From Terriglobales bacterium (GTDB taxonomy: Bacteria; Acidobacteriota; Terriglobia; Bryobacterales; Bryobacteraceae), in NCBI GenBank assembly GCA_027485675.1, contig JAIXQP010000041.1:62001-126000 (forward strand): a stretch of DNA of 64,000 nucleotides, read 5' to 3'. Positions 1-64,000 of this stretch are shown here, piece after piece. The stretch's first letter is position 1, and every line of letters begins with the position of its first letter. The notes under the pieces are model-generated. The model saw only the letters and a program-made list of their open reading frames with translations. It was not told where the DNA came from and did not search any database. The translations under genes and the position numbers were made by a program.

Positions 1-681
<681 letters not shown>

Positions 682-736
682 AAGATAATCGCGTCCGTTC
701 TAAAGTTTGTTCCCGCGGATGCCGATATGGGAGTGA

Positions 737-1054
737 ATGCCGTCGCGCGCCAGTTTGGAACTCGAACGTGAAATCGACGCCGAAACCCTGCTAAACCAGT
801 TCAATCGTTTAGTCCAGGAGTTGTTGCGCGGGAACATCTCCCGCAACACGTTTCGACCCTGGGAGATCGAGCTCCTGCTCGACATCGAAACCTGCCAGCT
901 TAAAGACGGGCAGAAGCGCGAAACCATGCGCCGGTATCAGCGCGCCGTCCAGCGTCAAATGGAGAAAGGCGCCACCGCTCCCATGAAGCTCTCCGAATAC
1001 CTCGAAGCCAATCGCGTCAAGCGCGAGGGCACCGCAAAATCCCTCTCCAGCTAG
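737..1054 (+). CDS. Small conserved-looking protein of unknown function
   Basis: A 105-residue soluble protein that I do not recognise. It is charged and looks helical: an N-terminal part rich in Glu, Leu and Arg (ELEREIDAETLLNQFNRLVQ), a central FRPWEIELLLDIETC segment and a basic C-terminus. It has no signal peptide or membrane span. It sits 55 bases after tdh and 44 bases before the yggX-like gene, on the same strand. The motif PWEIELLLDIETC looks like one kept by selection, and codon use matches its neighbours, so I take it as a real gene. No function can be proposed. Confidence 0.7.
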   Translation: MPSRASLELEREIDAETLLNQFNRLVQELLRGNISRNTFRPWEIELLLDIETCQLKDGQKRETMRRYQRAVQRQMEKGATAPMKLSEYLEANRVKREGTAKSLSS

Positions 1055-1098
1055 CTCCCCGGCAAGCTATCATAGAGATTCACCCTGTGGGAGGATCC

Positions 1099-1401
1099 AT
1101 GTCGTCTGCCTCGGACGCTGCCGAGCGTAAAGTACTCTGTGTCAAGCTGAAGAAAGAGCTTCCGGCCTTGAAGGAGGTCCCGTTTGAAGGACACCCCCTC
1201 GGCCAGCGCATCTACGACAACGTTTCCCAGGACGCCTGGAAATTGTGGGTCGAGCATATGAAAATGCTCATGAATGAGTACCGGCTCAACCTCGGCACCA
1301 AAGAAGCCCAGGAGTTCCTGATCGAGCAAATGGAACAGTACTTCTTCGGAACCGGCGTCAATCTTCCCCCAGGTTTCACCAAGGAAGCGCCCCAGCCCTA
1401 A
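1099..1401 (+). CDS. YggX-like Fe(II)-trafficking / oxidative damage protection protein
   Basis: A 100-residue cytoplasmic protein of the YggX family, small proteins linked to iron handling and protection of iron-sulfur enzymes from oxidants. Family features are the early Cys in VLCVKL, the segment PLGQRIYDNVSQDAWKLW followed by MKMLMNEYRLNL, and a C-terminal GVNLPPGFT like the end of E. coli YggX. The start is ATG 1099, four bases after the ribosome-binding site GGAGG at 1090-1094; a GTG at 1087 would place that site inside the gene. A terminator-like hairpin follows at 1476-1524. Confidence 0.88.
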   Translation: MSSASDAAERKVLCVKLKKELPALKEVPFEGHPLGQRIYDNVSQDAWKLWVEHMKMLMNEYRLNLGTKEAQEFLIEQMEQYFFGTGVNLPPGFTKEAPQP

Positions 1402-1475
1402 GCTTCCTTCGGGTTACGCCTCCGGCGGCCCACCGATTGTTGTTTTACCCTGCTCGTTCGTACAACCCTGATGAC

Positions 1476-1524
1476 GCGGGCATCGGCAATCCCTCACCGG
1501 GGACGGCTGTTGCCCGCATTTTTT
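1476..1524 (+). terminator. Rho-independent terminator candidate after the yggX-like gene
   Basis: GCGGGCA at 1476-1482 pairs with TGCCCGC at 1511-1517, followed by one A and six T residues at 1519-1524. The loop can form a further inner stem. It lies between the yggX-like gene and the MBOAT start at 1540, and so probably isolates the acyl-transfer cassette from the genes upstream. Confidence 0.55.
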
Positions 1525-1539
1525 ACGTCTGGCCGCCCG

Positions 1540-2937
1540 ATGTTGCTCTCCAGTTCCACCTACTTCCTCTTCCTCGCGGCCCTCTTCTTCCTCTATTGGC
1601 CGCTATCGCGCTGGCGTGCCGCCGGTCTGGCCATTCTCCTGTTCGCCAACTACTTCTTCTACGCCAAGTGGGATCTCTTCTACCTCTTCCTGATCCCGCT
1701 GGCCTCCTCCTGCGATTTCGCCATCGGCCTCGGCCTCGCCCGCTTCCAAAGCCCCGCCGGCCGGAAGCTGCTCGTCACTCTCAGCCTCCTCCTCAACCTC
1801 GGCCTCCTGACGGCTTTCAAATACATGCCGTTCCTTTTTGAGAACTACGGCCGGCTCGCCGGTGTTCCCCCGCCCACCTGGCACTGGACCTTCCCCCTCG
1901 GCATCTCTTTCTACGCATTCCAGTCGCTCACCTACACCCTCGATCTCTACCGCCGCGACGCCAAACCCACCCGCTCCCTCCTCGCCCACCTCACCGCCAC
2001 TTCCTTTTTCCCCACCATCCTCGCCGGACCCATCACCCGCGTCCCCGACCTCCTCAAACAGTTCGAGCGCCCCAATAAACAGCTCGACGCCGCCGACGGC
2101 AGCCGCGCCCTCTTCCTCATTGGCCTCGGCCTGCTGAAAAAACTCCTCATCGCCGACTACCTCGCCGAAAACCTCGTCAACCGCGTCTTCGATTTCCCCG
2201 GCCTCTACTCCTCCGCCGAAGTCCTCATCGGCGTCTACGCCTACGCCCTCCAGCTCTACTACGACTTCTCCGGCTACACCGACGTCGCCATCGGCTCGGC
2301 GCTCCTGCTCGGCATCAAGCTCCCCCAGAACTTCAACATGCCCTACGCTGCCGCCAACATCAACGATTTCTGGCGCCGCTGGCATATCTCCCTGTCGAAC
2401 TGGCTCCGCGACTATCTCTTCTTCTCCCTCCCCGGCAAACGCAACGCCGTGATGCCGTATATCAACCTCATCATCACTATGACCCTCGGTGGCCTCTGGC
2501 ACGGCGCCAGTTGGAACTTTGTCATCTGGGGCGTCCTCCACGGCGTCGCTCAGGCCATCGCCCGCGGTTGGCAATCCTGGCGCGGCCCCAAGGCGACCCC
2601 CTGGACCCCCGCCTGGTTCCGCACCTTCTGGACCGTCCAGTTTGTCTGTTTCGCCTGGATCTTCTTCCGCGCTACGAACTTCGAACAGGCCCTCAAGATC
2701 CTTGAGCAGTTCGGCGAACTCTCCTACGCCACCACCAACGTCTCCGGCCCGCTTTGGGTCGTGCTGGCCATCGCCCTTGCTGGTCACTATCTCCCCAAGG
2801 TGCCGTTTGAAAAGCTCCGCGAAGGCTTCGTGCGCTCTCCATTTTTCGTGCAGGCGGCCATATTGATGGCCTTGATCATCGCCATTCAATACATTGCCGC
2901 GACAGGGGCCGCTCCGTTTATCTACACTAACTTTTAA
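1540..2937 (+). CDS. MBOAT family membrane-bound O-acyltransferase (AlgI/DltB-like)
   Basis: A 465-residue multi-pass membrane protein that would move an acyl group from a carrier on the cytoplasmic side to an acceptor on or across the membrane. The start is set at ATG 1540 because MLLSSSTYFLFLAALFFLYW is the standard family opening; the frame is open to 1471, but that extension is not hydrophobic and runs over a terminator-like hairpin. The invariant family histidine is H321 in GGLWHGASWNF, and the second conserved histidine is H282 in FWRRWHISLSNWLRDY. Two SGNH genes, an acyl carrier protein and a KSIII-like gene follow with gaps of 3-5 bases or overlaps, which makes an operon very likely. 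The acyl group and acceptor are unknown. Confidence 0.93.
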   Translation: MLLSSSTYFLFLAALFFLYWPLSRWRAAGLAILLFANYFFYAKWDLFYLFLIPLASSCDFAIGLGLARFQSPAGRKLLVTLSLLLNLGLLTAFKYMPFLFENYGRLAGVPPPTWHWTFPLGISFYAFQSLTYTLDLYRRDAKPTRSLLAHLTATSFFPTILAGPITRVPDLLKQFERPNKQLDAADGSRALFLIGLGLLKKLLIADYLAENLVNRVFDFPGLYSSAEVLIGVYAYALQLYYDFSGYTDVAIGSALLLGIKLPQNFNMPYAAANINDFWRRWHISLSNWLRDYLFFSLPGKRNAVMPYINLIITMTLGGLWHGASWNFVIWGVLHGVAQAIARGWQSWRGPKATPWTPAWFRTFWTVQFVCFAWIFFRATNFEQALKILEQFGELSYATTNVSGPLWVVLAIALAGHYLPKVPFEKLREGFVRSPFFVQAAILMALIIAIQYIAATGAAPFIYTNF

Positions 2938-2940
2938 GCA

Positions 2941-4326
2941 GTGCCCCTTCCCCGCAAAGTCTCCCTTACTCTCGCCACCATCGGGCTGATGATTACGGCC
3001 CCCGACCTGATTCCCGCCTTCAAGGACTATCACGTCTTTGACTGGCGATCCGTCGCCACCGTCGTCGATTTCCAACCCCGCGTCCGCAGCGCCAACCCGG
3101 TCGAAGAGGAGCAGCAGCGCCTCAAACCCGTCATCTCCGTCGAAAAGACGCCCGTTCAGCCCCTGGTCGACCCCAAAGGCGCCCTCGAACCCCTCTACGC
3201 CGCCCTCTTCGCGACCGAACGAAAAGAACCCGGCGCCATCACCCGCATCCTCCACTACGGCGACTCCCCCACCACCGCCGACCTCATCACCGCCGACGTC
3301 CGCTCCCTCTTTCAAAAGGACTTCGGCGACGCCGGCCATGGCTTCGCGCTCGTCGCCAAGCCCTGGGCCTGGTATGCCCACCGTGGCCTCGAAATCAAAG
3401 GCTCCGGCTGGAAGATCGAACCCGCCAACACGGCCGAACTCAAGGATGGCTTCTACGGCCTCGGCGCCGTCTCCTTCCGCGGCGGCGCCGGCGCTCAGTC
3501 CCGCATCGTGCTCAAAGACCCCACCCATTCGGAGGTCGAAGTCTCCTTCCTCTCGCAGCCCGGCGGCGGATCGTTTGGCGTCTTTGCCGACGACAATCCC
3601 CTGGAGATCGTCGAAACCGAATCGCCCGTCGTCACCCCGTCGTTCAAAAAGCTCAAGCTCCCCGCCGGCGCCCGCGAAATCCGTATCGCCAACGTCAACG
3701 GCAAAGTCCGGCTCTATGGCCTCCGCTTCGCCAAGGATACGGCCGGCGTCGAATATAACTCTCTCGGCGTCAACGGCGCCTATATCTCCATCCTCGCCCG
3801 CATGGTCGACGAACAGCATTGGGGCGAGCAGCTGCAGCACCATCGCCCCCATCTCGTCATCATCAATTACGGCACCAACGAAAGCGTCTACGCCAAGTTC
3901 GTCGATACCGCCTTTGAACGCGAACTCCTCCGCACCATCTCCCGCGTGAAAAAGGCCGTCCCCCAGGCCGCCATTCTCATCATGTCGCCCATGGACCGCG
4001 GCCAGAAGATGGACGACGGCACCATCGGCACCGTCCCCGCCCTCTCCCGCCTGGTCGCGATTGAACAGCGCGTCGCCGCCGAACAGGGCTGCGCCTTCTT
4101 CAATACGTTTGAAGCCATGGGCGGCCCCGGCACCATGGGCCGCTGGTATCAGACGGAGCCCCGCCTCGTCGGCGCCGACTTCATCCACCCCATGCCCAAC
4201 GGCGCCCGCATCGTTGGCAACCTCTTGTACAAGTCCCTCCAGGAAGGCTACCGCCGCCACAAGCTCCGCATCGCCAAGGAGAAGTTTGCGACAATTAGGG
4301 AGTCCAATCCCACCCCGGCGAACTGA
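2941..4326 (+). CDS. SGNH/GDSL-type hydrolase or acyltransferase, membrane-anchored, first copy
   Basis: A 461-residue protein with a GTG start three bases after the MBOAT stop. An N-terminal hydrophobic segment (about residues 8-23) suggests export or anchoring, with the catalytic domain outside the cytoplasm. SGNH signatures are intact: Ser109 in HYGDSPTT, Asn313 in NYGTNES, and Asp413/His416 in DFIHP. Proteins of this fold next to MBOAT genes commonly complete transfer of acyl groups to cell-surface polysaccharide (AlgJ/AlgX, PatB and DltD-like logic). The next gene has the same layout, with Asp and His at the same residue numbers, so the two look like a duplicated pair. The substrate is unknown. 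Confidence 0.87.
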   Translation: MPLPRKVSLTLATIGLMITAPDLIPAFKDYHVFDWRSVATVVDFQPRVRSANPVEEEQQRLKPVISVEKTPVQPLVDPKGALEPLYAALFATERKEPGAITRILHYGDSPTTADLITADVRSLFQKDFGDAGHGFALVAKPWAWYAHRGLEIKGSGWKIEPANTAELKDGFYGLGAVSFRGGAGAQSRIVLKDPTHSEVEVSFLSQPGGGSFGVFADDNPLEIVETESPVVTPSFKKLKLPAGAREIRIANVNGKVRLYGLRFAKDTAGVEYNSLGVNGAYISILARMVDEQHWGEQLQHHRPHLVIINYGTNESVYAKFVDTAFERELLRTISRVKKAVPQAAILIMSPMDRGQKMDDGTIGTVPALSRLVAIEQRVAAEQGCAFFNTFEAMGGPGTMGRWYQTEPRLVGADFIHPMPNGARIVGNLLYKSLQEGYRRHKLRIAKEKFATIRESNPTPAN

Positions 4327-4330
4327 ACCT

Positions 4331-5755
4331 TTGAATCGAATTCTTGTTGCCGCTGCCCTGATCTTTGCGTTGTTGGGAAGCGTGTCTTTGGGCGCTCCGG
4401 CCAAAAGAAAACCCGCCGTCAAAAAGAAAACGACCACTATAAAGCGCCCCGCCCGCACGGTCGCCAAGAAGTCTTCCCGCCGTCGGCCCGTCGTGGCGAA
4501 GGCCCCGCCCGTTACGCCGCACGTGCGCCAGGCCGCCAACACCGCCGTCTCGGAATGGCTCAACCAGCCCGGCACGATCGAAAATCCCGCCGCCCTCGTC
4601 CCGTTCCTCGAACAGCTCTACCGCCTCGAAAGCGGAACCAGCAAAGACGTGCTCCGCGTCCTTCACTACGGCGACTCCCATACCGCCTCCGACGACTGGT
4701 CGGGCACCACCCGTTATCTCCTCCAGGCCCGCTTCGGCGATGGCGGCCCCGGCTTCACTCACGCTGGCCGCCCCTACCTTGGCTACCGCCGTCTCGACGT
4801 CAAATCCTGGTCCACCAACGCCTGGTACACCGACGGTCTCGTCGGCCGCGACGGCGACGGCATGTATGGGCTCTCGGGCATCTCCATGTCCACCAAGCGC
4901 GTCGGCGAATCCGTCACGCTCCAAGCCGATTGCGCCTCCGCTGAACTGCATTTCCTCCGCCAGCCTCTCGGCGGGCTCGTCGAAATCTCCGACAACGGCA
5001 TCGTCATCGATACCATCTCCACCGCCGGCGAACCCGGCGCGGGCGTCTATCCCCTTCGCCTCCAACCCGGCACGCACCAACTCGCCGCCCGCACCCGCGG
5101 CGGCGGCCAGGTGCGCCTCTTCGGCTGGGTCACCGAAAACGGGCGCGGCCTCACCTACGACATGCTCGGCATGAACGGCGCCCAGGCCAATATCGGCCTG
5201 AAATGGGAAGAAACCGTCCTTGCCGACTACTACCGCCGCCGCCCCCCGGGTCTCATCATCCTCGCCTATGGCACCAACGAAGCCCGAAACAAAGATTGGA
5301 CGCATGAATCCTACCGTGACATGTTCGTCCAACTCCTCGCCCGCTTCCGCCGCCTCGCTCCCACCGCCTCCATCCTCGTCATCGGCCCCCCCGATCACTT
5401 CTACCGCTACTCCACCGGCATGGCCTCCCATCAGAAAATCGACCTCATCCTCGAAGCCCAGCGCGAGGCTGCCCACGCCAGTGGCGTCGCCTTCTGGGAT
5501 CTCCGCGAGCGTATGGGCGGCAAAGGCGCCATGGGCCGTTGGGTAGCCGCCGGCATGGCGCAGGGCGACTACGTGCATTTTACGGGCGAAGGCTACCGTC
5601 TTCTGGGCGCGGCATTGTATAAGGAATTGATGGGTCAATACGCAACCTATGTTAGGGTGCGGAATGAGGCCCGCCCGGCCCAAACGGCCCACGACTCAAC
5701 CGCTCTTCCCACCGCAGCGAAAATCATCAATGGACAAACGAACGAAAATCAATGA
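4331..5755 (+). CDS. SGNH/GDSL-type hydrolase or acyltransferase, second copy, with basic linker
   Basis: A 474-residue exported SGNH protein. I place the start at TTG 4331, which gives the signal peptide NRILVAAALIFALLGSVSLG; the frame is open further upstream but lies inside the previous gene. After the signal comes a Lys/Arg/Pro-rich stretch of about 40 residues, which might bind acidic polymer or peptidoglycan. The catalytic motifs are Ser116 in HYGDSHTA, Asn316 in YGTNEAR, and Asp413/His416 in DYVH. It is a diverged paralogue of the gene just upstream. Its last 26 bases overlap the acyl carrier protein gene. The start codon is the least certain part. Confidence 0.85.
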   Translation: MNRILVAAALIFALLGSVSLGAPAKRKPAVKKKTTTIKRPARTVAKKSSRRRPVVAKAPPVTPHVRQAANTAVSEWLNQPGTIENPAALVPFLEQLYRLESGTSKDVLRVLHYGDSHTASDDWSGTTRYLLQARFGDGGPGFTHAGRPYLGYRRLDVKSWSTNAWYTDGLVGRDGDGMYGLSGISMSTKRVGESVTLQADCASAELHFLRQPLGGLVEISDNGIVIDTISTAGEPGAGVYPLRLQPGTHQLAARTRGGGQVRLFGWVTENGRGLTYDMLGMNGAQANIGLKWEETVLADYYRRRPPGLIILAYGTNEARNKDWTHESYRDMFVQLLARFRRLAPTASILVIGPPDHFYRYSTGMASHQKIDLILEAQREAAHASGVAFWDLRERMGGKGAMGRWVAAGMAQGDYVHFTGEGYRLLGAALYKELMGQYATYVRVRNEARPAQTAHDSTALPTAAKIINGQTNENQ

Positions 5756-5966
5756 GATCCTGAACGGGATCGCCGGGAAACCCATCTCCCCCGCCGAAGA
5801 CGAGTCCCTCTTCGACTCCGGACTCCTTGACTCGTTCGCCTTGGCCGACCTCGTTTCCGCCCTCGAAAAGGCCTTCGAACTCAAAATTCCGGATGCCGAT
5901 CTGAACCCCCGCAAGTTCGACTCCATCGAACGCATTGAGTCCTATCTCGAAGCCCACGGGAAATAA
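5730..5966 (+). CDS. Acyl carrier protein, stand-alone and dedicated
   Basis: A 78-residue acyl or peptidyl carrier protein. Ser35 in LLDSFALADLV is the expected 4'-phosphopantetheine attachment site, flanked by the usual DESLFDSGLLDS helix start; the C-terminal half (FELKIPDADLNPRKFDS) also fits a carrier domain. The ATG at 5730 lies inside the end of the preceding SGNH gene, suggesting coupled translation. The gene is not beside general fatty-acid synthesis genes but between an SGNH gene and a KSIII-like gene, which suggests it serves this cassette the way DltC serves DltB. No phosphopantetheinyl transferase is in the window. Confidence 0.9.
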   Translation: MDKRTKINEILNGIAGKPISPAEDESLFDSGLLDSFALADLVSALEKAFELKIPDADLNPRKFDSIERIESYLEAHGK

Positions 5967-5971
5967 CCTCT

Positions 5972-6898
5972 TTGCCTTTCCTCCGCGAATTTGCCGCCTA
6001 CCTCCCGGAGCGTGTCGTCTCCAACGCCGAAATCGGCTCGCAAGTCGGCTGTGACGCCGAATGGATCAAGAACGTCAGTGGCATTGAGCAACGCCGCTTC
6101 GCCGCCGAGAACGAAACCGTTACCGATCTCGCCGTCCGCGCCGCCGAAGCCTGCCTGGCCAAGGCCAGAATCTCCGCCTCCGCCCTCGGCATGATCATGA
6201 TCGCCAGCGGCAGCTCGGAACGTCAGTTCCCCGGACCCGCCGCCACCGTCGCTCACCGCCTCGGTCTCGATAGCACCCCGGCCCTCGACGTCCCCATGGC
6301 CAGCGCCGGCACCCTATACGCCATGGCCCTCGCCTCCCGCCTCTGCGACAACCTCGGCGAAATCCTCGTCGTCGGCGCGGAAAAGATGTCCACCGTCGTC
6401 CTCCGTCCCCCCATGGAACGTGGGGTCGCCATCCTCTTCGGCGATGGCGCCGGCGCCTGTCTCGTCAGCCCCACCGAAGGCAAAGCCCGTGTCCTCGGCA
6501 GCGCCCTCCATACCGACGGCGCCTTCGCCGAAGACCTCAAGCTCGGGTTCGACCGGCCTCTTGAAATGAACGGACGCTCGGTGATTCTCCAAGCCTCCCG
6601 CAAAGTGCCCCGCGCCATCAGCGAACTCCTCGACCGTCACGGCCGCAAAGCCGCCGACATCGGCACGTTCCTGATGCACCAGGCCAACCAGAACCTCATC
6701 GACCGCATCGCCCAGGCTCTCGAGGTTCCCGCCGAGCGCTTCTATTCGAACATCGCCCGCTACGGCAACACCAGCTCCGCCAGCATGCTCATCGCCGCGG
6801 CCGAATGGTCCGAGTCCGGTTGGCCCGCCGGTCAGTCCGTCTGCTTCACCGCCTTCGGCGCCGGCTTCCACTGGGGCGCCCTCCTGGCCGAAGCCTAA
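5972..6898 (+). CDS. KSIII (FabH-like) thiolase-fold protein with Ser in place of catalytic Cys
   Basis: A 308-residue protein of the 3-oxoacyl-ACP synthase III fold, starting at TTG 5972, five bases after the carrier protein stop. Of the FabH triad, His236 (LMHQANQN) and Asn266 (YGNTSSAS) are present, but the nucleophile position reads PMASAGTLY, with Ser111 where FabH has Cys in an ACAGF-type motif; the codon is AGC at 6302-6304. KSIII relatives with Ser, such as DpsC, can still form acyl-enzyme and act as starter-unit enzymes or acyltransferases, so the protein need not be dead. Placed directly after a dedicated carrier protein, it may load or acylate that carrier. Alternatives are a decarboxylase-type or inactive partner. 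Confidence 0.88.
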   Translation: MPFLREFAAYLPERVVSNAEIGSQVGCDAEWIKNVSGIEQRRFAAENETVTDLAVRAAEACLAKARISASALGMIMIASGSSERQFPGPAATVAHRLGLDSTPALDVPMASAGTLYAMALASRLCDNLGEILVVGAEKMSTVVLRPPMERGVAILFGDGAGACLVSPTEGKARVLGSALHTDGAFAEDLKLGFDRPLEMNGRSVILQASRKVPRAISELLDRHGRKAADIGTFLMHQANQNLIDRIAQALEVPAERFYSNIARYGNTSSASMLIAAAEWSESGWPAGQSVCFTAFGAGFHWGALLAEA

Positions 6899-6974
6899 CC
6901 CCGCATGGAATAGACAGTCCCAGAACCAGCCGCCCCTAGTCCCATCCCGCGGCAACTGGTTTTCTGGAACTTCC

Positions 6975-8555
6975 ATGCTCCTCCTCCTTGCCTTGGCCGA
7001 GGTCCTCTTCTGGGGAACCGAGATCCAACTCCCCGGCCAACTCACCCACACCGTCCGCCTGCAGCTCAACACGCCGGCCGATGTCGCCCGGTACGGTGTC
7101 GTCACCGTGCCCTACTCCCCCACTCGCGGCCAAACCCTCCTCGGCCTCCGCGCCGCCACCGTCCTCCCTAACGGCCACCGCCTCCCCGTCCCCGCCGAAG
7201 CCATCTTTGACACCGCCGTCGTCAAACGCGGCGACCACGAACAGCGCACCCTCTCCTGGGCCTTCTCCGCGCTCGAGCCCGGCGCCGTCGTCGAATACGA
7301 ATACACCGAATGCCACGCCGACGGCTTGCCGCTCCCGCTCCGCCTTCCCCTCCAGCGCGAGCTGCCCGTCCGCTCCCGCGAAGTCACCGTCCCCGCCGGT
7401 CTCCTCGCGCACTATCGCAACTGCCAGAACTGCCGAACCCATCTCCCCGCCTACCGCGAAGAGCCGGACGCCCCCGCCGGCGGCCTCGCCATCGTCGAAA
7501 TCACCCTCCCGCCCGAAACCACCTGGTCCGCCCTCGCCGCCGAACTCGCCGCCCGCTTTGAGGCGGAACTCGCCTCCGCCCCCGTCGCCGCCCCTGGCGA
7601 TCTCGAAACCCTCGCCGAACTCTGCCGCACCCGTATCCAAAACGTCCTCTACCGCACCGATAACCTCACCCTCCGCGGCGCCCCCGAACCCAATCCCACC
7701 CCCGCCGACACCTGGCGCCGCGGCTACGGCACCCCCCACGAAATCAACCTCCTCTTCGCCGCCCTCGCCCGCGCCGCCGGCCACCAGGTCTTCTACGCCC
7801 AAGTCGTCAACCGTCCCGATCTCCCGGACCCCTCCCAACTGCAAAGCGAACTCATCGCCGTCCGCCAGCCCCACGGCTACGCCTTCTTCAATCCCGGCGT
7901 CCCCTACCTCAGCGCCGGCCTCCTCGACTTCGACGAAGAGGGCCGCACCGCTCTCGTCGCCACCCCCGCCGGACCCGAATTCGTCACCCTGCCCCGTTCC
8001 TCCACCTGCCAGAACCGCACCGAACGCACCGCCCACCTGCTGGCCCAGCCCGATGGCAGCGTCCACGGCGCCATCACCCTCACCTATTCTGGCCACGCCG
8101 CCGCCCTGCGCAAACGCCGGGCCGAGCGCCAATCCCCCGCCGAACGCCTCGCCGCCCTCCGCCAGGAGTTCCCCGGCGCCCTCATTGAAAACGTGGAGAT
8201 CGAAAATTTGGCCCTTCCCGCCGCTCCCGTCCGCATAAGGTTTCAAGTCACCGTCTCGGATTATGCTGACCGTTCTCCTCGCCGCCTGTTTTTCCCCGGC
8301 CGCTTCTTCGCCCGGTTTGCCTCGACGCGCTACCCCGCGGCCGGACGAACCCAGCCCGTCGAGTTCCCCTTCGCCTTCTCCGTTCACGATACGGTCACCC
8401 TGGTGGCACCCTCCGGCCATCAACGCGTCTTCCACCGCGGCCTCGAGCAGGAGCGCCTGCGCTATTCCCCCGCGGAATTTCCGGAGTTGTACCAGAAATG
8501 GGTCACTTTTGAGGACGCCGGGCGAGAAGTTTTCCTCATGGAGCGACTTCCCTAA
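6975..8555 (+). CDS. Transglutaminase-like protein lacking the catalytic triad, probably exported
   Basis: A 526-residue protein with a short hydrophobic N-terminus (MLLLLALAEVLFW) that may be a signal sequence or anchor. The architecture matches the next gene: an N-terminal beta-rich DUF3857-like part (about residues 20-190) and a transglutaminase-like middle. The active-site region is recognisable but degenerate: where the sister has GYGDCKDKA this one has GYGTPHEIN, so the Cys position is Pro254, and the His and Asp positions are also changed (QSELIAV, FFNPG). A binding or regulatory role is therefore more likely than catalysis. It ends directly against the GTG of its sister. It starts 76 bases after the KSIII gene and could belong to the same transcript. 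Confidence 0.82.
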   Translation: MLLLLALAEVLFWGTEIQLPGQLTHTVRLQLNTPADVARYGVVTVPYSPTRGQTLLGLRAATVLPNGHRLPVPAEAIFDTAVVKRGDHEQRTLSWAFSALEPGAVVEYEYTECHADGLPLPLRLPLQRELPVRSREVTVPAGLLAHYRNCQNCRTHLPAYREEPDAPAGGLAIVEITLPPETTWSALAAELAARFEAELASAPVAAPGDLETLAELCRTRIQNVLYRTDNLTLRGAPEPNPTPADTWRRGYGTPHEINLLFAALARAAGHQVFYAQVVNRPDLPDPSQLQSELIAVRQPHGYAFFNPGVPYLSAGLLDFDEEGRTALVATPAGPEFVTLPRSSTCQNRTERTAHLLAQPDGSVHGAITLTYSGHAAALRKRRAERQSPAERLAALRQEFPGALIENVEIENLALPAAPVRIRFQVTVSDYADRSPRRLFFPGRFFARFASTRYPAAGRTQPVEFPFAFSVHDTVTLVAPSGHQRVFHRGLEQERLRYSPAEFPELYQKWVTFEDAGREVFLMERLP

Positions 8556-10226
8556 GTGCTTGCTCTCTTACTGCTTACCAGCTGGTTCCAGGAGGTGGCG
8601 TCCGCGGCCTCTCCCATGGGCGCCGACGCCCACGTCCTGCTACGGGAAGAGTCTGTGATCATGGACCAGACCGGCCGCCAGACCATCACCACCCGGGGCG
8701 TCGTGCGCATCCTCACCCCCGCCGGCGCTCACCACGCCCGCGCCGGAGTCGCCTACGATAGCGCCGCCGGCCAACTCCTCGAATTTCGCGCCTGGGTGCA
8801 GGCCCCCGGTGGCGAAGCCGACGAAATCGACCCCCAGGAGTTCGTCGATCGCCCTCTCGCGCCCGCCGAACTCCACTCCCCGCTCCGCCAACGGCAAATC
8901 GAAGCCAACGCCCCTCCCGGCAGCGTCTTCTTCTACCAGTCCACCGTTGTCGCCCCAGCCGCCTTCCCCCAGGTCGAGTTCGAGTTCCAGGAAAGCGAAC
9001 TCCCGGTGCACCTCAGCCGTTTCCGCCTCTCCGCTCCGGCCGGCTGGGAGGTCCAAGCTATCTCCTTCGGCTCCTCGCCCCACCGCGCCGGTAACACCTG
9101 GGAACTGCGCCAACTGCCCGCCCGCCCCGCCCAACTCCCCCGCCTCGCGCTCACCCTCCTGCCGAACCAGCCGGCCCTCCCGCGCTTCGCCACCTGGTCC
9201 GACGTGGCCGGCTGGCTCGCCACCCGCTCAGACGCCGCCGCCCAACCCACCCCGCCCGTCATCGCGCAAGCCGAAAGCCTCACCGCCGGTCTCACCACCC
9301 CGCAACAGCGCATCCAGGCCCTCGCCGCCTACGTCCAAGGCCTCCGCTACGTCGCCATCAATCAAAACCTGGGGCAGGGAGGCGGCTTCACCCCGGCGCC
9401 CGCCGCCACGGTCCTCTCGCGCGGCTATGGCGATTGCAAGGACAAAGCCACCCTCCTCCGCGCCCTCCTCCGCGCCGTCAACATCAACTCCTGGCTCGTT
9501 GCCACAAACTCCTCGGACCGCGCCCGTGTCCGTCCCGAATGGCCCTCCCCCCGCGTCTTCAACCACGCCATCATCGCCATCGAGGCCCCCTCCGGCCTGC
9601 TCTACTTCGATCCCTCCGACCCCCATCACGCCCTCGGCGGCCTTCCCCCTGCCCTGCAAGGCGCTCCGGCGCTTTTCCTGCGGTCCGGCGCCAGCCTCGC
9701 CATGACCCCGGAACAAGCCGGCGCCATCGAACGCCAAATCACCCTCCGCCTCGAACACGACGGCCGCGTCTCCGGCAAAATCCTCGAAACCGCTCACGGC
9801 TCCGCCGCCGCTGCCACCCGTGCCCTCGTCGCCGCGGAAATGTATGACAGCTATCTAAGTTCCCGCCTGGGAATTCAAGTTACTCAGTTGAAAATACAGG
9901 ACTCCTTCCCGGAGGATGGCCTACATATGTATGTGGAGTATGAGCAAGCGGCTCCCGTAGCCACTGCCGGGCCCCTGCATGTCTGGAAGCCCCTGCTCCC
10001 CTGGCTGGAGTTGCCGGGCCCCGTCGCCGTCAACGAAACCGTCACCATCGAGCTCCATCCCCGCTGGATTGTTGAGGAAATGCCGGAACCCGTGCAGTCC
10101 GCCAGCTTCTCCGGTGCTTGGTTTCTCGAGGACGGCAAGTTGATCATCAACCGCCAGCTCCGTCCTTCGTCCGCTGGGGTGATTCCCGTGGAGCGCCTTC
10201 CCATCGTGTTACGCCAGGAACGTTGA
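8556..10226 (+). CDS. DUF3857 / transglutaminase-like cysteine peptidase-fold protein, catalytic residues intact
   Basis: A 556-residue exported protein that begins with GTG immediately after the preceding stop; residues 1-18 form a signal peptide (LALLLLTSWFQEVASA). The N-terminal half is DUF3857-like and beta-rich, followed by a transglutaminase-core domain with Cys294 in GYGDCKDKATLL, His337 in FNHAIIAI and Asp352 in YFDPSDP, the expected triad. A C-terminal beta-rich part closes the protein. Such proteins are common in Acidobacteriota and Bacteroidota, with roles that are mostly unproven (protein crosslinking, proteolysis or amide hydrolysis). Pairing with a triad-less sister suggests a two-component complex. 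Confidence 0.87.
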   Translation: MLALLLLTSWFQEVASAASPMGADAHVLLREESVIMDQTGRQTITTRGVVRILTPAGAHHARAGVAYDSAAGQLLEFRAWVQAPGGEADEIDPQEFVDRPLAPAELHSPLRQRQIEANAPPGSVFFYQSTVVAPAAFPQVEFEFQESELPVHLSRFRLSAPAGWEVQAISFGSSPHRAGNTWELRQLPARPAQLPRLALTLLPNQPALPRFATWSDVAGWLATRSDAAAQPTPPVIAQAESLTAGLTTPQQRIQALAAYVQGLRYVAINQNLGQGGGFTPAPAATVLSRGYGDCKDKATLLRALLRAVNINSWLVATNSSDRARVRPEWPSPRVFNHAIIAIEAPSGLLYFDPSDPHHALGGLPPALQGAPALFLRSGASLAMTPEQAGAIERQITLRLEHDGRVSGKILETAHGSAAAATRALVAAEMYDSYLSSRLGIQVTQLKIQDSFPEDGLHMYVEYEQAAPVATAGPLHVWKPLLPWLELPGPVAVNETVTIELHPRWIVEEMPEPVQSASFSGAWFLEDGKLIINRQLRPSSAGVIPVERLPIVLRQER

Positions 10227-10335
10227 AATATTCATCAGAGATTCGCAAGAAACAAGTTACAATTGAAACCTACTAACTAAATCCGCGCCGCCGGACCCCT
10301 GTTCGCTCTAGTTGCCTTCTGGAGTACCTTCCCTC
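10227..10335. other. AT-rich intergenic stretch upstream of membrane protein
   Basis: Between the transglutaminase gene and the ATG at 10336 lies an AT-rich segment (about 10224-10282) that contrasts with the GC-rich surroundings. It contains TACAAT at 10258-10263, which could be a -10 element, but no properly spaced -35 box is visible. A promoter here is likely from composition alone; I cannot place it with confidence. Confidence 0.35.
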
Positions 10336-11199
10336 ATGACCAAGATCGTAGTCCGCCAGGTCGTCCTTGGTTGCCTGATTCTCCTCAACGGATTCCTGCT
10401 TGCCGCCTCGGTCTATTGGCTCCGCGCCGAACCCACGGCCGCCGTTCTGTTCTCGTTGTTCCTGCTCGCCGCGTTGGGCTCTTTCCTCTTCTTCGGGCTG
10501 TATTTCACCGTCGGTTCCCGCGATACGAAGCCCTTCCGCCTGGTCATGGGGTACCTGCTGTGGGCCTCCTACCGGTCCGCCCGCTTCTACTCGAATACCC
10601 TCTGGCTCGTCCTGCTCTTCGCTACGGTCTGGCTCGTCGGCCCCCACGCCATCTACCGCCTGCAAGCCGCCTGCGAGGCCGCCCCCAGCATCACCGCCTC
10701 CAGCTTCCTCGGGCGCGAAGTCCGGGTCCCTTGCCAGTCGCGCCGGGCTACCGTGCAGGTCTATTTGCCCTTCCGCACGATTGACGTCGCCAAGGACCGC
10801 GTCTCCTGCATCGACGTCACCGGATCGGTCTACCCCGCGCTAAGCCAGGCCGGGCCCATCGTCGCCTGCAATACCCCGCCTCCCCAGCAGCCGCTCCGCG
10901 TCGACCGCCTCGAACCCGCCGCCATCGAAGCCAATCACATCCGCCGCTACCGCCTCTACGGCTCCGGCTTCACCAAGGACCTGACCGTCTCTCTCGACGC
11001 CGCCTCCTTCGTTGGCAGCTCCCTCTCCCGCGACTCCGACCGCCAACCCGCCGAAGTGGATCCCGAAGGCCGCTGGGTCGATGTCTTCATCAGCGTCATG
11101 TATGTCCCCGGACGCGACCGCGTCGTCATCAAACTCGCGAACGAACACAACCAGACCACCGAGTTTTCCGCTCCTGTCCAAGTTACCGCGCTGCGATAG
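10336..11199 (+). CDS. Membrane protein of unknown function with C-terminal beta domain
   Basis: A 287-residue protein that I do not recognise by name. The start is ATG 10336, with GGAG at 10321-10324 upstream. Residues 7-28, 34-55 and about 84-100 are strongly hydrophobic, giving three likely membrane spans. The remainder contains several Cys residues (CEAAPS, VPCQSRR, SCIDVTG, VACNTPP) and then an immunoglobulin-like or IPT/TIG-like beta domain around LYGSGFTKDLTVSL. The topology suggests an exported sensory or surface domain. It ends 32 bases before the DUF1501 gene but may belong to neither neighbouring operon. Confidence 0.75.
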   Translation: MTKIVVRQVVLGCLILLNGFLLAASVYWLRAEPTAAVLFSLFLLAALGSFLFFGLYFTVGSRDTKPFRLVMGYLLWASYRSARFYSNTLWLVLLFATVWLVGPHAIYRLQAACEAAPSITASSFLGREVRVPCQSRRATVQVYLPFRTIDVAKDRVSCIDVTGSVYPALSQAGPIVACNTPPPQQPLRVDRLEPAAIEANHIRRYRLYGSGFTKDLTVSLDAASFVGSSLSRDSDRQPAEVDPEGRWVDVFISVMYVPGRDRVVIKLANEHNQTTEFSAPVQVTALR

Positions 11200-11231
11200 A
11201 ATCAAAGCACCAGAATTGTTAAGGAGCGCCC

Positions 11232-12608
11232 ATGTTTCGCCTGGATGCCGATCGCCCCGTTGAGTTTTGCGACGGAACCCGTCGCCGTGATTTTCTCCAT
11301 GCCGGAGCGTTGTCCACCCTCGGCCTCGGCCTCGCCCAGTTCGCCGGCCTGAAAGCCCACGGCGCTGTCGACCCCAAAAAGGACGTCAACTGCATCCTCC
11401 TGATGCTCGTCGGCGGCCCGTCCCAACTCGACACTTGGGACATGAAACCCAACGCGCCCATCGAAATCCGCGGCCCCTACAAGTCCATCAAGACCAACGT
11501 CCCCGGCATCGAAATCTCGGAAAACTTCCCCCGCATGGCGAAACACGCGGATAAGTTCTCCATCGTCCGGTCGATGTACCATACCGCCGCCGCCGTCCAC
11601 GACACCGGCCACCAGATGATGCAAACCGGCCGCCTCTTCCAGGGCGGCGTCGAGCACCCCCACTATGGCTGCGTCCTTGGCAAACTCCGCGGCGCCAAAG
11701 GCGACGTCCCTCCCAATATCCTCCTGCCCCGGCCCATCGGCGCCACCGGCGGCAACATGCCCCACGGCCACGCCGCCGGCTACCTCGGCAAAGCCTACGA
11801 TCCCTTCATCCTCAACGCCGATCCGTCGGACCCGAACTTCCGCGTCCCCGACATGCTCCCGCCCGACTATCTCTCTTCGCACCGCGTGGACCGGCGGAAG
11901 AACTGGCGCGAAGCCATCGACAAGTCCGTCAGCAAATTCGAGACCTCCCAAGACGCCCGCCTCCTCGATTCGAGCTTCCAGCAGGCCTACACCCTGATGT
12001 CCTCCGCCAAGGCCCGCGCGGCGTTCGAACTCCACCGCGAGCCGGAAGCCGTCCGCGAGAAGTACGGCCTCAATCGCTTCGGCCAAAGCTGCCTCCTCGC
12101 CCGCCGCCTCGTCGAAGCCGGCGTCCGCTTCGTCACCATCAACATGTTCGAAACGGTCTTCGACGAAATCACTTGGGACATCCACGGGTCGAAGCCCTTC
12201 TCCCCCATCTCCTGCTACAAAGACATCGTCGGCCCCATGTTCGACATGGCCTATAGCTCGCTCCTCGAAGACCTCTCGCAGCGCGGTCTCCTGTCGAACA
12301 CCATGGTCATCGGCACCGGCGAATTCGGCCGCACCCCCAAGGTCAACCCCGCTGGCGGCCGCGACCATTGGCCCCAATGCTGGTCCATGCTCGCCGGCGG
12401 CGGCCCGCTCAAAGGCGGCACCATCGTCGGCTCCTCCGACGAAATCGGCGCCATGCCCAAGGACCGCCCCACCACCCCGGCTGAAGTCGCCGCGACGATC
12501 TACAAAGGCCTCGGCATCGACCTTGAAACCGAACTCCCCGGCGCCCAGGGCCGCCCCATCCCTGTCGTCGATCGCGGCACCGAACCCATCAAAGAACTCT
12601 TTGTGTAA
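11232..12608 (+). CDS. DUF1501 domain protein, Tat-type signal
   Basis: A 458-residue protein of the DUF1501 family (alkaline phosphatase/sulfatase-like fold, no firm biochemical role) found widely in Planctomycetes, Verrucomicrobia and Acidobacteriota beside DUF1549/DUF1553 cytochrome-like proteins. It starts at ATG 11232 behind AAGGAG. A twin-arginine-like signal is visible (TRRRDFLHAGALSTLGLGL), followed by the family opening CILLMLVGGPSQLDTWDMKP and the late GTGEFGRTPKVNPAGGRDHW. Three bases separate it from the DUF1549/1553 gene, its standard partner. Probably periplasmic; the substrate is unknown. Confidence 0.93.
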   Translation: MFRLDADRPVEFCDGTRRRDFLHAGALSTLGLGLAQFAGLKAHGAVDPKKDVNCILLMLVGGPSQLDTWDMKPNAPIEIRGPYKSIKTNVPGIEISENFPRMAKHADKFSIVRSMYHTAAAVHDTGHQMMQTGRLFQGGVEHPHYGCVLGKLRGAKGDVPPNILLPRPIGATGGNMPHGHAAGYLGKAYDPFILNADPSDPNFRVPDMLPPDYLSSHRVDRRKNWREAIDKSVSKFETSQDARLLDSSFQQAYTLMSSAKARAAFELHREPEAVREKYGLNRFGQSCLLARRLVEAGVRFVTINMFETVFDEITWDIHGSKPFSPISCYKDIVGPMFDMAYSSLLEDLSQRGLLSNTMVIGTGEFGRTPKVNPAGGRDHWPQCWSMLAGGGPLKGGTIVGSSDEIGAMPKDRPTTPAEVAATIYKGLGIDLETELPGAQGRPIPVVDRGTEPIKELFV

Positions 12609-12611
12609 GCC

Positions 12612-15014
12612 ATGCGTTTTTCACTCCTGTTCTGCTTCGCCGCAGCCCTGCTGACCGCGGCCCCGACGCTATCCATCCTTCCGAAAGAGGTCACGCTGGC
12701 CACCGCCGAATCCCGGCAACAGCTCCTCGCCGAGGCCCTCCTCGATGGCGGCGTCCAAGCCGATTGGACCCGCTCCGCCGCCTGGACCTCCTCCAATCCC
12801 GCCGTCGCCGCCGTCTCCCTCTCCGGCCTCGTCACCCCCAAAGCTGACGGCGAAACCGTCATCACTGCCCGCAAAGACAACCTCTCCGCCTCCGTCACCG
12901 TCCGCGTCCGCAACGCCGCCGCGCCCTTCACCTGGTCGTTCAAAAACCACGTCATGCCCGTCCTCACCAAGACCGGCTGCAACCAGGGCGCCTGCCACGG
13001 AGCCCTCGCCGGCAAGAACGGCTTCAAGCTCACCCTCCGCGGCTACGACCCCGAACTCGACTACGACGCCCTCACCCGCCAGTCCGCCTCCCGCCGCGTC
13101 AACCTCGCCGAACCCGCCCATTCGCTGCTCCTCCTGAAGCCCACCTTCGCCGTCCCCCACATGGGCGGCCTCCGCTTCAAGACCGACACCCTCGAATACC
13201 GCGTCATCGCCGAATGGATCGCCGCCGGCGCCCCGCCCCCCGCTGAAAAGGACCCCGAAGTCACCGGCCTCGAAGTCTATCCCCCGGCCGCCATCCTGCA
13301 GCCGAACGCGACCCAACAACTCATCGTCCGCGCCAAGTACTCCGACGGCCGCACCGAAGACGTCACCAACTGGGTCAAGTTCACCTCCGCCAACGAAGGC
13401 GTCGCCACGGTCGACGACTCCGGCCTCGTTAAACTCACCGGCCACGGCGAATCGGCCATCACGCTTTGGTACGCCTCCAAGGTCCTCTACGCCCGCGTCA
13501 CCGTCCCCTTCATCAACCAAACCCCCGCTATCTCCGACTTCCGCCCCCGCAACTTCATCGACAACCTGGCCGCCGCCAAGTGGAAGTCCCTCAACCTCAC
13601 CCCCTCCAAACTCGCCGACGATTCCACCTTCCTCCGCCGCGCCTATCTCGACGCCGCCGGCATCCTCCCCACCGCCGACGAAGTCGAAACCTTCCTCGCC
13701 GATGCCGATCCCAACAAACGCTCGAAAGTCATCGACCAGCTCCTCAACCGCGACGAGTACGCCGACTACTGGGCCTATAAATTTTCCGACCTTCTCCTCG
13801 TCAGCTCCCGCAAGCTCCGCACCCCGGCCATGTGGGCCTTCTATAACTGGATCCGCGACTCCGTCCAAACCAACAAGCCCTGGGACCAGTTCGCCCGCGA
13901 CATCTTCACCGGCGCCGGCTCCACCCGCCAGAACGGCGCGCTGAACTACTTCGTCCTCCACAAAGACACCATTGAAATGGCCGAAAACGTGACGCAGGCC
14001 TTCCTCGGCCAACGCCTCACCTGCGCCCGCTGCCACAACCATCCCATGGAGAAGTGGACCCAGCGCCAGTACTACCAGTTCGCCAATCTCTTCGCCCGCG
14101 TCGGCATCAAAAACGGCAACACCGCCGCCGACAACGTCGTCTTCGCCAAAACCTCCGGCGACATCAATCATCCCCGCCTCCTCCGCCCCCTCGAACCCGC
14201 CCCCCTCGACGGCCTCCCCATGGCCCTCGACTCCACCGCCGACCGCCGCGTCCACTTCGCCAACTGGCTCACTAAAGACAACGACTACTTCACCCGCAAC
14301 ATCGTCAACCGCGTCTGGGCCAACTTCCTCGGCCGCGGCCTCGTCCACCCCTATGACGATGTCCGCGCCACCAACCCGGCCTCCAACGAAGAGCTCTTCA
14401 CCGCCGTCTCCGCCGACTTCGTCAAGCACGGCTACGACCTCAAGCACCTCATGCGCACCATCATGAACAGTGCGACCTATCAGCTCTCCTCGGAAGCCAA
14501 CGCCACCAACCAGTCCGACAACGTCTTCTACTCGAAGTACGTCATCAAGCGCCTCCCCGCCGAAGTGCTCCTCGACGCGATGTCCCAGGTCACCGGCGTC
14601 CCCACGGCCTTCGCCGGCTACCCCGCCGGCACCCGCGCCATGCAACTGCCCGACGTCCGTGTCCAAAGCCAGTTCCTCACCTCCTTCGGCCGCCCGGAAC
14701 GCATCCTCTGCGATGCGGCCGAACGCAGCTCCGACCCGTCCATCTCCCAGGCCCTTCACGTCATCAACGGCGACACGCTCAACAAGAAACTCGCTGACGC
14801 CCAGGGCAACATCGCCCTGCTCCTGAAGCTCGGCCTCTCGGAGAAAAAGGTGCTCGAACATCTCTATCTCACGGCGTACTCCCGCCCGCCCCGCGCTGAA
14901 GAAACGGCCCAGCTCAATAAGCTCTTAGTCGAAGCCAAACAGTCCAAACAGGAAGGCCTCGAAGACCTCGTCTGGAGCCTGCTCACCAGCAAAGAGTTCC
15001 TCTTCAACTACTGA
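12612..15014 (+). CDS. DUF1549/DUF1553 cytochrome-like protein with bacterial Ig-like domains
   Basis: An 800-residue exported protein. After a signal peptide (MRFSLLFCFAAALLTAA) comes a BIG2-like Ig domain (about residues 20-100), then a planctomycete-type cytochrome-like segment with GCNQGACHGALAGKNGF (C-x4-C-H), a second Ig-like domain around residues 215-300, then DUF1549 and DUF1553. A canonical C-x2-C-H haem motif, LTCARCHNHPMEKW, lies in the DUF1549 part. The next gene starts two bases after the stop. Such proteins are thought to act with DUF1501 partners in periplasmic redox or polymer metabolism, but this has not been settled. Confidence 0.92.
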   Translation: MRFSLLFCFAAALLTAAPTLSILPKEVTLATAESRQQLLAEALLDGGVQADWTRSAAWTSSNPAVAAVSLSGLVTPKADGETVITARKDNLSASVTVRVRNAAAPFTWSFKNHVMPVLTKTGCNQGACHGALAGKNGFKLTLRGYDPELDYDALTRQSASRRVNLAEPAHSLLLLKPTFAVPHMGGLRFKTDTLEYRVIAEWIAAGAPPPAEKDPEVTGLEVYPPAAILQPNATQQLIVRAKYSDGRTEDVTNWVKFTSANEGVATVDDSGLVKLTGHGESAITLWYASKVLYARVTVPFINQTPAISDFRPRNFIDNLAAAKWKSLNLTPSKLADDSTFLRRAYLDAAGILPTADEVETFLADADPNKRSKVIDQLLNRDEYADYWAYKFSDLLLVSSRKLRTPAMWAFYNWIRDSVQTNKPWDQFARDIFTGAGSTRQNGALNYFVLHKDTIEMAENVTQAFLGQRLTCARCHNHPMEKWTQRQYYQFANLFARVGIKNGNTAADNVVFAKTSGDINHPRLLRPLEPAPLDGLPMALDSTADRRVHFANWLTKDNDYFTRNIVNRVWANFLGRGLVHPYDDVRATNPASNEELFTAVSADFVKHGYDLKHLMRTIMNSATYQLSSEANATNQSDNVFYSKYVIKRLPAEVLLDAMSQVTGVPTAFAGYPAGTRAMQLPDVRVQSQFLTSFGRPERILCDAAERSSDPSISQALHVINGDTLNKKLADAQGNIALLLKLGLSEKKVLEHLYLTAYSRPPRAEETAQLNKLLVEAKQSKQEGLEDLVWSLLTSKEFLFNY

Positions 15015-15015
15015 C

Positions 15016-16248
15016 ATGCGCGCCGCCCTGTTTCTGATTGCCACCGTCTGCTGCGCCCAGGACTTTGAAGCGGACCTGCAGCCCGTCTTCCGCAAGTACT
15101 GCCTCGATTGCCACGCCCACGGCGTCAAGATGGGTTCGCTCGACCTCGAAACCATCGCCGGCATCCGCGCCGGCGGCAACCACGGCCAGATCGTCGTCCC
15201 CGGCAAAGCCGAAGAGAGCCGCCTCTATCTCATGTCCGCCGGCAAGAAGGAACCCTTCATGCCCATGGACGGCCGCAGCCTCGCCTCCGCCGAACTCGAC
15301 GTCATCAAGAATTGGATCAACGCCGGCGCCAAGGGCCCCGCCGTCGAAGCCGCGCCCCGCCAGGCGAAGGGCATCCCGGACATCGCCCCCCGCGTCGCCC
15401 CCAAGCCGCAAATCTTCGCCGCCGCCCAGTCCGCTGACGGCGCGTTGACCGCCTACGCCGGCCACAAAGTCGTCACCGTGAACGGCGCCAAACTCGCCGG
15501 CCACCAATCCGCCGTCCGTGCCGTGGCCTTCTCAAAAGACGGCGCCCTCCTCGCCGCCGCCGGCGGCCTCCCCGCCCAAAAAGGCGAAGTGAAAATCTGG
15601 GACGTCGCCGCCAAAACCGAACGTCTCACCCTCACCGGCCACAAGGATTGCATCTACGCCGTCGCCTTCTCGCCGGACGGCAAACTCCTCGCCACCGCCT
15701 CCTACGACAAGATGATCTACCTCTGGGACCCCGCCACCGGCAAGCAACTCCGGCCCCTCAAAGATCACGTCGACGCCATCTACGCTCTCACCTTCTCCCC
15801 CGATGGCACCCGCCTCCTCTCCGCCTCCGCCGACCGCTCCGTCAAAGTCTGGGACCCCGCCACCGGCGAACGCCTCTTCACCCTCTCCGAACCCACCGAC
15901 GCTCTCCAAACCGTCGCCATCTCCGCCGACGGCCAGCTCGTCGCCGCGGGCGGCGCCGATAAGTCCATCCGCCTCTGGGACCTCTCGCCCAAAGCCGGCG
16001 CTCTCAAGAACTCCCTAATCGCCCACGAGGACACGATCCTCCAGATCGCCTTCTCCCCCGACGGCAAAACCCTCGCCACCGGCGGCGCCGACCGTACCGT
16101 TAAGCTCTTCCGCACCGCCGACCTGACCGAACTCAAAACCTTCGCCGGCCAATCCGACTGGCCCACCGGCCTCCACTTTTCGCCCGACGGCAAAACGCTC
16201 CGCGTCGCCCGTCTCGATGGCTCCACCCAAACCTACCCGATCCCGTAG
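15016..16248 (+). CDS. c-type cytochrome domain fused to WD40 repeats
   Basis: A 410-residue exported protein. A short signal sequence is followed by a planctomycete-type cytochrome domain with one C-x2-C-H haem site (KYCLDCHAHGVKMG, about residue 35) and the usual IVVPGKAEESRLY and MPMDGR segments. The C-terminal 270 residues are WD40 repeats, at least six, recognisable by recurring FSPDGKLLATAS and IYLWDPATGK units, forming a propeller. It is tightly linked to the DUF1549/1553 gene (one base apart) and the PPC gene (nine bases). The propeller may dock the haem domain on partners. The composition is usual for these clusters. Confidence 0.92.
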   Translation: MRAALFLIATVCCAQDFEADLQPVFRKYCLDCHAHGVKMGSLDLETIAGIRAGGNHGQIVVPGKAEESRLYLMSAGKKEPFMPMDGRSLASAELDVIKNWINAGAKGPAVEAAPRQAKGIPDIAPRVAPKPQIFAAAQSADGALTAYAGHKVVTVNGAKLAGHQSAVRAVAFSKDGALLAAAGGLPAQKGEVKIWDVAAKTERLTLTGHKDCIYAVAFSPDGKLLATASYDKMIYLWDPATGKQLRPLKDHVDAIYALTFSPDGTRLLSASADRSVKVWDPATGERLFTLSEPTDALQTVAISADGQLVAAGGADKSIRLWDLSPKAGALKNSLIAHEDTILQIAFSPDGKTLATGGADRTVKLFRTADLTELKTFAGQSDWPTGLHFSPDGKTLRVARLDGSTQTYPIP

Positions 16249-16257
16249 AGAACTCCC

Positions 16258-18534
16258 ATGCGCTATCTCCCGTTCCTCCTCGCCGCCTCTCTCTTCGCCC
16301 AATCCCCCCGCACCACGCCCCCCACCGTCCAGAACATCTCCCCCCGCGGCATCGCCCGCGGCATGACCGCCGAACTCGTCATCGAAGGCTTCAACCTCGC
16401 CAAAGCCTCGGCCATCTACTTCTCGGACCGCCGCGTCACCGGCAAAATCCTCCGCGTCAAAGAGCTCCCCGACCTCCCCGATATCCGCATCGGCGCCAAC
16501 GGCACCCAATCCTCCATCGACGTCGGCCCCCTGCCCCCGCGTAACCAGGTCACCGTCGAAGTCGACATCGCCCCCGAAGCCGAAATCGGCGACGTCTCCT
16601 TCCGCCTCCTCACCCCCCTCGGCACCTCGCCCGAAGGCACTCTCCTCATCGAACCCTACGTCGGCGAAGCGCCGGACCAGGAGCCCAACGACACCCTCGC
16701 CGGCGCCTTTGAAACCTACCTCCCCGCCGTCCTCACCGGCGTCATCGCCAAGCCTGGCGACCTCGACCACTTCAAGATCAACGCCCGCGCCGGCCAAAGC
16801 ATCGTCGTCGAAAACTCCTCGATGAAGGTCGGCTCCACCCTCCAGCCGGTCATCGCCATCCTCGACGCCTCCGGCGCCGTCCTCCGCACCTACGGCGAGG
16901 ATGGAGAAACATTAACATTTACTCATAAATTCGACAAGGCCGGCGTCCACTACCTCCGCATCGCCGACTACGAACGCTCCGGCCGCGCCTCCCACCAGTA
17001 CCGCATCAAGGTCGGCGAGTTTGGCTTCGTTTCGTTAAACTACCCCCTCGGCCTCCAGCGAGACTCGGTCGCCAAGATCAACCTTACCGGACACAACGTC
17101 CCCGCCACCGTCCAGGCCAAAGGCACCCCCCTCCCTGAAGACCCCTTCTCCACCTACCTCCGCCCCGAAGGCGCCTACAACCGCGTCAAGCTCGCCCTCG
17201 GCCGCGACCCCGAACTCCTCGTCACCCAGCCTTCCCCGCAACTGACTCTCCCCGTCACCTTGAACGGCAAGCTCGACAAAGCCACCCCCGTCCACAAGTT
17301 CCCCTTCACCGCCAAAAAGGGCCAGACCCTCGTCTTCGAAGTCATGGCCCGCCGCCTCGGCTCCCCGCTCGATACCACCATCGAAGTCCTCACCGCCGCC
17401 GGCAAGCCCATCGAGCTCGCCGCCGTCCGCCCCGTCGTCGAAACCTTCACCACGCTCCGCGATCATGACTCCACCCAACCCGGCGTCCGGATCACCCACT
17501 GGAACAACATCAACGCCGGCGACTACATGATGCTCGGCCGCGAAATCGTCCGCGTCGCCGAACTCCCCCGCGGCCCCGACGAAGACATCCGCTACGAGCA
17601 GTTGAACGGCCAGCGCGTCACCTTCTTCAACACCGCCGCCGAAGCTCACGCCATCGACAAAGCGATTTACAAGGTCCAGATCCATCCGCCGGGCACCCAG
17701 TTCGCCCCCAACGGCCTGCCCGTAACCCGCATCTACGCCCAGAACGACGACGGCGGTCCCGGCTTCGATAAGGACTCCTATCTCACCTTCACCGCTCCCG
17801 CCGATGGCGCCTATCAACTCGCCGTCCGCGACGTCACCGGCGCAACGGGCCCCTACCGCCTGAACATCCGCGAACCCCGCCCCGACTTCCGCCTCTCCGT
17901 CAACCCGCGCAATCCCAACGTCCCCCGCGGCGGCACCATCCCCCTCACCGTCACGGCCTCGCGCCTCGACGGCTATTCCGGGCCCATCGATCTCTCTTTT
18001 TCCAACTTGCCCAAAGGCTTCACCGTCTCGAAAGGCCGCATCGAAGCCAACCAGAACACCGGCGTCCTCCTCCTCTCCGCGCCCGATGTCCCGGTCGCCG
18101 AAGCCTTCCCCTTCCAGGTCACCGGCGCTGCTCTCGGCGTCACCCGCCAAGCCAGCCCCGAAGACAACTTGAAGCTCATCGCCGTCGGCGGCAACCCCGA
18201 CGTGATCATGACCAGCACCACCCGCAGCGTCGAACTCGCCCCCGGCGAAACGGCCGCCATCCAGGTGAAGATCAGCCGTCACAACGGCTTCGCCGGCCGC
18301 GTCCCCGTCGACGTCGTCAACCTCCCGCCCCGCGTCAAGCTGCCGGACTTCGGCCTCAACGGCGTCCTGCTCAACGAAGGCGAAACGGAGCGGACCTTCT
18401 ACATCGAAGCCACCCCCGCCGCCGAACCCGGCGACTACACCATCGCCGTCGCCGGCCGCGTCGAAACCCGCAGCAACCAGCAGAACCTCTCCGCCGCGCC
18501 CGAAACCATCTCGGTCCGCATCAAGGCGAAGTAA
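16258..18534 (+). CDS. Secreted PPC-domain (pre-peptidase C-terminal-like) protein
   Basis: A 758-residue exported protein without an evident catalytic domain. A signal peptide (MRYLPFLLAASLFA) leads to an IPT-like domain (residues 20-120), then a PPC-type domain starting at DQEPNDTLAGAFE with the usual DLDHFKINARAGQSIVVE. A second PPC-like region lies around residues 330-540 (SYLTFTAPADGAYQLAVRDV), and the C-terminus repeats beta-sandwich motifs with PPRVKLPDFG. Proteins of this plan accompany DUF1501/DUF1549 pairs and may bind polymer. The last 14 bases overlap the convergent BNR-repeat gene. Confidence 0.86.
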   Translation: MRYLPFLLAASLFAQSPRTTPPTVQNISPRGIARGMTAELVIEGFNLAKASAIYFSDRRVTGKILRVKELPDLPDIRIGANGTQSSIDVGPLPPRNQVTVEVDIAPEAEIGDVSFRLLTPLGTSPEGTLLIEPYVGEAPDQEPNDTLAGAFETYLPAVLTGVIAKPGDLDHFKINARAGQSIVVENSSMKVGSTLQPVIAILDASGAVLRTYGEDGETLTFTHKFDKAGVHYLRIADYERSGRASHQYRIKVGEFGFVSLNYPLGLQRDSVAKINLTGHNVPATVQAKGTPLPEDPFSTYLRPEGAYNRVKLALGRDPELLVTQPSPQLTLPVTLNGKLDKATPVHKFPFTAKKGQTLVFEVMARRLGSPLDTTIEVLTAAGKPIELAAVRPVVETFTTLRDHDSTQPGVRITHWNNINAGDYMMLGREIVRVAELPRGPDEDIRYEQLNGQRVTFFNTAAEAHAIDKAIYKVQIHPPGTQFAPNGLPVTRIYAQNDDGGPGFDKDSYLTFTAPADGAYQLAVRDVTGATGPYRLNIREPRPDFRLSVNPRNPNVPRGGTIPLTVTASRLDGYSGPIDLSFSNLPKGFTVSKGRIEANQNTGVLLLSAPDVPVAEAFPFQVTGAALGVTRQASPEDNLKLIAVGGNPDVIMTSTTRSVELAPGETAAIQVKISRHNGFAGRVPVDVVNLPPRVKLPDFGLNGVLLNEGETERTFYIEATPAAEPGDYTIAVAGRVETRSNQQNLSAAPETISVRIKAK

Positions 18535-20146
18535 ACAGCGCCGCTGCTTCGTTCACCAGCAAGGCCCGGCTATAGACCTTCACGCCGGGCCCCGCCGGCC
18601 GCGTCGAGAAGTGTGCGAACTCCTTCGGCAGCCGCCCCCAGCCCATCTGCCGCGTCGCCCCGCCGTCGTTGAAGACGCCATCCACCATCCACCACACAAT
18701 CCCCGATCCGCCGTCCACGGTCACGACGACCTGCTGCTTCCGCCCCGCCACCAGCGTCCCTTCGTGCGTCCCCGCGTCGGACTCGTGCGTGAAGCCGCCC
18801 AGCGTCAGCCGCCAGCTAAACCGGTCCGAAATCGCGATCTGCAACTTCTCCCCGGTCACCGCCACCGGCCCCGGATACAGGTCCTCCAAGAGACTTGGAA
18901 ACACAATGCTGAAGCCCGCCGCCGTCGAGACCTCCCCCGTCGTCTCCAACCCCTTCGGCGCCACCGGGTTCCACAGCCGCTGCAGGAACGCATCGTCAAT
19001 CCGGTGGATCCGCGCCACCGTCTTCTGCGTCTCCGTGATCCAATACTTCCCGTCCTCTTCGACGAAGTCGGGATAGCTCATCCGCGTCGGCGGGTCGTCG
19101 TCGTAGAGCAGAATCTCCGGCTCGCTCCAATGCAGCCGCCCGTTCTTCTCCGTACCCGCGAGCACCCAGCCGGGGTTCCGGTCGAGATACACATTCCACT
19201 TTTCGCGGCTCACGGAAATCTCGCCGCCGTTGTTGTGAAACCACAGCAGGTAGCGTCCGTTCGCGAAGCGCCGGCAGAAGCTGAACGCCCGCGGATTTTT
19301 GATCCGCCGCCCCGCCGGCGCGTACGTCGCGTAAGCCGGCGGCGTCCAACTCACGCCCCGGTCGGTCGAATACGCCTGGCACAGGTAGCCGTCGATGCTC
19401 CGCCAAATGCTATAGAGCGTTCCGTCGCTCAGCGCCGTCACGTTAATCTCTTCCGCAATCGGCCCCTTAGGCGCCCGCAGCCCCTCTTCGGTCTCCGGCA
19501 GCTGCCGGAAGCGAACCTTCGCCGGGTCCGTCTCCGTCAGCACGTTGTCGCTCCGCAGCACAAAGCCGCGCGACCGCATCAACACCCCCGGCAGCCCCCA
19601 CTTCGTAACCCGGCCAATCCCGATGAACACCTGCCCCCGGTCCACGAGCGGCTTCGCCACCGACCAGAAGAAGATCTCCCTCCCCTCGAAGTTGTTCCGC
19701 CGGTCCGCATCGAGCATCGGCAGCGGCACGTCATACCGCTGCGCCGACCAGGTCCGCCCGCCGTCGTCCGAGTACTTGAAGACGAACTTCCCCAGCGTAT
19801 CCACGCGCTTCGCAATCGCCGGCGAAGCCACCTCCGGCACCACGCGGACATTGTTCACGTTGTAGGTGTAGAAGATGTAGACTCGCCCCGACGGCGTCGC
19901 CAGCGGCACCGCCCACGAAGCCTCCGGCCCCGTACCCGGCTCGACGTCCACCGGCTTACTCCACGTCCGCCCCTGGTCCGTCGACCGCGTCACTACGACG
20001 TGCTGTCCGCCTTGGCCCTCTTCGCCCGGCCCGGTCGTAATCACGCACAGCCACGCGCCGTCGCGCGTCTTCACCACATAGGGCTGGTCCGCGTACCCCT
20101 CATCCGGGATCACCGAACCGTTCTGAATATTCCGCCAGTCTGCCAT
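18521..20146 (-). CDS. Sialidase-like BNR-repeat (six-bladed propeller) protein
   Basis: A 541-residue protein whose N-terminal two thirds contain sialidase-type Asp-box motifs (STDQGRTWSKP, SDDGGRTWSAQ, STDRGVSWTPP), as in exo-sialidases and related glycoside hydrolases. The C-terminal 120 residues look like a concanavalin-type beta-sandwich (GGFTHESDAGTHEG). I set the start at ATG 20146, which shares its A with the TAA of the ABC permease gene (TAATG), indicating coupled translation; the longer frame would run into that gene. No convincing signal peptide is visible, so its location is unclear. Its place in a glycan-export locus suggests it trims or binds a sugar polymer. Confidence 0.82.
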   Translation of the reverse strand: MADWRNIQNGSVIPDEGYADQPYVVKTRDGAWLCVITTGPGEEGQGGQHVVVTRSTDQGRTWSKPVDVEPGTGPEASWAVPLATPSGRVYIFYTYNVNNVRVVPEVASPAIAKRVDTLGKFVFKYSDDGGRTWSAQRYDVPLPMLDADRRNNFEGREIFFWSVAKPLVDRGQVFIGIGRVTKWGLPGVLMRSRGFVLRSDNVLTETDPAKVRFRQLPETEEGLRAPKGPIAEEINVTALSDGTLYSIWRSIDGYLCQAYSTDRGVSWTPPAYATYAPAGRRIKNPRAFSFCRRFANGRYLLWFHNNGGEISVSREKWNVYLDRNPGWVLAGTEKNGRLHWSEPEILLYDDDPPTRMSYPDFVEEDGKYWITETQKTVARIHRIDDAFLQRLWNPVAPKGLETTGEVSTAAGFSIVFPSLLEDLYPGPVAVTGEKLQIAISDRFSWRLTLGGFTHESDAGTHEGTLVAGRKQQVVVTVDGGSGIVWWMVDGVFNDGGATRQMGWGRLPKEFAHFSTRPAGPGVKVYSRALLVNEAAALFTSP

Positions 20147-21261
20147 TACATAACGTCCACGAAGCCCTTCCGCAGCTTTCGGAATACAGCGTATCCCAAG
20201 TAGAAGAAGAACAGCGCGTACGCCCAAATACGGGCGACTTCCTGCCAGGCCGGGATCGTGTTTTCGAGGAACAGTTGCCGGTATCCGGTCACCAGCTTAA
20301 AGATCGTGCTCCGCTGCAGAATCGGCCACGCCCAGTCGGGCAGCGCCGACTGCGGATAGCAGATCGGCGTCAGGAAGAAGAGCAGCGTCAACAGAAAACC
20401 GTTCACCTGAATCAGGTCCCGCAGAAACACGCCCACCGCCGCGAACAGCCAAGCAATCCCAATCGTCAGCAGCACCTGCGGCACCACGTACACCGGCAGC
20501 CAGAGCGCCTCCGGCGGCAACTTCTCGCGAACCGCCATCAGCAGAAACAGGTACACGATCAGCGCCAGGCCACTCGTGCAAAGCCCCGCGAACGCCAGGT
20601 TCACCGGCAGAATCTCCACCGGGAAAACCAGCTTCTTCACAAAATTCCGGTGCTCCCAAATCACGCTCGGCGCCCGGCCCACCGCTTCACTGAACGCCAG
20701 CCAAGGCAACATCCCGCACAGAAAATACAGCACGAATCCAGCACTGCCATCGCCTCCCGGAAAGCGGGTCTGCAGAACAATGCCGAAGACAAAGTAGTAA
20801 GTGATCATCAACAGCAGAGGATTCAGAATCGTCCAGATCATGTTCCCGAACGATCCGCGATACCGCCCGCGGATATCCCGCTCCACCATCGCCGCAATCA
20901 AGCCCCGGTTGCGCCACAGCACCTGCCACGGCTCGACGAGCAGTTGCACCGCCTGCCGCGGCAGCATCTGCCAGCGCAGCCGCCGCATCGTGGTCTCCCG
21001 CTGCCGGATCTCCGCCCGGCCCCCCCTAACGCTCGCCTCCACCAGCAGAAACGTCTCGCCCCGGTCATACCCCCAGCCGAGGTCGGTATCGATCGACGAC
21101 ACCAGCACCCGGTACTCCCCGTCGGCCTCCGGCAGCGTCACTGCCAGCTTCCCGCCCGGTCCCCACGGCCCCTCTTCAATGCACAGTCCGCTGCCGGCTT
21201 CAAAAACCTGCCACCCGGCGTTTCGCCCGGCGCCCGGCTCAAAGTGGACTTCCGTGGTCAC
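20146..21261 (-). CDS. ABC-2 type polysaccharide export permease with N-terminal extra domain
   Basis: A 371-residue inner-membrane permease of the Wzm/TagG type. The permease part (about residues 105-371) contains GRYRGSFGNMIWTILNPLLL, GMLPWLAFSEAVGRAP and the late FFLTPICYPQSALP, all family hallmarks, with six likely membrane spans. About 75 soluble residues come first (EYRVLVSSIDTDLGWGYDRG), an uncommon extension on such a permease. The start is GTG 21261, overlapping the TGA of the upstream glycosyltransferase gene by four bases (GTGA). No ATPase subunit gene is adjacent or elsewhere in the window. Confidence 0.88.
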   Translation of the reverse strand: MTTEVHFEPGAGRNAGWQVFEAGSGLCIEEGPWGPGGKLAVTLPEADGEYRVLVSSIDTDLGWGYDRGETFLLVEASVRGGRAEIRQRETTMRRLRWQMLPRQAVQLLVEPWQVLWRNRGLIAAMVERDIRGRYRGSFGNMIWTILNPLLLMITYYFVFGIVLQTRFPGGDGSAGFVLYFLCGMLPWLAFSEAVGRAPSVIWEHRNFVKKLVFPVEILPVNLAFAGLCTSGLALIVYLFLLMAVREKLPPEALWLPVYVVPQVLLTIGIAWLFAAVGVFLRDLIQVNGFLLTLLFFLTPICYPQSALPDWAWPILQRSTIFKLVTGYRQLFLENTIPAWQEVARIWAYALFFFYLGYAVFRKLRKGFVDVM

Positions 21262-23237
21262 TCCCCGCCCTCGTAAAGCCACGCCGGGTACCGCTTCCGC
21301 AGCGGACCCGTCTTCCGGCCCACGGCGTAAATCCCGTCGCCCCGCAGCTCCTTCGGCAGCATGTACCGATCGAGCAGATGGTAGATCCACTCGTTCTCCG
21401 GCCGCGGAATCTCGCGGAACTCGCCAGTCTCAAGCAACGCCACCGCAAAGCCGCTATCGAGCAGCAGATGGTAGATCTCCTTGGCCGTATACTCCCGCGC
21501 GTGCCGCGCCTCCACCTCTTCGCCCGGCTTTGAAGGCTTGATATACGCCGGAAAAAACCCCGGATGGTAGCCATCGAGAATGGCCCGCAGCGCCCGCAGG
21601 CTCGCGATGTTTGGCGTCGTCAGCACGAAGTGGCCGCCCGGCTTCAGGATCCGGTTCACCTCCGCCATCATGTGCATCGGATCGCTCGGCAGGTGCTCAA
21701 TCAACTCGCAGCACAGCACGGTCGCAAAGTGTTCGTCCGGATAGGGAAACGCGTCCTTCTCGGCGTCGAACAGGTCCACCTCGCACGAGAACGTCTCGCC
21801 CGTCGACGACGTCACCGACCGGTGGTCCACCTGCCCCGCCGGACCGTAGTAACAGCCCCGGACGTAACCATAACCCAACTTACTCCGCAGCGAAGGCGTA
21901 ATCTGCAGATACGCGCCCATCTCGAGAATCCGGTCCTGCTCCGTGCCCGGCGGCGTAATCGCCAGCGTCTTCTCAAAGCGCGTCAGATGGATCTCGCCGT
22001 ACTGCTTCGCCTCTTCGGTCTCCGCCATCCAGGATTGAATGTACTCCGGCTCCACCACCACGGCCGGAGCCACAACCTCCGCCTCCTCGACGGCCGCCGC
22101 AACCACCGGCGGCGTCCACGACCGGCCCTCTTCCACCGCCGCCAGGAACTCGGCGTACTGCCGCGCGCACAGGTCCCAGTTGCACTCTTTCTCCACCCAC
22201 GCCCGCGCCCGCGCGCCCATCTCCCGCGCCAACTCCGGCCGGCTCACTAACAGGTTCAGATACTCATAAATCGTATCTTCCTCGGTCGCGTCCACCGGCA
22301 CTTTCAAGCAAATCGCATCCGGGAACTCGGCAAAGCTGCCGATGTTACTCACCACGACCGCCCGACCCATCCCCAAACTCCGCAGCAGCGTCCCGGAACT
22401 CTCGCCCACGGTCGGAAAGCGCAAATTCAGAATCACATCGCAGGCGGCAATGTAGCCGTTGAAGTCTTCGATCGGCGTGAAGCCCAACATCCGCACGTGC
22501 TCCTCAAGCCCCATGCCCCGGATCATCGACGCCAGCGGAAACTCCGGATGCGGTTCGCCCACCAGCACCAGCCGCGCATCCGGCCGCACCCGGATCAACC
22601 GCTTAAACGCCCGCAGCGACTCTGCAATCCGCTTGTACGGTTTCAAAAACCCGAAGATGCCAATCAGCGGCGTCGCTTCGTCCAGCCCCAGCCGCGCCCG
22701 GAAGCCCATCCGGTCGCCCATCTCCGGCAGCCACGCTCCGTGCGGAATCTTCGCCACCGGGCCCGTGTATCCCGCCGCCCGCACGTCCTTCTCGACGGCC
22801 TCGCTATGGACAATCACGCCCCGGCTCGCCCCCAGAATGCGCTTGAGCATCGGGACGCCCTCATAGTCCGGGCCGACTTCGAGCCGCCGCACCCGCTCAG
22901 CGAACGCGAGCGCCGCCGGGCCGCCGTCGAACTCGCACTCGCGCACGTACCCGTCCCAATCCTGCCGGCAGATCGTCAAATCCGTAATCAAATGGTGCAG
23001 ATTCGACTCGTGCAGCACCACCACGCCCGGCCGCCGCAGCGCCTCTTCATACACGTAAGCGTGAAAGCCATTGTTGCCAATCTGGTAAAGCCCCAGCCCC
23101 GTGGCCTCGCCCGGGTGATCAAACACGGTCAGGTCAACGTACTGCCGGAGAGCCTCCACCAGCGCGGCCGAATAGTCCGCAATGCCGCTCTTGGCCGGCG
23201 GCATCGGAGAGAAGAAAGCAACTTTCAACGAACCCAT
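21258..23237 (-). CDS. Fused glycosyltransferase (GT4-like) and SAM-dependent methyltransferase
   Basis: A 659-residue two-domain cytoplasmic protein. Residues 1-380 form a GT-B glycosyltransferase: the opening KVAFFSPMPPAKSGIADYSA, the central FGFLKPYKRI and the donor-site-like TVGESSGTLLRSLGMGRAVV. An Ala/Val/Glu-rich linker (about residues 395-420) leads to a class I methyltransferase with LCCELIEHLPSDP and ILKPGGHFVLTTPN. Fusions of this kind can add and methylate a sugar at the end of a chain, which often stops elongation before export. The start is ATG 23237, overlapping the DUF3108 gene by 13 bases; a longer frame exists but covers that gene. Confidence 0.9.
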   Translation of the reverse strand: MGSLKVAFFSPMPPAKSGIADYSAALVEALRQYVDLTVFDHPGEATGLGLYQIGNNGFHAYVYEEALRRPGVVVLHESNLHHLITDLTICRQDWDGYVRECEFDGGPAALAFAERVRRLEVGPDYEGVPMLKRILGASRGVIVHSEAVEKDVRAAGYTGPVAKIPHGAWLPEMGDRMGFRARLGLDEATPLIGIFGFLKPYKRIAESLRAFKRLIRVRPDARLVLVGEPHPEFPLASMIRGMGLEEHVRMLGFTPIEDFNGYIAACDVILNLRFPTVGESSGTLLRSLGMGRAVVVSNIGSFAEFPDAICLKVPVDATEEDTIYEYLNLLVSRPELAREMGARARAWVEKECNWDLCARQYAEFLAAVEEGRSWTPPVVAAAVEEAEVVAPAVVVEPEYIQSWMAETEEAKQYGEIHLTRFEKTLAITPPGTEQDRILEMGAYLQITPSLRSKLGYGYVRGCYYGPAGQVDHRSVTSSTGETFSCEVDLFDAEKDAFPYPDEHFATVLCCELIEHLPSDPMHMMAEVNRILKPGGHFVLTTPNIASLRALRAILDGYHPGFFPAYIKPSKPGEEVEARHAREYTAKEIYHLLLDSGFAVALLETGEFREIPRPENEWIYHLLDRYMLPKELRGDGIYAVGRKTGPLRKRYPAWLYEGGE

Positions 23238-23884
23238 TCCAAAGCAAAGCTTCCCATGACGAAGGGCACCTTCACCAGGGCCAGCGTCCGCGCTTCGTCC
23301 TTTGCAAAATAGACATCGAACTCCCACCGCGACTTCGGCCCCACCAGCGTCGCCTTAAAGTGGTCCGTGTCCGTCGGCACCTCGGCCACCGTCACCCGTT
23401 CCGCTCCCACGCGGCTCAGCCGGATGTCGTACACCGCCCCGAAGTAGATCCGCTGCGGCCCGGGCATCCGTCCCGCCGCCAACTCCCGCCGAACCAGGAA
23501 CAGATACGCCAAGGCATCCTGCGCGCAGGCCGGCACGGCGAACTCCGACTTCCCGCCGCCCGCCTCGGTGGTACGCGTGGCCAGGGTGCCCGCGAACACG
23601 GTCTTCTCCTGCCGCTTCCGCTCGCCGTGCAGCGAGTCCTTGGCGAACTCCATCGAACACAGCGCCTCGGTAGACGTGCTCCGAAACGTGTCTTCCACTT
23701 TAAACCCGGGGATGGCCGCTTCCAGCAGCAACGCGAACTTCCATCGCCCGCTGTCTCGCTTCGCCGTGATCTGTCCCTCGCCCAGCCCCAGGCCGCTCGG
23801 CCAACTGATCTGGTAGCGCGTGGATTCCTCCCAGCCCCCAGCTCCCCAAGCCGTCGCCGCCAGAAGGAACAGCCAGTTACGCAT
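23225..23884 (-). CDS. DUF3108 domain protein, exported
   Basis: A 219-residue protein with a signal peptide (MRNWLFLLAATAWGAGG) and the DUF3108 pattern: TRYQISWPSGLGLGEG near the start, an internal AALLLEAAIPGF-like strand region, RIYFGAVYDIRL, and a final DVYFAKDEARTLALVKVPF. Family members are periplasmic or outer-membrane associated, LolA-like in fold, and of unproven role. The start at ATG 23884 overlaps the glycosyltransferase stop upstream by eight bases, and its own 3' end overlaps the fused transferase gene by 13, so it is a coupled member of the glycan operon. Confidence 0.85.
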   Translation of the reverse strand: MRNWLFLLAATAWGAGGWEESTRYQISWPSGLGLGEGQITAKRDSGRWKFALLLEAAIPGFKVEDTFRSTSTEALCSMEFAKDSLHGERKRQEKTVFAGTLATRTTEAGGGKSEFAVPACAQDALAYLFLVRRELAAGRMPGPQRIYFGAVYDIRLSRVGAERVTVAEVPTDTDHFKATLVGPKSRWEFDVYFAKDEARTLALVKVPFVMGSFALEWVR

Positions 23885-25016
23885 GATGGCTAACCGGCGC
23901 CCGGCGTTTCGAAGTTTCAACCACGCTCTGATAGATGTCGAGCGTCTGCCGGGCCGTCTGCCGCCACGTATAGCGCGACGCGTTCTCCCGGCCGCGGAAA
24001 CCCATCTCCGTTCGATAGTCCTTATCGAGCAGCAGGTCCTTCATCGCCATCACCAGCTCGCGCATCGAATACGGGTTGAACAACTGCGCGGCCTCCCCGG
24101 CCACCTCCTTCATCGCGGAGGTGTTCGAGCAGGCTACCGGAACCCCGCAGGCCATCGCCTCGAGAATCGGAATGCCAAAGCCTTCATAGAACGACGGGAA
24201 CACAAACAGGTCGCTGGCGTTGTACAACTGCAGCAACTCCTCATCGTTCACGTAGCCAGTAAAGTGGATCCGGTTGCCAAACGGGGACTCCTCGGCAATC
24301 TGGTGCACCCGCGGCGCGAACCACGTGTCCTTCCCCACGAACACGAGCTTATGAGGCAGTTGCGGGAAGTTCGCCACCAGCTCTTCAAAGGCGCGAATCA
24401 ACCCAATCGGATTCTTGCGCGGTTGCAGGTCGCCGACACACAGGATAAACGGCGAACGGATCGAGAACCGTCCATCGACGAACGCCTGCGCTTGCGCGCG
24501 CGGCTGCGGCCGGAAGATCTCCGAACACGCCGCCGGAACCACGGCAATCTTGTCAGGATCCATGCCATATGCCCGCGAGATGCCCGCGCGCGAGAAGTCG
24601 CTGAGCGTCACCACCTTGGCCGCCTGCCGCACCGTCCGCTCCACCGACCATCGCAACTGCAGGCAGCGGGCGCGCGGGAAAAACTCGGGATGCTCGAGAT
24701 AACTCACGTCGTGAACGCTCACCACCACCGGCACCGGGCAAAACAGCGGCGCCGTGTACTGCACATGGACCATGTCCGGCTGGTCCCGCCGCAGGCCCCG
24801 CGCCAGATCGAACCCCAAACGGCGAAACGGATTGTTGCTCACCCAGCGTTTGGTAAACCGGTTCGGAACCAACTCATCCGCGCCGGGCATGGAGAGATAG
24901 GCGAGAAATTGGGATTGCCGGTCGAGCCCGTCGTACTGTTCGAGCAGATTGCGGACGTAAACTTCGTTCCCGGTCAGGTGCCGCCCTATGGCGTGGGCAT
25001 CAATGCCGAAGCGCAT
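23877..25016 (-). CDS. Glycosyltransferase family 4-like
   Basis: A 379-residue GT-B glycosyltransferase. The N-terminal domain opens with MRFGIDAHAIGRHLTGNEVYV, the pattern of retaining GT4 enzymes acting on a lipid-linked or growing glycan. The C-terminal nucleotide-sugar domain shows FILCVGDLQPRKNP and the E-x7-E motif EGFGIPILE. There are no membrane spans. It overlaps the DUF3108 gene by eight bases. Donor and acceptor sugars cannot be told from sequence alone. Confidence 0.93.
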   Translation of the reverse strand: MRFGIDAHAIGRHLTGNEVYVRNLLEQYDGLDRQSQFLAYLSMPGADELVPNRFTKRWVSNNPFRRLGFDLARGLRRDQPDMVHVQYTAPLFCPVPVVVSVHDVSYLEHPEFFPRARCLQLRWSVERTVRQAAKVVTLSDFSRAGISRAYGMDPDKIAVVPAACSEIFRPQPRAQAQAFVDGRFSIRSPFILCVGDLQPRKNPIGLIRAFEELVANFPQLPHKLVFVGKDTWFAPRVHQIAEESPFGNRIHFTGYVNDEELLQLYNASDLFVFPSFYEGFGIPILEAMACGVPVACSNTSAMKEVAGEAAQLFNPYSMRELVMAMKDLLLDKDYRTEMGFRGRENASRYTWRQTARQTLDIYQSVVETSKRRAPVSHHA

Positions 25017-25037
25017 GCTGGTTTATCCAGTATAAGT

Positions 25038-26219
25038 TCATTTGCCACAATCATCTAGGATGCGGGATCGGTCGAGATGCTTCCAGGCCGCCGAGCGGTG
25101 GAAGGTCTCTTCATACAATAGCCTGCCGGTGGCCCTCAATTTGGTTGCCAAAGCTTCATCTTGTAACAATCGCTGCACCGCGGCGAGGAACTCGGGCGCC
25201 GAATCGGCGAGCAGAAAATGCTCTCCGTCCCGTCCCGGCAGACCCTCCGCGCCAATTCGCGTTGAAACCACCGGGGTTCCGGCCGCCCACGCCTCCAGAA
25301 TTTTTACGCGCGTCCCGCTGCCGGCCAGCAGCGGCACTACGGCCACGGCCCCTTTGGCGATCTCCGCCACCGCGTCCTCCACCGCGCCCGTCAGTTCCAC
25401 CCGGTCCAAACCGGCCACCGAACCCCGCACCGCCTCCGGATTCATTCCGATGAGCCGCCAGCGCAGGCCGGCATCGTCCTTGCGCAGTCCGGGCCAGATC
25501 TCCCGCCCAAACCACGCCACCGCCTGCTGGTTGGGGTGATATTCGAGATTTCCCGAAAAAACCACCACCCGCTCCCGGCTCCCCTGCGGCAGCAGGCGCC
25601 AGGGTATCGTGTTGGGAAACACGGTCACCGGAAGGCCCGGCGCCAAACCCGCCACGCGTTCGGCGTCCCGCTCGGACGTCACTAGAGCGCGGCTGTACCG
25701 GGGCAGGTAGCGCCGCTCCAGTTGTTCGGAGAGCCCGGCGAATCGCCGGTGCGCCAGGCTCCCCGGCCAGGCCTCCGCCCGGCTGAGGCTGTGGAAGAAC
25801 TCGCTCTCCACGTTGTGCAGATCGCAGATCACCGACTCGCCAAAACTGCGGAGCAGGTCCACGTATGGACCTAGCCAGAAGTGTTCGACGAAGATGACAT
25901 CGTAGCGCTGACCCTGCAGCGCCGCGGCAATTTGCGATTCGAAGCCACTTAGCCGGTCGATCAGTGGCGGCACCCCACGGACGAATCGCCCGGCGTTGCG
26001 CAGCACCCGCGCCGGCAGCGAACGGCCATTGGCCGGCAGCGGAATGTGCCAGCAGCGGTCCACCGCGCCGGGCGGCGGGGAGCACGGGGCGAAGGTCAGC
26101 AGGTCGACCGCGGCTCCGTGATGCGCGGCATACTCCATCAACGAGGCAATCCGTTGCGCGCCACCGCCGAGCACGGGAAACGGGGATTCCGGAGTCAGAA
26201 AAAGGACGCGGCGAGACAA
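25038..26219 (-). CDS. Glycosyltransferase, GT4-like (sugar transferase of the glycan locus)
   Basis: A 393-residue GT-B glycosyltransferase. The N-terminus RVLFLTPESPFPVLGGGAQR and the C-terminal PLLAGSGTRVKILEAWAAGTPVV are typical of GT4 enzymes; the nucleotide-binding half begins near VVFSGNLEYHPN. I set the start at TTG 26219, four bases after the stop of the DinB gene; the frame is open to 26312 but that part lies inside the DinB gene and lacks a fold. It belongs to the same minus-strand series as the other transferases. The sugar specificity is unknown. Confidence 0.88.
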   Translation of the reverse strand: MSRRVLFLTPESPFPVLGGGAQRIASLMEYAAHHGAAVDLLTFAPCSPPPGAVDRCWHIPLPANGRSLPARVLRNAGRFVRGVPPLIDRLSGFESQIAAALQGQRYDVIFVEHFWLGPYVDLLRSFGESVICDLHNVESEFFHSLSRAEAWPGSLAHRRFAGLSEQLERRYLPRYSRALVTSERDAERVAGLAPGLPVTVFPNTIPWRLLPQGSRERVVVFSGNLEYHPNQQAVAWFGREIWPGLRKDDAGLRWRLIGMNPEAVRGSVAGLDRVELTGAVEDAVAEIAKGAVAVVPLLAGSGTRVKILEAWAAGTPVVSTRIGAEGLPGRDGEHFLLADSAPEFLAAVQRLLQDEALATKLRATGRLLYEETFHRSAAWKHLDRSRILDDCGK

Positions 26220-26223
26220 TCTT

Positions 26224-26727
26224 CTATTCTGCCCTTTCCTCAATCTGCGCAATATGGCGCCGCCCGTGCGCAGCCAGGAACAGGAGCCACTGATAGCCAT
26301 CGAACATGCCAATCATGGGGTGCGGGCAGCGGCCGTCCCGAAGCGGCAGGCTCGTCTGCTCAATCCATGCGTACAGGCTCTGCCGGAACGCCTGATAGGC
26401 CTCGCGGAACTCCGGCTCCGACTGCCAGCGCCCTTCCGGAAGCGTGGCCGCGGGCGCCTGGGCCGGCCGGCCTCGGCTGGCCACCCGGCGGAACAACTCC
26501 TCGTCGCTCAGCACCGGCGGAGCCGGATCATCGAATCGGAGCGCCGGGCTTTGGAGCAGACGGAACACCCGCCGGTCCGTCTTTTCAAGATGTTCGGCGA
26601 TCGCGGAGACGGACCACTCGCCCTCGGGCGCCGGTCGCTCCCAAGCCGCGCAAGCCGCGAGCAGCGCCGCTTCCTGATCTTTGAGTTCCCGCAGCAGCGT
26701 CGCCCGCTCTTCGCTCGTCAGTGCCAT
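26224..26727 (-). CDS. DinB-like four-helix metal-dependent protein
   Basis: A 167-residue protein of the DinB/YfiT superfamily, four-helix bundles with a divalent metal held by three His, often acting as thiol-dependent transferases or of unknown role. Typical features are the N-terminal SVSAIAEHLEKTDRR, where the His is a likely ligand, and the C-terminal LFLAAHGRRHIAQIEE with the second and third. It sits inside a glycosyltransferase series, four bases before one and nine after another, so it is co-transcribed, but its chemistry is probably unrelated to glycan assembly. Confidence 0.85.
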   Translation of the reverse strand: MALTSEERATLLRELKDQEAALLAACAAWERPAPEGEWSVSAIAEHLEKTDRRVFRLLQSPALRFDDPAPPVLSDEELFRRVASRGRPAQAPAATLPEGRWQSEPEFREAYQAFRQSLYAWIEQTSLPLRDGRCPHPMIGMFDGYQWLLFLAAHGRRHIAQIEERAE

Positions 26728-26736
26728 CTCTCCAGC

Positions 26737-27792
26737 CTAACCCCGCCGCATGGCTTCCTCATAAACGGCGTGGGTCTCCTGCGCCGTCCGCCGCCAATGG
26801 AACGCCGCCGCGCGGCGCAAACCGGCCTCGCGCCATGCCGCCAGCCGCGCGGGATCCTCAACGCAAGCGCACATGCCGTCGACCCAAGCCCGGACGTCCG
26901 TGGCGTCCCCCTGCCAGGCGGCGCCGCCGGCCACCTCCGTAACGGCCGGGTCGCGCGAGGTGAGCACCGCGGCGCCGGACTGCATCGCCTCCAGAATCGG
27001 CAACCCAAAGCCTTCATAAAGGCTCGGATACACAACCGCCAGGGCGTTCGCGTAAAGCGATGCCAGAGCGGCTTCGTCGACCGGGCCCGGCAACTGCAAT
27101 CCCTCCTCCGGAGCGAACACCGGCCCGTCTTCCCGCCGCCGCCCGGCGAGCACCAGCGGAATCCGGTGGCGGCGCCACACCTCCCGCCAAGCTTCGACGA
27201 GAAACGGCAGGTTCTTCCGTGGCTCCAGCGTCCCGACATAAAGAAAGTAGGGAGCCACCGCCGGGTCCCGCGGGCGCGGGCTGAAGCGGGAATCCGCCGC
27301 CAGCGGCACGGCCACCACCCGCTCGGGCCGCAACGCAAACCGGTCGATGGCCTCCCGGCGAATCGCCTCGCTCAGCGTCAGCACCATCGAGGCCCGGCCC
27401 AGCCGCAGCAGCCAGGGCGTCCGCTGCCGGACGCGATCCGCTCCGATGTGCCATCCCGCGTCCCGCCAGGGCGAAAGATCGTGCAGCGAAAGAACGCTCG
27501 GGCACGCGCGCAGGTACGGCACGGAAAAGTCGGTGCCGTGAAAGACATCCATCCGGAGCTGCCGGAGCGTGCGGGGCAGGCCCAGCGACCACCACTTCGA
27601 GGCAAACGCACCCGGCGGCGGAGTCGTCCAGTGCGCCGGCCACTCCGGCCGCCGCGGCACCGGCTGATCGCTCAGGAACTGATAGCAGTCCTCCGGAAAG
27701 CACTCCTCGAGCGCCCGCCGGAGCTCCACCAGATAGCGGGTGACGCCGCCGGTGGGGACGGTCAGCGGCGTCGCATCCAGGGCCACCCGCAT
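26737..27792 (-). CDS. Glycosyltransferase family 4-like
   Basis: A 351-residue GT-B glycosyltransferase with MRVALDATPLTVPTGGVTRY at the N-terminus, FLYVGTLEPRKNLPFLVEA at the start of the C-terminal domain, and the E-x7-E motif in EGFGLPILEAMQSG. It resembles the 379-residue transferase at 23877 in plan and may be a paralogue. It begins three bases after the stop of the sulfatase gene upstream and ends nine bases before the DinB gene. Cytoplasmic; the sugar is unknown. Confidence 0.92.
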   Translation of the reverse strand: MRVALDATPLTVPTGGVTRYLVELRRALEECFPEDCYQFLSDQPVPRRPEWPAHWTTPPPGAFASKWWSLGLPRTLRQLRMDVFHGTDFSVPYLRACPSVLSLHDLSPWRDAGWHIGADRVRQRTPWLLRLGRASMVLTLSEAIRREAIDRFALRPERVVAVPLAADSRFSPRPRDPAVAPYFLYVGTLEPRKNLPFLVEAWREVWRRHRIPLVLAGRRREDGPVFAPEEGLQLPGPVDEAALASLYANALAVVYPSLYEGFGLPILEAMQSGAAVLTSRDPAVTEVAGGAAWQGDATDVRAWVDGMCACVEDPARLAAWREAGLRRAAAFHWRRTAQETHAVYEEAMRRG

Positions 27793-28900
27793 CCGCTACG
27801 GCAGATCCTGCACAACCGTTTCGAGCAGCCGGGGCACGTAGCCGTTCAGCTTCTGGATCGCTCCCTTCTTCTGCTTGGGCAGGGCCGTGAGCTGCGTCTT
27901 CACCGGGGCGGCCTTCGCGTCAAGATAGTCGAGGGCGTTCAGCGCCTGTAGCGAGACGAAGATGCCTTGCTTCTCCTGATCGGCCAGTTCGACCAGGACC
28001 TCCAGCGCCGCCGGTAGATCCGCCGCGGCGCCATAGCGGCCAATCGCCTCGGCGGCGACAATGCGGACGGCCGGAGCCGGATCCTTCAAAAGGGGACGGA
28101 GAGGCGCCGCGTTCTGCCGGATCAGATGCCGCATCGCCGCCCAGTAGCGAACGGCGCTCTCGGGATCTTTCAGCCCCGCGGCCAGCTTCGCCGGGTCGGT
28201 CTCGGCCGCCATGGCCTGAATCCGGGGCAGGTTTTCCATCTTCTGCGCGGCATCGTACGGCGCGCCGCTGCCCGCTCGTTCATGAATCTCATTCTCCGGA
28301 AGGAATCCGATGTCGCGAATCCGCGCCGCCAGATCCTCCTGCGCCTTTCTTAACTTGGCCAGAATCGGCGCCATGCGAGCCTGCCCGGCCAGATTGTTCA
28401 CCTCGTCGCGGTCCGGGCGGAGATCGTAGAGCTCCTCAACCGGCTTGGTCTTCCAGAACTGCTGTTGCACCGCGGTGAGCTTGCCTTCCTTATAGAGCTT
28501 CTGCCAGACCTGCGTCGTGGGGGTCTCGAACATATACGCGATGTGCTGGGCGTAGATGCGGTGCGGCATGTAGTGCCGGAGATAGACATAGCGGCCGTCG
28601 GTGACGGAACGCACCATGTCGTAGCGCTCGTCCATGCGTCCGCGGAAGCCATAAACATAGGCCTGCCGCGGTTCCACGGCGGAGCCGAGGAAGGCGAACC
28701 CCTGATGGTAGCCGGGCTTGGGCAATCCGGCGAGCGAAAGCACCGTCGGCGCGAGGTCGACGAAGCTTACCGGCCGGTCGGTCGCGTCGCCGGGCCGGTA
28801 TTCGCTGGTCGCCAGAGCCTTCCACTTCTCCGGGATATGCACAATGAGCGGGACGCGGAGACCGGAATTGTAGGGCCACCGCTTACTGCGGGGCATGCCG
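27300..28900. other. GC-skew sign change (top strand C-rich to G-rich)
   Basis: Left of this zone the top strand has more C than G, and right of it mostly more G than C, whatever the direction of the genes. In 60-base lines counted by hand: 7501 (plus-strand gene) C 32, G 12; 22081 (minus-strand gene) C 32, G 15; 27781 C 23, G 17; 28081 C 19, G 20; 29041 G 28, C 11; 30121 (plus) G 27, C 12; 46081 (minus) G 32, C 11. The exact switch point needs a cumulative-skew calculation. Confidence 0.6.
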
Positions 28901-29604
28901 CTGCCGTGGTCGGAATAGAAGAAGACGATGGTGTTGTCGGCCAGGCCGTCCGCCTTCAGTTCGTCGAGAACCTTGCCGGCCAAGCCGTCCATCGTGTTGA
29001 CGTTGTCATAATGCTGGGCCCAATCCAGACGGACCTCCGGGGTGTCCGGGTGGTAGGCGGGGATGCGGACCTCATTAGGGTCTTGCCGCAGTTTGTGGGG
29101 CCGGGTGCGGATCTGGCTTTCGTGCGTGATGGTGAAGTTGAAGACCGAGAAGAAAGGCTGACCCGGCTTGCGTTTGCGCCAATGCGCCTTGTTGCTCGAT
29201 TCGTCCCAGACGGCGCCGGTGAGGTCGATGTTGTAGTCTTCCTTCGAATTGTTGGAGGTGTAGTAGCCGGCCTCGCGAAGCAGTTGCGGAAACATCTTCT
29301 GGCCGGCGCCCATCTTGGTCTGCGAGCGCATGTGCTCGGCACCGAGCGAGGGCGGATACATCCCCGAGATGATGGTGGTGCGCGCCGGGGCGCACACGGG
29401 CGCATTGGACCAGCAGCAGGTGTAGCGCAGGCTCTGTTCGGCTAAGGCGTCCAGGCGCGGAGTCGCCGCCACGCGGTCGCCGAAGCATCCCAACGAGGGG
29501 CTCATATCCTCGCAGGTGATCCACAGGATATTGGGCCGTTCCGGGGTCTGCGCCGGGAGGGCGGAGGCGGCCGCTAGGGTCGAAAGGAAGTGCCGTCGCT
29601 GCAT
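27796..29604 (-). CDS. Sulfatase (formylglycine-dependent) with C-terminal HEAT-like region
   Basis: A 602-residue sulfatase-family hydrolase that would remove sulfate esters, probably from glycans. The sulfatase signature is VCAPARTTIISG, where Cys71 of the C-x-P-x-R motif would become formylglycine. Metal-site motifs follow: NILWITCEDMSP at the N-terminus and FFYSDHGSGMPRSKRWPYN in the middle. The last 130 residues (RHLIRQNAAPLRPLLKD, VAAEAIGRYGAA) look like HEAT repeats, an addition seen in some acidobacterial sulfatases. The start at ATG 29604 gives a signal MQRRHFLSTLAAASALPAQ; ATG 29622 is the alternative. No maturation enzyme gene is in the window. Confidence 0.92.
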   Translation of the reverse strand: MQRRHFLSTLAAASALPAQTPERPNILWITCEDMSPSLGCFGDRVAATPRLDALAEQSLRYTCCWSNAPVCAPARTTIISGMYPPSLGAEHMRSQTKMGAGQKMFPQLLREAGYYTSNNSKEDYNIDLTGAVWDESSNKAHWRKRKPGQPFFSVFNFTITHESQIRTRPHKLRQDPNEVRIPAYHPDTPEVRLDWAQHYDNVNTMDGLAGKVLDELKADGLADNTIVFFYSDHGSGMPRSKRWPYNSGLRVPLIVHIPEKWKALATSEYRPGDATDRPVSFVDLAPTVLSLAGLPKPGYHQGFAFLGSAVEPRQAYVYGFRGRMDERYDMVRSVTDGRYVYLRHYMPHRIYAQHIAYMFETPTTQVWQKLYKEGKLTAVQQQFWKTKPVEELYDLRPDRDEVNNLAGQARMAPILAKLRKAQEDLAARIRDIGFLPENEIHERAGSGAPYDAAQKMENLPRIQAMAAETDPAKLAAGLKDPESAVRYWAAMRHLIRQNAAPLRPLLKDPAPAVRIVAAEAIGRYGAAADLPAALEVLVELADQEKQGIFVSLQALNALDYLDAKAAPVKTQLTALPKQKKGAIQKLNGYVPRLLETVVQDLP

Positions 29605-29674
29605 TCCACTCGTTTGTATCATAAGGGGAATCCCGGGGTGTGAAATGCCGCCGGGAATTCTTACACTGGTGGAT

Positions 29675-29680
29675 TATAAT
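29675..29680 (+). promoter_or_regulatory. -10 element of the PEGA gene promoter
   Basis: A perfect TATAAT at 29675-29680, 34 bases before the GTG start at 29714, followed by the ribosome-binding site AAGGAG at 29702-29707. No good -35 box is seen at the expected distance, so the promoter may depend on an activator or another sigma factor. Confidence 0.45.
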
Positions 29681-29713
29681 CATCGTGTACTGCCGCGCCC
29701 TAAGGAGCCCTTT

Positions 29714-32068
29714 GTGAGTCAGAACCCTGCCCAGCGTGATGCCCTTCTCAACGAGCTCCGGCGTTTGGATGCACAGGTAGGCTCCGCCAAGTCGATTGAC
29801 GATCTGAAGCCCATCTACTACCGGCTCGAAGAGATCGGCCAAGCCTTTCCGGGCGATGGGGGTATGCAGGCCGCCATTACCGACGTGCGCAACAAGATGG
29901 TGTCGTTCGGCCAGCGCTTAATGGAGATGCAGAGCACCGCCGAGCGGGAAGCCGCGGCCAAGATGCCGGGCGGGGCTTTTGCGCCGCCGGCGGCGCTTCC
30001 GACACAAGTGTTTCCCAGTGGCTCGGTGTCCACTCCTCCTCCGCCCCAGAGCTACGCCCCGGCATCAAAAACCCCGCCGCCTCCTTCGGCCCCGCCTCCG
30101 TTTAACTGGAAGCGCGCCGTGGCGGTGGGTGGCGTGGTCGGGCTGCTGATTGCGGCCGGGGGCATTTATACGATTCGCAACGCCCAGAAGAAGGCGGAAG
30201 AGCAGAAGCAGGTCGCCGACGGCGCGTCGAGCATCGCCATCAAAACTTCGCCGGCGGGTGCTTCGATCCGCGTGAACGGCGAAGTGAAATGCACCTCCAA
30301 CTGCAATATTGAACTGCCGACGGGTACCTACGAAGTGCTGGCGGTGATGCCGGGTTACGAGTCGGCCAGCAGTCCGTTGAATGTGGTGGGCGGGACGCCG
30401 GGCGAAGTTTCGCTGACGTTGCAGCCGATGCCGCTTTCCGTCCGCATGTTTACCGACTTGCAAGCCGGTAAGGTAACGCTCGACGGGAATCCACTGGGCG
30501 ATCTGCAAGACGGGCAGTTGGTGCTCGACCGGGTCTCCCCCGGCAAGCATACGGTGAAGGTGACGAATCAGAGCACGGAGGCCTCCTTCGATTTTGAGTC
30601 GCAACTCGGCCAACCGCCCGTGATCGTAGGGCCCGTGGTGGCCAAGAACGTTTTGGCGATTGTGGTTTCGAACGCCGGAAAGTCGGCCAAGGTGCACTCG
30701 TCGGCCAACGTGAAGGTACAGGTGGATGGCACGGCCGCCGGGGATGCGGGTGCGGCGGGGTTGGCTCTCGACAACCTCGCACCGGGAGACCGCGAATTGA
30801 CGATTAACGATGGGTCGGTGGACCGGAAGCTGCTCGTGTCGGTCGGGGCGCAGCCTACGTTGACGGCCTATTTGAAGCTCGATGTGAATTTGGGCAGCTT
30901 GTACGTGGCGGCGGGCGATCTGGACGATGTGACGGTGTTCTTGAACAACACCGAATTGAAACGCAAGACCAAGGGCGGCCAGTTACGGCTGCTCGGCCTG
31001 CCGGTTCGTCAGTATATGGTCCGGGTGGTGAAGGACGGGTACACGGCGGAAGCCGCCAAGCCGGCGAACGTGACCAAAGGCCAGGAGACGCGCGTGGAGT
31101 TCGCCCTGAAGGCGATTCCGAAGCTCGCGAATTTGCGCATCGCCGGCGCGACGCCCGGCACCGCCGTGGTGCTCGACGGCCAAGGGCTGGGCATCATTGC
31201 CGCCGACGGTACCTATACCTCGTCGACGATCACTCCCGGCGAACATACCGTGGAACTCCGGAAGGAGACGTTTGTGCCAAAGCGGAATCCGCGGCAGTTC
31301 CGCGCGGGAGAGACGGTGGAACTCAGCGGGGCCGATGTGACGCTGGTCGCGGCGGCATCTTCGATTCGCGTGAATGTGAAGCCGGCGACCGCTCAGATCT
31401 TCTATCGCAAGAGCGATGAGACCCAGTTGCGCCAGGCCAACGGCAACACGATCAATGTCGGCGCCGGAACGTGGGTAGTGGTCGCCAAGGCGGCCAACTT
31501 CGTGGATGGGACGACGACAGTGCAGGTGGCGTCCGGCGAGAACAAAGCCGTGGAGATTGCTCTCAAAGAAGCGCCGAAGGTGGTCACCAAGAAACTCGGC
31601 ACCATGCTCGAATGGGAGCAGCCCGGCGAATGGGTGCAGCAGGAAGGCTGGACGGTGCACAAGGGCGGAAACTTCGTGCTCTATGGCATCACGCCGCCGA
31701 ACGGGGCGTTCACCTTCAATATCGCCCTGCTTAAAGGCCGGCGTCTGCAGTGGTTCGCCAACTACACGGATGCGAAGAACCATGTGCTCTATCAACTGGA
31801 CCGCAAGAACTTCTTCCGCCGGGATGTCGTAAACGGACGGTCGAGCGAGTATAAGGTCGGCCATTCTCTCGAAAAGCAGGAGAGCTATACGATCCGTATC
31901 GATATCGCGCCGGGCGCCGTGAAACACTCGCTGCATAACGGGAGCGAGTGGATTGAGATGGACACGTTTACCTCGCCCGGCCGCAACCTGACGGAAGGTA
32001 AGTTCGGCCTCTACATCCCGGGCAACGACGTGTTCGGACTCAGCAACTTCCGCTTTAACCCCAGATAA
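29714..32068 (+). CDS. Membrane-anchored PEGA-repeat protein with C-terminal lectin-like domain
   Basis: A 784-residue single-span protein. I set the start at GTG 29714, behind AAGGAG; the frame is open upstream but that part is a shadow of the sulfatase. Residues 1-85 are a charged helical cytoplasmic domain, then comes a Pro-rich stretch (PPPPQSYAPASKTPPPP) and one membrane span (VAVGGVVGLLIAAGGIYTI, about residue 140). Outside are several PEGA-type beta repeats (SPAGASIRVNGEV, KVTLDGNPLGDL, GTAVVLDGQGLGI). The last 150 residues (EWEQPGEWVQQEGWTVHKGG to FGLSNFRF) resemble a DUF1080/concanavalin sandwich. A surface-binding or envelope role is likely; no enzyme motif is seen. Confidence 0.85.
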   Translation: MSQNPAQRDALLNELRRLDAQVGSAKSIDDLKPIYYRLEEIGQAFPGDGGMQAAITDVRNKMVSFGQRLMEMQSTAEREAAAKMPGGAFAPPAALPTQVFPSGSVSTPPPPQSYAPASKTPPPPSAPPPFNWKRAVAVGGVVGLLIAAGGIYTIRNAQKKAEEQKQVADGASSIAIKTSPAGASIRVNGEVKCTSNCNIELPTGTYEVLAVMPGYESASSPLNVVGGTPGEVSLTLQPMPLSVRMFTDLQAGKVTLDGNPLGDLQDGQLVLDRVSPGKHTVKVTNQSTEASFDFESQLGQPPVIVGPVVAKNVLAIVVSNAGKSAKVHSSANVKVQVDGTAAGDAGAAGLALDNLAPGDRELTINDGSVDRKLLVSVGAQPTLTAYLKLDVNLGSLYVAAGDLDDVTVFLNNTELKRKTKGGQLRLLGLPVRQYMVRVVKDGYTAEAAKPANVTKGQETRVEFALKAIPKLANLRIAGATPGTAVVLDGQGLGIIAADGTYTSSTITPGEHTVELRKETFVPKRNPRQFRAGETVELSGADVTLVAAASSIRVNVKPATAQIFYRKSDETQLRQANGNTINVGAGTWVVVAKAANFVDGTTTVQVASGENKAVEIALKEAPKVVTKKLGTMLEWEQPGEWVQQEGWTVHKGGNFVLYGITPPNGAFTFNIALLKGRRLQWFANYTDAKNHVLYQLDRKNFFRRDVVNGRSSEYKVGHSLEKQESYTIRIDIAPGAVKHSLHNGSEWIEMDTFTSPGRNLTEGKFGLYIPGNDVFGLSNFRFNPR

Positions 32069-32070
32069 CC

Positions 32071-32913
32071 ATGCCTATCGGCGTTAACTCTTTCCTTTGG
32101 ACGGCCAACTTCACCGAGGCCCACCTGCCCTTGATCGCCCGCGCCAAAGAACTTGGCATGGACGGGATCGAGATGGGAGTCTTCGATTTCGCGAACTTTC
32201 CGGCCGCCGCCGTGCGGCAGGAGTTGGCGGCGCAGGAGATGACGGGGCTCGTCTGCACCGCGTTGACGGGCGACCAGAGTCTGGGCACGGACGACCCGGC
32301 GATTCGCGCGGCGACGCTTGAGTTTCTCCGGGCGGCGATCCGCGGCGCGGCGACGGCCGGCATTTCGATGGTCGCCGGGCCCTTCTGTTCCGCCGTCGGA
32401 TTGCTGCCGGGACGCCGCCGGACCGCGGACGAATGGCAACGGGCCATCGAAGGATTGCAGGAGCTCGCGCCAGTTTGCCGCGAACACGGCGTGCGGTTGG
32501 CCGTGGAGCCGTTAAATCGGTTTGAGACCTATTTTCTGAATACGGCGGCGGACGCCAAGGCGTTGATTGACGCGGTGGGGGCGCCGGAGATCGGGGTGCT
32601 CTATGACACCTTCCACGCCAATATTGAAGAAAAGAACCAGGCCGACGCGATCCGGCTGCTGGGGTCCCGGATCTTTCACGTCCATACCTGCGAGAACGAC
32701 CGCGGAACGCCGGGCACGGGGCCGGTTGACTGGATCGGCGTGGTCGGCGCGCTGCGGGAGATCGAGTACAACGGCTGGTGCGTGATTGAGACCTTCGGGC
32801 CGGCTATCAAGGAGATCGCCGCGGCGGCCTGCATTTGGCGGGATCTGGCGGAGAGTCCCGAAGACATTCCGCGTCTCGGCGCGGAGAACCTGCGGTCTCT
32901 TGGCGTGCTTTAG
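32071..32913 (+). CDS. Sugar isomerase/epimerase, D-tagatose 3-epimerase-like TIM barrel
   Basis: A 280-residue TIM-barrel enzyme of the AP-endonuclease-2 superfamily, closest by motif to ketose 3-epimerases (tagatose/psicose type). The four expected metal ligands are present: Glu in VEPLNRFETYF, Asp in LYDTFHANIEE, His in FHVHTCENDRGTPGTG and Glu in CVIETFG. The ENDRGTPG loop is a hallmark of this subgroup. It starts two bases after the PEGA gene and overlaps the convergent AAA gene by four bases. The true substrate could be any ketohexose or related sugar. Cytoplasmic. Confidence 0.9.
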   Translation: MPIGVNSFLWTANFTEAHLPLIARAKELGMDGIEMGVFDFANFPAAAVRQELAAQEMTGLVCTALTGDQSLGTDDPAIRAATLEFLRAAIRGAATAGISMVAGPFCSAVGLLPGRRRTADEWQRAIEGLQELAPVCREHGVRLAVEPLNRFETYFLNTAADAKALIDAVGAPEIGVLYDTFHANIEEKNQADAIRLLGSRIFHVHTCENDRGTPGTGPVDWIGVVGALREIEYNGWCVIETFGPAIKEIAAAACIWRDLAESPEDIPRLGAENLRSLGVL

Positions 32914-34175
32914 CCCTTGGCGAAATAGAGGGCGGTGGCGCGTTCGAGGTCGGCCTTCGTCATCTGGATAGGCCGGTTTTCGTACTGGGAGATGGACGAC
33001 AGGATGTTGCAGATGTCCGTCGGATAGCAGGCGCGCAGTTCCGTGCGCCCTTCGCGCAGGCAGAGCCGGCGGAGATACTCGGCGCTATCGGGTTCGGTGG
33101 GAACGCGGCGCGCGGCGACAACCCGGTCGAAGATCTGGTCGAAGACCTGGGGCGTAACGCTTTCGACGTAGATCTTGTTCGGGATACGGCGCAGGAACGC
33201 TTCGTCGGCCAGATCGCTGGGGTCCAGGTTGGTGGAGAAGACGACGAGGAGTTCAAAGGGGATCTGGAACTTCACGCCGTAACGGAGCGTGAGGTAGTCG
33301 ACTCGCCGGTCAAGCGGCACGATCCAGCGGTTGAGCAGATCGCGGGGTGACATCAACTGGCGGCCGAAGTCGTCGACGATGAAGAGGCCGTTGTTGGCTT
33401 TCATCTGCAGCGGGGCGGAGTAGATGCCGCTCGACTCATCAAGCCGGAGTTCGAGCATGGACGGGATGAGTTCGCCACCGACGACGATGCAGGGACGGCG
33501 GCAGAGGACCCAGCGCGGATCGATCTCGTTGTCCTCCGCCGGCACGGCATGGTGGACGACGGGATCGTAGATGCTGATGATCTGGTTATCGACCTCGACG
33601 GCGTAGGGGATCATCACCGCGTCCTGATAGACGCGAAGCATGCGTTCGGCCAGGCTGGTTTTGCCATTGCCGGAGGGGCCGTAGACGAAGATCGAGCTCT
33701 GGGCGATCAGTGCGGGACCGAGTTGGTCGAGCAGCCGGTCCGGCACGACCAGATCGCCGAAAGCCTGGCGGAGGACGCGCCGGTCCACGTGCACTTTGGC
33801 GGACTGAGCGCGGACGGCGGCGTGGTAGTCGTTCAGCGAAACGGGGCAAGCGCCGGCATACTGGCTAATCTGGAAGCGTTCGCTGGCGGTCTGCCGGCCG
33901 GCGACGGAAAGGACGAAGGTGTAGTCGTTGCCGCTCATGCCCTTGACCTCGACCATCTGTTGCGCCCGCATGTAACGGAAGATATGGTCGACGACGGGTA
34001 CCGAGATGCGCAGCTTCTGCGCCATGGCCGTGAGACTGCTGGTGCCTTCGAGCATCAAGCGGCGCAGCACCAGGTCGAGTACCAGGTTTTCCCGGACCCC
34101 CAAAGTAGCGAGGTCCATCGGAATTGGCGGCGCGAATCCTGCCGGCAGCGAGGCACCTATGGAGAGCGGGGACAT
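32910..34175 (-). CDS. AAA-type ATPase with N-terminal winged-helix-like domain
   Basis: A 421-residue protein. Residues 15-85 look like a helix-turn-helix domain (GVRENLVLDLVLRRLMLEGT and LRISVPVVDHIFRYMRAQ). The ATPase core has Walker A YGPSGNGKTSLAERM, Walker B-like NGLFIVDDFGRQ and a later arginine-rich RRIPNKIYVESV. Similar acidobacterial proteins are described only as ATPases. It starts back to back with the secretin-like gene; several starts are possible (GTG 34184, ATG 34181, ATG 34175), and I favour 34175 because AAAGG lies nine bases upstream. It could be a regulator or a secretion-linked motor. Confidence 0.82.
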   Translation of the reverse strand: MSPLSIGASLPAGFAPPIPMDLATLGVRENLVLDLVLRRLMLEGTSSLTAMAQKLRISVPVVDHIFRYMRAQQMVEVKGMSGNDYTFVLSVAGRQTASERFQISQYAGACPVSLNDYHAAVRAQSAKVHVDRRVLRQAFGDLVVPDRLLDQLGPALIAQSSIFVYGPSGNGKTSLAERMLRVYQDAVMIPYAVEVDNQIISIYDPVVHHAVPAEDNEIDPRWVLCRRPCIVVGGELIPSMLELRLDESSGIYSAPLQMKANNGLFIVDDFGRQLMSPRDLLNRWIVPLDRRVDYLTLRYGVKFQIPFELLVVFSTNLDPSDLADEAFLRRIPNKIYVESVTPQVFDQIFDRVVAARRVPTEPDSAEYLRRLCLREGRTELRACYPTDICNILSSISQYENRPIQMTKADLERATALYFAKG

Positions 34176-34251
34176 CCACATCACCTTTCGATCGGCCGCA
34201 AGCCTGAGAAACTTTAGTCCACGAATCCGGGTCTGGGTACGTCTTCCTTGC

Positions 34252-35829
34252 TTGGCGGTGCTGCGTCTACTTTTCGTGTTCGCTCTGGGCCTCGCGCTGG
34301 GATCAGCCGAGGAGTCCGCGCGCAGCCTGGGCCGGCGCGCGGCGAAGGCGGAGAAGGCGGGACAGACAGCGGAGGCGATCCTTCTCTACAATCAGGCGGC
34401 GGCGAAGGACCCTCGGAACCGGAGCTACGCGGCCAAAAGCCGCAGCTTGACGGAACGGTCACTCCGGCAGAGCGCGCCTCCGGTTCCGGCCATTGCGGCG
34501 GCGCCGGCGCAGGAAGCCGGTTCGACCATTGCGGAGCAGGAGTTGCGCGAGGCGCAGCGGTTGCTCCCGCCGCCGGAGTTGGCTCTGGGCGGGGGGCCGT
34601 TTTCGTTTGCGCTGCGCGGCGAGCCGCGGGATGTGATTGAGCGGACGGCGCGGCAGTTAGGCCTTGCCGTCCAGTTCGACGACGACTTTGTGACGGGCGG
34701 CTCGCCGATCCGCCTGGCGGTGAGCGAGGCAACGGGTGCGGAGGTGTTGGACACGTTGGCGGCGGCGACGGGGGCGTTCTTTGTGCCGCTGCAGCCGAAG
34801 CGGATGCTGGTCGCCAAGGATACGGCGCAGAAGCGGCAGGAGTTGGAACCGATGGTGGCCGTCGTGCTGTCGTTGCCGGAGCCGGTGAGCGTGCAAGAGA
34901 TTCAGGAGCTGGCGCGGGCCGTGCAGCAGACGATGGAGCTCCAGAAGTTCGCCATCGATAATGGGCGGCGGCTGGTGCTGATGCGCGATCGGATTTCGAA
35001 GGTTCGGCCGGCGCAACAGATCTTCGAGCAGATGATGGGGGCGCGGCCCGCCATTGCGATTGAAGTGGAGGTCTACGAGATCCGGCGGAACCGGACGTTG
35101 AACGCCGGGACGCAACTGCCGACGTCGACGGAGATCTTCGCCGTGGCCGAGAATCCGGCGACCGGGGCGACTACGCGGCTGCCGGCGATTCCGCTCTCGT
35201 CGGCCCGCATCGTGGAGCCGCAACTGGCGATGACGCTGGGCGACGCCGCCGTGGTCGCCAACCTTCTCAAAACGGTGGGCAGCCAGGTGCAGCGGTCCGA
35301 GGTCCGGACGATGCACGGGATGCCGGCCCAGTTCGCCGTGGGCGAGCGGTACCCGATTCTGACCGCGGGTTTTTTTGGCGGCGAGGTGGGGGACAATGCG
35401 TTTCGGCCGCCTCCGACCTTCCAGTTCGAGAACCTGGGACTGACTCTGAAAGCGACGCCGTTTACCCATGGGTTGGGAGAGACGACGGTGGAGATTGAGG
35501 CGGAGTTCAAGGTGCTGACGGGGGCGCAGATCAACGGAATCCCGATTCTGGCGAACCGGAAGTTCACCTCGACCGCCCGGCTCATGAATGGAGAGTGGGC
35601 GATGCTGTCCGGAGTGGGCAGCGCAACGCGGACGTTGACGAAGGCGGGACCGGCGGGATTGATCCAGATTCCCTGGGTCGGGGCGCTCTTTCGCCGGAAC
35701 TCAGTCGAACTGGACGAGTCGGAGACCGTAGTTCTGCTGCGGCCGCGGCTGCTGGGATTGCCGCCGAGTGAAGGCCTGACGCGCGAGATTCGGCTGGGCA
35801 GCGAGACGCACCCGCGAATTCCGCACTAG
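34252..35829 (+). CDS. Secretin-like (GspD/PilQ type) outer-membrane protein, signal peptide at N-terminus
   Basis: An exported protein of about 525 residues. The start is uncertain: TTG 34252 or GTG 34258 gives a clean signal peptide (VLRLLFVFALGLALGSAEES), while ATG 34159 is preceded by GAGG but would put 30 odd residues before the signal and overlap the divergent ATPase gene. After a short repeat-like region (AEKAGQTAEAILLYNQAAAKDP) the middle has an N-domain-like part with QLGLAVQFDDDFV. The C-terminal 250 residues match a secretin core: VEVYEIRRNRTLNAG, FENLGLTLKATPF, NGEWAMLSGVG, and PWVGALFRRNS with ESETVVLLRPRLL. No pilus or type II genes are adjacent, so the substrate is unknown. Confidence 0.85.
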   Translation: MAVLRLLFVFALGLALGSAEESARSLGRRAAKAEKAGQTAEAILLYNQAAAKDPRNRSYAAKSRSLTERSLRQSAPPVPAIAAAPAQEAGSTIAEQELREAQRLLPPPELALGGGPFSFALRGEPRDVIERTARQLGLAVQFDDDFVTGGSPIRLAVSEATGAEVLDTLAAATGAFFVPLQPKRMLVAKDTAQKRQELEPMVAVVLSLPEPVSVQEIQELARAVQQTMELQKFAIDNGRRLVLMRDRISKVRPAQQIFEQMMGARPAIAIEVEVYEIRRNRTLNAGTQLPTSTEIFAVAENPATGATTRLPAIPLSSARIVEPQLAMTLGDAAVVANLLKTVGSQVQRSEVRTMHGMPAQFAVGERYPILTAGFFGGEVGDNAFRPPPTFQFENLGLTLKATPFTHGLGETTVEIEAEFKVLTGAQINGIPILANRKFTSTARLMNGEWAMLSGVGSATRTLTKAGPAGLIQIPWVGALFRRNSVELDESETVVLLRPRLLGLPPSEGLTREIRLGSETHPRIPH

Positions 35830-35849
35830 CGGGTTGCTACAGTTGTTGC

Positions 35850-36647
35850 GTGCGAAATGTAGCGGCTTTGTCTCGGATCCGCCCCTCCGGTCCATCGTTG
35901 TTGACGGGATTCGTTACCAACTTCTTCGATACGCTCGGCATCGGGTCCTTCGCCACCACGACCTCGATCTTTCAGTTCACCCGCATGGTTCCGGATCAAT
36001 GGATTCCCGGGACGTTAAACGTTGGCCATACGATTCCCACGGTTTTCCAGGCCCTGCTGTACATTACCGTGATTGCAGTGGAACTGCGGACGCTGCTGCT
36101 CATGGTCGCCGGCGCGATCGTGGGCGCCTGGATCGGCGCCGGAGTCGTCGCTCGAATGCCGAAACGAAAGGTGCAGAACGGAGTTGGCGGGGCGCTGCTG
36201 GTGGCGTTTGTCGTGCTGCTGATGCGCCAACTCGATTGGTTCCCGTCCGGCGGCGACGCGCTGGGGCTCTCCGGGGGCAAGCTGATTGCCGCGGTGACGT
36301 TCAATTTTCTGTTCGGCGCCATCAGTACTTTGGGGATCGGATTCTATGCACCGTGCATGACCGTGGTGGGGTTGCTGGGGATGAACCCGATTGCGGCCTT
36401 TCCCATCATGATGGGCTCCTCGGCCTGCCTGATGCCGGTGGCCAGTTCGCAGTTCATTCGCTCTGGCGCCTATGTGCCGGCCGTCGCGGCGGGTTTGACG
36501 ATCGGTGGCCTCGCCGGGGTCCCGCTGGCGGCTTTTGTCGTGAAGAGCATGCCGCTCGAGGTGGCGCGATGGTTCGTCATGGCGGTCGTGCTGTACTCGG
36601 CGGTCCGCATACTCCATTCGGCATATACTGAGAGGCACTCCGCATGA
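35850..36647 (+). CDS. Sulfite exporter TauE/SafE family membrane protein
   Basis: A 265-residue multi-pass membrane protein, starting at GTG 35850, of the TauE/SafE family, which exports small sulfur-containing or organic anions. The N-terminus [19 protein letters not shown] and the mirrored [18 protein letters not shown] are the paired half-repeat motifs of the family, indicating an inverted two-repeat fold with about eight spans. It overlaps the enolase-superfamily gene by four bases (ATGA), so the two are made together, which hints that this carrier moves a compound handled by that enzyme. Confidence 0.87.
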
Positions 36648-37750
36648 AAATTACTGGGATTCGAGCGTATCGGGTGGAATTGCCCCTGCACGAAGGCAGC
36701 TATAAGTGGTCCGGGGGGAACTCGGTGGAGGTTTTCGATTCGACGGTGGTGGCCGTCGAGACGGACGCCGGAATCAGCGGCTACGGGGAGGTTTGCCCGT
36801 TGGGCGCCGCCTATCTAGCCGCCTACGCGAACGGCGCCCGGACCGGATTGCGCGAACTGGCCCCTGGCTTGATTGGCGCGGACCCGACGGAGCTCGGAAC
36901 GCTGAACCGCCGGATGGACCAACTGATGCGAGGGCATCCGTATGTGAAGTCCGCCATCGACATGGCCTGCTGGGACATTCTCGGGAAGGTGTCCGGGCAA
37001 CCGGTGGCGACCTTGCTCGGGGGCCGCTACGGGGCCGATTTTCCCCTCTATCGCGCCATTTCGCAGGACACGCCGGAGCGCATGGCATCGAACGTGGCGG
37101 GCTACCGCGCCGAAGGGTATACGAAGTTTCAACTGAAGGTGGGCGGGGATCCGGACGTGGATATCGAGCGGATCCGCGCGGTGGCCGCCGAGATGCAGCG
37201 GGGCGATGTGCTGGTGGCGGACGCGAATACGGGTTGGCGGCAGCACGAGGCGGTGAGGATTGCGCACGCGGTGCGGGACGTGGATGTCTACATCGAACAG
37301 CCGTGCCTGTCCTATGCCGAGTGCCTGGCGGTGCGGCGCCATACGGACCGGCCGTTCGTGCTGGACGAGGTGATCGACGATCTGGCGGCGGTGCTGCGGG
37401 GCGTTTCCGATCAGGCGATGGACGTGATTAACCTGAAGATCTCGAAGGTAGGCGGATTGACGAAGGCGCGGCAGATTCGCGACCTGTGCGTGTCGCTGGG
37501 GATCGCGATGACGATTGAGGACACCTGGGGCGGCGACATCATCACGGCGGCGATTGCGCACCTGGCGCACAGTACGCCTCCCGAGTTTCTTTTCACCGCG
37601 ACGGACTTCAACAGTTACGTGACGGTGAGCAATGCCGAGGGCGCGCCGCAGCGGGCAGCGGGGCGGTTAGCGGCTTCCGGGGAGTCGGGCCTGGGGGTGA
37701 CGCCGCGTTGGGACGTGTTATGCGAACCGGTCTTCTCTGTTGGGGTCTGA
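36644..37750 (+). CDS. Enolase-superfamily enzyme (mandelate racemase / muconate lactonizing type)
   Basis: A 368-residue enzyme that abstracts a proton next to a carboxylate. The N-terminal cap contains [20 protein letters not shown], a pattern I associate with hydroxyproline-type racemases and dehydratases. In the barrel, [12 protein letters not shown] holds the catalytic Lys strand (QLK where many relatives read KxK), metal ligands follow in [14 protein letters not shown] and VLDEVIDD, and the opposite Lys lies in [11 protein letters not shown] cis-3-hydroxyproline dehydratase or betaine epimerase is possible, but I would not assign a substrate. Translationally coupled to the TauE/SafE gene. 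Confidence 0.88.
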
Positions 37751-38460
37751 TGGCGCTGGGCCTGGCTGCTGGGATGCAGGCGCAGGTGACGGTCCTTCGT
37801 TCCAAAACCATCACCTGCTGCGAGGAGGGCTTCTCGTTAGCTGGGGTGGTGCGTCGTGCCGAAGAAGCCATCGAGTCCCTGGGACTTCCCGGCCGCCAGG
37901 CGGTTCACTTCGTATCGATCATTCCAACGGATCGGACGCTAGAGTTCCAGATTGGGGGGAGTACGGGCGATTATCCCCGGGATCGCTGTTCAGCGGTAGC
38001 CCGTAGGATCCGAAAGGCCAGCAGTCATGCCGTCCTCATGCTGAGTCCGCTGGGCGCGGCAGTTCACTATTGGGATGCGGAGACGCAGCAGGCCCAGTAT
38101 CGGATCCTCCAGGGCCACGATGTTTTCCGCGAGGAGATTGAAGGAGGTCGCATCGCTTGGATTGACCAAGGGGGCGACGGCAGGATCAAGGTGTACCTGG
38201 TGGTGAGCCGCTCGATTCCCCCGGCGGGTTATGCGATGCTCGCACGGCGGACCATGGACCGCTTGGGAATCGAGCGCGCGACCGTACTCCTCCGGGTCGA
38301 CCCGCACTATTGGATGGATCGGTGTGATCCTGCCTCGATCCCCTTGCAGTGGCGGCCGCCTTTCCTGACCGATGCGCCAATCATTTCGCCGGAGATCGTC
38401 GTCTGTGCGATTGAAGCGGGCCAGCCTGACCCGGATTGTCGATCCCGCCGCGGCCGCTGA
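37720..38460 (+). CDS. Exported protein of unknown function
   Basis: A 246-residue protein that I do not recognise. The start at ATG 37720 gives a signal peptide ([18 protein letters not shown], cleavage near AQA) and overlaps the enolase-superfamily gene by 31 bases; ATG 37750, inside TGATG, is the other possible start but would leave a poor signal. The mature part has paired Cys (TITCCEEGF), a repeated aromatic [13 protein letters not shown] region and a C-terminal [13 protein letters not shown]. It has no enzyme motif known to me. It is probably periplasmic and may be co-transcribed with the two genes before it. Confidence 0.72.
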
Positions 38461-38492
38461 CCCGGCCGCCTCCGCGAACCGGCAGGAACCAC

Positions 38493-39263
38493 TTAGCCGA
38501 GAGCCTCGGCGACACCGTCCCAGAGTGCGACCCGCGCCGCCAGCGCCCGGCAGGCGGCCGCTTCCGCCTCCTGCTGGCGCACCGGGTCGTCACCACAAAG
38601 TTCGGCCAGCAACGCGCGTGCCATCGGACCATGCGAATCCGCGTCGACCGCGATGTGGCGATCGAGGTAGTAGAAGAACTGCGGGTAGTCCTGCCGGTGC
38701 ATCGCGCACTCCGCCGTCACCCGAAGAAACATCTCCGGGACCAGATCCTCCCGCGTCAGCGTAAACACGGCGGCAATCTCATGCAGTTGACCATGGCGGA
38801 GGATCGAAAACGTCGTCTCGACGAATTGAACCACCGACGGCGGAGCCCCGCAGTCCACCAGCGCCGCCGAAATCGGCTGCCCGGCGCCGAGACGGGCGAG
38901 AAAGTCATCGATCCAAACCGTGGGCGCACCGATCTCGGCCATGGCCCCGCGGTAGAGTTCATAGTGACTGCAGTAGCCGCCCGGCGTCTCGTCGGACTCC
39001 TCCCCGAGCACGATTTCATTGATCAGCCGGGCCGCGCCGGGACGAGGCGAAGGCCTCCACGGCACCGTCACGCAGGTCAGTTCCTGCTGAAGTCGCTTCA
39101 ACAGGCTCATGAAGTCCCAGACGGCAAACACATGATGCGCCGTAAACAGGCCCAGGGCCGCCGGGGTGCGGACGGCAGAGTATACGCGGTGTTCTTCGAT
39201 CTGGCGCCGAAGCTCGGCCAAGGTGGGCGACACCGCGGGGTGGACTTCAAGAGTGAGAGACAT
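38493..39263 (-). CDS. DUF3050 family protein (haem-oxygenase-like fold expected)
   Basis: A 256-residue cytoplasmic protein of the DUF3050 family, helical and, from what I recall, related to the haem-oxygenase-like fold. Typical parts are LTAHHVFAVWDFMSLLKRLQ-like (residues 35-60), the His-rich FSILRHGQLHEIAAVFT, and YYLDRHIAVDADSHGPMA, a D-x-H type cluster that could hold metal. The start is ATG 39263 behind GGGAG. It faces the DUF4198 gene across 173 bases carrying a Fur-box-like site, so iron or another metal may control it. Its reaction is unknown; a diiron oxidase role is speculative. Confidence 0.83.
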   Translation of the reverse strand: MSLTLEVHPAVSPTLAELRRQIEEHRVYSAVRTPAALGLFTAHHVFAVWDFMSLLKRLQQELTCVTVPWRPSPRPGAARLINEIVLGEESDETPGGYCSHYELYRGAMAEIGAPTVWIDDFLARLGAGQPISAALVDCGAPPSVVQFVETTFSILRHGQLHEIAAVFTLTREDLVPEMFLRVTAECAMHRQDYPQFFYYLDRHIAVDADSHGPMARALLAELCGDDPVRQQEAEAAACRALAARVALWDGVAEALG

Positions 39264-39356
39264 AGTCTGTACTCCCTTGGATGAAATTCCCGCCGCGAGG
39301 ACGCAAAAGCCGAGGTTTCGGCCGGAAAACAGCGCGCCTCTGCCCACCTTTTCGTC

Positions 39357-39376
39357 GATATGATATTATCATTATC
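39357..39376. promoter_or_regulatory. Fur-box-like operator between DUF3050 and DUF4198 genes
   Basis: Read on the minus strand from 39376 the site begins with two perfect GATAAT hexamers (GATAATGATAAT, 12 of 12 to the Fur consensus) followed by ATCATATC, close to the third inverted hexamer ATTATC. It lies in the 173-base gap between divergent starts at 39263 and 39437, in a very AT-rich patch. Related regulators (Zur, Nur, PerR) use similar boxes, so the metal is not settled. Confidence 0.6.
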
Positions 39377-39436
39377 GTTAGAGCCGGAGTTGCCCAGTAG
39401 CCAGCGCGCTTCCGGTTTTGATTGAGACCCACTCCC

Positions 39437-40201
39437 ATGCAGAAGACACTCTTTACCACCACCTTTCTCGTGCTTACCGCGGCCTCCCTGCAGGCCCACT
39501 GGCCTTGGCTCGAACCCGGCGCCGCGGCCGAGCCGGCCCGCGCCTATTTCGGCGTCTATCCGGCCGAGCGCATGAGTGGCGCGCAGGTGACCGCCATGAA
39601 GGCGGCCCGCTTCTGGAGCGTCGATGCCAAGGGGGCTTTCGCGCCGCTGGCCCCGCAGGCGGAGAGCAACGCGCTGCAACTCGGCGCGCACGAGGGGGTG
39701 ATCATGAGCTATCCCTTTGGGGTATATGCGGGCCACGGCCCGGCTTCGTTGATTATCTTCTCGGCGAAAGCGTTCCGCGGCAAGCTCGCCACCAGCAGTC
39801 CGGAGGTGTTGCCGCTGGACATCCTGCCCGTCTCGAACGGGCCGGTGCAACGCGGCAAGGCCTCGACGTTCCGGCTGCTCCGCAACGGCAAGCCCCTGGC
39901 GGCGGCCACGGTGGTGGCCTATACGGCGGAGCAAGGGGCGGCCCACACCGCGGCGATGAAAGCGGCCAAGGCGGCCGGGCACGATCACGCTCATGAGGCC
40001 AAGAAGGAGAGCAGCGGCGAGATGCCTGCGAACGCGCTGAAGGCCACCACGAACGCCCAAGGCGAGTTCACACTGACGGTGCCCAGCGCCGGCGCTTACC
40101 AGATGCACGTCTCGGTTCGCGAAGCGACGCCGGGCACGCACAACGGCAAGGCCTACGAGACGGTCACTTTGGTATCGACCTTTCGCTTTGACGTTCGGTA
40201 G
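39437..40201 (+). CDS. DUF4198 domain protein, exported, His-containing
   Basis: A 254-residue protein with a signal peptide (MQKTLFTTTFLVLTAASLQA) followed by HWPWLEP, the usual DUF4198 start after cleavage. The rest is beta-rich, with FGVYPAERMS, VIMSYPFGVYAGHGPASL and TNAQGEFTLTVPSAGAYQMHV. A His-rich loop, GHDHAHEAKK, could bind metal. DUF4198 proteins have been annotated as associated with nickel or other metal uptake. The Fur-box-like site upstream supports metal control. Its last 38 bases overlap the convergent S9 peptidase gene. Periplasmic; function unproven. Confidence 0.85.
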   Translation: MQKTLFTTTFLVLTAASLQAHWPWLEPGAAAEPARAYFGVYPAERMSGAQVTAMKAARFWSVDAKGAFAPLAPQAESNALQLGAHEGVIMSYPFGVYAGHGPASLIIFSAKAFRGKLATSSPEVLPLDILPVSNGPVQRGKASTFRLLRNGKPLAAATVVAYTAEQGAAHTAAMKAAKAAGHDHAHEAKKESSGEMPANALKATTNAQGEFTLTVPSAGAYQMHVSVREATPGTHNGKAYETVTLVSTFRFDVR

Positions 40202-42116
40202 TGAGGTAGCGATCCATCCAGCCGGCGACGCGGCGCAGCATATCGAGCTGGTGCTTCGGCTCGGAGAAGCTGTGGCCCTCGCGCGGGTAGCGGACGAAGG
40301 TAGCGGGTACACCGCGCTGGCGGAGCGCGGTGTACATCTCCTCGGCCTGGGTGATGTGCACGTCGTTGTCGTTCTCGCCATGGAGCAGCAGCGCCGGCGT
40401 GCGGACGTTCTTCACGTGCGCCAGCGGGGAGCGCTGCCAGAGCGTCTCGAAGTTGTTGCCCTCCCACGGAAAGCCGTTGAACTCGGCGTGGACCAGGTCC
40501 TGGTAGAGCGAGGTGCTGTAGAAGCTGATCAGATTCGACAGGCTCGCAATCGGCGCCGCGGCGCGGAAGCGGTTGGTCTGCGTGATCACCCAGTTCGTCA
40601 TGTAGCCGCCGTAGCTCGCGCCCATCACGCCCAGGCGATTCGGGTCCACTTCCGGATGGCGGCGCAGGATCTCGTCAACCGCGGCCATCAGGTCGCGGTA
40701 GTCGCCGCCGCCCCAATCGTTGATACAGCCGTCGGCGAACTTCTGCCCGTAGCCGGAGGAGCCGCGCGGGTTGACCGCCAGGACGGCGTAGCCGCGCGCG
40801 GCATAGAACTGCGTGGCGCCGCTGAAGCCGTAGCTGTGCGTACTGTGGGGGCCGCCGTGGATGTTGAGAATCAGCGGCCATTTGCCGGTGCGATCGAGCG
40901 GCGGGTAGAAGAAGGCCTCCACCTCCGTGCGGTCGAAGCTCGAGAAGCGGATGGTTTCCGGCTCGACGAACCGCCAAAGCTTGGCGGCCTCCGCGGCGTA
41001 TGTCGTCAGGGTGGAGACCGCGCCGGTGGCCGGGATCCGGATCAGGTCGGCGGGTTTGGCCGGTTCGCTGCGCAGAGCGTAGAGGTCGCCATTAGCGGCG
41101 ACCTGCAGGCCGGAGACAAACACCTTGCCGGTGACTAACGGCTGCGCGGCACCCGGGGCGAGGGTGCTGCGATAGGGGAGTTGGCTGCCGTGGTCGGCGA
41201 CGAGGTAGACCACGGCGCGGCTGTCCGGCATCCAGTGAAGGGCGGTGCAGCGGCGGTCGAGCGCGCGATTGAGTTCGCGGGGTGGGCCGCCCGCGTGGGG
41301 GACGACCCAGACGTGGGTATCTTCGGCGACGCTATCGATGGTGGTGAGGGGGCGCGTGGTGGCGCGATAGGCGATCCACTGGCCATCGGGAGAGATGCTC
41401 GGCTCCATCTCGACGCCGGGGGTGGCGACGAGGGTGCGCGTGGCGCCGGTGGCGGGGTGGACGGCGTAGAGGTCGTAGTTGTGGTTGGCGTCGGGATCGG
41501 GGGTGGGATTGGCGAGATAGACGATCTCCGGCCCGGCGCCCCAGGCGACGGAGTGGGCGTCGCGATCGGCGGGGGTGATTGCGCGGGGCGGGGAATCGGC
41601 GGCGGCTTCGACGACGAAGACGCGGGAGCGCCGGTTGTCGGAGATGGCGGTGCGGGATTTGTATTGGATGCGATCGATGACGAGGGGGTCCGGGATAGGG
41701 GGAGGCGGTTCGAGGGTGCCGGTGAAGGCGAGGCGATCGCCGGCGGGAGACCAGGCGAGGCGGCTGCCGGCGGCGGCGAGGTAGGCGTTGGGGGTGTAGA
41801 GGGTGCAGACGGCGCGGATGGCGCCGGTGGCGCTGGTGGTGGCGTAGAGGATGGTTTTGCCAGCTTCGGTGCGGAGGAAGGCGACACGGCGGCCGTCGCG
41901 GCTCCAGGTGACGTGTATCGCTCCGGAGGGATCAAACGGAAGCTTGCCGCGGAGGGGGATCCAGTTGGTAGAGGAGGTGGCGACGGCGAGGGCGGAGGCG
42001 TCGGGCGAGGCGAGAAAGGCGGAGACCTGGGGTACGGCGATGGCGTCTTCGGCGGTGAGGGGAGATTGGGCGGGGAGGAGGGAGGCGGCGAGGAGGAGTA
42101 GGAGAGCGGGTTTCAT
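40164..42116 (-). CDS. S9 family prolyl-oligopeptidase-type peptidase, exported
   Basis: A 650-residue serine peptidase of the dipeptidyl/acylaminoacyl peptidase class. The start is ATG 42116 with signal MKPALLLLLAASLLPA; the frame is open to 42233 but the extra part has no export signal. An N-terminal WD/propeller-like part (FDPSGAIHVTWSRDGRRVAF, PSISPDGQWIAYRATT) precedes the alpha/beta hydrolase domain. Its triad is Ser501 in GVMGASYGGYMTNW, Asp in LLHGENDNDVHI and His in YPREGHSFSEP. It cleaves short peptides, often outside the cytoplasm. It is the first gene to the left of the decayed hicBA region. Confidence 0.93.
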   Translation of the reverse strand: MKPALLLLLAASLLPAQSPLTAEDAIAVPQVSAFLASPDASALAVATSSTNWIPLRGKLPFDPSGAIHVTWSRDGRRVAFLRTEAGKTILYATTSATGAIRAVCTLYTPNAYLAAAGSRLAWSPAGDRLAFTGTLEPPPPIPDPLVIDRIQYKSRTAISDNRRSRVFVVEAAADSPPRAITPADRDAHSVAWGAGPEIVYLANPTPDPDANHNYDLYAVHPATGATRTLVATPGVEMEPSISPDGQWIAYRATTRPLTTIDSVAEDTHVWVVPHAGGPPRELNRALDRRCTALHWMPDSRAVVYLVADHGSQLPYRSTLAPGAAQPLVTGKVFVSGLQVAANGDLYALRSEPAKPADLIRIPATGAVSTLTTYAAEAAKLWRFVEPETIRFSSFDRTEVEAFFYPPLDRTGKWPLILNIHGGPHSTHSYGFSGATQFYAARGYAVLAVNPRGSSGYGQKFADGCINDWGGGDYRDLMAAVDEILRRHPEVDPNRLGVMGASYGGYMTNWVITQTNRFRAAAPIASLSNLISFYSTSLYQDLVHAEFNGFPWEGNNFETLWQRSPLAHVKNVRTPALLLHGENDNDVHITQAEEMYTALRQRGVPATFVRYPREGHSFSEPKHQLDMLRRVAGWMDRYLTTERQSERSIPK

Positions 42117-42324
42117 GGAATGGAGCCAGTATATCGAGGGGATGACTTGGCGGCTCGGCCGAACTTGGTGTGCCTTGGGGTGAGGCGTACACCGCTTTGC
42201 ACATCCGCGTCGAGGCTGACGATCAGTCGCCATAACCAGGCTTGGATTCCCAGTGTTGCGCGCTTGGACGCCTGGTTCCGTTGCGTGTCTCCGACTATTC
42301 AGAGCATTCGATTATGCTGGTCCC
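42117..42324. other. Intergenic stretch beside the hicBA remnant
   Basis: This 208-base gap between the S9 peptidase start and the hicB-like remnant shows no gene, tRNA or clear promoter. Its composition is less GC-rich and less skewed than its neighbours, fitting decayed or foreign DNA. Another 73 bases, 42733-42805, between the hicA remnant and the lysC stop are equally featureless. Confidence 0.5.
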
Positions 42325-42540
42325 ATGGAGCTGATCTTCGAGATTCGCGATGCGGAAGAGGGTGGCTATTAAGCTCGCGCACTAGGCCATGGAATTTTCA
42401 CTGAAGGGGATAACTGGGACGAACTGAGGGCAAACTTGCTTGAGGCGGTTTCGCTGCATTTTGAAGATGCTGCAACGAGGCCCAGGCTTGTTCAAATGCG
42501 CTACGTCAAGGACGAGCTAATCCCTCTGGAAGCCGCGTGA
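42325..42540 (+). pseudogene. hicB: hicB-like antitoxin remnant with in-frame stop
   Basis: The frame from ATG 42325 reads MELIFEIRDAEEGGY, then TAA at 42370-42372, then continues uninterrupted as ARALGHGIFTEGDNWDELRA and so on to TGA at 42538-42540, in all 72 codons including both stops. The pattern (EGGY-x-ARALG, IFTEGDNWDEL, DELIPL) is that of small HicB-family antitoxins. One substitution has broken the gene at codon 16. It overlaps the hicA-like remnant by four bases (GTGA), as intact hicBA pairs often do. Probably silent unless another start gives a shorter product. Confidence 0.82.
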
Positions 42541-42732
42541 AGTTGCCCCGTGGCGTGTCCGGCGAACGTCTCATTCGTGTCCGGCTCTGCAATCGTTCGG
42601 AAGAGCGGAAGCCATGTCCGTCTTCAACATGACGGACCACCATCCCATAGTGTGACCGTCCCGCTTCACAATCCGCTGAAGTGCGGTCAACCACAGTGGA
42701 CGCTCTGGCTCAGGAACTCTGACCAATGCTGA
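42537..42732 (+). pseudogene. hicA: hicA-like toxin remnant, frameshifted
   Basis: From GTG 42537 one frame reads KLPRGVSGERLIRV, the classic HicA N-terminus, and then goes out of phase. The rest of the family pattern appears in another frame: IVRKSGSHVRLQHDGPP and HSVTVPLHNPLK, with the catalytic His in GSHVRL. At least one frameshift near 42580-42600 separates the halves, and the C-terminus is also altered. The right boundary is approximate. HicA is an mRNA interferase; this copy cannot make a full product. Confidence 0.75.
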
Positions 42733-42805
42733 TTGGTGCGAGTTGTCAAGAAGCGAAACTCCGATAAGTTAGTTTCGCTGGTGATCGCGGTAGCGCCCGG
42801 GCCGG

Positions 42806-44215
42806 TTACCGTCCCATCCCGCACTCCGCGTGGATCGCCTTCACCGCTTTCTCAATCCCGGAGCGGGGTACCACTAAATTGATCGTCAACTCGCTCGACC
42901 CCTGCGCGATCGCAATAATATTCACCTGCTCCCGGCTCACCGCCGTGAACACCCGGCCGGCCAGGCCGGCGTGGCCGCGCATCCCTTCGCCCACCACCGC
43001 AATCAGGCCCACGTTATCGTCCACCTCCACCGGCCGGACATACCCGTGCTCCAACTCCAACGCCAACGTCTCCCGCAGCGCCTGTAACACCCCCTGCAAC
43101 TCATCCTTGCGGATCAGAAAACAGAAGCTCTGCCGGTAGCTCGAACTCGAGAACGTCAACACCTCCGCTCCCACCATCGCCAACGCATCGAGCACCCGCG
43201 CCATCACCCGCGTCCCCGGAATCTCGGCGCTCGCGGGCTCGACGGAAACCATCGCCACGTTCGCCATCGAAGTCACCGCGCGCGCTCCCTGGCCGGGCGT
43301 CGAAAGCGCCGGCGCAATGTGCGTTCCCTTCGCCGCTACGTTGAAGGAGTTCTTGCTCCACACCGGAATCTTCTTCTCGACCAAGGGCGCCAACGTGCGC
43401 GGATGCAGCACCTTCGCACCGTTATACGCCAGCTCGGCGGCCTCAGCGTAGGTGACCTCATCGAGCACCTTCGCGTCCGCCACCAGACGCGGGTCGGCGG
43501 ACATAATGCCATCGACGTCGGTCCAGATCCAGAGCTCCGTGGCGTCCAGGGCGTAAGCAAAAATGGACGCGGAGAAGTCGCTGCCGCCGCGGCCCAGCGT
43601 AGTCGGCTTGCCGTCCGCCGTGGCTCCGTTGAAGCCCGTGAGCACGGGCACCGTACCCGCGGCGAGCAGCGGCGCGAGATGCTCGGCGGCCCGGGCGCGG
43701 GTGAGGTCGAGCAGCGGGGTGGCATCGCCGTGGACCGCGTCCGTGACGACCACGCGGGCCGAGTTGATGGCCTCCGCCGGCGTGCCCTGACCGGTCAGGT
43801 AGCTGGCGATCAAAAGCGCGGAGAGGCGCTCGCCGACGGCGACCGCTTCATCGACCGAGCGCGGAGGACGGTCGCCGAGCAGCTGCATGCCTTTGGCGAT
43901 GCGTTCGAACTCGGCGAGGATGCCATCGATCTCGGCCAGCGCGGCGGGCAGGGCCTCGGCCGGAAGGAGTTCGCGGGCGGTGTCCTGATGGCGCGTGCGG
44001 AGAGTGGCGAGATTCTGCGCGATGGCTTCGGCGTCGTTGTTCTCGGCGTGGCGGAGCGTATCGAGCAGCAGGTCCGTCACCTTGCTCATCGCCGAGACGA
44101 CGATGGCGGTGGGCCGGAGGCGCTGCTGGGCGGCGGTCAGCTCCGCGGCCACACGGATGCGGGCGGCGGAACCCATGCTGGTGCCGCCGAATTTCATGAT
44201 GAGAAGGTTGTTCAA
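42806..44215 (-). CDS. lysC: Aspartate kinase
   Basis: A 469-residue cytoplasmic enzyme that phosphorylates L-aspartate, the first step to lysine, threonine, methionine and diaminopimelate. The N-terminal kinase domain has LIMKFGGTSMGSAAR, LGRGGSDFSA and WTDVDGIMSADPR. The C-terminal part (from about residue 320) holds two ACT domains that normally sense lysine or threonine; VNIIAIAQGSSELTINLVV belongs to the second. The length fits the long single-function class. It overlaps cmk by four bases (ATGA), so the pair is translationally coupled. Confidence 0.96.
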   Translation of the reverse strand: MNNLLIMKFGGTSMGSAARIRVAAELTAAQQRLRPTAIVVSAMSKVTDLLLDTLRHAENNDAEAIAQNLATLRTRHQDTARELLPAEALPAALAEIDGILAEFERIAKGMQLLGDRPPRSVDEAVAVGERLSALLIASYLTGQGTPAEAINSARVVVTDAVHGDATPLLDLTRARAAEHLAPLLAAGTVPVLTGFNGATADGKPTTLGRGGSDFSASIFAYALDATELWIWTDVDGIMSADPRLVADAKVLDEVTYAEAAELAYNGAKVLHPRTLAPLVEKKIPVWSKNSFNVAAKGTHIAPALSTPGQGARAVTSMANVAMVSVEPASAEIPGTRVMARVLDALAMVGAEVLTFSSSSYRQSFCFLIRKDELQGVLQALRETLALELEHGYVRPVEVDDNVGLIAVVGEGMRGHAGLAGRVFTAVSREQVNIIAIAQGSSELTINLVVPRSGIEKAVKAIHAECGMGR

Positions 44216-44880
44216 CTGGTTACTGCCTTTCCATTCGAAGTGCGCGCGCGGATGAGCCGGAGAATCTCTTCGACGACTTCGGCGGGCGGAAGATGGGAGG
44301 TATCGAGATAGGTCGCGTCGGGCGCTTGCAGCAGCGGGGCTTCGGCGCGGGTGCGGTCGCGGTGGTCGCGGTCCTGAATTTCGCGGGCCACGATGGCGGG
44401 GTCGCCGCCGGCTTCGGCGACGCGCCGATGGGCGCGGACTTCGGCGGAGGCGTCGAGGAAGATCTTCACTTGCGCGTCCGGGAAGACGTTGGTGGCGATG
44501 TCGCGGCCCTCCATCACGACGCTCTGGCGAGCGCCGAAGGCGCGCTGCTTTTCGACAAGCGCGCGGCGGACCCCGGCGACGGCGGCGACGCGCGAGGCGG
44601 CGGCGGCGATTTCGGGGGTGCGAATGGCGCGGGAGACGTCCTCACCGTTCAGGAAGACACGGTCCGCCTGCAGGTCGATATCGGCGGCGATCGCAAGCTG
44701 GGTGAGGTTGTGATGATCGTCAAAGGCGGTGCCTTGCCGGCTGGCCCAGAGGGCGACGGCGCGGTACATGGCCCCGGTGTCGATGTAGAGGAAGCCCATG
44801 CGGTCAGCGACCTGGCGGGCGACGGTGCTTTTGCCGGCCCCGGCCGGGCCATCGATGGCCACGACGATTCGTTTCTCCAT
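44212..44880 (-). CDS. cmk: Cytidylate kinase
   Basis: A 222-residue P-loop kinase that phosphorylates CMP and dCMP. Walker A is DGPAGAGKSTVAR (residues 10-22), followed by the family's FLYIDTGAMYRAVAL; the NMP-binding insert contains VVMEGRDIATNVFPDA and the lid has REIQDRDHRDRTRAEAPL. The length is the usual one for bacterial Cmk. It starts 33 bases beyond the stop of the PQQ-type dehydrogenase, on the same strand, and its last four bases overlap the lysC start. Confidence 0.96.
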   Translation of the reverse strand: MEKRIVVAIDGPAGAGKSTVARQVADRMGFLYIDTGAMYRAVALWASRQGTAFDDHHNLTQLAIAADIDLQADRVFLNGEDVSRAIRTPEIAAAASRVAAVAGVRRALVEKQRAFGARQSVVMEGRDIATNVFPDAQVKIFLDASAEVRAHRRVAEAGGDPAIVAREIQDRDHRDRTRAEAPLLQAPDATYLDTSHLPPAEVVEEILRLIRARTSNGKAVTS

Positions 44881-44913
44881 TCCTGAACTTCTATTTTGGC
44901 AGACCGCCGCCTC

Positions 44914-47022
44914 TTATTGCCGGGGAAGAGTGGCGGCGAGGTAATCGACGAGGGCCTGGACCTCGTCGTCTTTGACGGGCGCGCCGCGGGCGATCATGTT
45001 CTGGACGAGATTCTTCCACTCTTCGGCCGTGTGCCGCTGCGTGGTGACGACCTCAATCGAGTGGCAGCCCTGGCCGCACGAACGGTTGGCGAGGGCGCGG
45101 GCGGCGGTGGCCGGAAGCGTCACGGGGGTGAAGGCGCCGACTTTGGGTTCGTTTCGTGATTTCGCCGCGGCGGCGGCTACGGCCTTCGAGACCTCGACGG
45201 GGAGCGGCTTGCGCTTCACCTCCGGCAGGGCGAAGGCGATAAGGGTGTTGCTGGAGCCGCCGCCGAGGAAGCCGCCGCCCCCGGCGGCCATTACGGTGAC
45301 GTACTGGCGGCCATCGCGGCCGAGGTACGTGATCGGCGAGGTGTGGGCGCTGGCTTCGATTTTCACCTCCCAAAGGAGTTTGCCAGTGCCGCTGTGATAG
45401 GCGCGGAAGCGGGAGTCGTTGGCCGCGCCGATGAAGACGAGGTTGCCGGCGGTGGCGATGCTGCCGCCGATGTTGATGGAGCCGGTATCGTGGACGCCGA
45501 TCTTGTCGAGTTCGTCGATGCGGCCGAGGGGGGAGCGCCACTTGACGTCGCCGGAGCCGAGATCGATGGCGAGCATCTCGCCGAAGGGCGGATTGTTGCA
45601 GGGGATGCGGGTGTCGCGGTTCCAGAAGCGGGCGTAGGGGCCGTAGGCGGAGGTGCGGATGTACTCGTTCCCCTTTTTCTCCATGTGGCCCCACTGGCCG
45701 ATGTGCATGACGTTGACGTAGAGGGTGTTCTGGGTGGGGTCGATGGAGACGCCGCCCCAGTTGCCGCCGCCTAGGGTGGAGGGGAAGAAGAGGTCATTGT
45801 CTTCGAGGCCGAGCGGAACGTAGGGGCCGGCGCCGATCTTCATCTTGTTCTGGGTGAAGAGTTCGCGGCAGAACTTGGCGTGTTCGGGGGAGCGGTCGTA
45901 GATATCCTTTTCGGTGAAGTCGAGCCGGGAGAGTGGCGGGGGCTTGACGGGAAAGGGTTGGGTCTTCGCACTCACTTCGCCGGGGATGACGGAGCGGGGG
46001 ATGGACCGCTCCTCCATGCCGTAGACCGGTTCGCCGGTGACGCGGTTGAAAATGAAGAGCAGGCCCATTTTGGTGATCTGGGCGACGGCGGGGATGGTTT
46101 GGCCGTTGCGTTTGATGTCGAAGAGGGCGGGCGGGGCGGCGAGGTCGTAGTCCCAGATGTCATGGTGGACCAGCTGCTGGTGCCAGAGTTTCTTACCGGT
46201 GCGGGCGTCGAGGGCGACGAGGGAGTTGCCGTAGAGGTTGTCGCCGGTGCGGTCGGCGCCGTAGAAGTCGTTGGTGGGGGAGCCGAGGGGAGCGTAGACG
46301 ATGCCGCGGGTGGTGTCGATGGTGAAAAATCCCCAGGCGTTGGTACCCGATCGGTTTTTATACGCACCTGTCGGCCAGGTATCGCCGCCGGGTTCGCCGG
46401 GGCGGGCGACCGTGTGGAAGGTCCAAAGGAGCTTGCCGGTGACGGCGTCCCAGCCGCGGATGTCGCCGTAGGCGCCGATGGTGGGCGCGCCTTCGCCGTT
46501 ACTCGAGCCGGTGATGACGATGTCGTTGAAGACAGCGGGGGGCGACTGGAGCTGGAACCGGCCGTCGGGGAGGCCATCGAGGACGCCGGCTTTGAGATCG
46601 ACGCGGCCTTCGTTGCCGAAGCCGGGGGCGGGTTTGCCGGTGGTGGTATCGAGGGCGAGGAGGTGGTGGCCGTTGCCGGTAAAGAGGCGCGGGTGGAGGG
46701 ATTTGCCGCCGGGCCAGTAGGCCAAGCCACGGATCGCGACGGGGCTAGCGGTATGTTTCCAAAGGAGTTCGCCGGTTTCAGGGACGAGAGCGTAGACGCC
46801 GTCGGGGGCGTTGACGTAGAGGACGCCGTTGACGACGACGGGGATGGCTTCCGAGCCCGGTTTGCCGAGGCGGAAGGTCCAGGCCGGTTGGAGTTTGGTG
46901 ACGTTGGCCGAGTTGATTTGGCGGAGGGTGGACCAGCGCATGGCGCCGGGGTCGTTGCCGAAGTGGGGCCATTCGGATTGGGCGATCAGGAGGAAGGGCA
47001 GGAGGAGGAACAGGGGACGCAC
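44914..47022 (-). CDS. PQQ-dependent quinoprotein dehydrogenase with C-terminal cytochrome-like domain
   Basis: A 702-residue exported dehydrogenase. The start at GTG 47022 gives the signal RPLFLLLPFLLIAQ, and mature protein begins near SEWPHFGND. The propeller repeats show WDAVTGKLLWTFH, ALDARTGKKLWHQQL and HDIWDYDLAAPPALFD, which are pyrroloquinoline-quinone binding-type motifs. The final 90 residues form a cytochrome-like domain with RSCGQGCHSIEVV, a C-x3-C-H spacing in place of C-x2-C-H. A substrate such as an alcohol or sugar is expected; I cannot tell which. No PQQ synthesis genes are in the window. Confidence 0.92.
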   Translation of the reverse strand: MRPLFLLLPFLLIAQSEWPHFGNDPGAMRWSTLRQINSANVTKLQPAWTFRLGKPGSEAIPVVVNGVLYVNAPDGVYALVPETGELLWKHTASPVAIRGLAYWPGGKSLHPRLFTGNGHHLLALDTTTGKPAPGFGNEGRVDLKAGVLDGLPDGRFQLQSPPAVFNDIVITGSSNGEGAPTIGAYGDIRGWDAVTGKLLWTFHTVARPGEPGGDTWPTGAYKNRSGTNAWGFFTIDTTRGIVYAPLGSPTNDFYGADRTGDNLYGNSLVALDARTGKKLWHQQLVHHDIWDYDLAAPPALFDIKRNGQTIPAVAQITKMGLLFIFNRVTGEPVYGMEERSIPRSVIPGEVSAKTQPFPVKPPPLSRLDFTEKDIYDRSPEHAKFCRELFTQNKMKIGAGPYVPLGLEDNDLFFPSTLGGGNWGGVSIDPTQNTLYVNVMHIGQWGHMEKKGNEYIRTSAYGPYARFWNRDTRIPCNNPPFGEMLAIDLGSGDVKWRSPLGRIDELDKIGVHDTGSINIGGSIATAGNLVFIGAANDSRFRAYHSGTGKLLWEVKIEASAHTSPITYLGRDGRQYVTVMAAGGGGFLGGGSSNTLIAFALPEVKRKPLPVEVSKAVAAAAAKSRNEPKVGAFTPVTLPATAARALANRSCGQGCHSIEVVTTQRHTAEEWKNLVQNMIARGAPVKDDEVQALVDYLAATLPRQ

Positions 47023-47219
47023 GCATTCAAGGTATCGCGTTTCGGGAGTGAGCACGGGTCGCCGGTTGACGATGGGTGGTCAGCCAGGCAGAGCGGCCGA
47101 CGCTGATTCGATTGCAGTTGTGCTTTGGCGATGGCCGTGCACAGAAAATTGCTGCCGGTGAGCTCTACCGGAAGCTTGGCGCCAGGACGGCGGACCGGCA
47201 ACGAAGAGGAGTTCTAACC

Positions 47220-47777
47220 ATGGAAAACAAGAAAGTAGCAGTGTTTGGGATCTATCAGACGCCGGCGCTGGCCGAGCGGGGCGTGGACGATCTGTTGATG
47301 GCCGGCTATTCGAACGAGGACATTTCGGTGCTGTTGCCCGACAATCGGGGGACGCGGGATTTCGCGCACGAGAAGAACACGAAGGCGCCGGAAGGCACCG
47401 CGGTGGGGGTGAGCGCTGGCGGCGCGTTGGGCGGTGCGTTGGGCCTGCTGGCGGGCATTGGCATGCTGGCGATTCCGGGCGTGGGGCCGTTGATCGCGGC
47501 GGGGCCGATCATGAGCGCACTGGCTGGTTTGGGCGTGGGTGGCGCGGTGGGCGGGGTGATTGGCGCGTTGGCGGGCATGGGGATGCCGGAGTTTGAGGCC
47601 AAGCGCTACGAAGGCCGGATCAAAGCCGGCGGCGTTCTGCTTTCGGTGCATTGCGATAGCGCGGCCCGCATCGACCGGGCGAAGGAGGTGCTGAAGACCA
47701 CCGGCGCCGACGACATTGCCGCGGTTGGGGAAGCCAAGGCCGACTATCCGGCGGTGGCGCAGACGGCGGGGCAGTAG
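47220..47777 (+). CDS. General stress protein-like membrane protein with glycine zipper
   Basis: A 185-residue protein. The start is ATG 47220, behind GAGGAG. Residues 1-40 (VAVFGIYQTPALAERGVDDL, then ISVLLPD) match the flavoprotein-like/general stress 17M module. Residues 60-125 are highly hydrophobic and Gly-rich (GGALGGALGLLAGIGM, GAVGGVIGALAGMG), a glycine-zipper membrane segment. The C-terminus (GVLLSVHCDSAARIDRAKEVL) looks like a cytoplasmic alpha/beta part. It is the first of three small genes running to the terminator at 48184. Confidence 0.83.
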   Translation: MENKKVAVFGIYQTPALAERGVDDLLMAGYSNEDISVLLPDNRGTRDFAHEKNTKAPEGTAVGVSAGGALGGALGLLAGIGMLAIPGVGPLIAAGPIMSALAGLGVGGAVGGVIGALAGMGMPEFEAKRYEGRIKAGGVLLSVHCDSAARIDRAKEVLKTTGADDIAAVGEAKADYPAVAQTAGQ

Positions 47778-47784
47778 AGGGGTT

Positions 47785-47994
47785 ATGGCCAAGATTGCAG
47801 GGTTGGTGTTGATCGCGCTGGGCGTGTTGGGTCTCGTGTGGGGTGGGATCTCGTACACGACCAAGGAGACGGTCGTGGACCTGGGCCCGATCCAGGCGAC
47901 GCGGGACAAGACCCGAACCTTGCCGGTGCCTCCGATTGCGGGGGCGCTGGCGTTGGCGGGTGGGGTGGTGCTGTTGTTGACCGGAAGAAAGTAG
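47785..47994 (+). CDS. Small membrane protein, DUF3185-like
   Basis: A 69-residue protein with two hydrophobic segments (KIAGLVLIALGVLGLVWGG and PIAGALALAGGVVLLLTG) joined by a short charged loop (TTKETVVDLG). The pattern fits the DUF3185 family of small membrane proteins. The start is ATG 47785 behind GAGGGG, seven bases after the preceding stop. Function unknown; it probably belongs to an envelope-stress set with its neighbours. Confidence 0.82.
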   Translation: MAKIAGLVLIALGVLGLVWGGISYTTKETVVDLGPIQATRDKTRTLPVPPIAGALALAGGVVLLLTGRK

Positions 47995-48009
47995 GGAAAA
48001 GGAGAAGCG

Positions 48010-48165
48010 ATGTTACTCGTACTGATACTGGTGATTTTGTTAGTGGGCGGTGGTACCGGTTTCTATGGACATAGCCGCTGGGGCGCCGGGGGCGGCGCCG
48101 GAGTGGGGCTAGGGACGGTTCTGGTGATCCTGCTGATCGCCTATTTACTCGGGATCATCCGCTAA
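48010..48165 (+). CDS. Small membrane protein, DUF3309-like, 51 residues
   Basis: A very short gene behind an excellent ribosome-binding site (AAGGAG, then ATG 48010). It encodes MLLVLILVILLVGGGTGFYG, then SRWGAGGGAGVGLGTVLVIL and IAYLLGIIR. This layout (hydrophobic start, Gly/aromatic centre, second hydrophobic part) is that of DUF3309 proteins. Stop TAA at 48163-48165. It lies 15 bases after the DUF3185-like stop and 18 bases before a strong terminator, so it is the last gene of the set. Confidence 0.83.
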   Translation: MLLVLILVILLVGGGTGFYGHSRWGAGGGAGVGLGTVLVILLIAYLLGIIR

Positions 48166-48183
48166 CGGCTTGAGTTTCGGAGG

Positions 48184-48226
48184 CGGCCTTGGCAGGGGTG
48201 TCGTCCCGGCCAAGGCCGTAATTTTT
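48184..48226 (+). terminator. Rho-independent terminator ending the small stress operon
   Basis: CGGCCTTGGC at 48184-48193 pairs perfectly with GCCAAGGCCG at 48209-48218 (10-bp stem, 15-base loop), followed by TAATTTTTAAT. It works for plus-strand transcription and directly adjoins the stop of the convergent HNH gene. Confidence 0.88.
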
Positions 48227-48752
48227 AATAGAACAGGTACTTACGCCACCGGGAGTCGGCGTTGCCGAGCATCCGCATCAAATGGCGGCTGGTATGCAGG
48301 CTGAAGGGCCGGGGCTGTTTGCTGAGGCGCATGCCGGCTTCTTCGGGGGTACGGTTGCCCTTGCGGTTATTGCATGGGTGGCAGCAGGCGACGAGGTTTT
48401 CCCAAGTGGAGCCGCCGCTGCGGGACCGGGGAATCACGTGGTCGAGCGTAAGTTCGCCGGACGGCAGCACGCGGTGGCAATACTGGCAGGTATAGCGGTC
48501 GCGCATCAGGATGTTTTTGCGCGACAAGGCGCGGGTCTGTTGCGGAATCCGGCGGTATTCGAGCAGCCGGATGACGCTGGGCAAGGGGACGGCGCGGTTG
48601 AAGGAGTGGATGTGGCTGGCCACATGCTCCTCAGCCGAAGCGAGACCCTTGAGGATGAGAACCACGGCGCGCCGGACAGCGCAGACGTTGATCGGCTCAT
48701 AGCTGGCGTTGAGCACCAGAACGGGCTGATGTAAGCGGTCGATAGCTGGCAT
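48225..48752 (-). CDS. HNH endonuclease family protein
   Basis: A 175-residue protein with an HNH domain in its second half. The zinc-binding pair C-x2-C in [13 protein letters not shown] is followed by the core [20 protein letters not shown] and the second Cys pair [13 protein letters not shown]. The N-terminal half ([20 protein letters not shown]) is a conserved feature of a chromosomal family found in many bacteria that is not tied to phage or homing elements. Its role may be DNA repair or RNA processing; this is not established. Ends at the terminator; 24 bases separate it from comF upstream. Confidence 0.92.
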
Positions 48753-48776
48753 TCTGACGAGGCTCCTACGGAACGG

Positions 48777-49588
48777 TTATGGGGAGATGGGTGACGGTTG
48801 TTCGCGGGCCGCTTTGGCGAGGGTGGCCCACGAGGGACGGCGGTCGACACGGGCGAGCGTGAGAACCGCAACATGGCTGGCGCCGGCGCGCCGCAGGACG
48901 GCAGCGGCTGAACCGACGGTGGCGCCGGTGGTGAGAACATCGTCCACCAGCAGAATTCGTTTCCCGCGGACTTCCACGCCGCGGCGCAAAGCAAAAGCGC
49001 CGGCCACGTTGGACCGGCGCTCAGAAGGGCTCAAGCTGGCCTGCGTATCGGTGTGGCGGCGCCTTTCGAGGGCGGCGGCCATCGGCACGCTCAGGCGGTC
49101 GGCCAAGGGCTTGGCGAGTAACTCGGCCTGGTTGAAGCCTCGCCAGAGGCGGCGCCTCCAGTGCAAGGGCACGGGAACCACCGCATCGAATCGCTGATCG
49201 AGCGGGATGGCGCGGAGGAGGAAGGCGCCGAGCGGGTCGCCGAGGGTTTCGACGCGCGCGTACTTGAACAGATGAATCAGGTCCTTGAGCGCTCCTTCGT
49301 AGTAGCCGTAGGAGTAGGCGCTATCGTAGTCGGTGAGGCCGGAACGGCAGCGGCCGCAGACGCCATGATCGTCAAGGGGCGCTTCGTTCAGAAAGGGGGT
49401 GCGGCACTGGGTGCAGAAGTAATCGGCAGCCAGAGGAGCGGGCGCGGCGAGGCAGGTTTCGCAGACCGGAATCCGGCGGGCGTGCCTGACGGCTTGGCCG
49501 CAAACCTTGCAATCCTGAGGAAAAACAAGGTTAAAAAGGGACGCGAGGATTCGCTGAGCTACTGCAGGAAGGAGCGGAGTGTGCGCAT
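48777..49588 (-). pseudogene. ComF-family phosphoribosyltransferase, frameshifted near its start
   Basis: The reading frame from 48777 back to beyond 49540 encodes a complete ComF core: zinc-ribbon pairs DCKVCGQAV, VCETC, FCTQCRTPF and VCGRCRSG, then YYEGALKDLIHLFKYAR, VPVPLHWRRRLWRGFNQAELL and the PRPP motif ILLVDDVLTTGATVGSA. No ATG, GTG or TTG lies in that frame before the internal GTG at 49181, which would drop the zinc ribbons. The natural start, ATG 49588 (with AAAGGG nine bases before it), reads RTLRSFLQ and then stops at TAG in another frame. One frameshift around 49555-49590 therefore breaks the 5' end, unless the sequence is in error. Confidence 0.78.
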
Positions 49589-49674
49589 TGGATACGGGCC
49601 CTTTCGGGAAGATCCACCTCCTAAACCTGCAGTGTACAACATTGCCGGCCTGATTTGTTATGATCCGGGGACCA

Positions 49675-51027
49675 ATGCTGAGCCGCCGACATTTTCTCGC
49701 CTCCGTTGCCGCTACGAGCGCCGCTGCGCCGGCGCGGCCCGTGAACGTAATTCTGATCTTTTGCGATGATCTGGGCTGGGGCGATTTGTCCTGCTACGGC
49801 TCCCCGATCGCCACGCCGAACATCGACCGGCTGGCGAAGGAGGGGGCGCGGTTTACCCATTGCCTATCGGCCAATCCGGTTTGCAGCCCGTCGCGGGCGG
49901 CCCTGATGACCGGCCGGTATCCGACGCGGGTGGGAGTGCCCCGGGTGCTGTTCCCGGTGGACAAGACGGGGCTCGACGAAGGCGAGCAGACGGTGGCGCA
50001 ACTGCTGAAGGCAAAGGGCTACCAGACGATGTGCGTGGGCAAGTGGCATTTGGGGCACCTGGCGCCGCACCTGCCAACCTATAAAGGATTCGACCACTAC
50101 TACGGGATTCCATACTCGAACGATATGAATCCGCGCTGGCTGATGGCGGACGAGAAGGTGCTCGAAGAGCAGACGGACCTCGATACCCTGCAGGAGAAGT
50201 ACACCAAGCGCGCAGTGGAGTTTATCGAAGGGGCCAAGGGCGGCCCGTTCTTTCTGTACATGCCGCACACCTATCCGCACATTCCCTTCGGGGTGGGCAA
50301 GGCGTTCCGGGGCAAGTCGAAGCAGGGGATCTATGGCGATGTGTTGACGGAACTGGACTGGTCGGTGGGCCAGATTCTGGCGGCTTTGCAGAAGCACAAG
50401 CTCGACCGGAATACGCTCGTGCTGTTCAGTTCGGACAATGGTCCATGGTTTCAGGGCAGCCCCGGCATGTTGCGGGGCCGGAAGGGGATGACGTGGGAAG
50501 GCGGAGTGCGCGTGCCGCTGCTGGCCCGGCTGCCCGGCCGGGTGAAGCCGGGGTTGGTGTGCGAGGGTCTGGTTTCGACCATGGATCTGCTGCCGACCAT
50601 TTGCGGGTTGACGGGGGCGGCGCTGCCGGCGCGTCCGGTGGACGGCTTGGACATTGGGCCGCTGCTCAGCGGGAAGCAGCGGGAGATGGAACGGGCGCCG
50701 ATTCTCTACTTCGACGGGGTGAACGTGCAGTGCGCGCGCTGGGGGAGATGGAAGCTGCATCTGTCGCGGTACAACAACGTAACCTATAGCCCGGCGCCGG
50801 CCGGAGGACGGAAGAACATCCGGCTGGAGCGGCCGGAGCTCTACGACGTGGTAACGGACCGCGACGAGAGCTTTGATGTGGCGGCGGAGAATCCGCAGGT
50901 GGTGGCTAAGGTGTTGGCGGAGGTGGAGAAGTTAGTGGCAGGTTTCCCGGAACCGATCCGGAAGGCCTATGCTGAGGTGAAGGAACGTTCAGCCTCGACG
51001 CGACCCGTGGGGGCTGTGGCGCAATAA
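49675..51027 (+). CDS. Sulfatase (formylglycine-dependent)
   Basis: A 450-residue sulfatase. The signal is [18 protein letters not shown] from ATG 49675. The sulfatase signature is [19 protein letters not shown], with Cys70 as the residue turned into formylglycine. Metal ligands lie in [12 protein letters not shown] and [11 protein letters not shown]; substrate-pocket parts include [12 protein letters not shown]. It differs from the sulfatase at 27796 by lacking the HEAT region. It is followed 11 bases later by a DUF1080 gene. Sulfated polysaccharide is a reasonable guess at the substrate. Probably periplasmic. Confidence 0.94.
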
Positions 51028-51038
51028 AAGGAGGATGG

Positions 51039-51665
51039 ATGCGGTATCTACTATTGGCTTGTCTCGCGGTCTCGGCTTGGGGGGCGGAGGATGGCTTCGT
51101 TTCGTTGTTTGACGGCAAGACGTTGAACGGCTGGCAACTGGTGAATGGCCGGGGCCCAGGATATGTCGTCGAGAACGGGACGATCGTGTGCCCCAAGGAA
51201 GGAGGCGGGAATCTCTACACCGGGAAGCAGTACAGCAACTTCGTGTTCCGCTTTGAGTTCAAGATGGAGCCGGGGGGGAACAACGGGGTCGGCATTCGGG
51301 CGCCGTTGACGGGGGATGCGGCGTACATGGGGATGGAGATCCAGATTCTCGACCACGACCATGAGATCTACAAGGGCAAGCTGAAGCCGACGCAGCGGCA
51401 CGGCAGCGTGTACGATGTGTTCCCGGCGACGGCCGACGCGCTGAATCCGGCCGGACAGTGGAACTCCGAGGAGATCCGCGTGGACGGTTCGCGGGTGACG
51501 GTGACGTTGAACGGCAAGGTGATCTCGGATGCCGATCTGTCGACGGTGACGGATCCTGCCGTCCTAAAGAAGCATCCCGGACTGCTGCGGAAGACCGGAT
51601 ATTTGGGCTTTCTGGGTCACGGAACGCGAGTGGAGTTCCGAAATCTCAGAGTAAAAGAACTTTAA
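51039..51665 (+). CDS. DUF1080 domain protein (3-keto-disaccharide hydrolase-like)
   Basis: A 208-residue exported protein with signal [17 protein letters not shown]. The DUF1080 fold is a concanavalin-type sandwich; members have been tied to hydrolysis of 3-keto-glycosides. Conserved parts are [53 protein letters not shown] and [20 protein letters not shown] very strong ribosome-binding site (AAAAGGAGG) precedes ATG 51039. It is probably co-transcribed with the sulfatase before it. Catalytic activity cannot be judged by eye. Confidence 0.93.
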
Positions 51666-51690
51666 TTTGAGACTGGTGTCGGTTTCCGCC

Positions 51691-51801
51691 AGCCTTTATC
51701 GCTTTTCCATTTAATGGGGTGCTCGATTCAATACTCGGCAGAGTATGGCTAAAGTACTTGCCGGCAGGGAGGCGGCACCACCAAGGAAAGCGATAAAGGC
51801 T
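51691..51801. repeat. Long near-perfect inverted repeat upstream of the LuxR-type regulator
   Basis: The left arm AGCCTTTATCGCTTTTCC (51691-51708) pairs with the right arm GGAAAGCGATAAAGGCT (51785-51801) apart from one extra T, with 76 bases between. Inside lie a perfect small hairpin, ATACTC-ggca-GAGTAT, and the complementary pair TGCCG and CGGCA. The stretch 51666-51877 has no gene. Confidence 0.75.
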
Positions 51802-51877
51802 AGTGATAAAAAAAGTGTAACGGTGACCGGTCCGTCTACACATCCCCCATTTAGGGGACAAGTTTCTAAATCCGACC

Positions 51878-52954
51878 ATGTTTCTAGATGACTTCGACAA
51901 ATTGACCGCTGAGATCTATGAGGCCTCCCGGGATGGGAACCTGTGGCCGCGGGTATTGTGTCAAGTGTGTGAATTTTTGGGTTCTCCGCACGGTAGTTTT
52001 TGGATTCATTCCAAACGCACTGGAGAGCTGGCCACTAAATGCTTCCATGGGCAGAGCGAAGAAGACCGGAGAGAGTACTTGGAGAAATGGGTATCTCAGG
52101 ACCCCTGGTACCTGCGCCTGGACCGGTTCCCGAAAGAGGAAGGGATTTTCGCCCCTTCGCATAGTGTGATCACCGATGAGGAGCTAGAAGCGACCGAGAT
52201 GTATCAGGCTTACTTGAAGCCTCGGAAGATGCACTACGGCGGGGGTGTGTGGATTGCGCGGGGCGAGGAGCTCGAGTCTTTCCTGACGGTGGTCCGCTCG
52301 AAAGAGGCGGGTCCGCTGAACGAAAACGAACTGGCGATGGGGACCCGGATTGCGGGTCACATCCGGCGCAGCGTACGGCTGCTCGAAGAGCGGTACACGC
52401 TGTCGCAGGGATCTGCCGGGATGAAGATCTGTTTTGAGGAGTTGCCGTTTGCGGTGGCGATTCTGAGTCTGGACGGCAAAGTGGTGCAGAGCAACGCCCG
52501 ATTCCAGAAGCTGGTGGGGAAAGCGGATGGCCTGACGGTGCGCGACGGCCGGGTGGCGCTCGAGAGCGGGGACCTATTGCATCCGGAGAAGCGAACGCGC
52601 TCGTTTGCCATTCGGCGGCGGCGGCGGGGAACGCCATATTGGGCCACGATGCGGCCGATTCAGGCGGAGAACTGGCACCCGATGGGGATCGTGAAGATGG
52701 CGGCGATTCTGGAGATCCGCGATCCGGACCGGGCGACTTCCGCCGATAGCATGCAGTTGGAGACGCTATTCGGACTGACCCCGGCGGAGGCGCGGTTTGC
52801 GTCGATGCTGGCTTCCGGGCTATCGGTGAAGCAGGCGGCGGAGCAACTGGGGATTGCCGAACAGACGGGCCGGACGCATTTGAAACGGGCGATGGCGAAG
52901 ACGGGAACACGGCGGCAGGCGGAACTGATGAGCCGGATTATTGCACTGGATTAA
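51878..52954 (+). CDS. LuxR-type transcriptional regulator with N-terminal sensory region
   Basis: A 358-residue DNA-binding regulator. The C-terminal 65 residues form a LuxR-like helix-turn-helix: FGLTPAEARFASMLASGLSV then AAEQLGIAEQTGRTHLKRAM. Residues 190-260 look like a PAS-like fold (LPFAVAILSLDGKVVQSNAR), and the N-terminal part may be another ligand-sensing domain (DKLTAEIYEASRDGNLWPRV). No receiver domain is seen. It is preceded by an unusual inverted repeat that could be its own operator or leader. The last 17 bases overlap the convergent gene. Its targets are unknown. Confidence 0.88.
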   Translation: MFLDDFDKLTAEIYEASRDGNLWPRVLCQVCEFLGSPHGSFWIHSKRTGELATKCFHGQSEEDRREYLEKWVSQDPWYLRLDRFPKEEGIFAPSHSVITDEELEATEMYQAYLKPRKMHYGGGVWIARGEELESFLTVVRSKEAGPLNENELAMGTRIAGHIRRSVRLLEERYTLSQGSAGMKICFEELPFAVAILSLDGKVVQSNARFQKLVGKADGLTVRDGRVALESGDLLHPEKRTRSFAIRRRRRGTPYWATMRPIQAENWHPMGIVKMAAILEIRDPDRATSADSMQLETLFGLTPAEARFASMLASGLSVKQAAEQLGIAEQTGRTHLKRAMAKTGTRRQAELMSRIIALD

Positions 52955-53630
52955 ACTCGATCGCTGAGTCGGCGCCGAAGCGGCGGTAGCGGGAGTAGGT
53001 TTGCTCGGTTTCGAGCAGGACGCGGCGATCCTCGTCGTCCGCGGCGGTGGTTCGCTGCAGGTGGATGCGCCCGTTGAGGGGCAGCCCATCGTGAAACACC
53101 ACCTCATGAGTCACAACGGAGCCTTCCGGGAAGCTGAGCCAGCGGCGGCGGAGGCGGGCCTCTTCCTTGAGGATCCAGTGGGTCTCCTGGTCAATCCAAA
53201 GAGTGGCGTCGGAGGAGGCCATGCCGCGGGAGCGGCCGGCCACATCCGGCGCGGCCGGATCGAGGGAGCCTTCGAGAACCCAGCAGCGGCGGCCCAGGAT
53301 CGTCGCTTCCCCTCGGATGGCCAGGGTATGGTTTTGCCGGAGATCTTCCACCTGGAAGGCGATGCGGTCGGCTTCGCCCTGGCGTGGCTTGGCGTTGGCC
53401 TTGCTTGGTTTGACGGGTTTGCCGTTGCTGGCGACCAGCCGGTAGACCCGGGCCTTATCGACGACGAAGACGTCGTAGGTCGCCCATCCTGTCTGCTTAC
53501 GGCGGCCGTTGGCGGGGGTCCGGTAGTACCGGATGTCTTCCTGGCCGAGATAGTCCTTGATACGCGGCACCAGAGCCTGCTTTGCGGTCAGGGCTTTCTC
53601 GAGGAGTTCGGCCGGGTCGGCGCCCCAAAC
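52938..53630 (-). CDS. Outer-membrane lipoprotein-sorting (LolA-like) protein, start uncertain
   Basis: A protein of about 230 residues with a LolA-like beta fold: the pattern ALTAKQALVPRIKDYLGQ near the start, AIRGEATILGRRCWVLEG, ATLWIDQETHWILKEEARL and EVVFHDGLPLNGRIHL. The frame is open without a normal start through the tRNA-Cys gene. TTG 53630 is the first ordinary start past the tRNA, but it cuts off a hydrophobic stretch (ILLLCAHLVWGA) that looks like a signal peptide; a rare ATA start at 53654 would keep it. It was probably exported originally. Confidence 0.65.
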   Translation of the reverse strand, partial: VWGADPAELLEKALTAKQALVPRIKDYLGQEDIRYYRTPANGRRKQTGWATYDVFVVDKARVYRLVASNGKPVKPSKANAKPRQGEADRIAFQVEDLRQNHTLAIRGEATILGRRCWVLEGSLDPAAPDVAGRSRGMASSDATLWIDQETHWILKEEARLRRRWLSFPEGSVVTHEVVFHDGLPLNGRIHLQRTTAADDEDRRVLLETEQTYSRYRRFGADSAIEFNPVQ

Positions 53631-53653
53631 CAAGTGGGCGCAGAGGAGGAGTA

Positions 53654-53728
53654 TGGAGGTGCGGGTCGGAATCGAACCGACGAATGAGAGTTTTGCAGAC
53701 TCTGGCCTTACCACTTGGCTACCGCACC
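53654..53728 (-). tRNA. tRNA-Cys (anticodon GCA)
   Basis: On the minus strand: acceptor stem GGTGCGG pairing with CCGCACC, D-arm AGCCAAGTGGTAAGGC, anticodon arm around CTGCAAA (GCA), T-arm TCGGTTCGATTCCGA, discriminator T73 as usual for tRNA-Cys, and an encoded CCA (53654-53656). All four stems pair, and the length is 75 bases with CCA. It abuts the 5' end of the LolA-like gene. Confidence 0.95.
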
Positions 53729-53767
53729 ATCGGGACAAAATGGCCTACACTCGACCATAGCAATCTG

Positions 53768-54097
53768 ATGACGATGAGTCAACCAAATGGCGACGAAGAG
53801 CCGATATTTGAGTGGCCGATCACGGACACGCTCGACCTGCATAGTGTGCCGCCGCGGGAGGTGACCGCGGTGGTGGAGGCGTGGCTTGAAGCGGTGTGGG
53901 AACGGGGATTTATCGCGTTGCGGATTGTGCACGGGAAGGGGATCGGGGTGCAGCGGGAGGCCGTCCGGAAGGTACTGGGGCGGACTCCCTTCGTGGCTGC
54001 GTTTGCCGATGCGCCGATGGAGGCGGGGGGATGGGGGGCGACCGTGGTTACGCTGGCGAGTCGACGTCCAGATAGTCCGGATCCTGCCAGGCGATGA
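53768..54097 (+). CDS. Smr-domain protein (possible nicking endonuclease)
   Basis: A 109-residue single-domain protein. The Smr signature is visible: LDLHSVPPREVTAVVEAWLE (LDLHG-type motif), then IALRIVHGKGIGVQREAVRKVL with the conserved HGKG. Smr domains from MutS2 and related proteins are DNA- or RNA-nicking modules. The start at ATG 53768 is after the tRNA; ATG 53774 is an alternative. Its 3' part overlaps the convergent membrane-protein gene by 50 bases. Confidence 0.87.
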   Translation: MTMSQPNGDEEPIFEWPITDTLDLHSVPPREVTAVVEAWLEAVWERGFIALRIVHGKGIGVQREAVRKVLGRTPFVAAFADAPMEAGGWGATVVTLASRRPDSPDPARR

Positions 54098-54539
54098 AGG
54101 CGTGGGGCAGGGTAATGGCCAGGAGCAGGTAGCCGAACATGATGGCCTGGAAGTGCTCGCCGGGTTGGGGGATCCAGAGGTCCCAGCCATGTTTGGCGGC
54201 GAGTTGCGGGGCTTCGTCGAGGTAGAAGAGGAACAGGAACGGGAGCCCGGCGATGAGTTGGTAGGCGCGGAAGAAGGCCTGGTTGCGTACCTGGGTCTGG
54301 CGCTCGTCGGTTTGGGGCGTGGAGTACGGGGCGGCGACCTGATTGAGAACCCACCAGCCGTAGCCCATGAGTAGGGCGCCGGGGGCAGCCGCCAGAGCCC
54401 AGGCCACGGACCGGAGCTCATAGGCGGTGTAAAGGGCGCCGACAAACAGCGCGTAGCCGAAGTAAGTGGCGACGCAGGCGAACCGGCGATTGGTGCGGCG
54501 GCGGAAGTCGATCCCTGCAATGATTAGGTCTTCTCTCAT
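54048..54539 (-). CDS. Small multi-span membrane protein of unknown function
   Basis: A 163-residue protein with four likely membrane spans (CVATYFGYALFVGALYTAY, WALAAAPGALLMGYGWWVL, LIAGLPFLFLFYLDEA and IMFGYLLLAITLPHAFIAW). It begins five bases after the XRE regulator stop, on the same strand, and the pair is probably one operon. Small XRE regulator and membrane protein pairs of this kind are common and mostly of unknown role. The N-terminus is charged (REDLIIAGIDFRRRTNRR). Confidence 0.8.
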   Translation of the reverse strand: MREDLIIAGIDFRRRTNRRFACVATYFGYALFVGALYTAYELRSVAWALAAAPGALLMGYGWWVLNQVAAPYSTPQTDERQTQVRNQAFFRAYQLIAGLPFLFLFYLDEAPQLAAKHGWDLWIPQPGEHFQAIMFGYLLLAITLPHAFIAWQDPDYLDVDSPA

Positions 54540-54544
54540 GATGG

Positions 54545-54823
54545 TTATCCTTGAGTGGTTTTGGAGTTGCCGTAGAGCTGTTCACTCAACGGGCGGAAAG
54601 GCTGCCGGGAGAAGATGGCTTCAATGGGCAGGCCGAAGAACTCGCTGGCCCGGAAGGCGAGTTCGAGGCTGGGGTTGTAGTCGCCCCGTTCCATATAGCC
54701 AATGGTTTGATAATTGACACCGAGGGCATCCGCAAGTTCCTGTCGGCTGAGGTTGCGCTCGGCCCGGAGAACCCCGATGCGGTTAAACAGAGAATTTGTC
54801 GAGTTGACCTTGGAATTCGTCAT
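54545..54823 (-). CDS. XRE-family helix-turn-helix regulator
   Basis: A 92-residue single-domain DNA-binding protein: FNRIGVLRAERNLSRQELAD, then ALGVNYQTIGYMERGDYNPS and a C-terminal FGLPIEAIFSRQPF, the standard XRE fold. It is followed by a small membrane protein, which it may control. Its start codon is only a few bases downstream of the predicted transcription start, so the mRNA is probably leaderless. It is likely to bind the ATCGAT repeat just upstream. Confidence 0.92.
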   Translation of the reverse strand: MTNSKVNSTNSLFNRIGVLRAERNLSRQELADALGVNYQTIGYMERGDYNPSLELAFRASEFFGLPIEAIFSRQPFRPLSEQLYGNSKTTQG

Positions 54824-54864
54824 CGATCTGAATCGATAGTATAATTAATACAACATTCTGTCAA
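54822..54864. promoter_or_regulatory. Divergent overlapping promoters and ATCGAT operator of the XRE gene
   Basis: Minus strand: -35 TTGACA (54859-54864), 17-base spacer, -10 TACTAT (54836-54841), giving a start near 54829 and a leader of only about six bases to ATG 54823. Plus strand: a perfect TATAAT at 54840-54845, 21 bases before the methyltransferase ATG 54866, with no good -35. An inverted repeat ATCGAT-CTGA-ATCGAT (54822-54837) overlaps the XRE start and -10, a natural place for autoregulation. Confidence 0.65.
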
Positions 54865-54865
54865 G

Positions 54866-55534
54866 ATGATTTCGCGCCGTCAAAAATTTCGAACCCGGAA
54901 CGGGATGGGGTGGACGGCCGCCGTGCCGGGGCAGATGAGTGAACGGTTCATTGCGTATGCCCGGAGCTGTGCGCGGCCGGTGGTCGACCTGGGTTGTGCG
55001 TACGGGGTGGCGGCGATTCCGGCGGGAGCGATTGCGGTGGATCTCGAGATCAGCCATTTGACGGCTCTGCCGCCGGGCCTGGACAGGGTGGTGGGGCGGT
55101 TTCCGGAGTTGGCGTTTCGGGCGGGGAGTTTAGGGGCCGTCCATGCTTCGAACGTGCTGCATTTTTTGACGGGGGACGAGCTTGAAGAGGGCGTCAGGCG
55201 GATGGGGGAGTGGCTTGCGCCGGGAGGGAAGGTATTTGTGCAGGCGAGCACCCCGTTTCAGCGGCCGTTTGCCGGGTTTGTGCCGGAGTTCGCGCGGCGG
55301 GTGGCCGCGGGGGAGGATTGGCCGGGCTGGGTGGCGGAGACGCGGGAGATTACGGACTACCGGCGGCTGCATCAGTATCCGGCCTCCATTCATCTCCTCG
55401 ACGAGACGGTTTTACGGCGGCTGTTTGCGGGTTGGGAGGTTGAGTACTGCGGCTACTACCGGAGGCACGGGCTGCCGGCGAGCCTTTACTTCGATGGGCG
55501 GGAGTCGGTGGGTTTGGTGGCCGGGCGGCGCTGA
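54866..55534 (+). CDS. Class I SAM-dependent methyltransferase
   Basis: A 222-residue protein with an SAM-binding core: PVVDLGCAYGVAAIPAG (motif I), then AVDLEISHLTALP, ASNVLHFLTGDELEEG and GEWLAPGGKVFVQAS (post I). It starts at ATG 54866 directly after the divergent promoter; no ribosome-binding site is visible. The methyl acceptor is unknown. The last 49 bases overlap the convergent GH113 gene. Confidence 0.85.
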   Translation: MISRRQKFRTRNGMGWTAAVPGQMSERFIAYARSCARPVVDLGCAYGVAAIPAGAIAVDLEISHLTALPPGLDRVVGRFPELAFRAGSLGAVHASNVLHFLTGDELEEGVRRMGEWLAPGGKVFVQASTPFQRPFAGFVPEFARRVAAGEDWPGWVAETREITDYRRLHQYPASIHLLDETVLRRLFAGWEVEYCGYYRRHGLPASLYFDGRESVGLVAGRR

Positions 55535-56466
55535 TACCACTGCTTGATGATGTCCATGGCGGGCTTGCCCCACGGAGTCATGGTGTTGTCCTGCGGGCCG
55601 CCGAAGCCGTTAGTGCCGAGCTTCCACCAGAAGACGCCGGCGAACCAGGGCTTCGTATAGAAGGTTTTCAGCAGGGCGTCGTAGGCGGCGGCTTGGGCTT
55701 GGAGGTGGACGGGACGTTCGGAGCGATCCTCCCACGGGGTGCGATGGGAGTTGAGCGCGGCGGCGTAGCCGGCTTCGGTGAAGAGAATGGGTTTGCGGAA
55801 CTTGCGGTGGACGGCTTCTAGTTTGCGGGCGAGAGGGGTGGTGTCGAGGGTGTCGGGAAGCGGGTAGTAGTTGTCGAGGCCGATGTAGTCGAGTTGGCCC
55901 CAGAACTGGATGCGTTCGAACTCGGGTCCGTGGTTAGCGGCGTAGGTGAGAGGCCCTTTGAAATGGGCGCGGGCGGTGGCGATGAGGGAACGGAACTCGG
56001 ATTCGTGCTCGGTGGCGTAGGCGAGTTCGGTGCCGATGCAGAAGAGGTCGGCTTCGATGGAGGCCGCGAGTTTGCTGTAGTGGACGAGCATGGCGCGATA
56101 CTGGGCGAACCATTCGCGGCGGCGGGCTGGGTCGGAGAGATCGAGGGGTTTATTGGGCCAGATTTGCGGTTTGAGCAGGACCTTCATCCCGCGCTCGCGG
56201 GCGGCGGAGGCGACTTTGGCGATGCCGGCGTCGGACTCCCAGGAGCGGGCGTTGCCAAAGACGATCTTCGATTCGCCGCGCGGGGTGAAGGCGAAGGGGA
56301 TGAGGGCGATGCTGTCGACGTGGTAGCCGCGGAAGCGGTCGAGCATGGAGACCGAGTCTGGCGACTCGTAGCGGACGCCCCGTTCGGCCGTGAAGGAGAC
56401 GCCGCGGAAGAAGAGCGGCTGCGCCGGGAGGGCGAGGGCGGAAAGGAGAAGTAACAAAAGCCGCAT
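55486..56466 (-). CDS. Glycoside hydrolase family 113-like (beta-mannanase type), exported
   Basis: A 326-residue hydrolase with signal MRLLLLLLSALALPAQ. It has the TIM-barrel pattern of GH113: RGVSFTAERGVRYESP, VLLKPQIWPN, the acid/base Glu147 in CIGTELAY and the nucleophile Glu231 in PILFTEAGY. The expected substrate is a beta-mannan. It is divergent from the GH105-like gene (36 bases between starts), so the pair may be one glycan-degrading unit. The last 49 bases overlap the methyltransferase gene. Confidence 0.88.
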   Translation of the reverse strand: MRLLLLLLSALALPAQPLFFRGVSFTAERGVRYESPDSVSMLDRFRGYHVDSIALIPFAFTPRGESKIVFGNARSWESDAGIAKVASAARERGMKVLLKPQIWPNKPLDLSDPARRREWFAQYRAMLVHYSKLAASIEADLFCIGTELAYATEHESEFRSLIATARAHFKGPLTYAANHGPEFERIQFWGQLDYIGLDNYYPLPDTLDTTPLARKLEAVHRKFRKPILFTEAGYAAALNSHRTPWEDRSERPVHLQAQAAAYDALLKTFYTKPWFAGVFWWKLGTNGFGGPQDNTMTPWGKPAMDIIKQWYQRRPATKPTDSRPSK

Positions 56467-56502
56467 GGAGGTTCGTCAACGATAGGATACGCTGGAAACA
56501 CT

Positions 56503-57744
56503 GTGAAACTGACCCTGATTCTTTGCGGAATGGCGATGGCGCTGGCGGCGCAGGAGAGGCCGGTGGTGGCGGTGGTGGGCGAACTGCCGCGGGTGCAGGA
56601 GATGCGGCGGCAATTGGTGAAGCTGTACACGGTGGTGGATGTTCCGGTGAAGGGGGCGCCGGTGTTTCCGCCGGTGGGGGCGGCGTATAAGGACAATGGG
56701 GAGGCGCACCGGGTGTGGCGGACGCTGCACTTGATTGCGCCAGATGCGGTGGTGATGTTGGGGGACTATCCGGGGTTGGTGGAGGCGCTGCGGGGCAAAG
56801 CGCCGGTGACGCGCGGGGCGCCGTTCGATAAGCCGAAGAAATCCTTTCTCCGGCTGAGCATGGAGGAGCGGCTGGGGCGGACGCCGCGGCAGGTGCTGGA
56901 GCAACTGGGGCAGGTGTACGGGCGGGAGCTGAGCAGCGTGGTTTACATTCCGGCGTTTGCGGTGATGGGGCAGTTGGCGCTGGGGAATAGAGAGTTGGTT
57001 GACCGGTTGGTGGCGCCGTACCTGGATGGCCGGCGGGATTCGCTCGAGAAAGCGACGGGCAGCCATGGGAGCGGGCATCTGCTGTTTGCGGTGCTGGGGC
57101 GGAAAGACCGGGTGAAGGCCGCGGCGGCGATTATTGCGCCGCTGCACAACGAAATGAGCGATTCGGTCTTCATGGCCTGTCCGATTCTGGGCGCGGCGGG
57201 GGAGCATGAGAAAGCTATAGAGCATTTGCGGTTCATGGAACGGCTCTGTTTGCGGAAGGACGGCATCTACCGGCATTCGCCGCTTGATGAGGCGGCCTGG
57301 GGCCGGGGGAACGCGTTCGCGCTGCTCGGTCAGGCGTTGCTGCTCGAGACCATGCCGCAGCCGGATGAGCGGGTGCTGGGGAGTTTCCGGGCGCTGGCGG
57401 CGGCGCTGTTGGCGCGGCAGGACGAAGAGGGGATGTGGCATCAGGTGATCGACCGGCCGGAGTCGTACGCCGAGTTTTCGGCCACGGCGATGATCGCGGC
57501 TTCGTTTAAAAAGGGCATCCGGGCGGGATGGCTGCCGGGGGCGGCCTACCAGCCGGCGGTGGAGAAGGCTTGGCGGGCGATTCTGATGCGGACGGGGACG
57601 GACGGCACCGTGATGGACGTCTGCGAATCGACCGGGAAGCAGACCTCGTTGCAGGCGTATTTGGACCGGGTGGCGGTATGGGGGCAGGATCCACGGGGCG
57701 GGGCGATGGCGATGCTGTTTGCCGGGGAGATGATGAAGCCGTGA
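56503..57744 (+). CDS. Glycoside hydrolase family 88/105-like (unsaturated glucuronyl/rhamnogalacturonyl hydrolase)
   Basis: A 413-residue protein starting at GTG 56503 with signal MKLTLILCGMAMALAAQ. It has an alpha/alpha barrel with the motif DEAAWGRGNAFALLG, typical of YteR-like GH105 enzymes that remove unsaturated sugars from lyase products, and MWHQVIDRPESYAEFSATAM after it. An N-terminal part of about 60 residues (ERPVVAVVGELPRVQEM) is unusual for the family. Probably periplasmic. It is divergent from the GH113-like gene. Confidence 0.84.
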   Translation: MKLTLILCGMAMALAAQERPVVAVVGELPRVQEMRRQLVKLYTVVDVPVKGAPVFPPVGAAYKDNGEAHRVWRTLHLIAPDAVVMLGDYPGLVEALRGKAPVTRGAPFDKPKKSFLRLSMEERLGRTPRQVLEQLGQVYGRELSSVVYIPAFAVMGQLALGNRELVDRLVAPYLDGRRDSLEKATGSHGSGHLLFAVLGRKDRVKAAAAIIAPLHNEMSDSVFMACPILGAAGEHEKAIEHLRFMERLCLRKDGIYRHSPLDEAAWGRGNAFALLGQALLLETMPQPDERVLGSFRALAAALLARQDEEGMWHQVIDRPESYAEFSATAMIAASFKKGIRAGWLPGAAYQPAVEKAWRAILMRTGTDGTVMDVCESTGKQTSLQAYLDRVAVWGQDPRGGAMAMLFAGEMMKP

Positions 57745-57853
57745 GGAGAATTCCCCGTTACGACCCGGTTGCAATTGCGGCGGAGGGGTATACTGACAGA
57801 AGGAACGAACATGTTTTCCGGTCCCACTTTAAATTCCACCAGGGAGTCCAGCT

Positions 57854-59137
57854 TTGAAGCGTACAGGTACTGATGATTCCCTCCGTTGTTCGTTCTGCCA
57901 CAAGAGTCAGGACGTCGTCGGCAAGTTGATCTCTTCGCCGAGCGATTATCCGCGGGCCTACATCTGCGACGAGTGCATCGCCGTATGCAACTCGATTCTT
58001 GAAGACGATCGGAACGAACAGAGCCATGCGGCGCCGCATAAGCTGCCGAAGCCGTTGGAGTTGAAAGAGTACCTCGACCAGTACGTGATTGGGCAGGACG
58101 CCACGAAAAAGAAGCTGGCCGTGGCGGTTTATAACCACTACAAGCGCATTCAGATGAACCGGCAGCGGGGCGCGGATGTGGAAGTGGCGAAGTCGAACAT
58201 TCTGCTGATCGGGCCGACGGGCACCGGCAAGACGCTGCTGGCGCAGACGCTGGCGCGGATTCTGGACGTGCCGTTTGCGATCGTGGATGCGACGACGTTG
58301 ACCGAAGCCGGCTACGTGGGCGAGGACGTCGAGAACATTATTCTCCGTCTGCTGCAGAACTCCGATTGGGATGTGCAACGGTGCCAGACCGGCATCATTT
58401 ACATCGACGAGATCGACAAGATCTGCCGGAAGGACGAAAATCCTTCGATTACGCGCGACGTTTCTGGCGAGGGCGTGCAGCAGGCGCTGCTCAAGATTCT
58501 CGAAGGGACGATTGCCAACGTGCCGCCGCAGGGCGGCCGGAAGCATCCGCACCAGGAGTTCACCCCGGTGGACACCTCGAACATCCTGTTCATCTGCGGC
58601 GGAGCCTTCATCGGACTCGACAAGATTGTGTCGCGCCGGATTGGCAAGCGGCAGATGGGCTTCACGGATGACCAGGCGGCGCCGGCGGTCGACGGCAAGC
58701 CGGCCAAGGCGACGCCGATCCGTAAGGACGACGAGTTGCTGGTGCATGAAGTCCAGCCGATGGACCTCATCCGCTACGGGTTCATCCCCGAGTTTATTGG
58801 CCGTCTGCCGGTGGTGGGGGTCCTGAACGACCTCGACAAAGAGACGCTCGTCCAGATTTTGTCGAAGCCGAAGAACGCCATCATCAAGCAGTACCAGCGT
58901 TTGTTTGAGTTTGAAAACGTCCGGCTGAAGTTCTCCGACGATGCGCTTGATGCGATCGCGGGTTTGGCGCTCGAACGGAAAGTTGGCGCTCGCGGACTGC
59001 GGATGATCCTCGAAGATCTGATGCTGGATCTGATGTACTTCCTGCCGTCCTACAAGAAAGTGCGAGAGTTTCACGTCACCAAAGAGATGGTGCTTTCGCA
59101 GAAGATCAACCTCGCGCTGCTCGAAAAGGCGGGCTAG
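57854..59137 (+). CDS. clpX: ATP-dependent Clp protease ATP-binding subunit ClpX
   Basis: A 427-residue AAA+ unfoldase that feeds substrates to ClpP. The N-terminal zinc finger ([14 protein letters not shown] then [11 protein letters not shown]) is followed by Walker [13 protein letters not shown], the pore-loop region [12 protein letters not shown], Walker B YIDEIDKI and the IGF-type ClpP loop, here [11 protein letters not shown] and nearby. The start is TTG 57854, seven bases after AGGGAG. No clpP lies within the window; lon follows directly, as in many bacteria with the clpP-clpX-lon order. Confidence 0.97.
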
Positions 59138-59164
59138 ACGGAACGAACAATTGCCGAAGTGGAC

Positions 59165-59202
59165 CGGTTCCGCCTTCTCGGTGGGAACCGTGAACCCTTT
59201 TT
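59165..59202 (+). terminator. Hairpin with T-tract between clpX and lon
   Basis: CGGTTCC (59165-59171) pairs with GGAACCG (59184-59190), followed by TGAACCC and five T at 59198-59202. The stem is short and the T-run is distant, so it may be a weak terminator or attenuator, not a full stop. Confidence 0.4.
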
Positions 59203-59232
59203 GCTTTGGCGCGAATCAAGAAAGAGTAACCC

Positions 59233-61761
59233 ATGAGTACCAGAGAGAAATCGGAAACGAAACGGCTTCCTATGATGCCGATCCGCGACGTGGTCATCTT
59301 CCCTCACATGATGACCCCTTTCGTTGTGGGCCGGGAGAGCAGTGTGCGGGCGCTCGAAGAGGCGCTGGCGGGCGAAAAGAAGATCTTTTTGGCCACGCAG
59401 CACGACGCGAGCGTCGATGAGCCGCGGCCGGACGAAATCTATAGCGTCGGAACGATTGCCAACATTGTGCAGAGTTTGAAGCTCTCCGATGGCAATATCA
59501 AGGTGTTGGTGGAGGGTTCCGAGCGGGCGAAGGTAGTTTCCGTCAGTACCGAGGACGGCTATTTCCGCGCGACCGTAAAGACGTTTGCCACGAAGCTCGA
59601 TGCGGGTGTTTCGCTCGAATCGCTCACCAACCGCGTGACGACGCTGTTTGAGCAGTACGTCAAGCTGAGCCAGAACCTGAACTACGAGACCATGATCGCG
59701 ACGATCAAGGTGGACGATCCGGGCAAGCTGGCCGACACGGTCGGCGCGAACCTGCAGCTGACGATTGAAGAGAAGCAGGAACTGCTCGAAATCTTCGATC
59801 CGATTGACCGCTTGACGCGGGTGGCCGAAATGCTCGATATCGAAATCGAGAAGCTTTCGGTGGACCGCACGATCCAGGGCCGCGTTAAGCGGCAGATGGA
59901 ACGGGCGCAGAAAGAGTATTACCTCAACGAGAAGATCAAGGCGATTCAGAAGGAGCTCGGCCGCGGCGAAAAGAGCGAGTACGACGATCTGAAGAAGAAG
60001 ATCGAGGCCGCGGGGATGACGGCCGACGCGCTTGAGAAGGCGATGGCGGAGTTGAAACGGCTCGAACAGATGCCGCCGATGTCGGCCGAGTCGACGGTTT
60101 CGCGGAACTACCTCGACTGGTTGCTGGCCGTGCCGTGGAAGCAGAAGACGCGCGAGATTCGCGACCTGAAGTTTGCGCGCGACGTGCTCGAAAGCGACCA
60201 CTACGGGCTTGAAAAGATCAAAGAGCGGATTCTCGAGTTCCTGGCGGTACGGCGTCTCGTGAAGAATCCAAAGGGTTCGATCCTCTGCTTCGTCGGACCT
60301 CCCGGCGTCGGCAAAACCTCGCTCGGGATGTCGATTGCGAAGGCGACCGGCCGGAAGTTCGTGCGGCTTTCGCTGGGCGGCGTGCGGGATGAGGCCGAGA
60401 TCCGGGGCCACCGGCGGACCTACATTGGGGCGTTGCCGGGCCAGGTGATCCAGATGATGAAGAAAGCGGGCACGAAGAACCCCGTTTTCATGCTGGATGA
60501 AATCGACAAGATGTCGACCGACTTCCGGGGCGATCCCTCGGCGGCGCTGCTCGAAGTGCTCGATCCGGCGCAGAACGACAAGTTCATGGACCACTACCTC
60601 GACGTCGATTACGACTTGAGCGAGGTGCTGTTTGTGGCGACGGCCAACGTGATGCACACGATTCCGGCCCCGTTGCAGGACCGTATGGAAGTGATCCGGC
60701 TGAGCGGCTACACCGAGCTCGAAAAGGCCGAAATCGCCCGCCGGTTCCTGATCACCAAGCAGAAGGCGGCCACCGGTTTGGCCGAGACGCAGGTGGACTT
60801 CACGCCGGAAGGCGTTTCGACCCTGATCCAGGGATATACGCGGGAGTCTGGTGTCCGCAACCTGGAGCGGGAGATCGGCAACATCTGCCGGAAGGTGGCG
60901 CGGAAGGTGGTCGAAGCGTCTGTGGATGACGAGCCCGAAGTGATCGCGCGGGGCGGGGAACTGGTCGAAGAGACCCCCGAAAAGCCGGCGAAGAAGGGTA
61001 AGAAGGCCAAGGCGGCCCAGGAAGCCGCGGAGGCCAAACCGGTGGAGAGCAAGTTGCCTCCGGTATCCGTGACGCCGCAATCGTTGCTCGAAATGCTGGG
61101 ACCGCCTCGGTTCCGCGATACGCAAGCCAGCAAGAAGAACGATATTGGCGCGACGGTGGGCCTGGCGTGGACCGAGGTCGGTGGGTCCATCCTGACGACG
61201 GAAGTCACCGTTATGGAAGGCCGCGGCAAGCTGACGTTGACGGGGAAACTCGGAGACGTGATGCAGGAGTCGGCGCAGGCGGCGATGAGCTACGTGCGGA
61301 GCCGGGCGAATTCGCTGGGCCTCGCCCGGGACTTCTACCGGAATCTCGATATCCATCTGCATGTCCCCGAGGGAGCGATTCCGAAGGACGGCCCGTCGGC
61401 CGGAATTACAATCGCTACGAGTATGTGCAGCGCGTTGACCAACATTCCGGTGCGGGGTGACATCGCGATGACGGGCGAGATCACCGTGCGCGGTAAGGTG
61501 TTGCCGATTGGCGGATTGAAGGAGAAGATGCTGGCGGCTCACCGCCAAGGCATTTTCGAACTCGTCTTGCCAAAGGATAACGAGAAAGATCTGCATGACA
61601 TTCCGGAGACGATCCGGAAAGAGATGAAACTCAACTTCGTCGAGAGCATGGATGAGGTGTTGAAGATCGCCTTGGAGCGAGAAGTGACGCCTTTACCGAT
61701 TGTTCCTCCGGCGACGGCCCAACCCGAAGCTCCTGTGGGTTCGGACGACATCACGCATTAG
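59233..61761 (+). CDS. lon: Endopeptidase La (Lon protease)
   Basis: An 842-residue ATP-dependent protease. Residues 1-200 are the LON substrate domain ([17 protein letters not shown]). The AAA+ module has Walker [11 protein letters not shown] with Lys361 and Walker [10 protein letters not shown]. The proteolytic domain has the dyad Ser722 (KDGPSAGIT) and Lys765 (LKEKMLAA), spaced 43 apart as in E. coli. It is about 58 residues longer than E. coli Lon, largely because of a Lys/Ala/Glu-rich insert around residues 577-610 ([20 protein letters not shown]). The start is ATG 59233. Confidence 0.97.
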
Positions 61762-61809
61762 CCAATAGGACGGGGGCAGTGCCCAACTGCCCCTTCGCCA
61801 CCACCCGCT

Positions 61810-62397
61810 TTGCCCCCCTCCACGAAACCCACCGCAGAGTTTATACTAAGTACAACCATCCCAGAGCAATATCCGAAGGGCCACACCCCGGAGGTTGCGT
61901 TCCTGGGCCGCAGTAACGTGGGAAAGTCCAGTTTGTTGAACTGTTTGGCCGGCAGTAAAAAGCTTGCCTTCACCAGTTCGCAGCCGGGCCGAACACAGTC
62001 CATCAACTTCTTCCGCATTGGTGGAGAGATCCTCTTCGCCGATCTTCCCGGCTACGGCTTCGCCAAAGTTCCCTTAGAAATCAAAAACGCTTGGCAGACG
62101 ATGGTGGAAACCTATCTGCTGCGTCGCGAGACTTTAGGTCTTTGTATCCTGCTGCTCGATGGCAGGCGAGGCTGGATGGAGCACGATCGCGCCCTGCGGG
62201 AGTGGCTCGAACATCACCAAAAGAGCTACCTCGTGGTAGCGACCAAAGTAGACAAACTCAATCAATCTGAACTGCATCACGGCTTGGCCGCCATCCGGAA
62301 AGAGATGCCCGGGGGCGAGCTAGTGCCGTTCTCGGCCATTACGGGGCAGGGAGCGAGGGAAATTTGGCAAGCGATCAAGAAATCAACCAGCCGGTAA
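61810..62397 (+). CDS. engB: Ribosome biogenesis GTPase (YihA/YsxC)
   Basis: A 195-residue GTP-binding protein for 50S subunit assembly. The G1 motif is [14 protein letters not shown]2 region [12 protein letters not shown]3 [13 protein letters not shown]4 ATKVDKL and G5 PFSAITGQG, all in their expected order. The length is usual. The start is TTG 61810, with no clear ribosome-binding site. It overlaps rho by 34 bases. lon ends 48 bases upstream. Confidence 0.95.
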
Positions 62398-63776
62398 CGC
62401 CGGACCAGGGCGGGACCGAAGCAACTCCCGCGGAGATGAAGCCCAAAGCCGCCAAAGCAGAAAAGGCGGCGGCTAGTAATGGCGCGGGTGGCGAGGCCGC
62501 CGAGCCGAGCAAACGGGATCCCAATACCCTCGATCTGGTGGAACTCAAGGAGATGAGCATTCAGAAGCTGAATGTCATCGCCAAGGAGTTCGGCGTGGCC
62601 GGCGCGGCCGGACTGCGGAAGCAGGAACTGATCTTCAAGATCCTGCAGGCACAGGCGGAAAAGAGCGGCCTGATCTTCTCAGAAGGGGTGCTCGAGTGCC
62701 TCCCCGATGGGTTCGGCTTCCTGCGGGCGCCCGAGTACAACTACCTGCCAGGGCCGGACGATGTCTACGTTTCGCCCTCGCAGATTCGCCGGTTCGACCT
62801 CCGCACGGGCGATACCATCAGCGGGCAGATCCGTCCGCCGAAGGAAGGCGAGCGGTATTTTGCGCTGATTAAGGTGGATGCGATCAATTTTGAGCCGCCC
62901 GAAGAGGCGCGGAACAAGATCTTCTTCGACAACCTGACGCCGCTTTATCCGCAGGAGCGCATCAAGCTCGAAACGGTGAAGGACAACTTCTCCGGCCGGG
63001 TGATGGACCTGATGGTGCCCATTGGCAAAGGCCAGCGCGGGTTGATCGTGGCCCCTCCGCGCACGGGGAAAACCATGCTGCTGCAGGCGATTGCCAACTC
63101 CGTGACCACGAACCACCCGGACGTCACCATGATCGTGCTGCTCATCGACGAGCGCCCGGAAGAGGTGACGGATATGCAGCGGAGCGTGAAGGGCGAAGTG
63201 ATCAGCTCCACCTTCGACGAACCGGCGGCCCGCCACGTGCAGGTGGCCGAGATGGTGATCGAGAAGGCGAAGCGGCTGGTGGAACACAAGCGGGATGTTG
63301 TCATTCTGCTCGACTCCATCACCCGGTTGGCGCGCGCCTACAACACCGTGGTGCCGCCGTCGGGCAAGGTGCTTTCGGGCGGTGTGGACTCGAACGCCCT
63401 GCAGCGTCCGAAGCGGTTTTTCGGCGCGGCGCGGAATATTGAAGAAGGCGGGTCGCTGACGATCATCGCGACGGCGTTGATCGACACCGGCTCCCGGATG
63501 GACGACGTGATCTTTGAAGAGTTCAAAGGCACCGGCAACATGGAAGTACACCTCGACCGGAAGTTGGTGGACAAGCGCGTCTTCCCGGCCATCGACATCA
63601 ATAAGAGCGGCACCCGGAAAGAGGAGCTGCTGATGCCGAAAGAGGAGTTGAACCGGGTTTGGATTCTCCGTAAAGTGCTGAATCCATTGTCCCCTGTGGA
63701 GTCCATGGAGCTGTTGCAGGACAAGCTCGGCAAGACGCGGAGCAACGCTGAGTTCCTCGCCTCGATGAGTGGTTGA
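62364..63776 (+). CDS. rho: Transcription termination factor Rho
   Basis: A 470-residue hexameric RNA helicase that ends transcription. The N-terminal 50 residues are Ala/Lys/Glu-rich and probably disordered. The Rho N-domain ([20 protein letters not shown]) and RNA-binding cold-shock domain ([20 protein letters not shown]) follow. The ATPase core has [45 protein letters not shown] and [20 protein letters not shown]. The start is TTG 62364, four bases after GAGGGA, inside the end of engB, which indicates coupling. Confidence 0.97.
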
Positions 63777-63869
63777 GGAATTTCGTTTTCGCGAAGGCTG
63801 GCCGCATAACCTTTCGCTGTAAATTTTCGTCATAACCGTTGTAGAAGTCCTTAAAGGATGTTCACGCCT

Positions 63870-64000
63870 ATGTCGTCTCAGCCGATGGATACGAACCCGC
63901 TGTACATGTCAAACGCTGCTCTCCCGGAGATGCCGGCGCCAACCCCCTCCACGCCAGGCGCCGCGGGTCCCAAAGCCGTCATTCCGGAGCGGCCCGACCG
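63870..64000 (+). CDS. Start of an unidentified gene, cut by the window edge
   Basis: A frame opens at ATG 63870 (or ATG 63858, same frame) and is still open at base 64000. AAAGGA at 63853-63858 could serve the later ATG. The first 44 residues are Pro/Ala/Met/Ser-rich (SSQPMDTNPLYMSNAALPEM, PAPTPSTPGAAGPKAVIPE) and look disordered and cytoplasmic. Too little is visible to name it. Confidence 0.6.
   Translation, partial: MSSQPMDTNPLYMSNAALPEMPAPTPSTPGAAGPKAVIPERPD

Follow-up and report, generated by a model that had tools for sequence, protein, structure and literature searches.

The closest described relatives of the locus studied here are the Dlt system and the PatA/PatB/Ape1 system. In Dlt, a carrier protein (DltC) is loaded by DltA, and the acyl group passes from the carrier through an MBOAT protein (DltB) to an SGNH protein, with a separate DltX providing the shuttle motif. 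PatA-type proteins are MBOATs with a fused FxYxxF acyl-shuttle motif, whose Tyr carries the acyl group (PMC12148441), and the gene is followed by two SGNH genes (PMC12148441, PMC6174289). According to the account of PatA in PMC12148441, the donor is acetyl-CoA and no carrier takes part; under the current model given there, Dlt is the only MBOAT/SGNH pathway with a carrier, the others doing without one as users of acyl-CoA.

Three further systems share single features with this locus. DpsC, a KSIII whose nucleophile is Ser instead of Cys, acylates itself and then charges its ACP (PMC12664062). VioS and its ACP in viosamine modification, and the wfp genes of Flavobacterium psychrophilum, are described as KS and ACP components dedicated to surface-glycan acylation (PMC3927599, PMC6519341). 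In alginate O-acetylation (AlgI, AlgJ, AlgX), two SGNH-like proteins have differing roles in one pathway (PMC4148444).

Here, a five-gene cassette was analyzed in a window of 64,000 nucleotides (the whole stretch of DNA under study) from a soil bacterium of the Terriglobales. It is best read as a hybrid, in which a PatA/Ape-like export arm is fed by a DltC-like carrier.

Gene content and catalytic residues of the cassette

The cassette lies on the + strand and encodes an MBOAT protein (1540..2937; 465 aa), two SGNH proteins (SGNH1, 2941..4326, GTG start; SGNH2, 4331..5755, TTG start), an ACP (5730..5966; 78 aa), and a KSIII-like protein (5972..6898; TTG start). The original prediction had described five genes with gaps of 3-5 bases or overlaps, and all five were found in this arrangement, with gaps of 3, 4, -26, and 5 bases in gene order. 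The MBOAT frame has an alternative upstream start at 1471; the start at 1540 was backed by orthologues. All Pfam matches were above the cut-offs, with bit scores of 95 for MBOAT (PF03062), 51.5 and 50.4 for Lipase_GDSL_2, 35.5 for PP-binding, 84.9 for ACP_syn_III_C, and 58.8 for ACP_syn_III. The catalytic residues named in the prediction proved correct and conserved in orthologue alignments of the MBOAT, both SGNH proteins, the ACP, and the KSIII. The five genes are under purifying selection, with dN/dS values of 0.09-0.25 against the nearest relative, L080; because of these values and the gene order shared by 14 of 23 loci (see below), the cassette is more than a chance arrangement. No adenylation domain was found within the cassette and no ketoreductase by the Pfam search of it, and inspection of 15 loci by eye gave neither a conserved neighbour nor a neighbouring gene pointing to a polymer.

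The MBOAT protein appears to be DltB-like in its core and to continue at the C-terminus in an extension of the PatA kind. The DltB model TIGR04091 scored it at 174.5 bits (cut-off 375), and DltB structures were the only PDB matches to its profile at E 0.001. H282 and H321 were invariant in 17/17 orthologues. At the C-terminal end, the hexapeptide FIYTNF (2917..2934) corresponds to the FxYxxF acyl-shuttle motif, with Tyr462 as the presumed acceptor, and the pattern F[ILV]YxxF was present in 22/22 orthologues. The original prediction was corrected on this point: the protein has its own shuttle motif as PatA does, and DltX is not needed (PMC12148441).

The SGNH proteins were compared with the peptidoglycan O-acetylesterase structure 4k3u, which was matched by the profiles of SGNH1 and SGNH2 at 115 and 191.7 bits, respectively. 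Their AF2 models (pLDDT 87.5 and 85.0) matched the same structure in Foldseek with E values of 4.5e-30 and 3.5e-29, and with a TM by target of 0.84-0.87 against two chains. S109/N313/D413/H416 of SGNH1 were invariant in 21/21 sequences and S116/N316/D413/H416 of SGNH2 in 20/20. The N-terminus of SGNH1 is a helix, probably a membrane anchor, and SGNH2 has an N-terminal linker rich in Lys/Arg. Judged by profile and predicted fold, both are full-length Ape1 relatives including the carbohydrate-binding (CBM35-like) insert, and not DltD. Homology to DltD was rejected, as both searches gave Ape1 first and DltD was absent from the matches listed; homology to PatB was likewise rejected, since Ape1 was returned. 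The DltD analogy drawn in the original prediction thus found no support, as both proteins align with Ape1 over the entire chain, insert included.

In PatB-type transferases the block II Gly is described as replaced (PMC12148441). In both cassette proteins, glycines are retained without exception where block II aligns with 4k3u, and no PatB-type SGNH was recognised in the cassette. Staphylococcus aureus OatA is a transferase despite retaining the block II Gly (PMC9487903); this residue was therefore not taken as proof of esterase activity.

The ACP has its phosphopantetheine site at Ser35 (codon 5832-5834), and D34-S35 was conserved in 11/11 sequences. Its best NCBIfam match was DltC (NF003464; 38.8 bits, cut-off 68), and its top two PDB matches were D-alanyl carrier proteins. 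The possibility that it is the general fatty-acid ACP was examined by synteny and rejected: in the same genome, the general AcpP is encoded elsewhere (L053, 15743-15979), adjoining a FabF-like gene (16031-17296), AcpP and FabF being named by eye.

The KSIII-like protein scored 255.3 bits against NF006829 (beta-ketoacyl-ACP synthase 3; above the cut-off of 249) and 221.9 bits against FabH TIGR00747 (below the cut-off of 292.1). Ser111 (codon 6302-6304) replaces the catalytic Cys, while His236 and Asn266 are retained; the three residues were conserved in 9/9 KSIII sequences, and this was extended to 31/31 on Escherichia coli FabH numbering. A residue table set 31 Ser-type sequences against 3 of Cys type and 77 further KSIII sequences, and a tree was used alongside it. 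The catalytic Cys position was Ser in 31/31 cluster-clade proteins and Cys in 77/77 others, and the equivalents of His244 and Asn274 were kept in all 31. On these sequence grounds, the cassette KSIII falls into a separate clade, marked by a change of the catalytic Cys to Ser with His and Asn retained. A small sister clade has Cys in 3/3 members, two of them encoded within such a cluster and the third in a cluster-bearing genome but on a different contig; Ser is therefore not required. Arg36, a CoA contact, was lost in 34/34 Ser-type and sister-clade sequences, making an acyl-CoA donor less likely. Position Phe87 was F in 24/31 Ser-type sequences. In E. coli FabH this residue is described as an acetyl-favouring cap, yet equal caps are reported to give differing specificities (PMC12664062), so that it fixes no acyl size.

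Conservation and co-inheritance in Acidobacteriota

A search across Acidobacteriota showed the cassette to be a conserved operon, so that, with the general fatty-acid ACP encoded elsewhere, both refuting conditions named in the original prediction failed: the order MBOAT-SGNH1-SGNH2-ACP-KSIII was shared by 14/23 related KSIII loci in named genomes. Six of the other nine loci reach a contig end before any MBOAT, and three consist of ACP-KSIII only. Two full-order loci are more loosely packed by the analyst's start calls, with gaps of 56-448 bases in L097 and one gap of 619 bases in L082. Locus L092 was rejected as a Verrucomicrobial member, as its genome G306 gives the same contig places in the sample of the window's phylum.

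Among 399 genomes of the class, KSIII was detected in 81, SGNH1 in 81, and both in 78, of which 53 were collinear and 25 were not; some of the 19 pairs on separate contigs may reflect assembly breaks. In 297 genomes of the phylum, all 12 genomes with SGNH1 had the cluster-clade KSIII and the ACP. At four loci (L087, L089, L090, and L102), ACP-KSIII was found with no SGNH in view, and MBOAT-SGNH1 lay on another contig in 4/4 genomes; these orphan pairs were rejected as counter-evidence to a unit because the export arm is present elsewhere in their genomes. These results support inheritance of the ACP-KSIII pair with the MBOAT-SGNH genes even where the two halves are unlinked.

KSIII occurred without SGNH1 in G100, G571, G584, and G668, where ACP-KSIII lies <=3.4 kb from another MBOAT, and in G301, where a distance of 0.25 kb separates the ACP from another MBOAT at the end of a contig, with the KSIII at the start of a second contig. 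Because the ACP is near a different MBOAT in these five genomes, ACP-KSIII appears to be a donor module for MBOATs. Conversely, the export arm was present in G659, G858, and G837 with only Cys-type FabH-like matches for KSIII; it is cut by a contig end in G837, and no ACP-KSIII pair lies nearby in G659 and G858.

The absence of an adenylation domain from the cassette was borne out. In whole genomes, DltA (TIGR01734) exceeded the curated cut-off in 0/13 system genomes, compared with 2/14 control genomes, so that a DltA encoded elsewhere was rejected at this cut-off. Sub-threshold matches occurred in all 13 system genomes, many in long NRPS-like frames.

Proposed acylation route and competing explanations

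We consider it rather likely that the cassette encodes a carrier-dependent system for O-acylation of the cell envelope. In the cytoplasm, the KSIII would place a short acyl group on Ser111, or handle it through the His-Asn pair, and then transfer it to the dedicated ACP, at its phosphopantetheine; delivery to the carrier by this protein is plausible. The MBOAT would take the acyl group from the ACP to its own Tyr462 on the periplasmic side, SGNH1 would receive it on Ser109 and pass it to a glycan hydroxyl, most likely of peptidoglycan, and SGNH2 would be a second transferase or an esterase removing the acyl group. Homology suggests the relay from MBOAT through Tyr to SGNH; the transacylase role of KSIII, the identity of the acyl group, the peptidoglycan acceptor, and the choice of transferase SGNH are suggested more weakly. 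DpsC, as a Ser-type KSIII that charges its ACP, offers a precedent for the loading step (PMC12664062). Points that speak against the scheme are the esterase activity of Ape1 itself and the block II Gly retained by both SGNH proteins, the FabH-like His and Asn in contrast to the DpsC triad, the Cys of the sister clade, the loss of Arg36, and the three genomes with the export arm and no cluster-type KSIII. The originally predicted flow from KSIII through carrier, MBOAT, and SGNH to the surface fits this route, with Ape1-like proteins in place of DltD and a shuttle motif built into the MBOAT, and the idea of a Dlt-like cassette survives in that a dedicated DltC-like carrier, MBOAT, SGNH, and KSIII form one conserved unit with no DltA above the cut-off.

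A true condensing KSIII, which would build a beta-ketoacyl group (or, once reduced, a hydroxyacyl group) on the ACP for export by the MBOAT, has precedents in modified viosamine, where the pathway to the 3-hydroxybutanoyl group includes a dedicated KSIII and ACP (PMC3927599), and in the KS genes and ACP proposed for the 3,5-dihydroxyhexanoyl group of an O-polysaccharide (PMC6519341). It would also suit the His244 and Asn274 equivalents and the Cys retained in the sister clade, but the Cys-to-Ser change is fixed in 31/31, and neither a ketoreductase in the cassette nor, by eye, a conserved neighbour was found; we regard it as unlikely. The His-Asn pair is the decarboxylating part of FabH, and with this pair intact and the Cys nucleophile gone, the KSIII might act as a malonyl-ACP decarboxylase supplying acetyl-ACP for ordinary O-acetylation via the MBOAT. 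This seems quite unlikely, as the sister clade has Cys and the position is always Ser (31/31); invariance instead of variation suggests that Ser is probably in use.

It is improbable that the export genes form a PatA/Ape-like acetylation/deacetylation set using acetyl-CoA, with ACP-KSIII serving another pathway (lipid or polyketide). The resemblance of both SGNH models to Ape1 in fold, the unlinked ACP-KSIII in some genomes, the three genomes with the export arm and no cluster-type KSIII, and the use of acetyl-CoA by PatA (PMC12148441) agree with such a set; against it, KSIII and SGNH1 occur together in 78 genomes (of 81 and 81) although 25 are not collinear, and five genomes with KSIII and without SGNH1 have a different MBOAT close to the ACP. 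A divergent Dlt system, adding D-alanine or another amino acid by means of an adenylating enzyme encoded elsewhere, would account for the best matches of the ACP and MBOAT to DltC and DltB (NCBIfam, PDB) and for the sub-threshold adenylation-domain matches in all 13 genomes. It is very improbable, however, given DltA above the cut-off in 0/13 genomes, the shuttle motif fused to the MBOAT, and the Ape1-like SGNH proteins.

Relation to described systems and significance

Carrier-dependent O-acylation, the reading favoured here, places the cassette between known systems. As in Dlt, acyl flow would run from carrier to MBOAT to SGNH, and the carrier is closest to DltC and the MBOAT closest to DltB among solved structures, both scoring below the NCBIfam cut-offs for these families; unlike Dlt, it has no DltA above the cut-off to load the carrier, the MBOAT itself ends in the shuttle motif that DltX provides in Dlt, and its SGNH proteins are Ape1-like rather than DltD-like. 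With PatA/PatB/Ape1 it shares an MBOAT with fused motif followed by two SGNH genes, and the Ape1 fold with carbohydrate-binding insert in both SGNH models, but both SGNH proteins are Ape1-type with no PatB-type partner, and the unit includes ACP and KSIII, whereas PatA is described as taking acetyl-CoA with no carrier (PMC12148441). The ACP-KSIII module suggests a donor other than acetyl-CoA.

The KSIII resembles DpsC in Ser replacing Cys, but the DpsC triad is Ser-His-Asp (PMC12664062), whereas the cassette protein has Ser-His-Asn at the FabH positions. The contexts would also differ, with polyketide priming there and envelope acylation here, and no molecule named DpsC was among the best 60 of 119 structure matches to the KSIII. 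In the VioS and wfp systems, an N-acyltransferase is described as placing the acyl group on a nucleotide sugar, with a ketoreductase (PMC3927599, PMC6519341), in contrast to the MBOAT-SGNH export route. Differing from the alginate system, the SGNH1 and SGNH2 models had neither AlgJ nor AlgX among the fold matches listed. Alginate O-acetylation is not known to involve an ACP or a KSIII.

The literature searched, with most subscription journals outside its scope, contained no description of the five-gene combination. The parts are familiar; the probable loading enzyme, a KSIII, is unusual. The published statement that no carrier is used in MBOAT/SGNH pathways outside Dlt, as worded in PMC12148441, appears too narrow. 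More tentatively, this KSIII lineage could be a dedicated Ser-transacylating loader of a private carrier, with ACP-KSIII as an interchangeable donor module for MBOATs and a non-acetyl group placed on diderm peptidoglycan.

If true, this would be a third feed for envelope acylation, beside acyl-CoA and the DltA-charged carrier, and a carrier and KSIII unit in 81/399 genomes of the class would widen the MBOAT/SGNH model. The cassette would also offer a case, open to testing, in which a condensing-enzyme fold has become a carrier loader, and it predicts that the cell envelope of Acidobacteriota carries an O-acyl modification, with candidate genes named.

Composition of the cassette and its relation to known systems

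The five genes of the original prediction were confirmed in the window, all on the + strand and separated by gaps of 3, 4, -26, and 5 bases: MBOAT (1540-2937), SGNH1 (2941-4326), SGNH2 (4331-5755), ACP (5730-5966), and a KSIII-like gene (5972-6898). Pfam analysis assigned them to an MBOAT, two GDSL/SGNH proteins, a phosphopantetheine carrier, and a KSIII, and their dN/dS values ranged from 0.09 to 0.25 against the nearest relative, locus L080. In NCBIfam, the KSIII scored 255.3 bits with the general KSIII model; the MBOAT scored 174.5 bits with DltB and the ACP 38.8 bits with DltC, neither of which reaches its curated cut-off. Two DUF3857 proteins lie 3' of the cassette on the same strand (6975-10226), the second with a transglutaminase core by Pfam; tblastn with both proteins detected nothing adjoining the cassette in 23 loci from named genomes. 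Elsewhere in the window genome, contig C7 (81648-123121) appears to carry a large NRPS or PKS locus, with reading frames of 6152 and 6739 aa that contain numerous carrier domains.

His282 and His321 of the MBOAT were kept in 17/17 sequences, and the C-terminus read F[ILV]YxxF in 22/22. According to PMC12148441, the Tyr of this motif is auto-acetylated in PatA and the acetyl group then passes to the SGNH partner, the same shuttle motif is carried by DltX in the Dlt system, and MBOAT/SGNH pathways other than Dlt are stated to have no carrier. The window combines a fused shuttle motif with a carrier gene. In a comparison covering the window (2917-2934) and loci L036, L045-L047, L050, L052, L180-L182, and L188, residue 4 of the motif was non-aromatic in 21/22 cassette MBOATs (FIYTNF, FVYGKF, etc.; the exception, L039, has F) and was F or Y in 10/10 other MBOATs of these genomes (FIYFQF, FLYYFF), a possible mark of the partner.

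The cassette resembles Dlt in being putatively carrier-fed. It did not prove to be a member of the Dlt type: no DltA exceeded its cut-off in 13 genomes with the system, the SGNH proteins are not of the DltD type, and the shuttle motif is fused to the MBOAT. The export arm (MBOAT-SGNH1-SGNH2) resembles that of PatA/Ape, but a PatB-type SGNH is missing. The original prediction knew of no described system with this combination, and no published account of such an MBOAT-SGNH-ACP-KSIII system was found in a search of mainly open-access literature.

Conservation and co-inheritance of the two halves

In the phylum sample, a KSIII match at 1e-40 was present in 112/297 genomes, ten of which were set apart at better than 1e-70 while the others were at 1.3e-50 or weaker; MBOAT, SGNH1, SGNH2, and ACP occurred nearby in varying arrangement. 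Among the best 80 of 576 relatives in the named-genome scan, at least 23 KSIII loci were set apart at 45-88% identity, the next listed being at 35%. The order of the window was kept in 14 of these 23, among them L098 from Granulicella rosea DSM 18704; in 6/23 the contig ended before an MBOAT could appear, and 3/23 showed ACP-KSIII only. L097 and L098 represent genomes also in the phylum sample. L092 (genome G306) bears the record title Verrucomicrobia bacterium Tous-C9LFEB, yet its KSIII nests among Acidobacteriaceae and the matches in the phylum sample of G306 fall at the same contig places as those of the window's phylum; the title therefore looks wrong.

In the class sample, KSIII and SGNH1 (each at E <= 1e-60) were each found in 81/399 genomes and together in 78 (Fisher p 3e-75, with genomes that are related and not independent). 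The KSIII lay within 4.5 kb downstream of SGNH1 in 53/78; of the remaining 25, 19 had the two on different contigs, some of which may reflect assembly breaks, 3 had 31-169 kb between them on one contig, and 3 were near but rearranged or wider spaced. Both genes were present in 10/10 same-genus genomes among the matches listed. SGNH1 was found in 12/297 phylum genomes, all with the ACP; their KSIII was Ser-type in 9 and Cys-type of the same clade in G063, G075, and G291.

The halves can also be physically separate. In G187 and G289, of the same family, the export arm is on one contig and the ACP-KSIII pair on another, with other genes flanking both halves on each side; in G187 (L032, 4255-9930), genes resembling fliW, csrA, and flagellin by eye adjoin the pair. 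L087, L089, L090, and L102 show the ACP-KSIII pair but no visible SGNH gene; in 4/4 of the genomes behind them, MBOAT-SGNH1 was located on a different contig. SGNH1 was found in 7/10 genomes behind ten searched named loci, the G298 copy as two pieces at contig ends; in G302 and G303 the match was rejected because it fell on the SGNH2 of the named locus itself, and the search of G301 gave none. No SGNH1 match was obtained in the negative-control genomes G007 and G036.

KSIII without SGNH1 was found in G100 (phylum sample), in G571, G584, and G668 (class sample), and in G301 (behind L101). The first four carry a different MBOAT, 39-41% identical to that of the window, within 3.4 kb of the ACP-KSIII pair, in G668 directly after it on the same strand; in G301, another MBOAT (34%) is at a contig end 0.25 kb from the ACP, and the KSIII starts a separate contig. 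Next to these other MBOATs, no protein of G584 or G668 matched Pfam, and in G100 the sole match was to GDSL, below the threshold. Conversely, SGNH1 without cluster-type KSIII was found in G659, G858, and G837 of the class sample, draft genomes of 98%, 89%, and 91% completeness. The first two have the whole export arm with no ACP-KSIII nearby, and in G837 a contig end cuts SGNH2; the best KSIII matches of all three are Cys-type with a FabH-like Arg at position 249.

Residues and phylogeny of the KSIII

Positions follow E. coli FabH, after removal of duplicates by contig (L097, L098, L012, L013, L014, and L016). The Ser-type proteins had S112, H244, N247, and N274 in 31/31, and C112 was found in 77/77 other KSIII sequences. 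The cassette protein is a KSIII by family, but its triad is neither that of FabH nor that of DpsC. In the cluster clade, comprising the Ser-type and its Cys-type sister, Arg36 was missing in 34/34 (R in 70/77 others), position 214 was Leu or Met in 33/34 (K or R in 72/77 others), and position 249 was Asn in 33/34 (R in 76/77 others). We take Arg36 of FabH to be a CoA contact and Lys214 and Arg249 to form the AcpP docking patch. As the Cys-type members also have the changes at 36, 214, and 249, these go with the clade and not with the nucleophile, and probably with the clade's partner. In a quick tree of 69 sequences, a branch with SH-aLRT 99 separated the 34 cluster-clade members from the rest, and within them the Ser-type (SH-aLRT 99) and the Cys-type (SH-aLRT 96) formed distinct groups.

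SGNH proteins and the putative acceptor

By profile against the sequence of PDB 4k3u, SGNH1 scored 115 bits and SGNH2 191.7 bits. Both proteins keep the block II glycines, and Ape1 is an esterase; the sequence therefore does not tell transferase from esterase. As a guess, SGNH1 is the transferase candidate, being more distant from Ape1 and having a predicted N-terminal helix (5-23). The N-terminus of SGNH2 (4331-4540), like that of several close orthologues, has a Lys/Arg/Ala/Pro-rich linker after a signal-like helix, which would perhaps bind an anionic polymer.

The first fold matches of both AlphaFold models (pLDDT 87.5 for SGNH1 and 85.0 for SGNH2) were peptidoglycan O-acetylesterases: 4k3u and Campylobacter jejuni Ape1 (8gkd, 8gld). 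The match to 4k3u (E 4.5e-30 for SGNH1 and 3.5e-29 for SGNH2; 359-371 columns) extends over an inserted beta-rich region, a domain of Ape1 proposed to be CBM35-like in PMC6174289. Since the models match Ape1 including this insert, peptidoglycan would by analogy be the likeliest acceptor. In G100 (L036, 7869-18871), the ACP-KSIII pair and another MBOAT share a cluster with a CBS-nucleotidyltransferase and genes resembling, by eye, those of nonulosonic-acid synthesis, hinting at a glycan other than peptidoglycan as the acceptor in that lineage.
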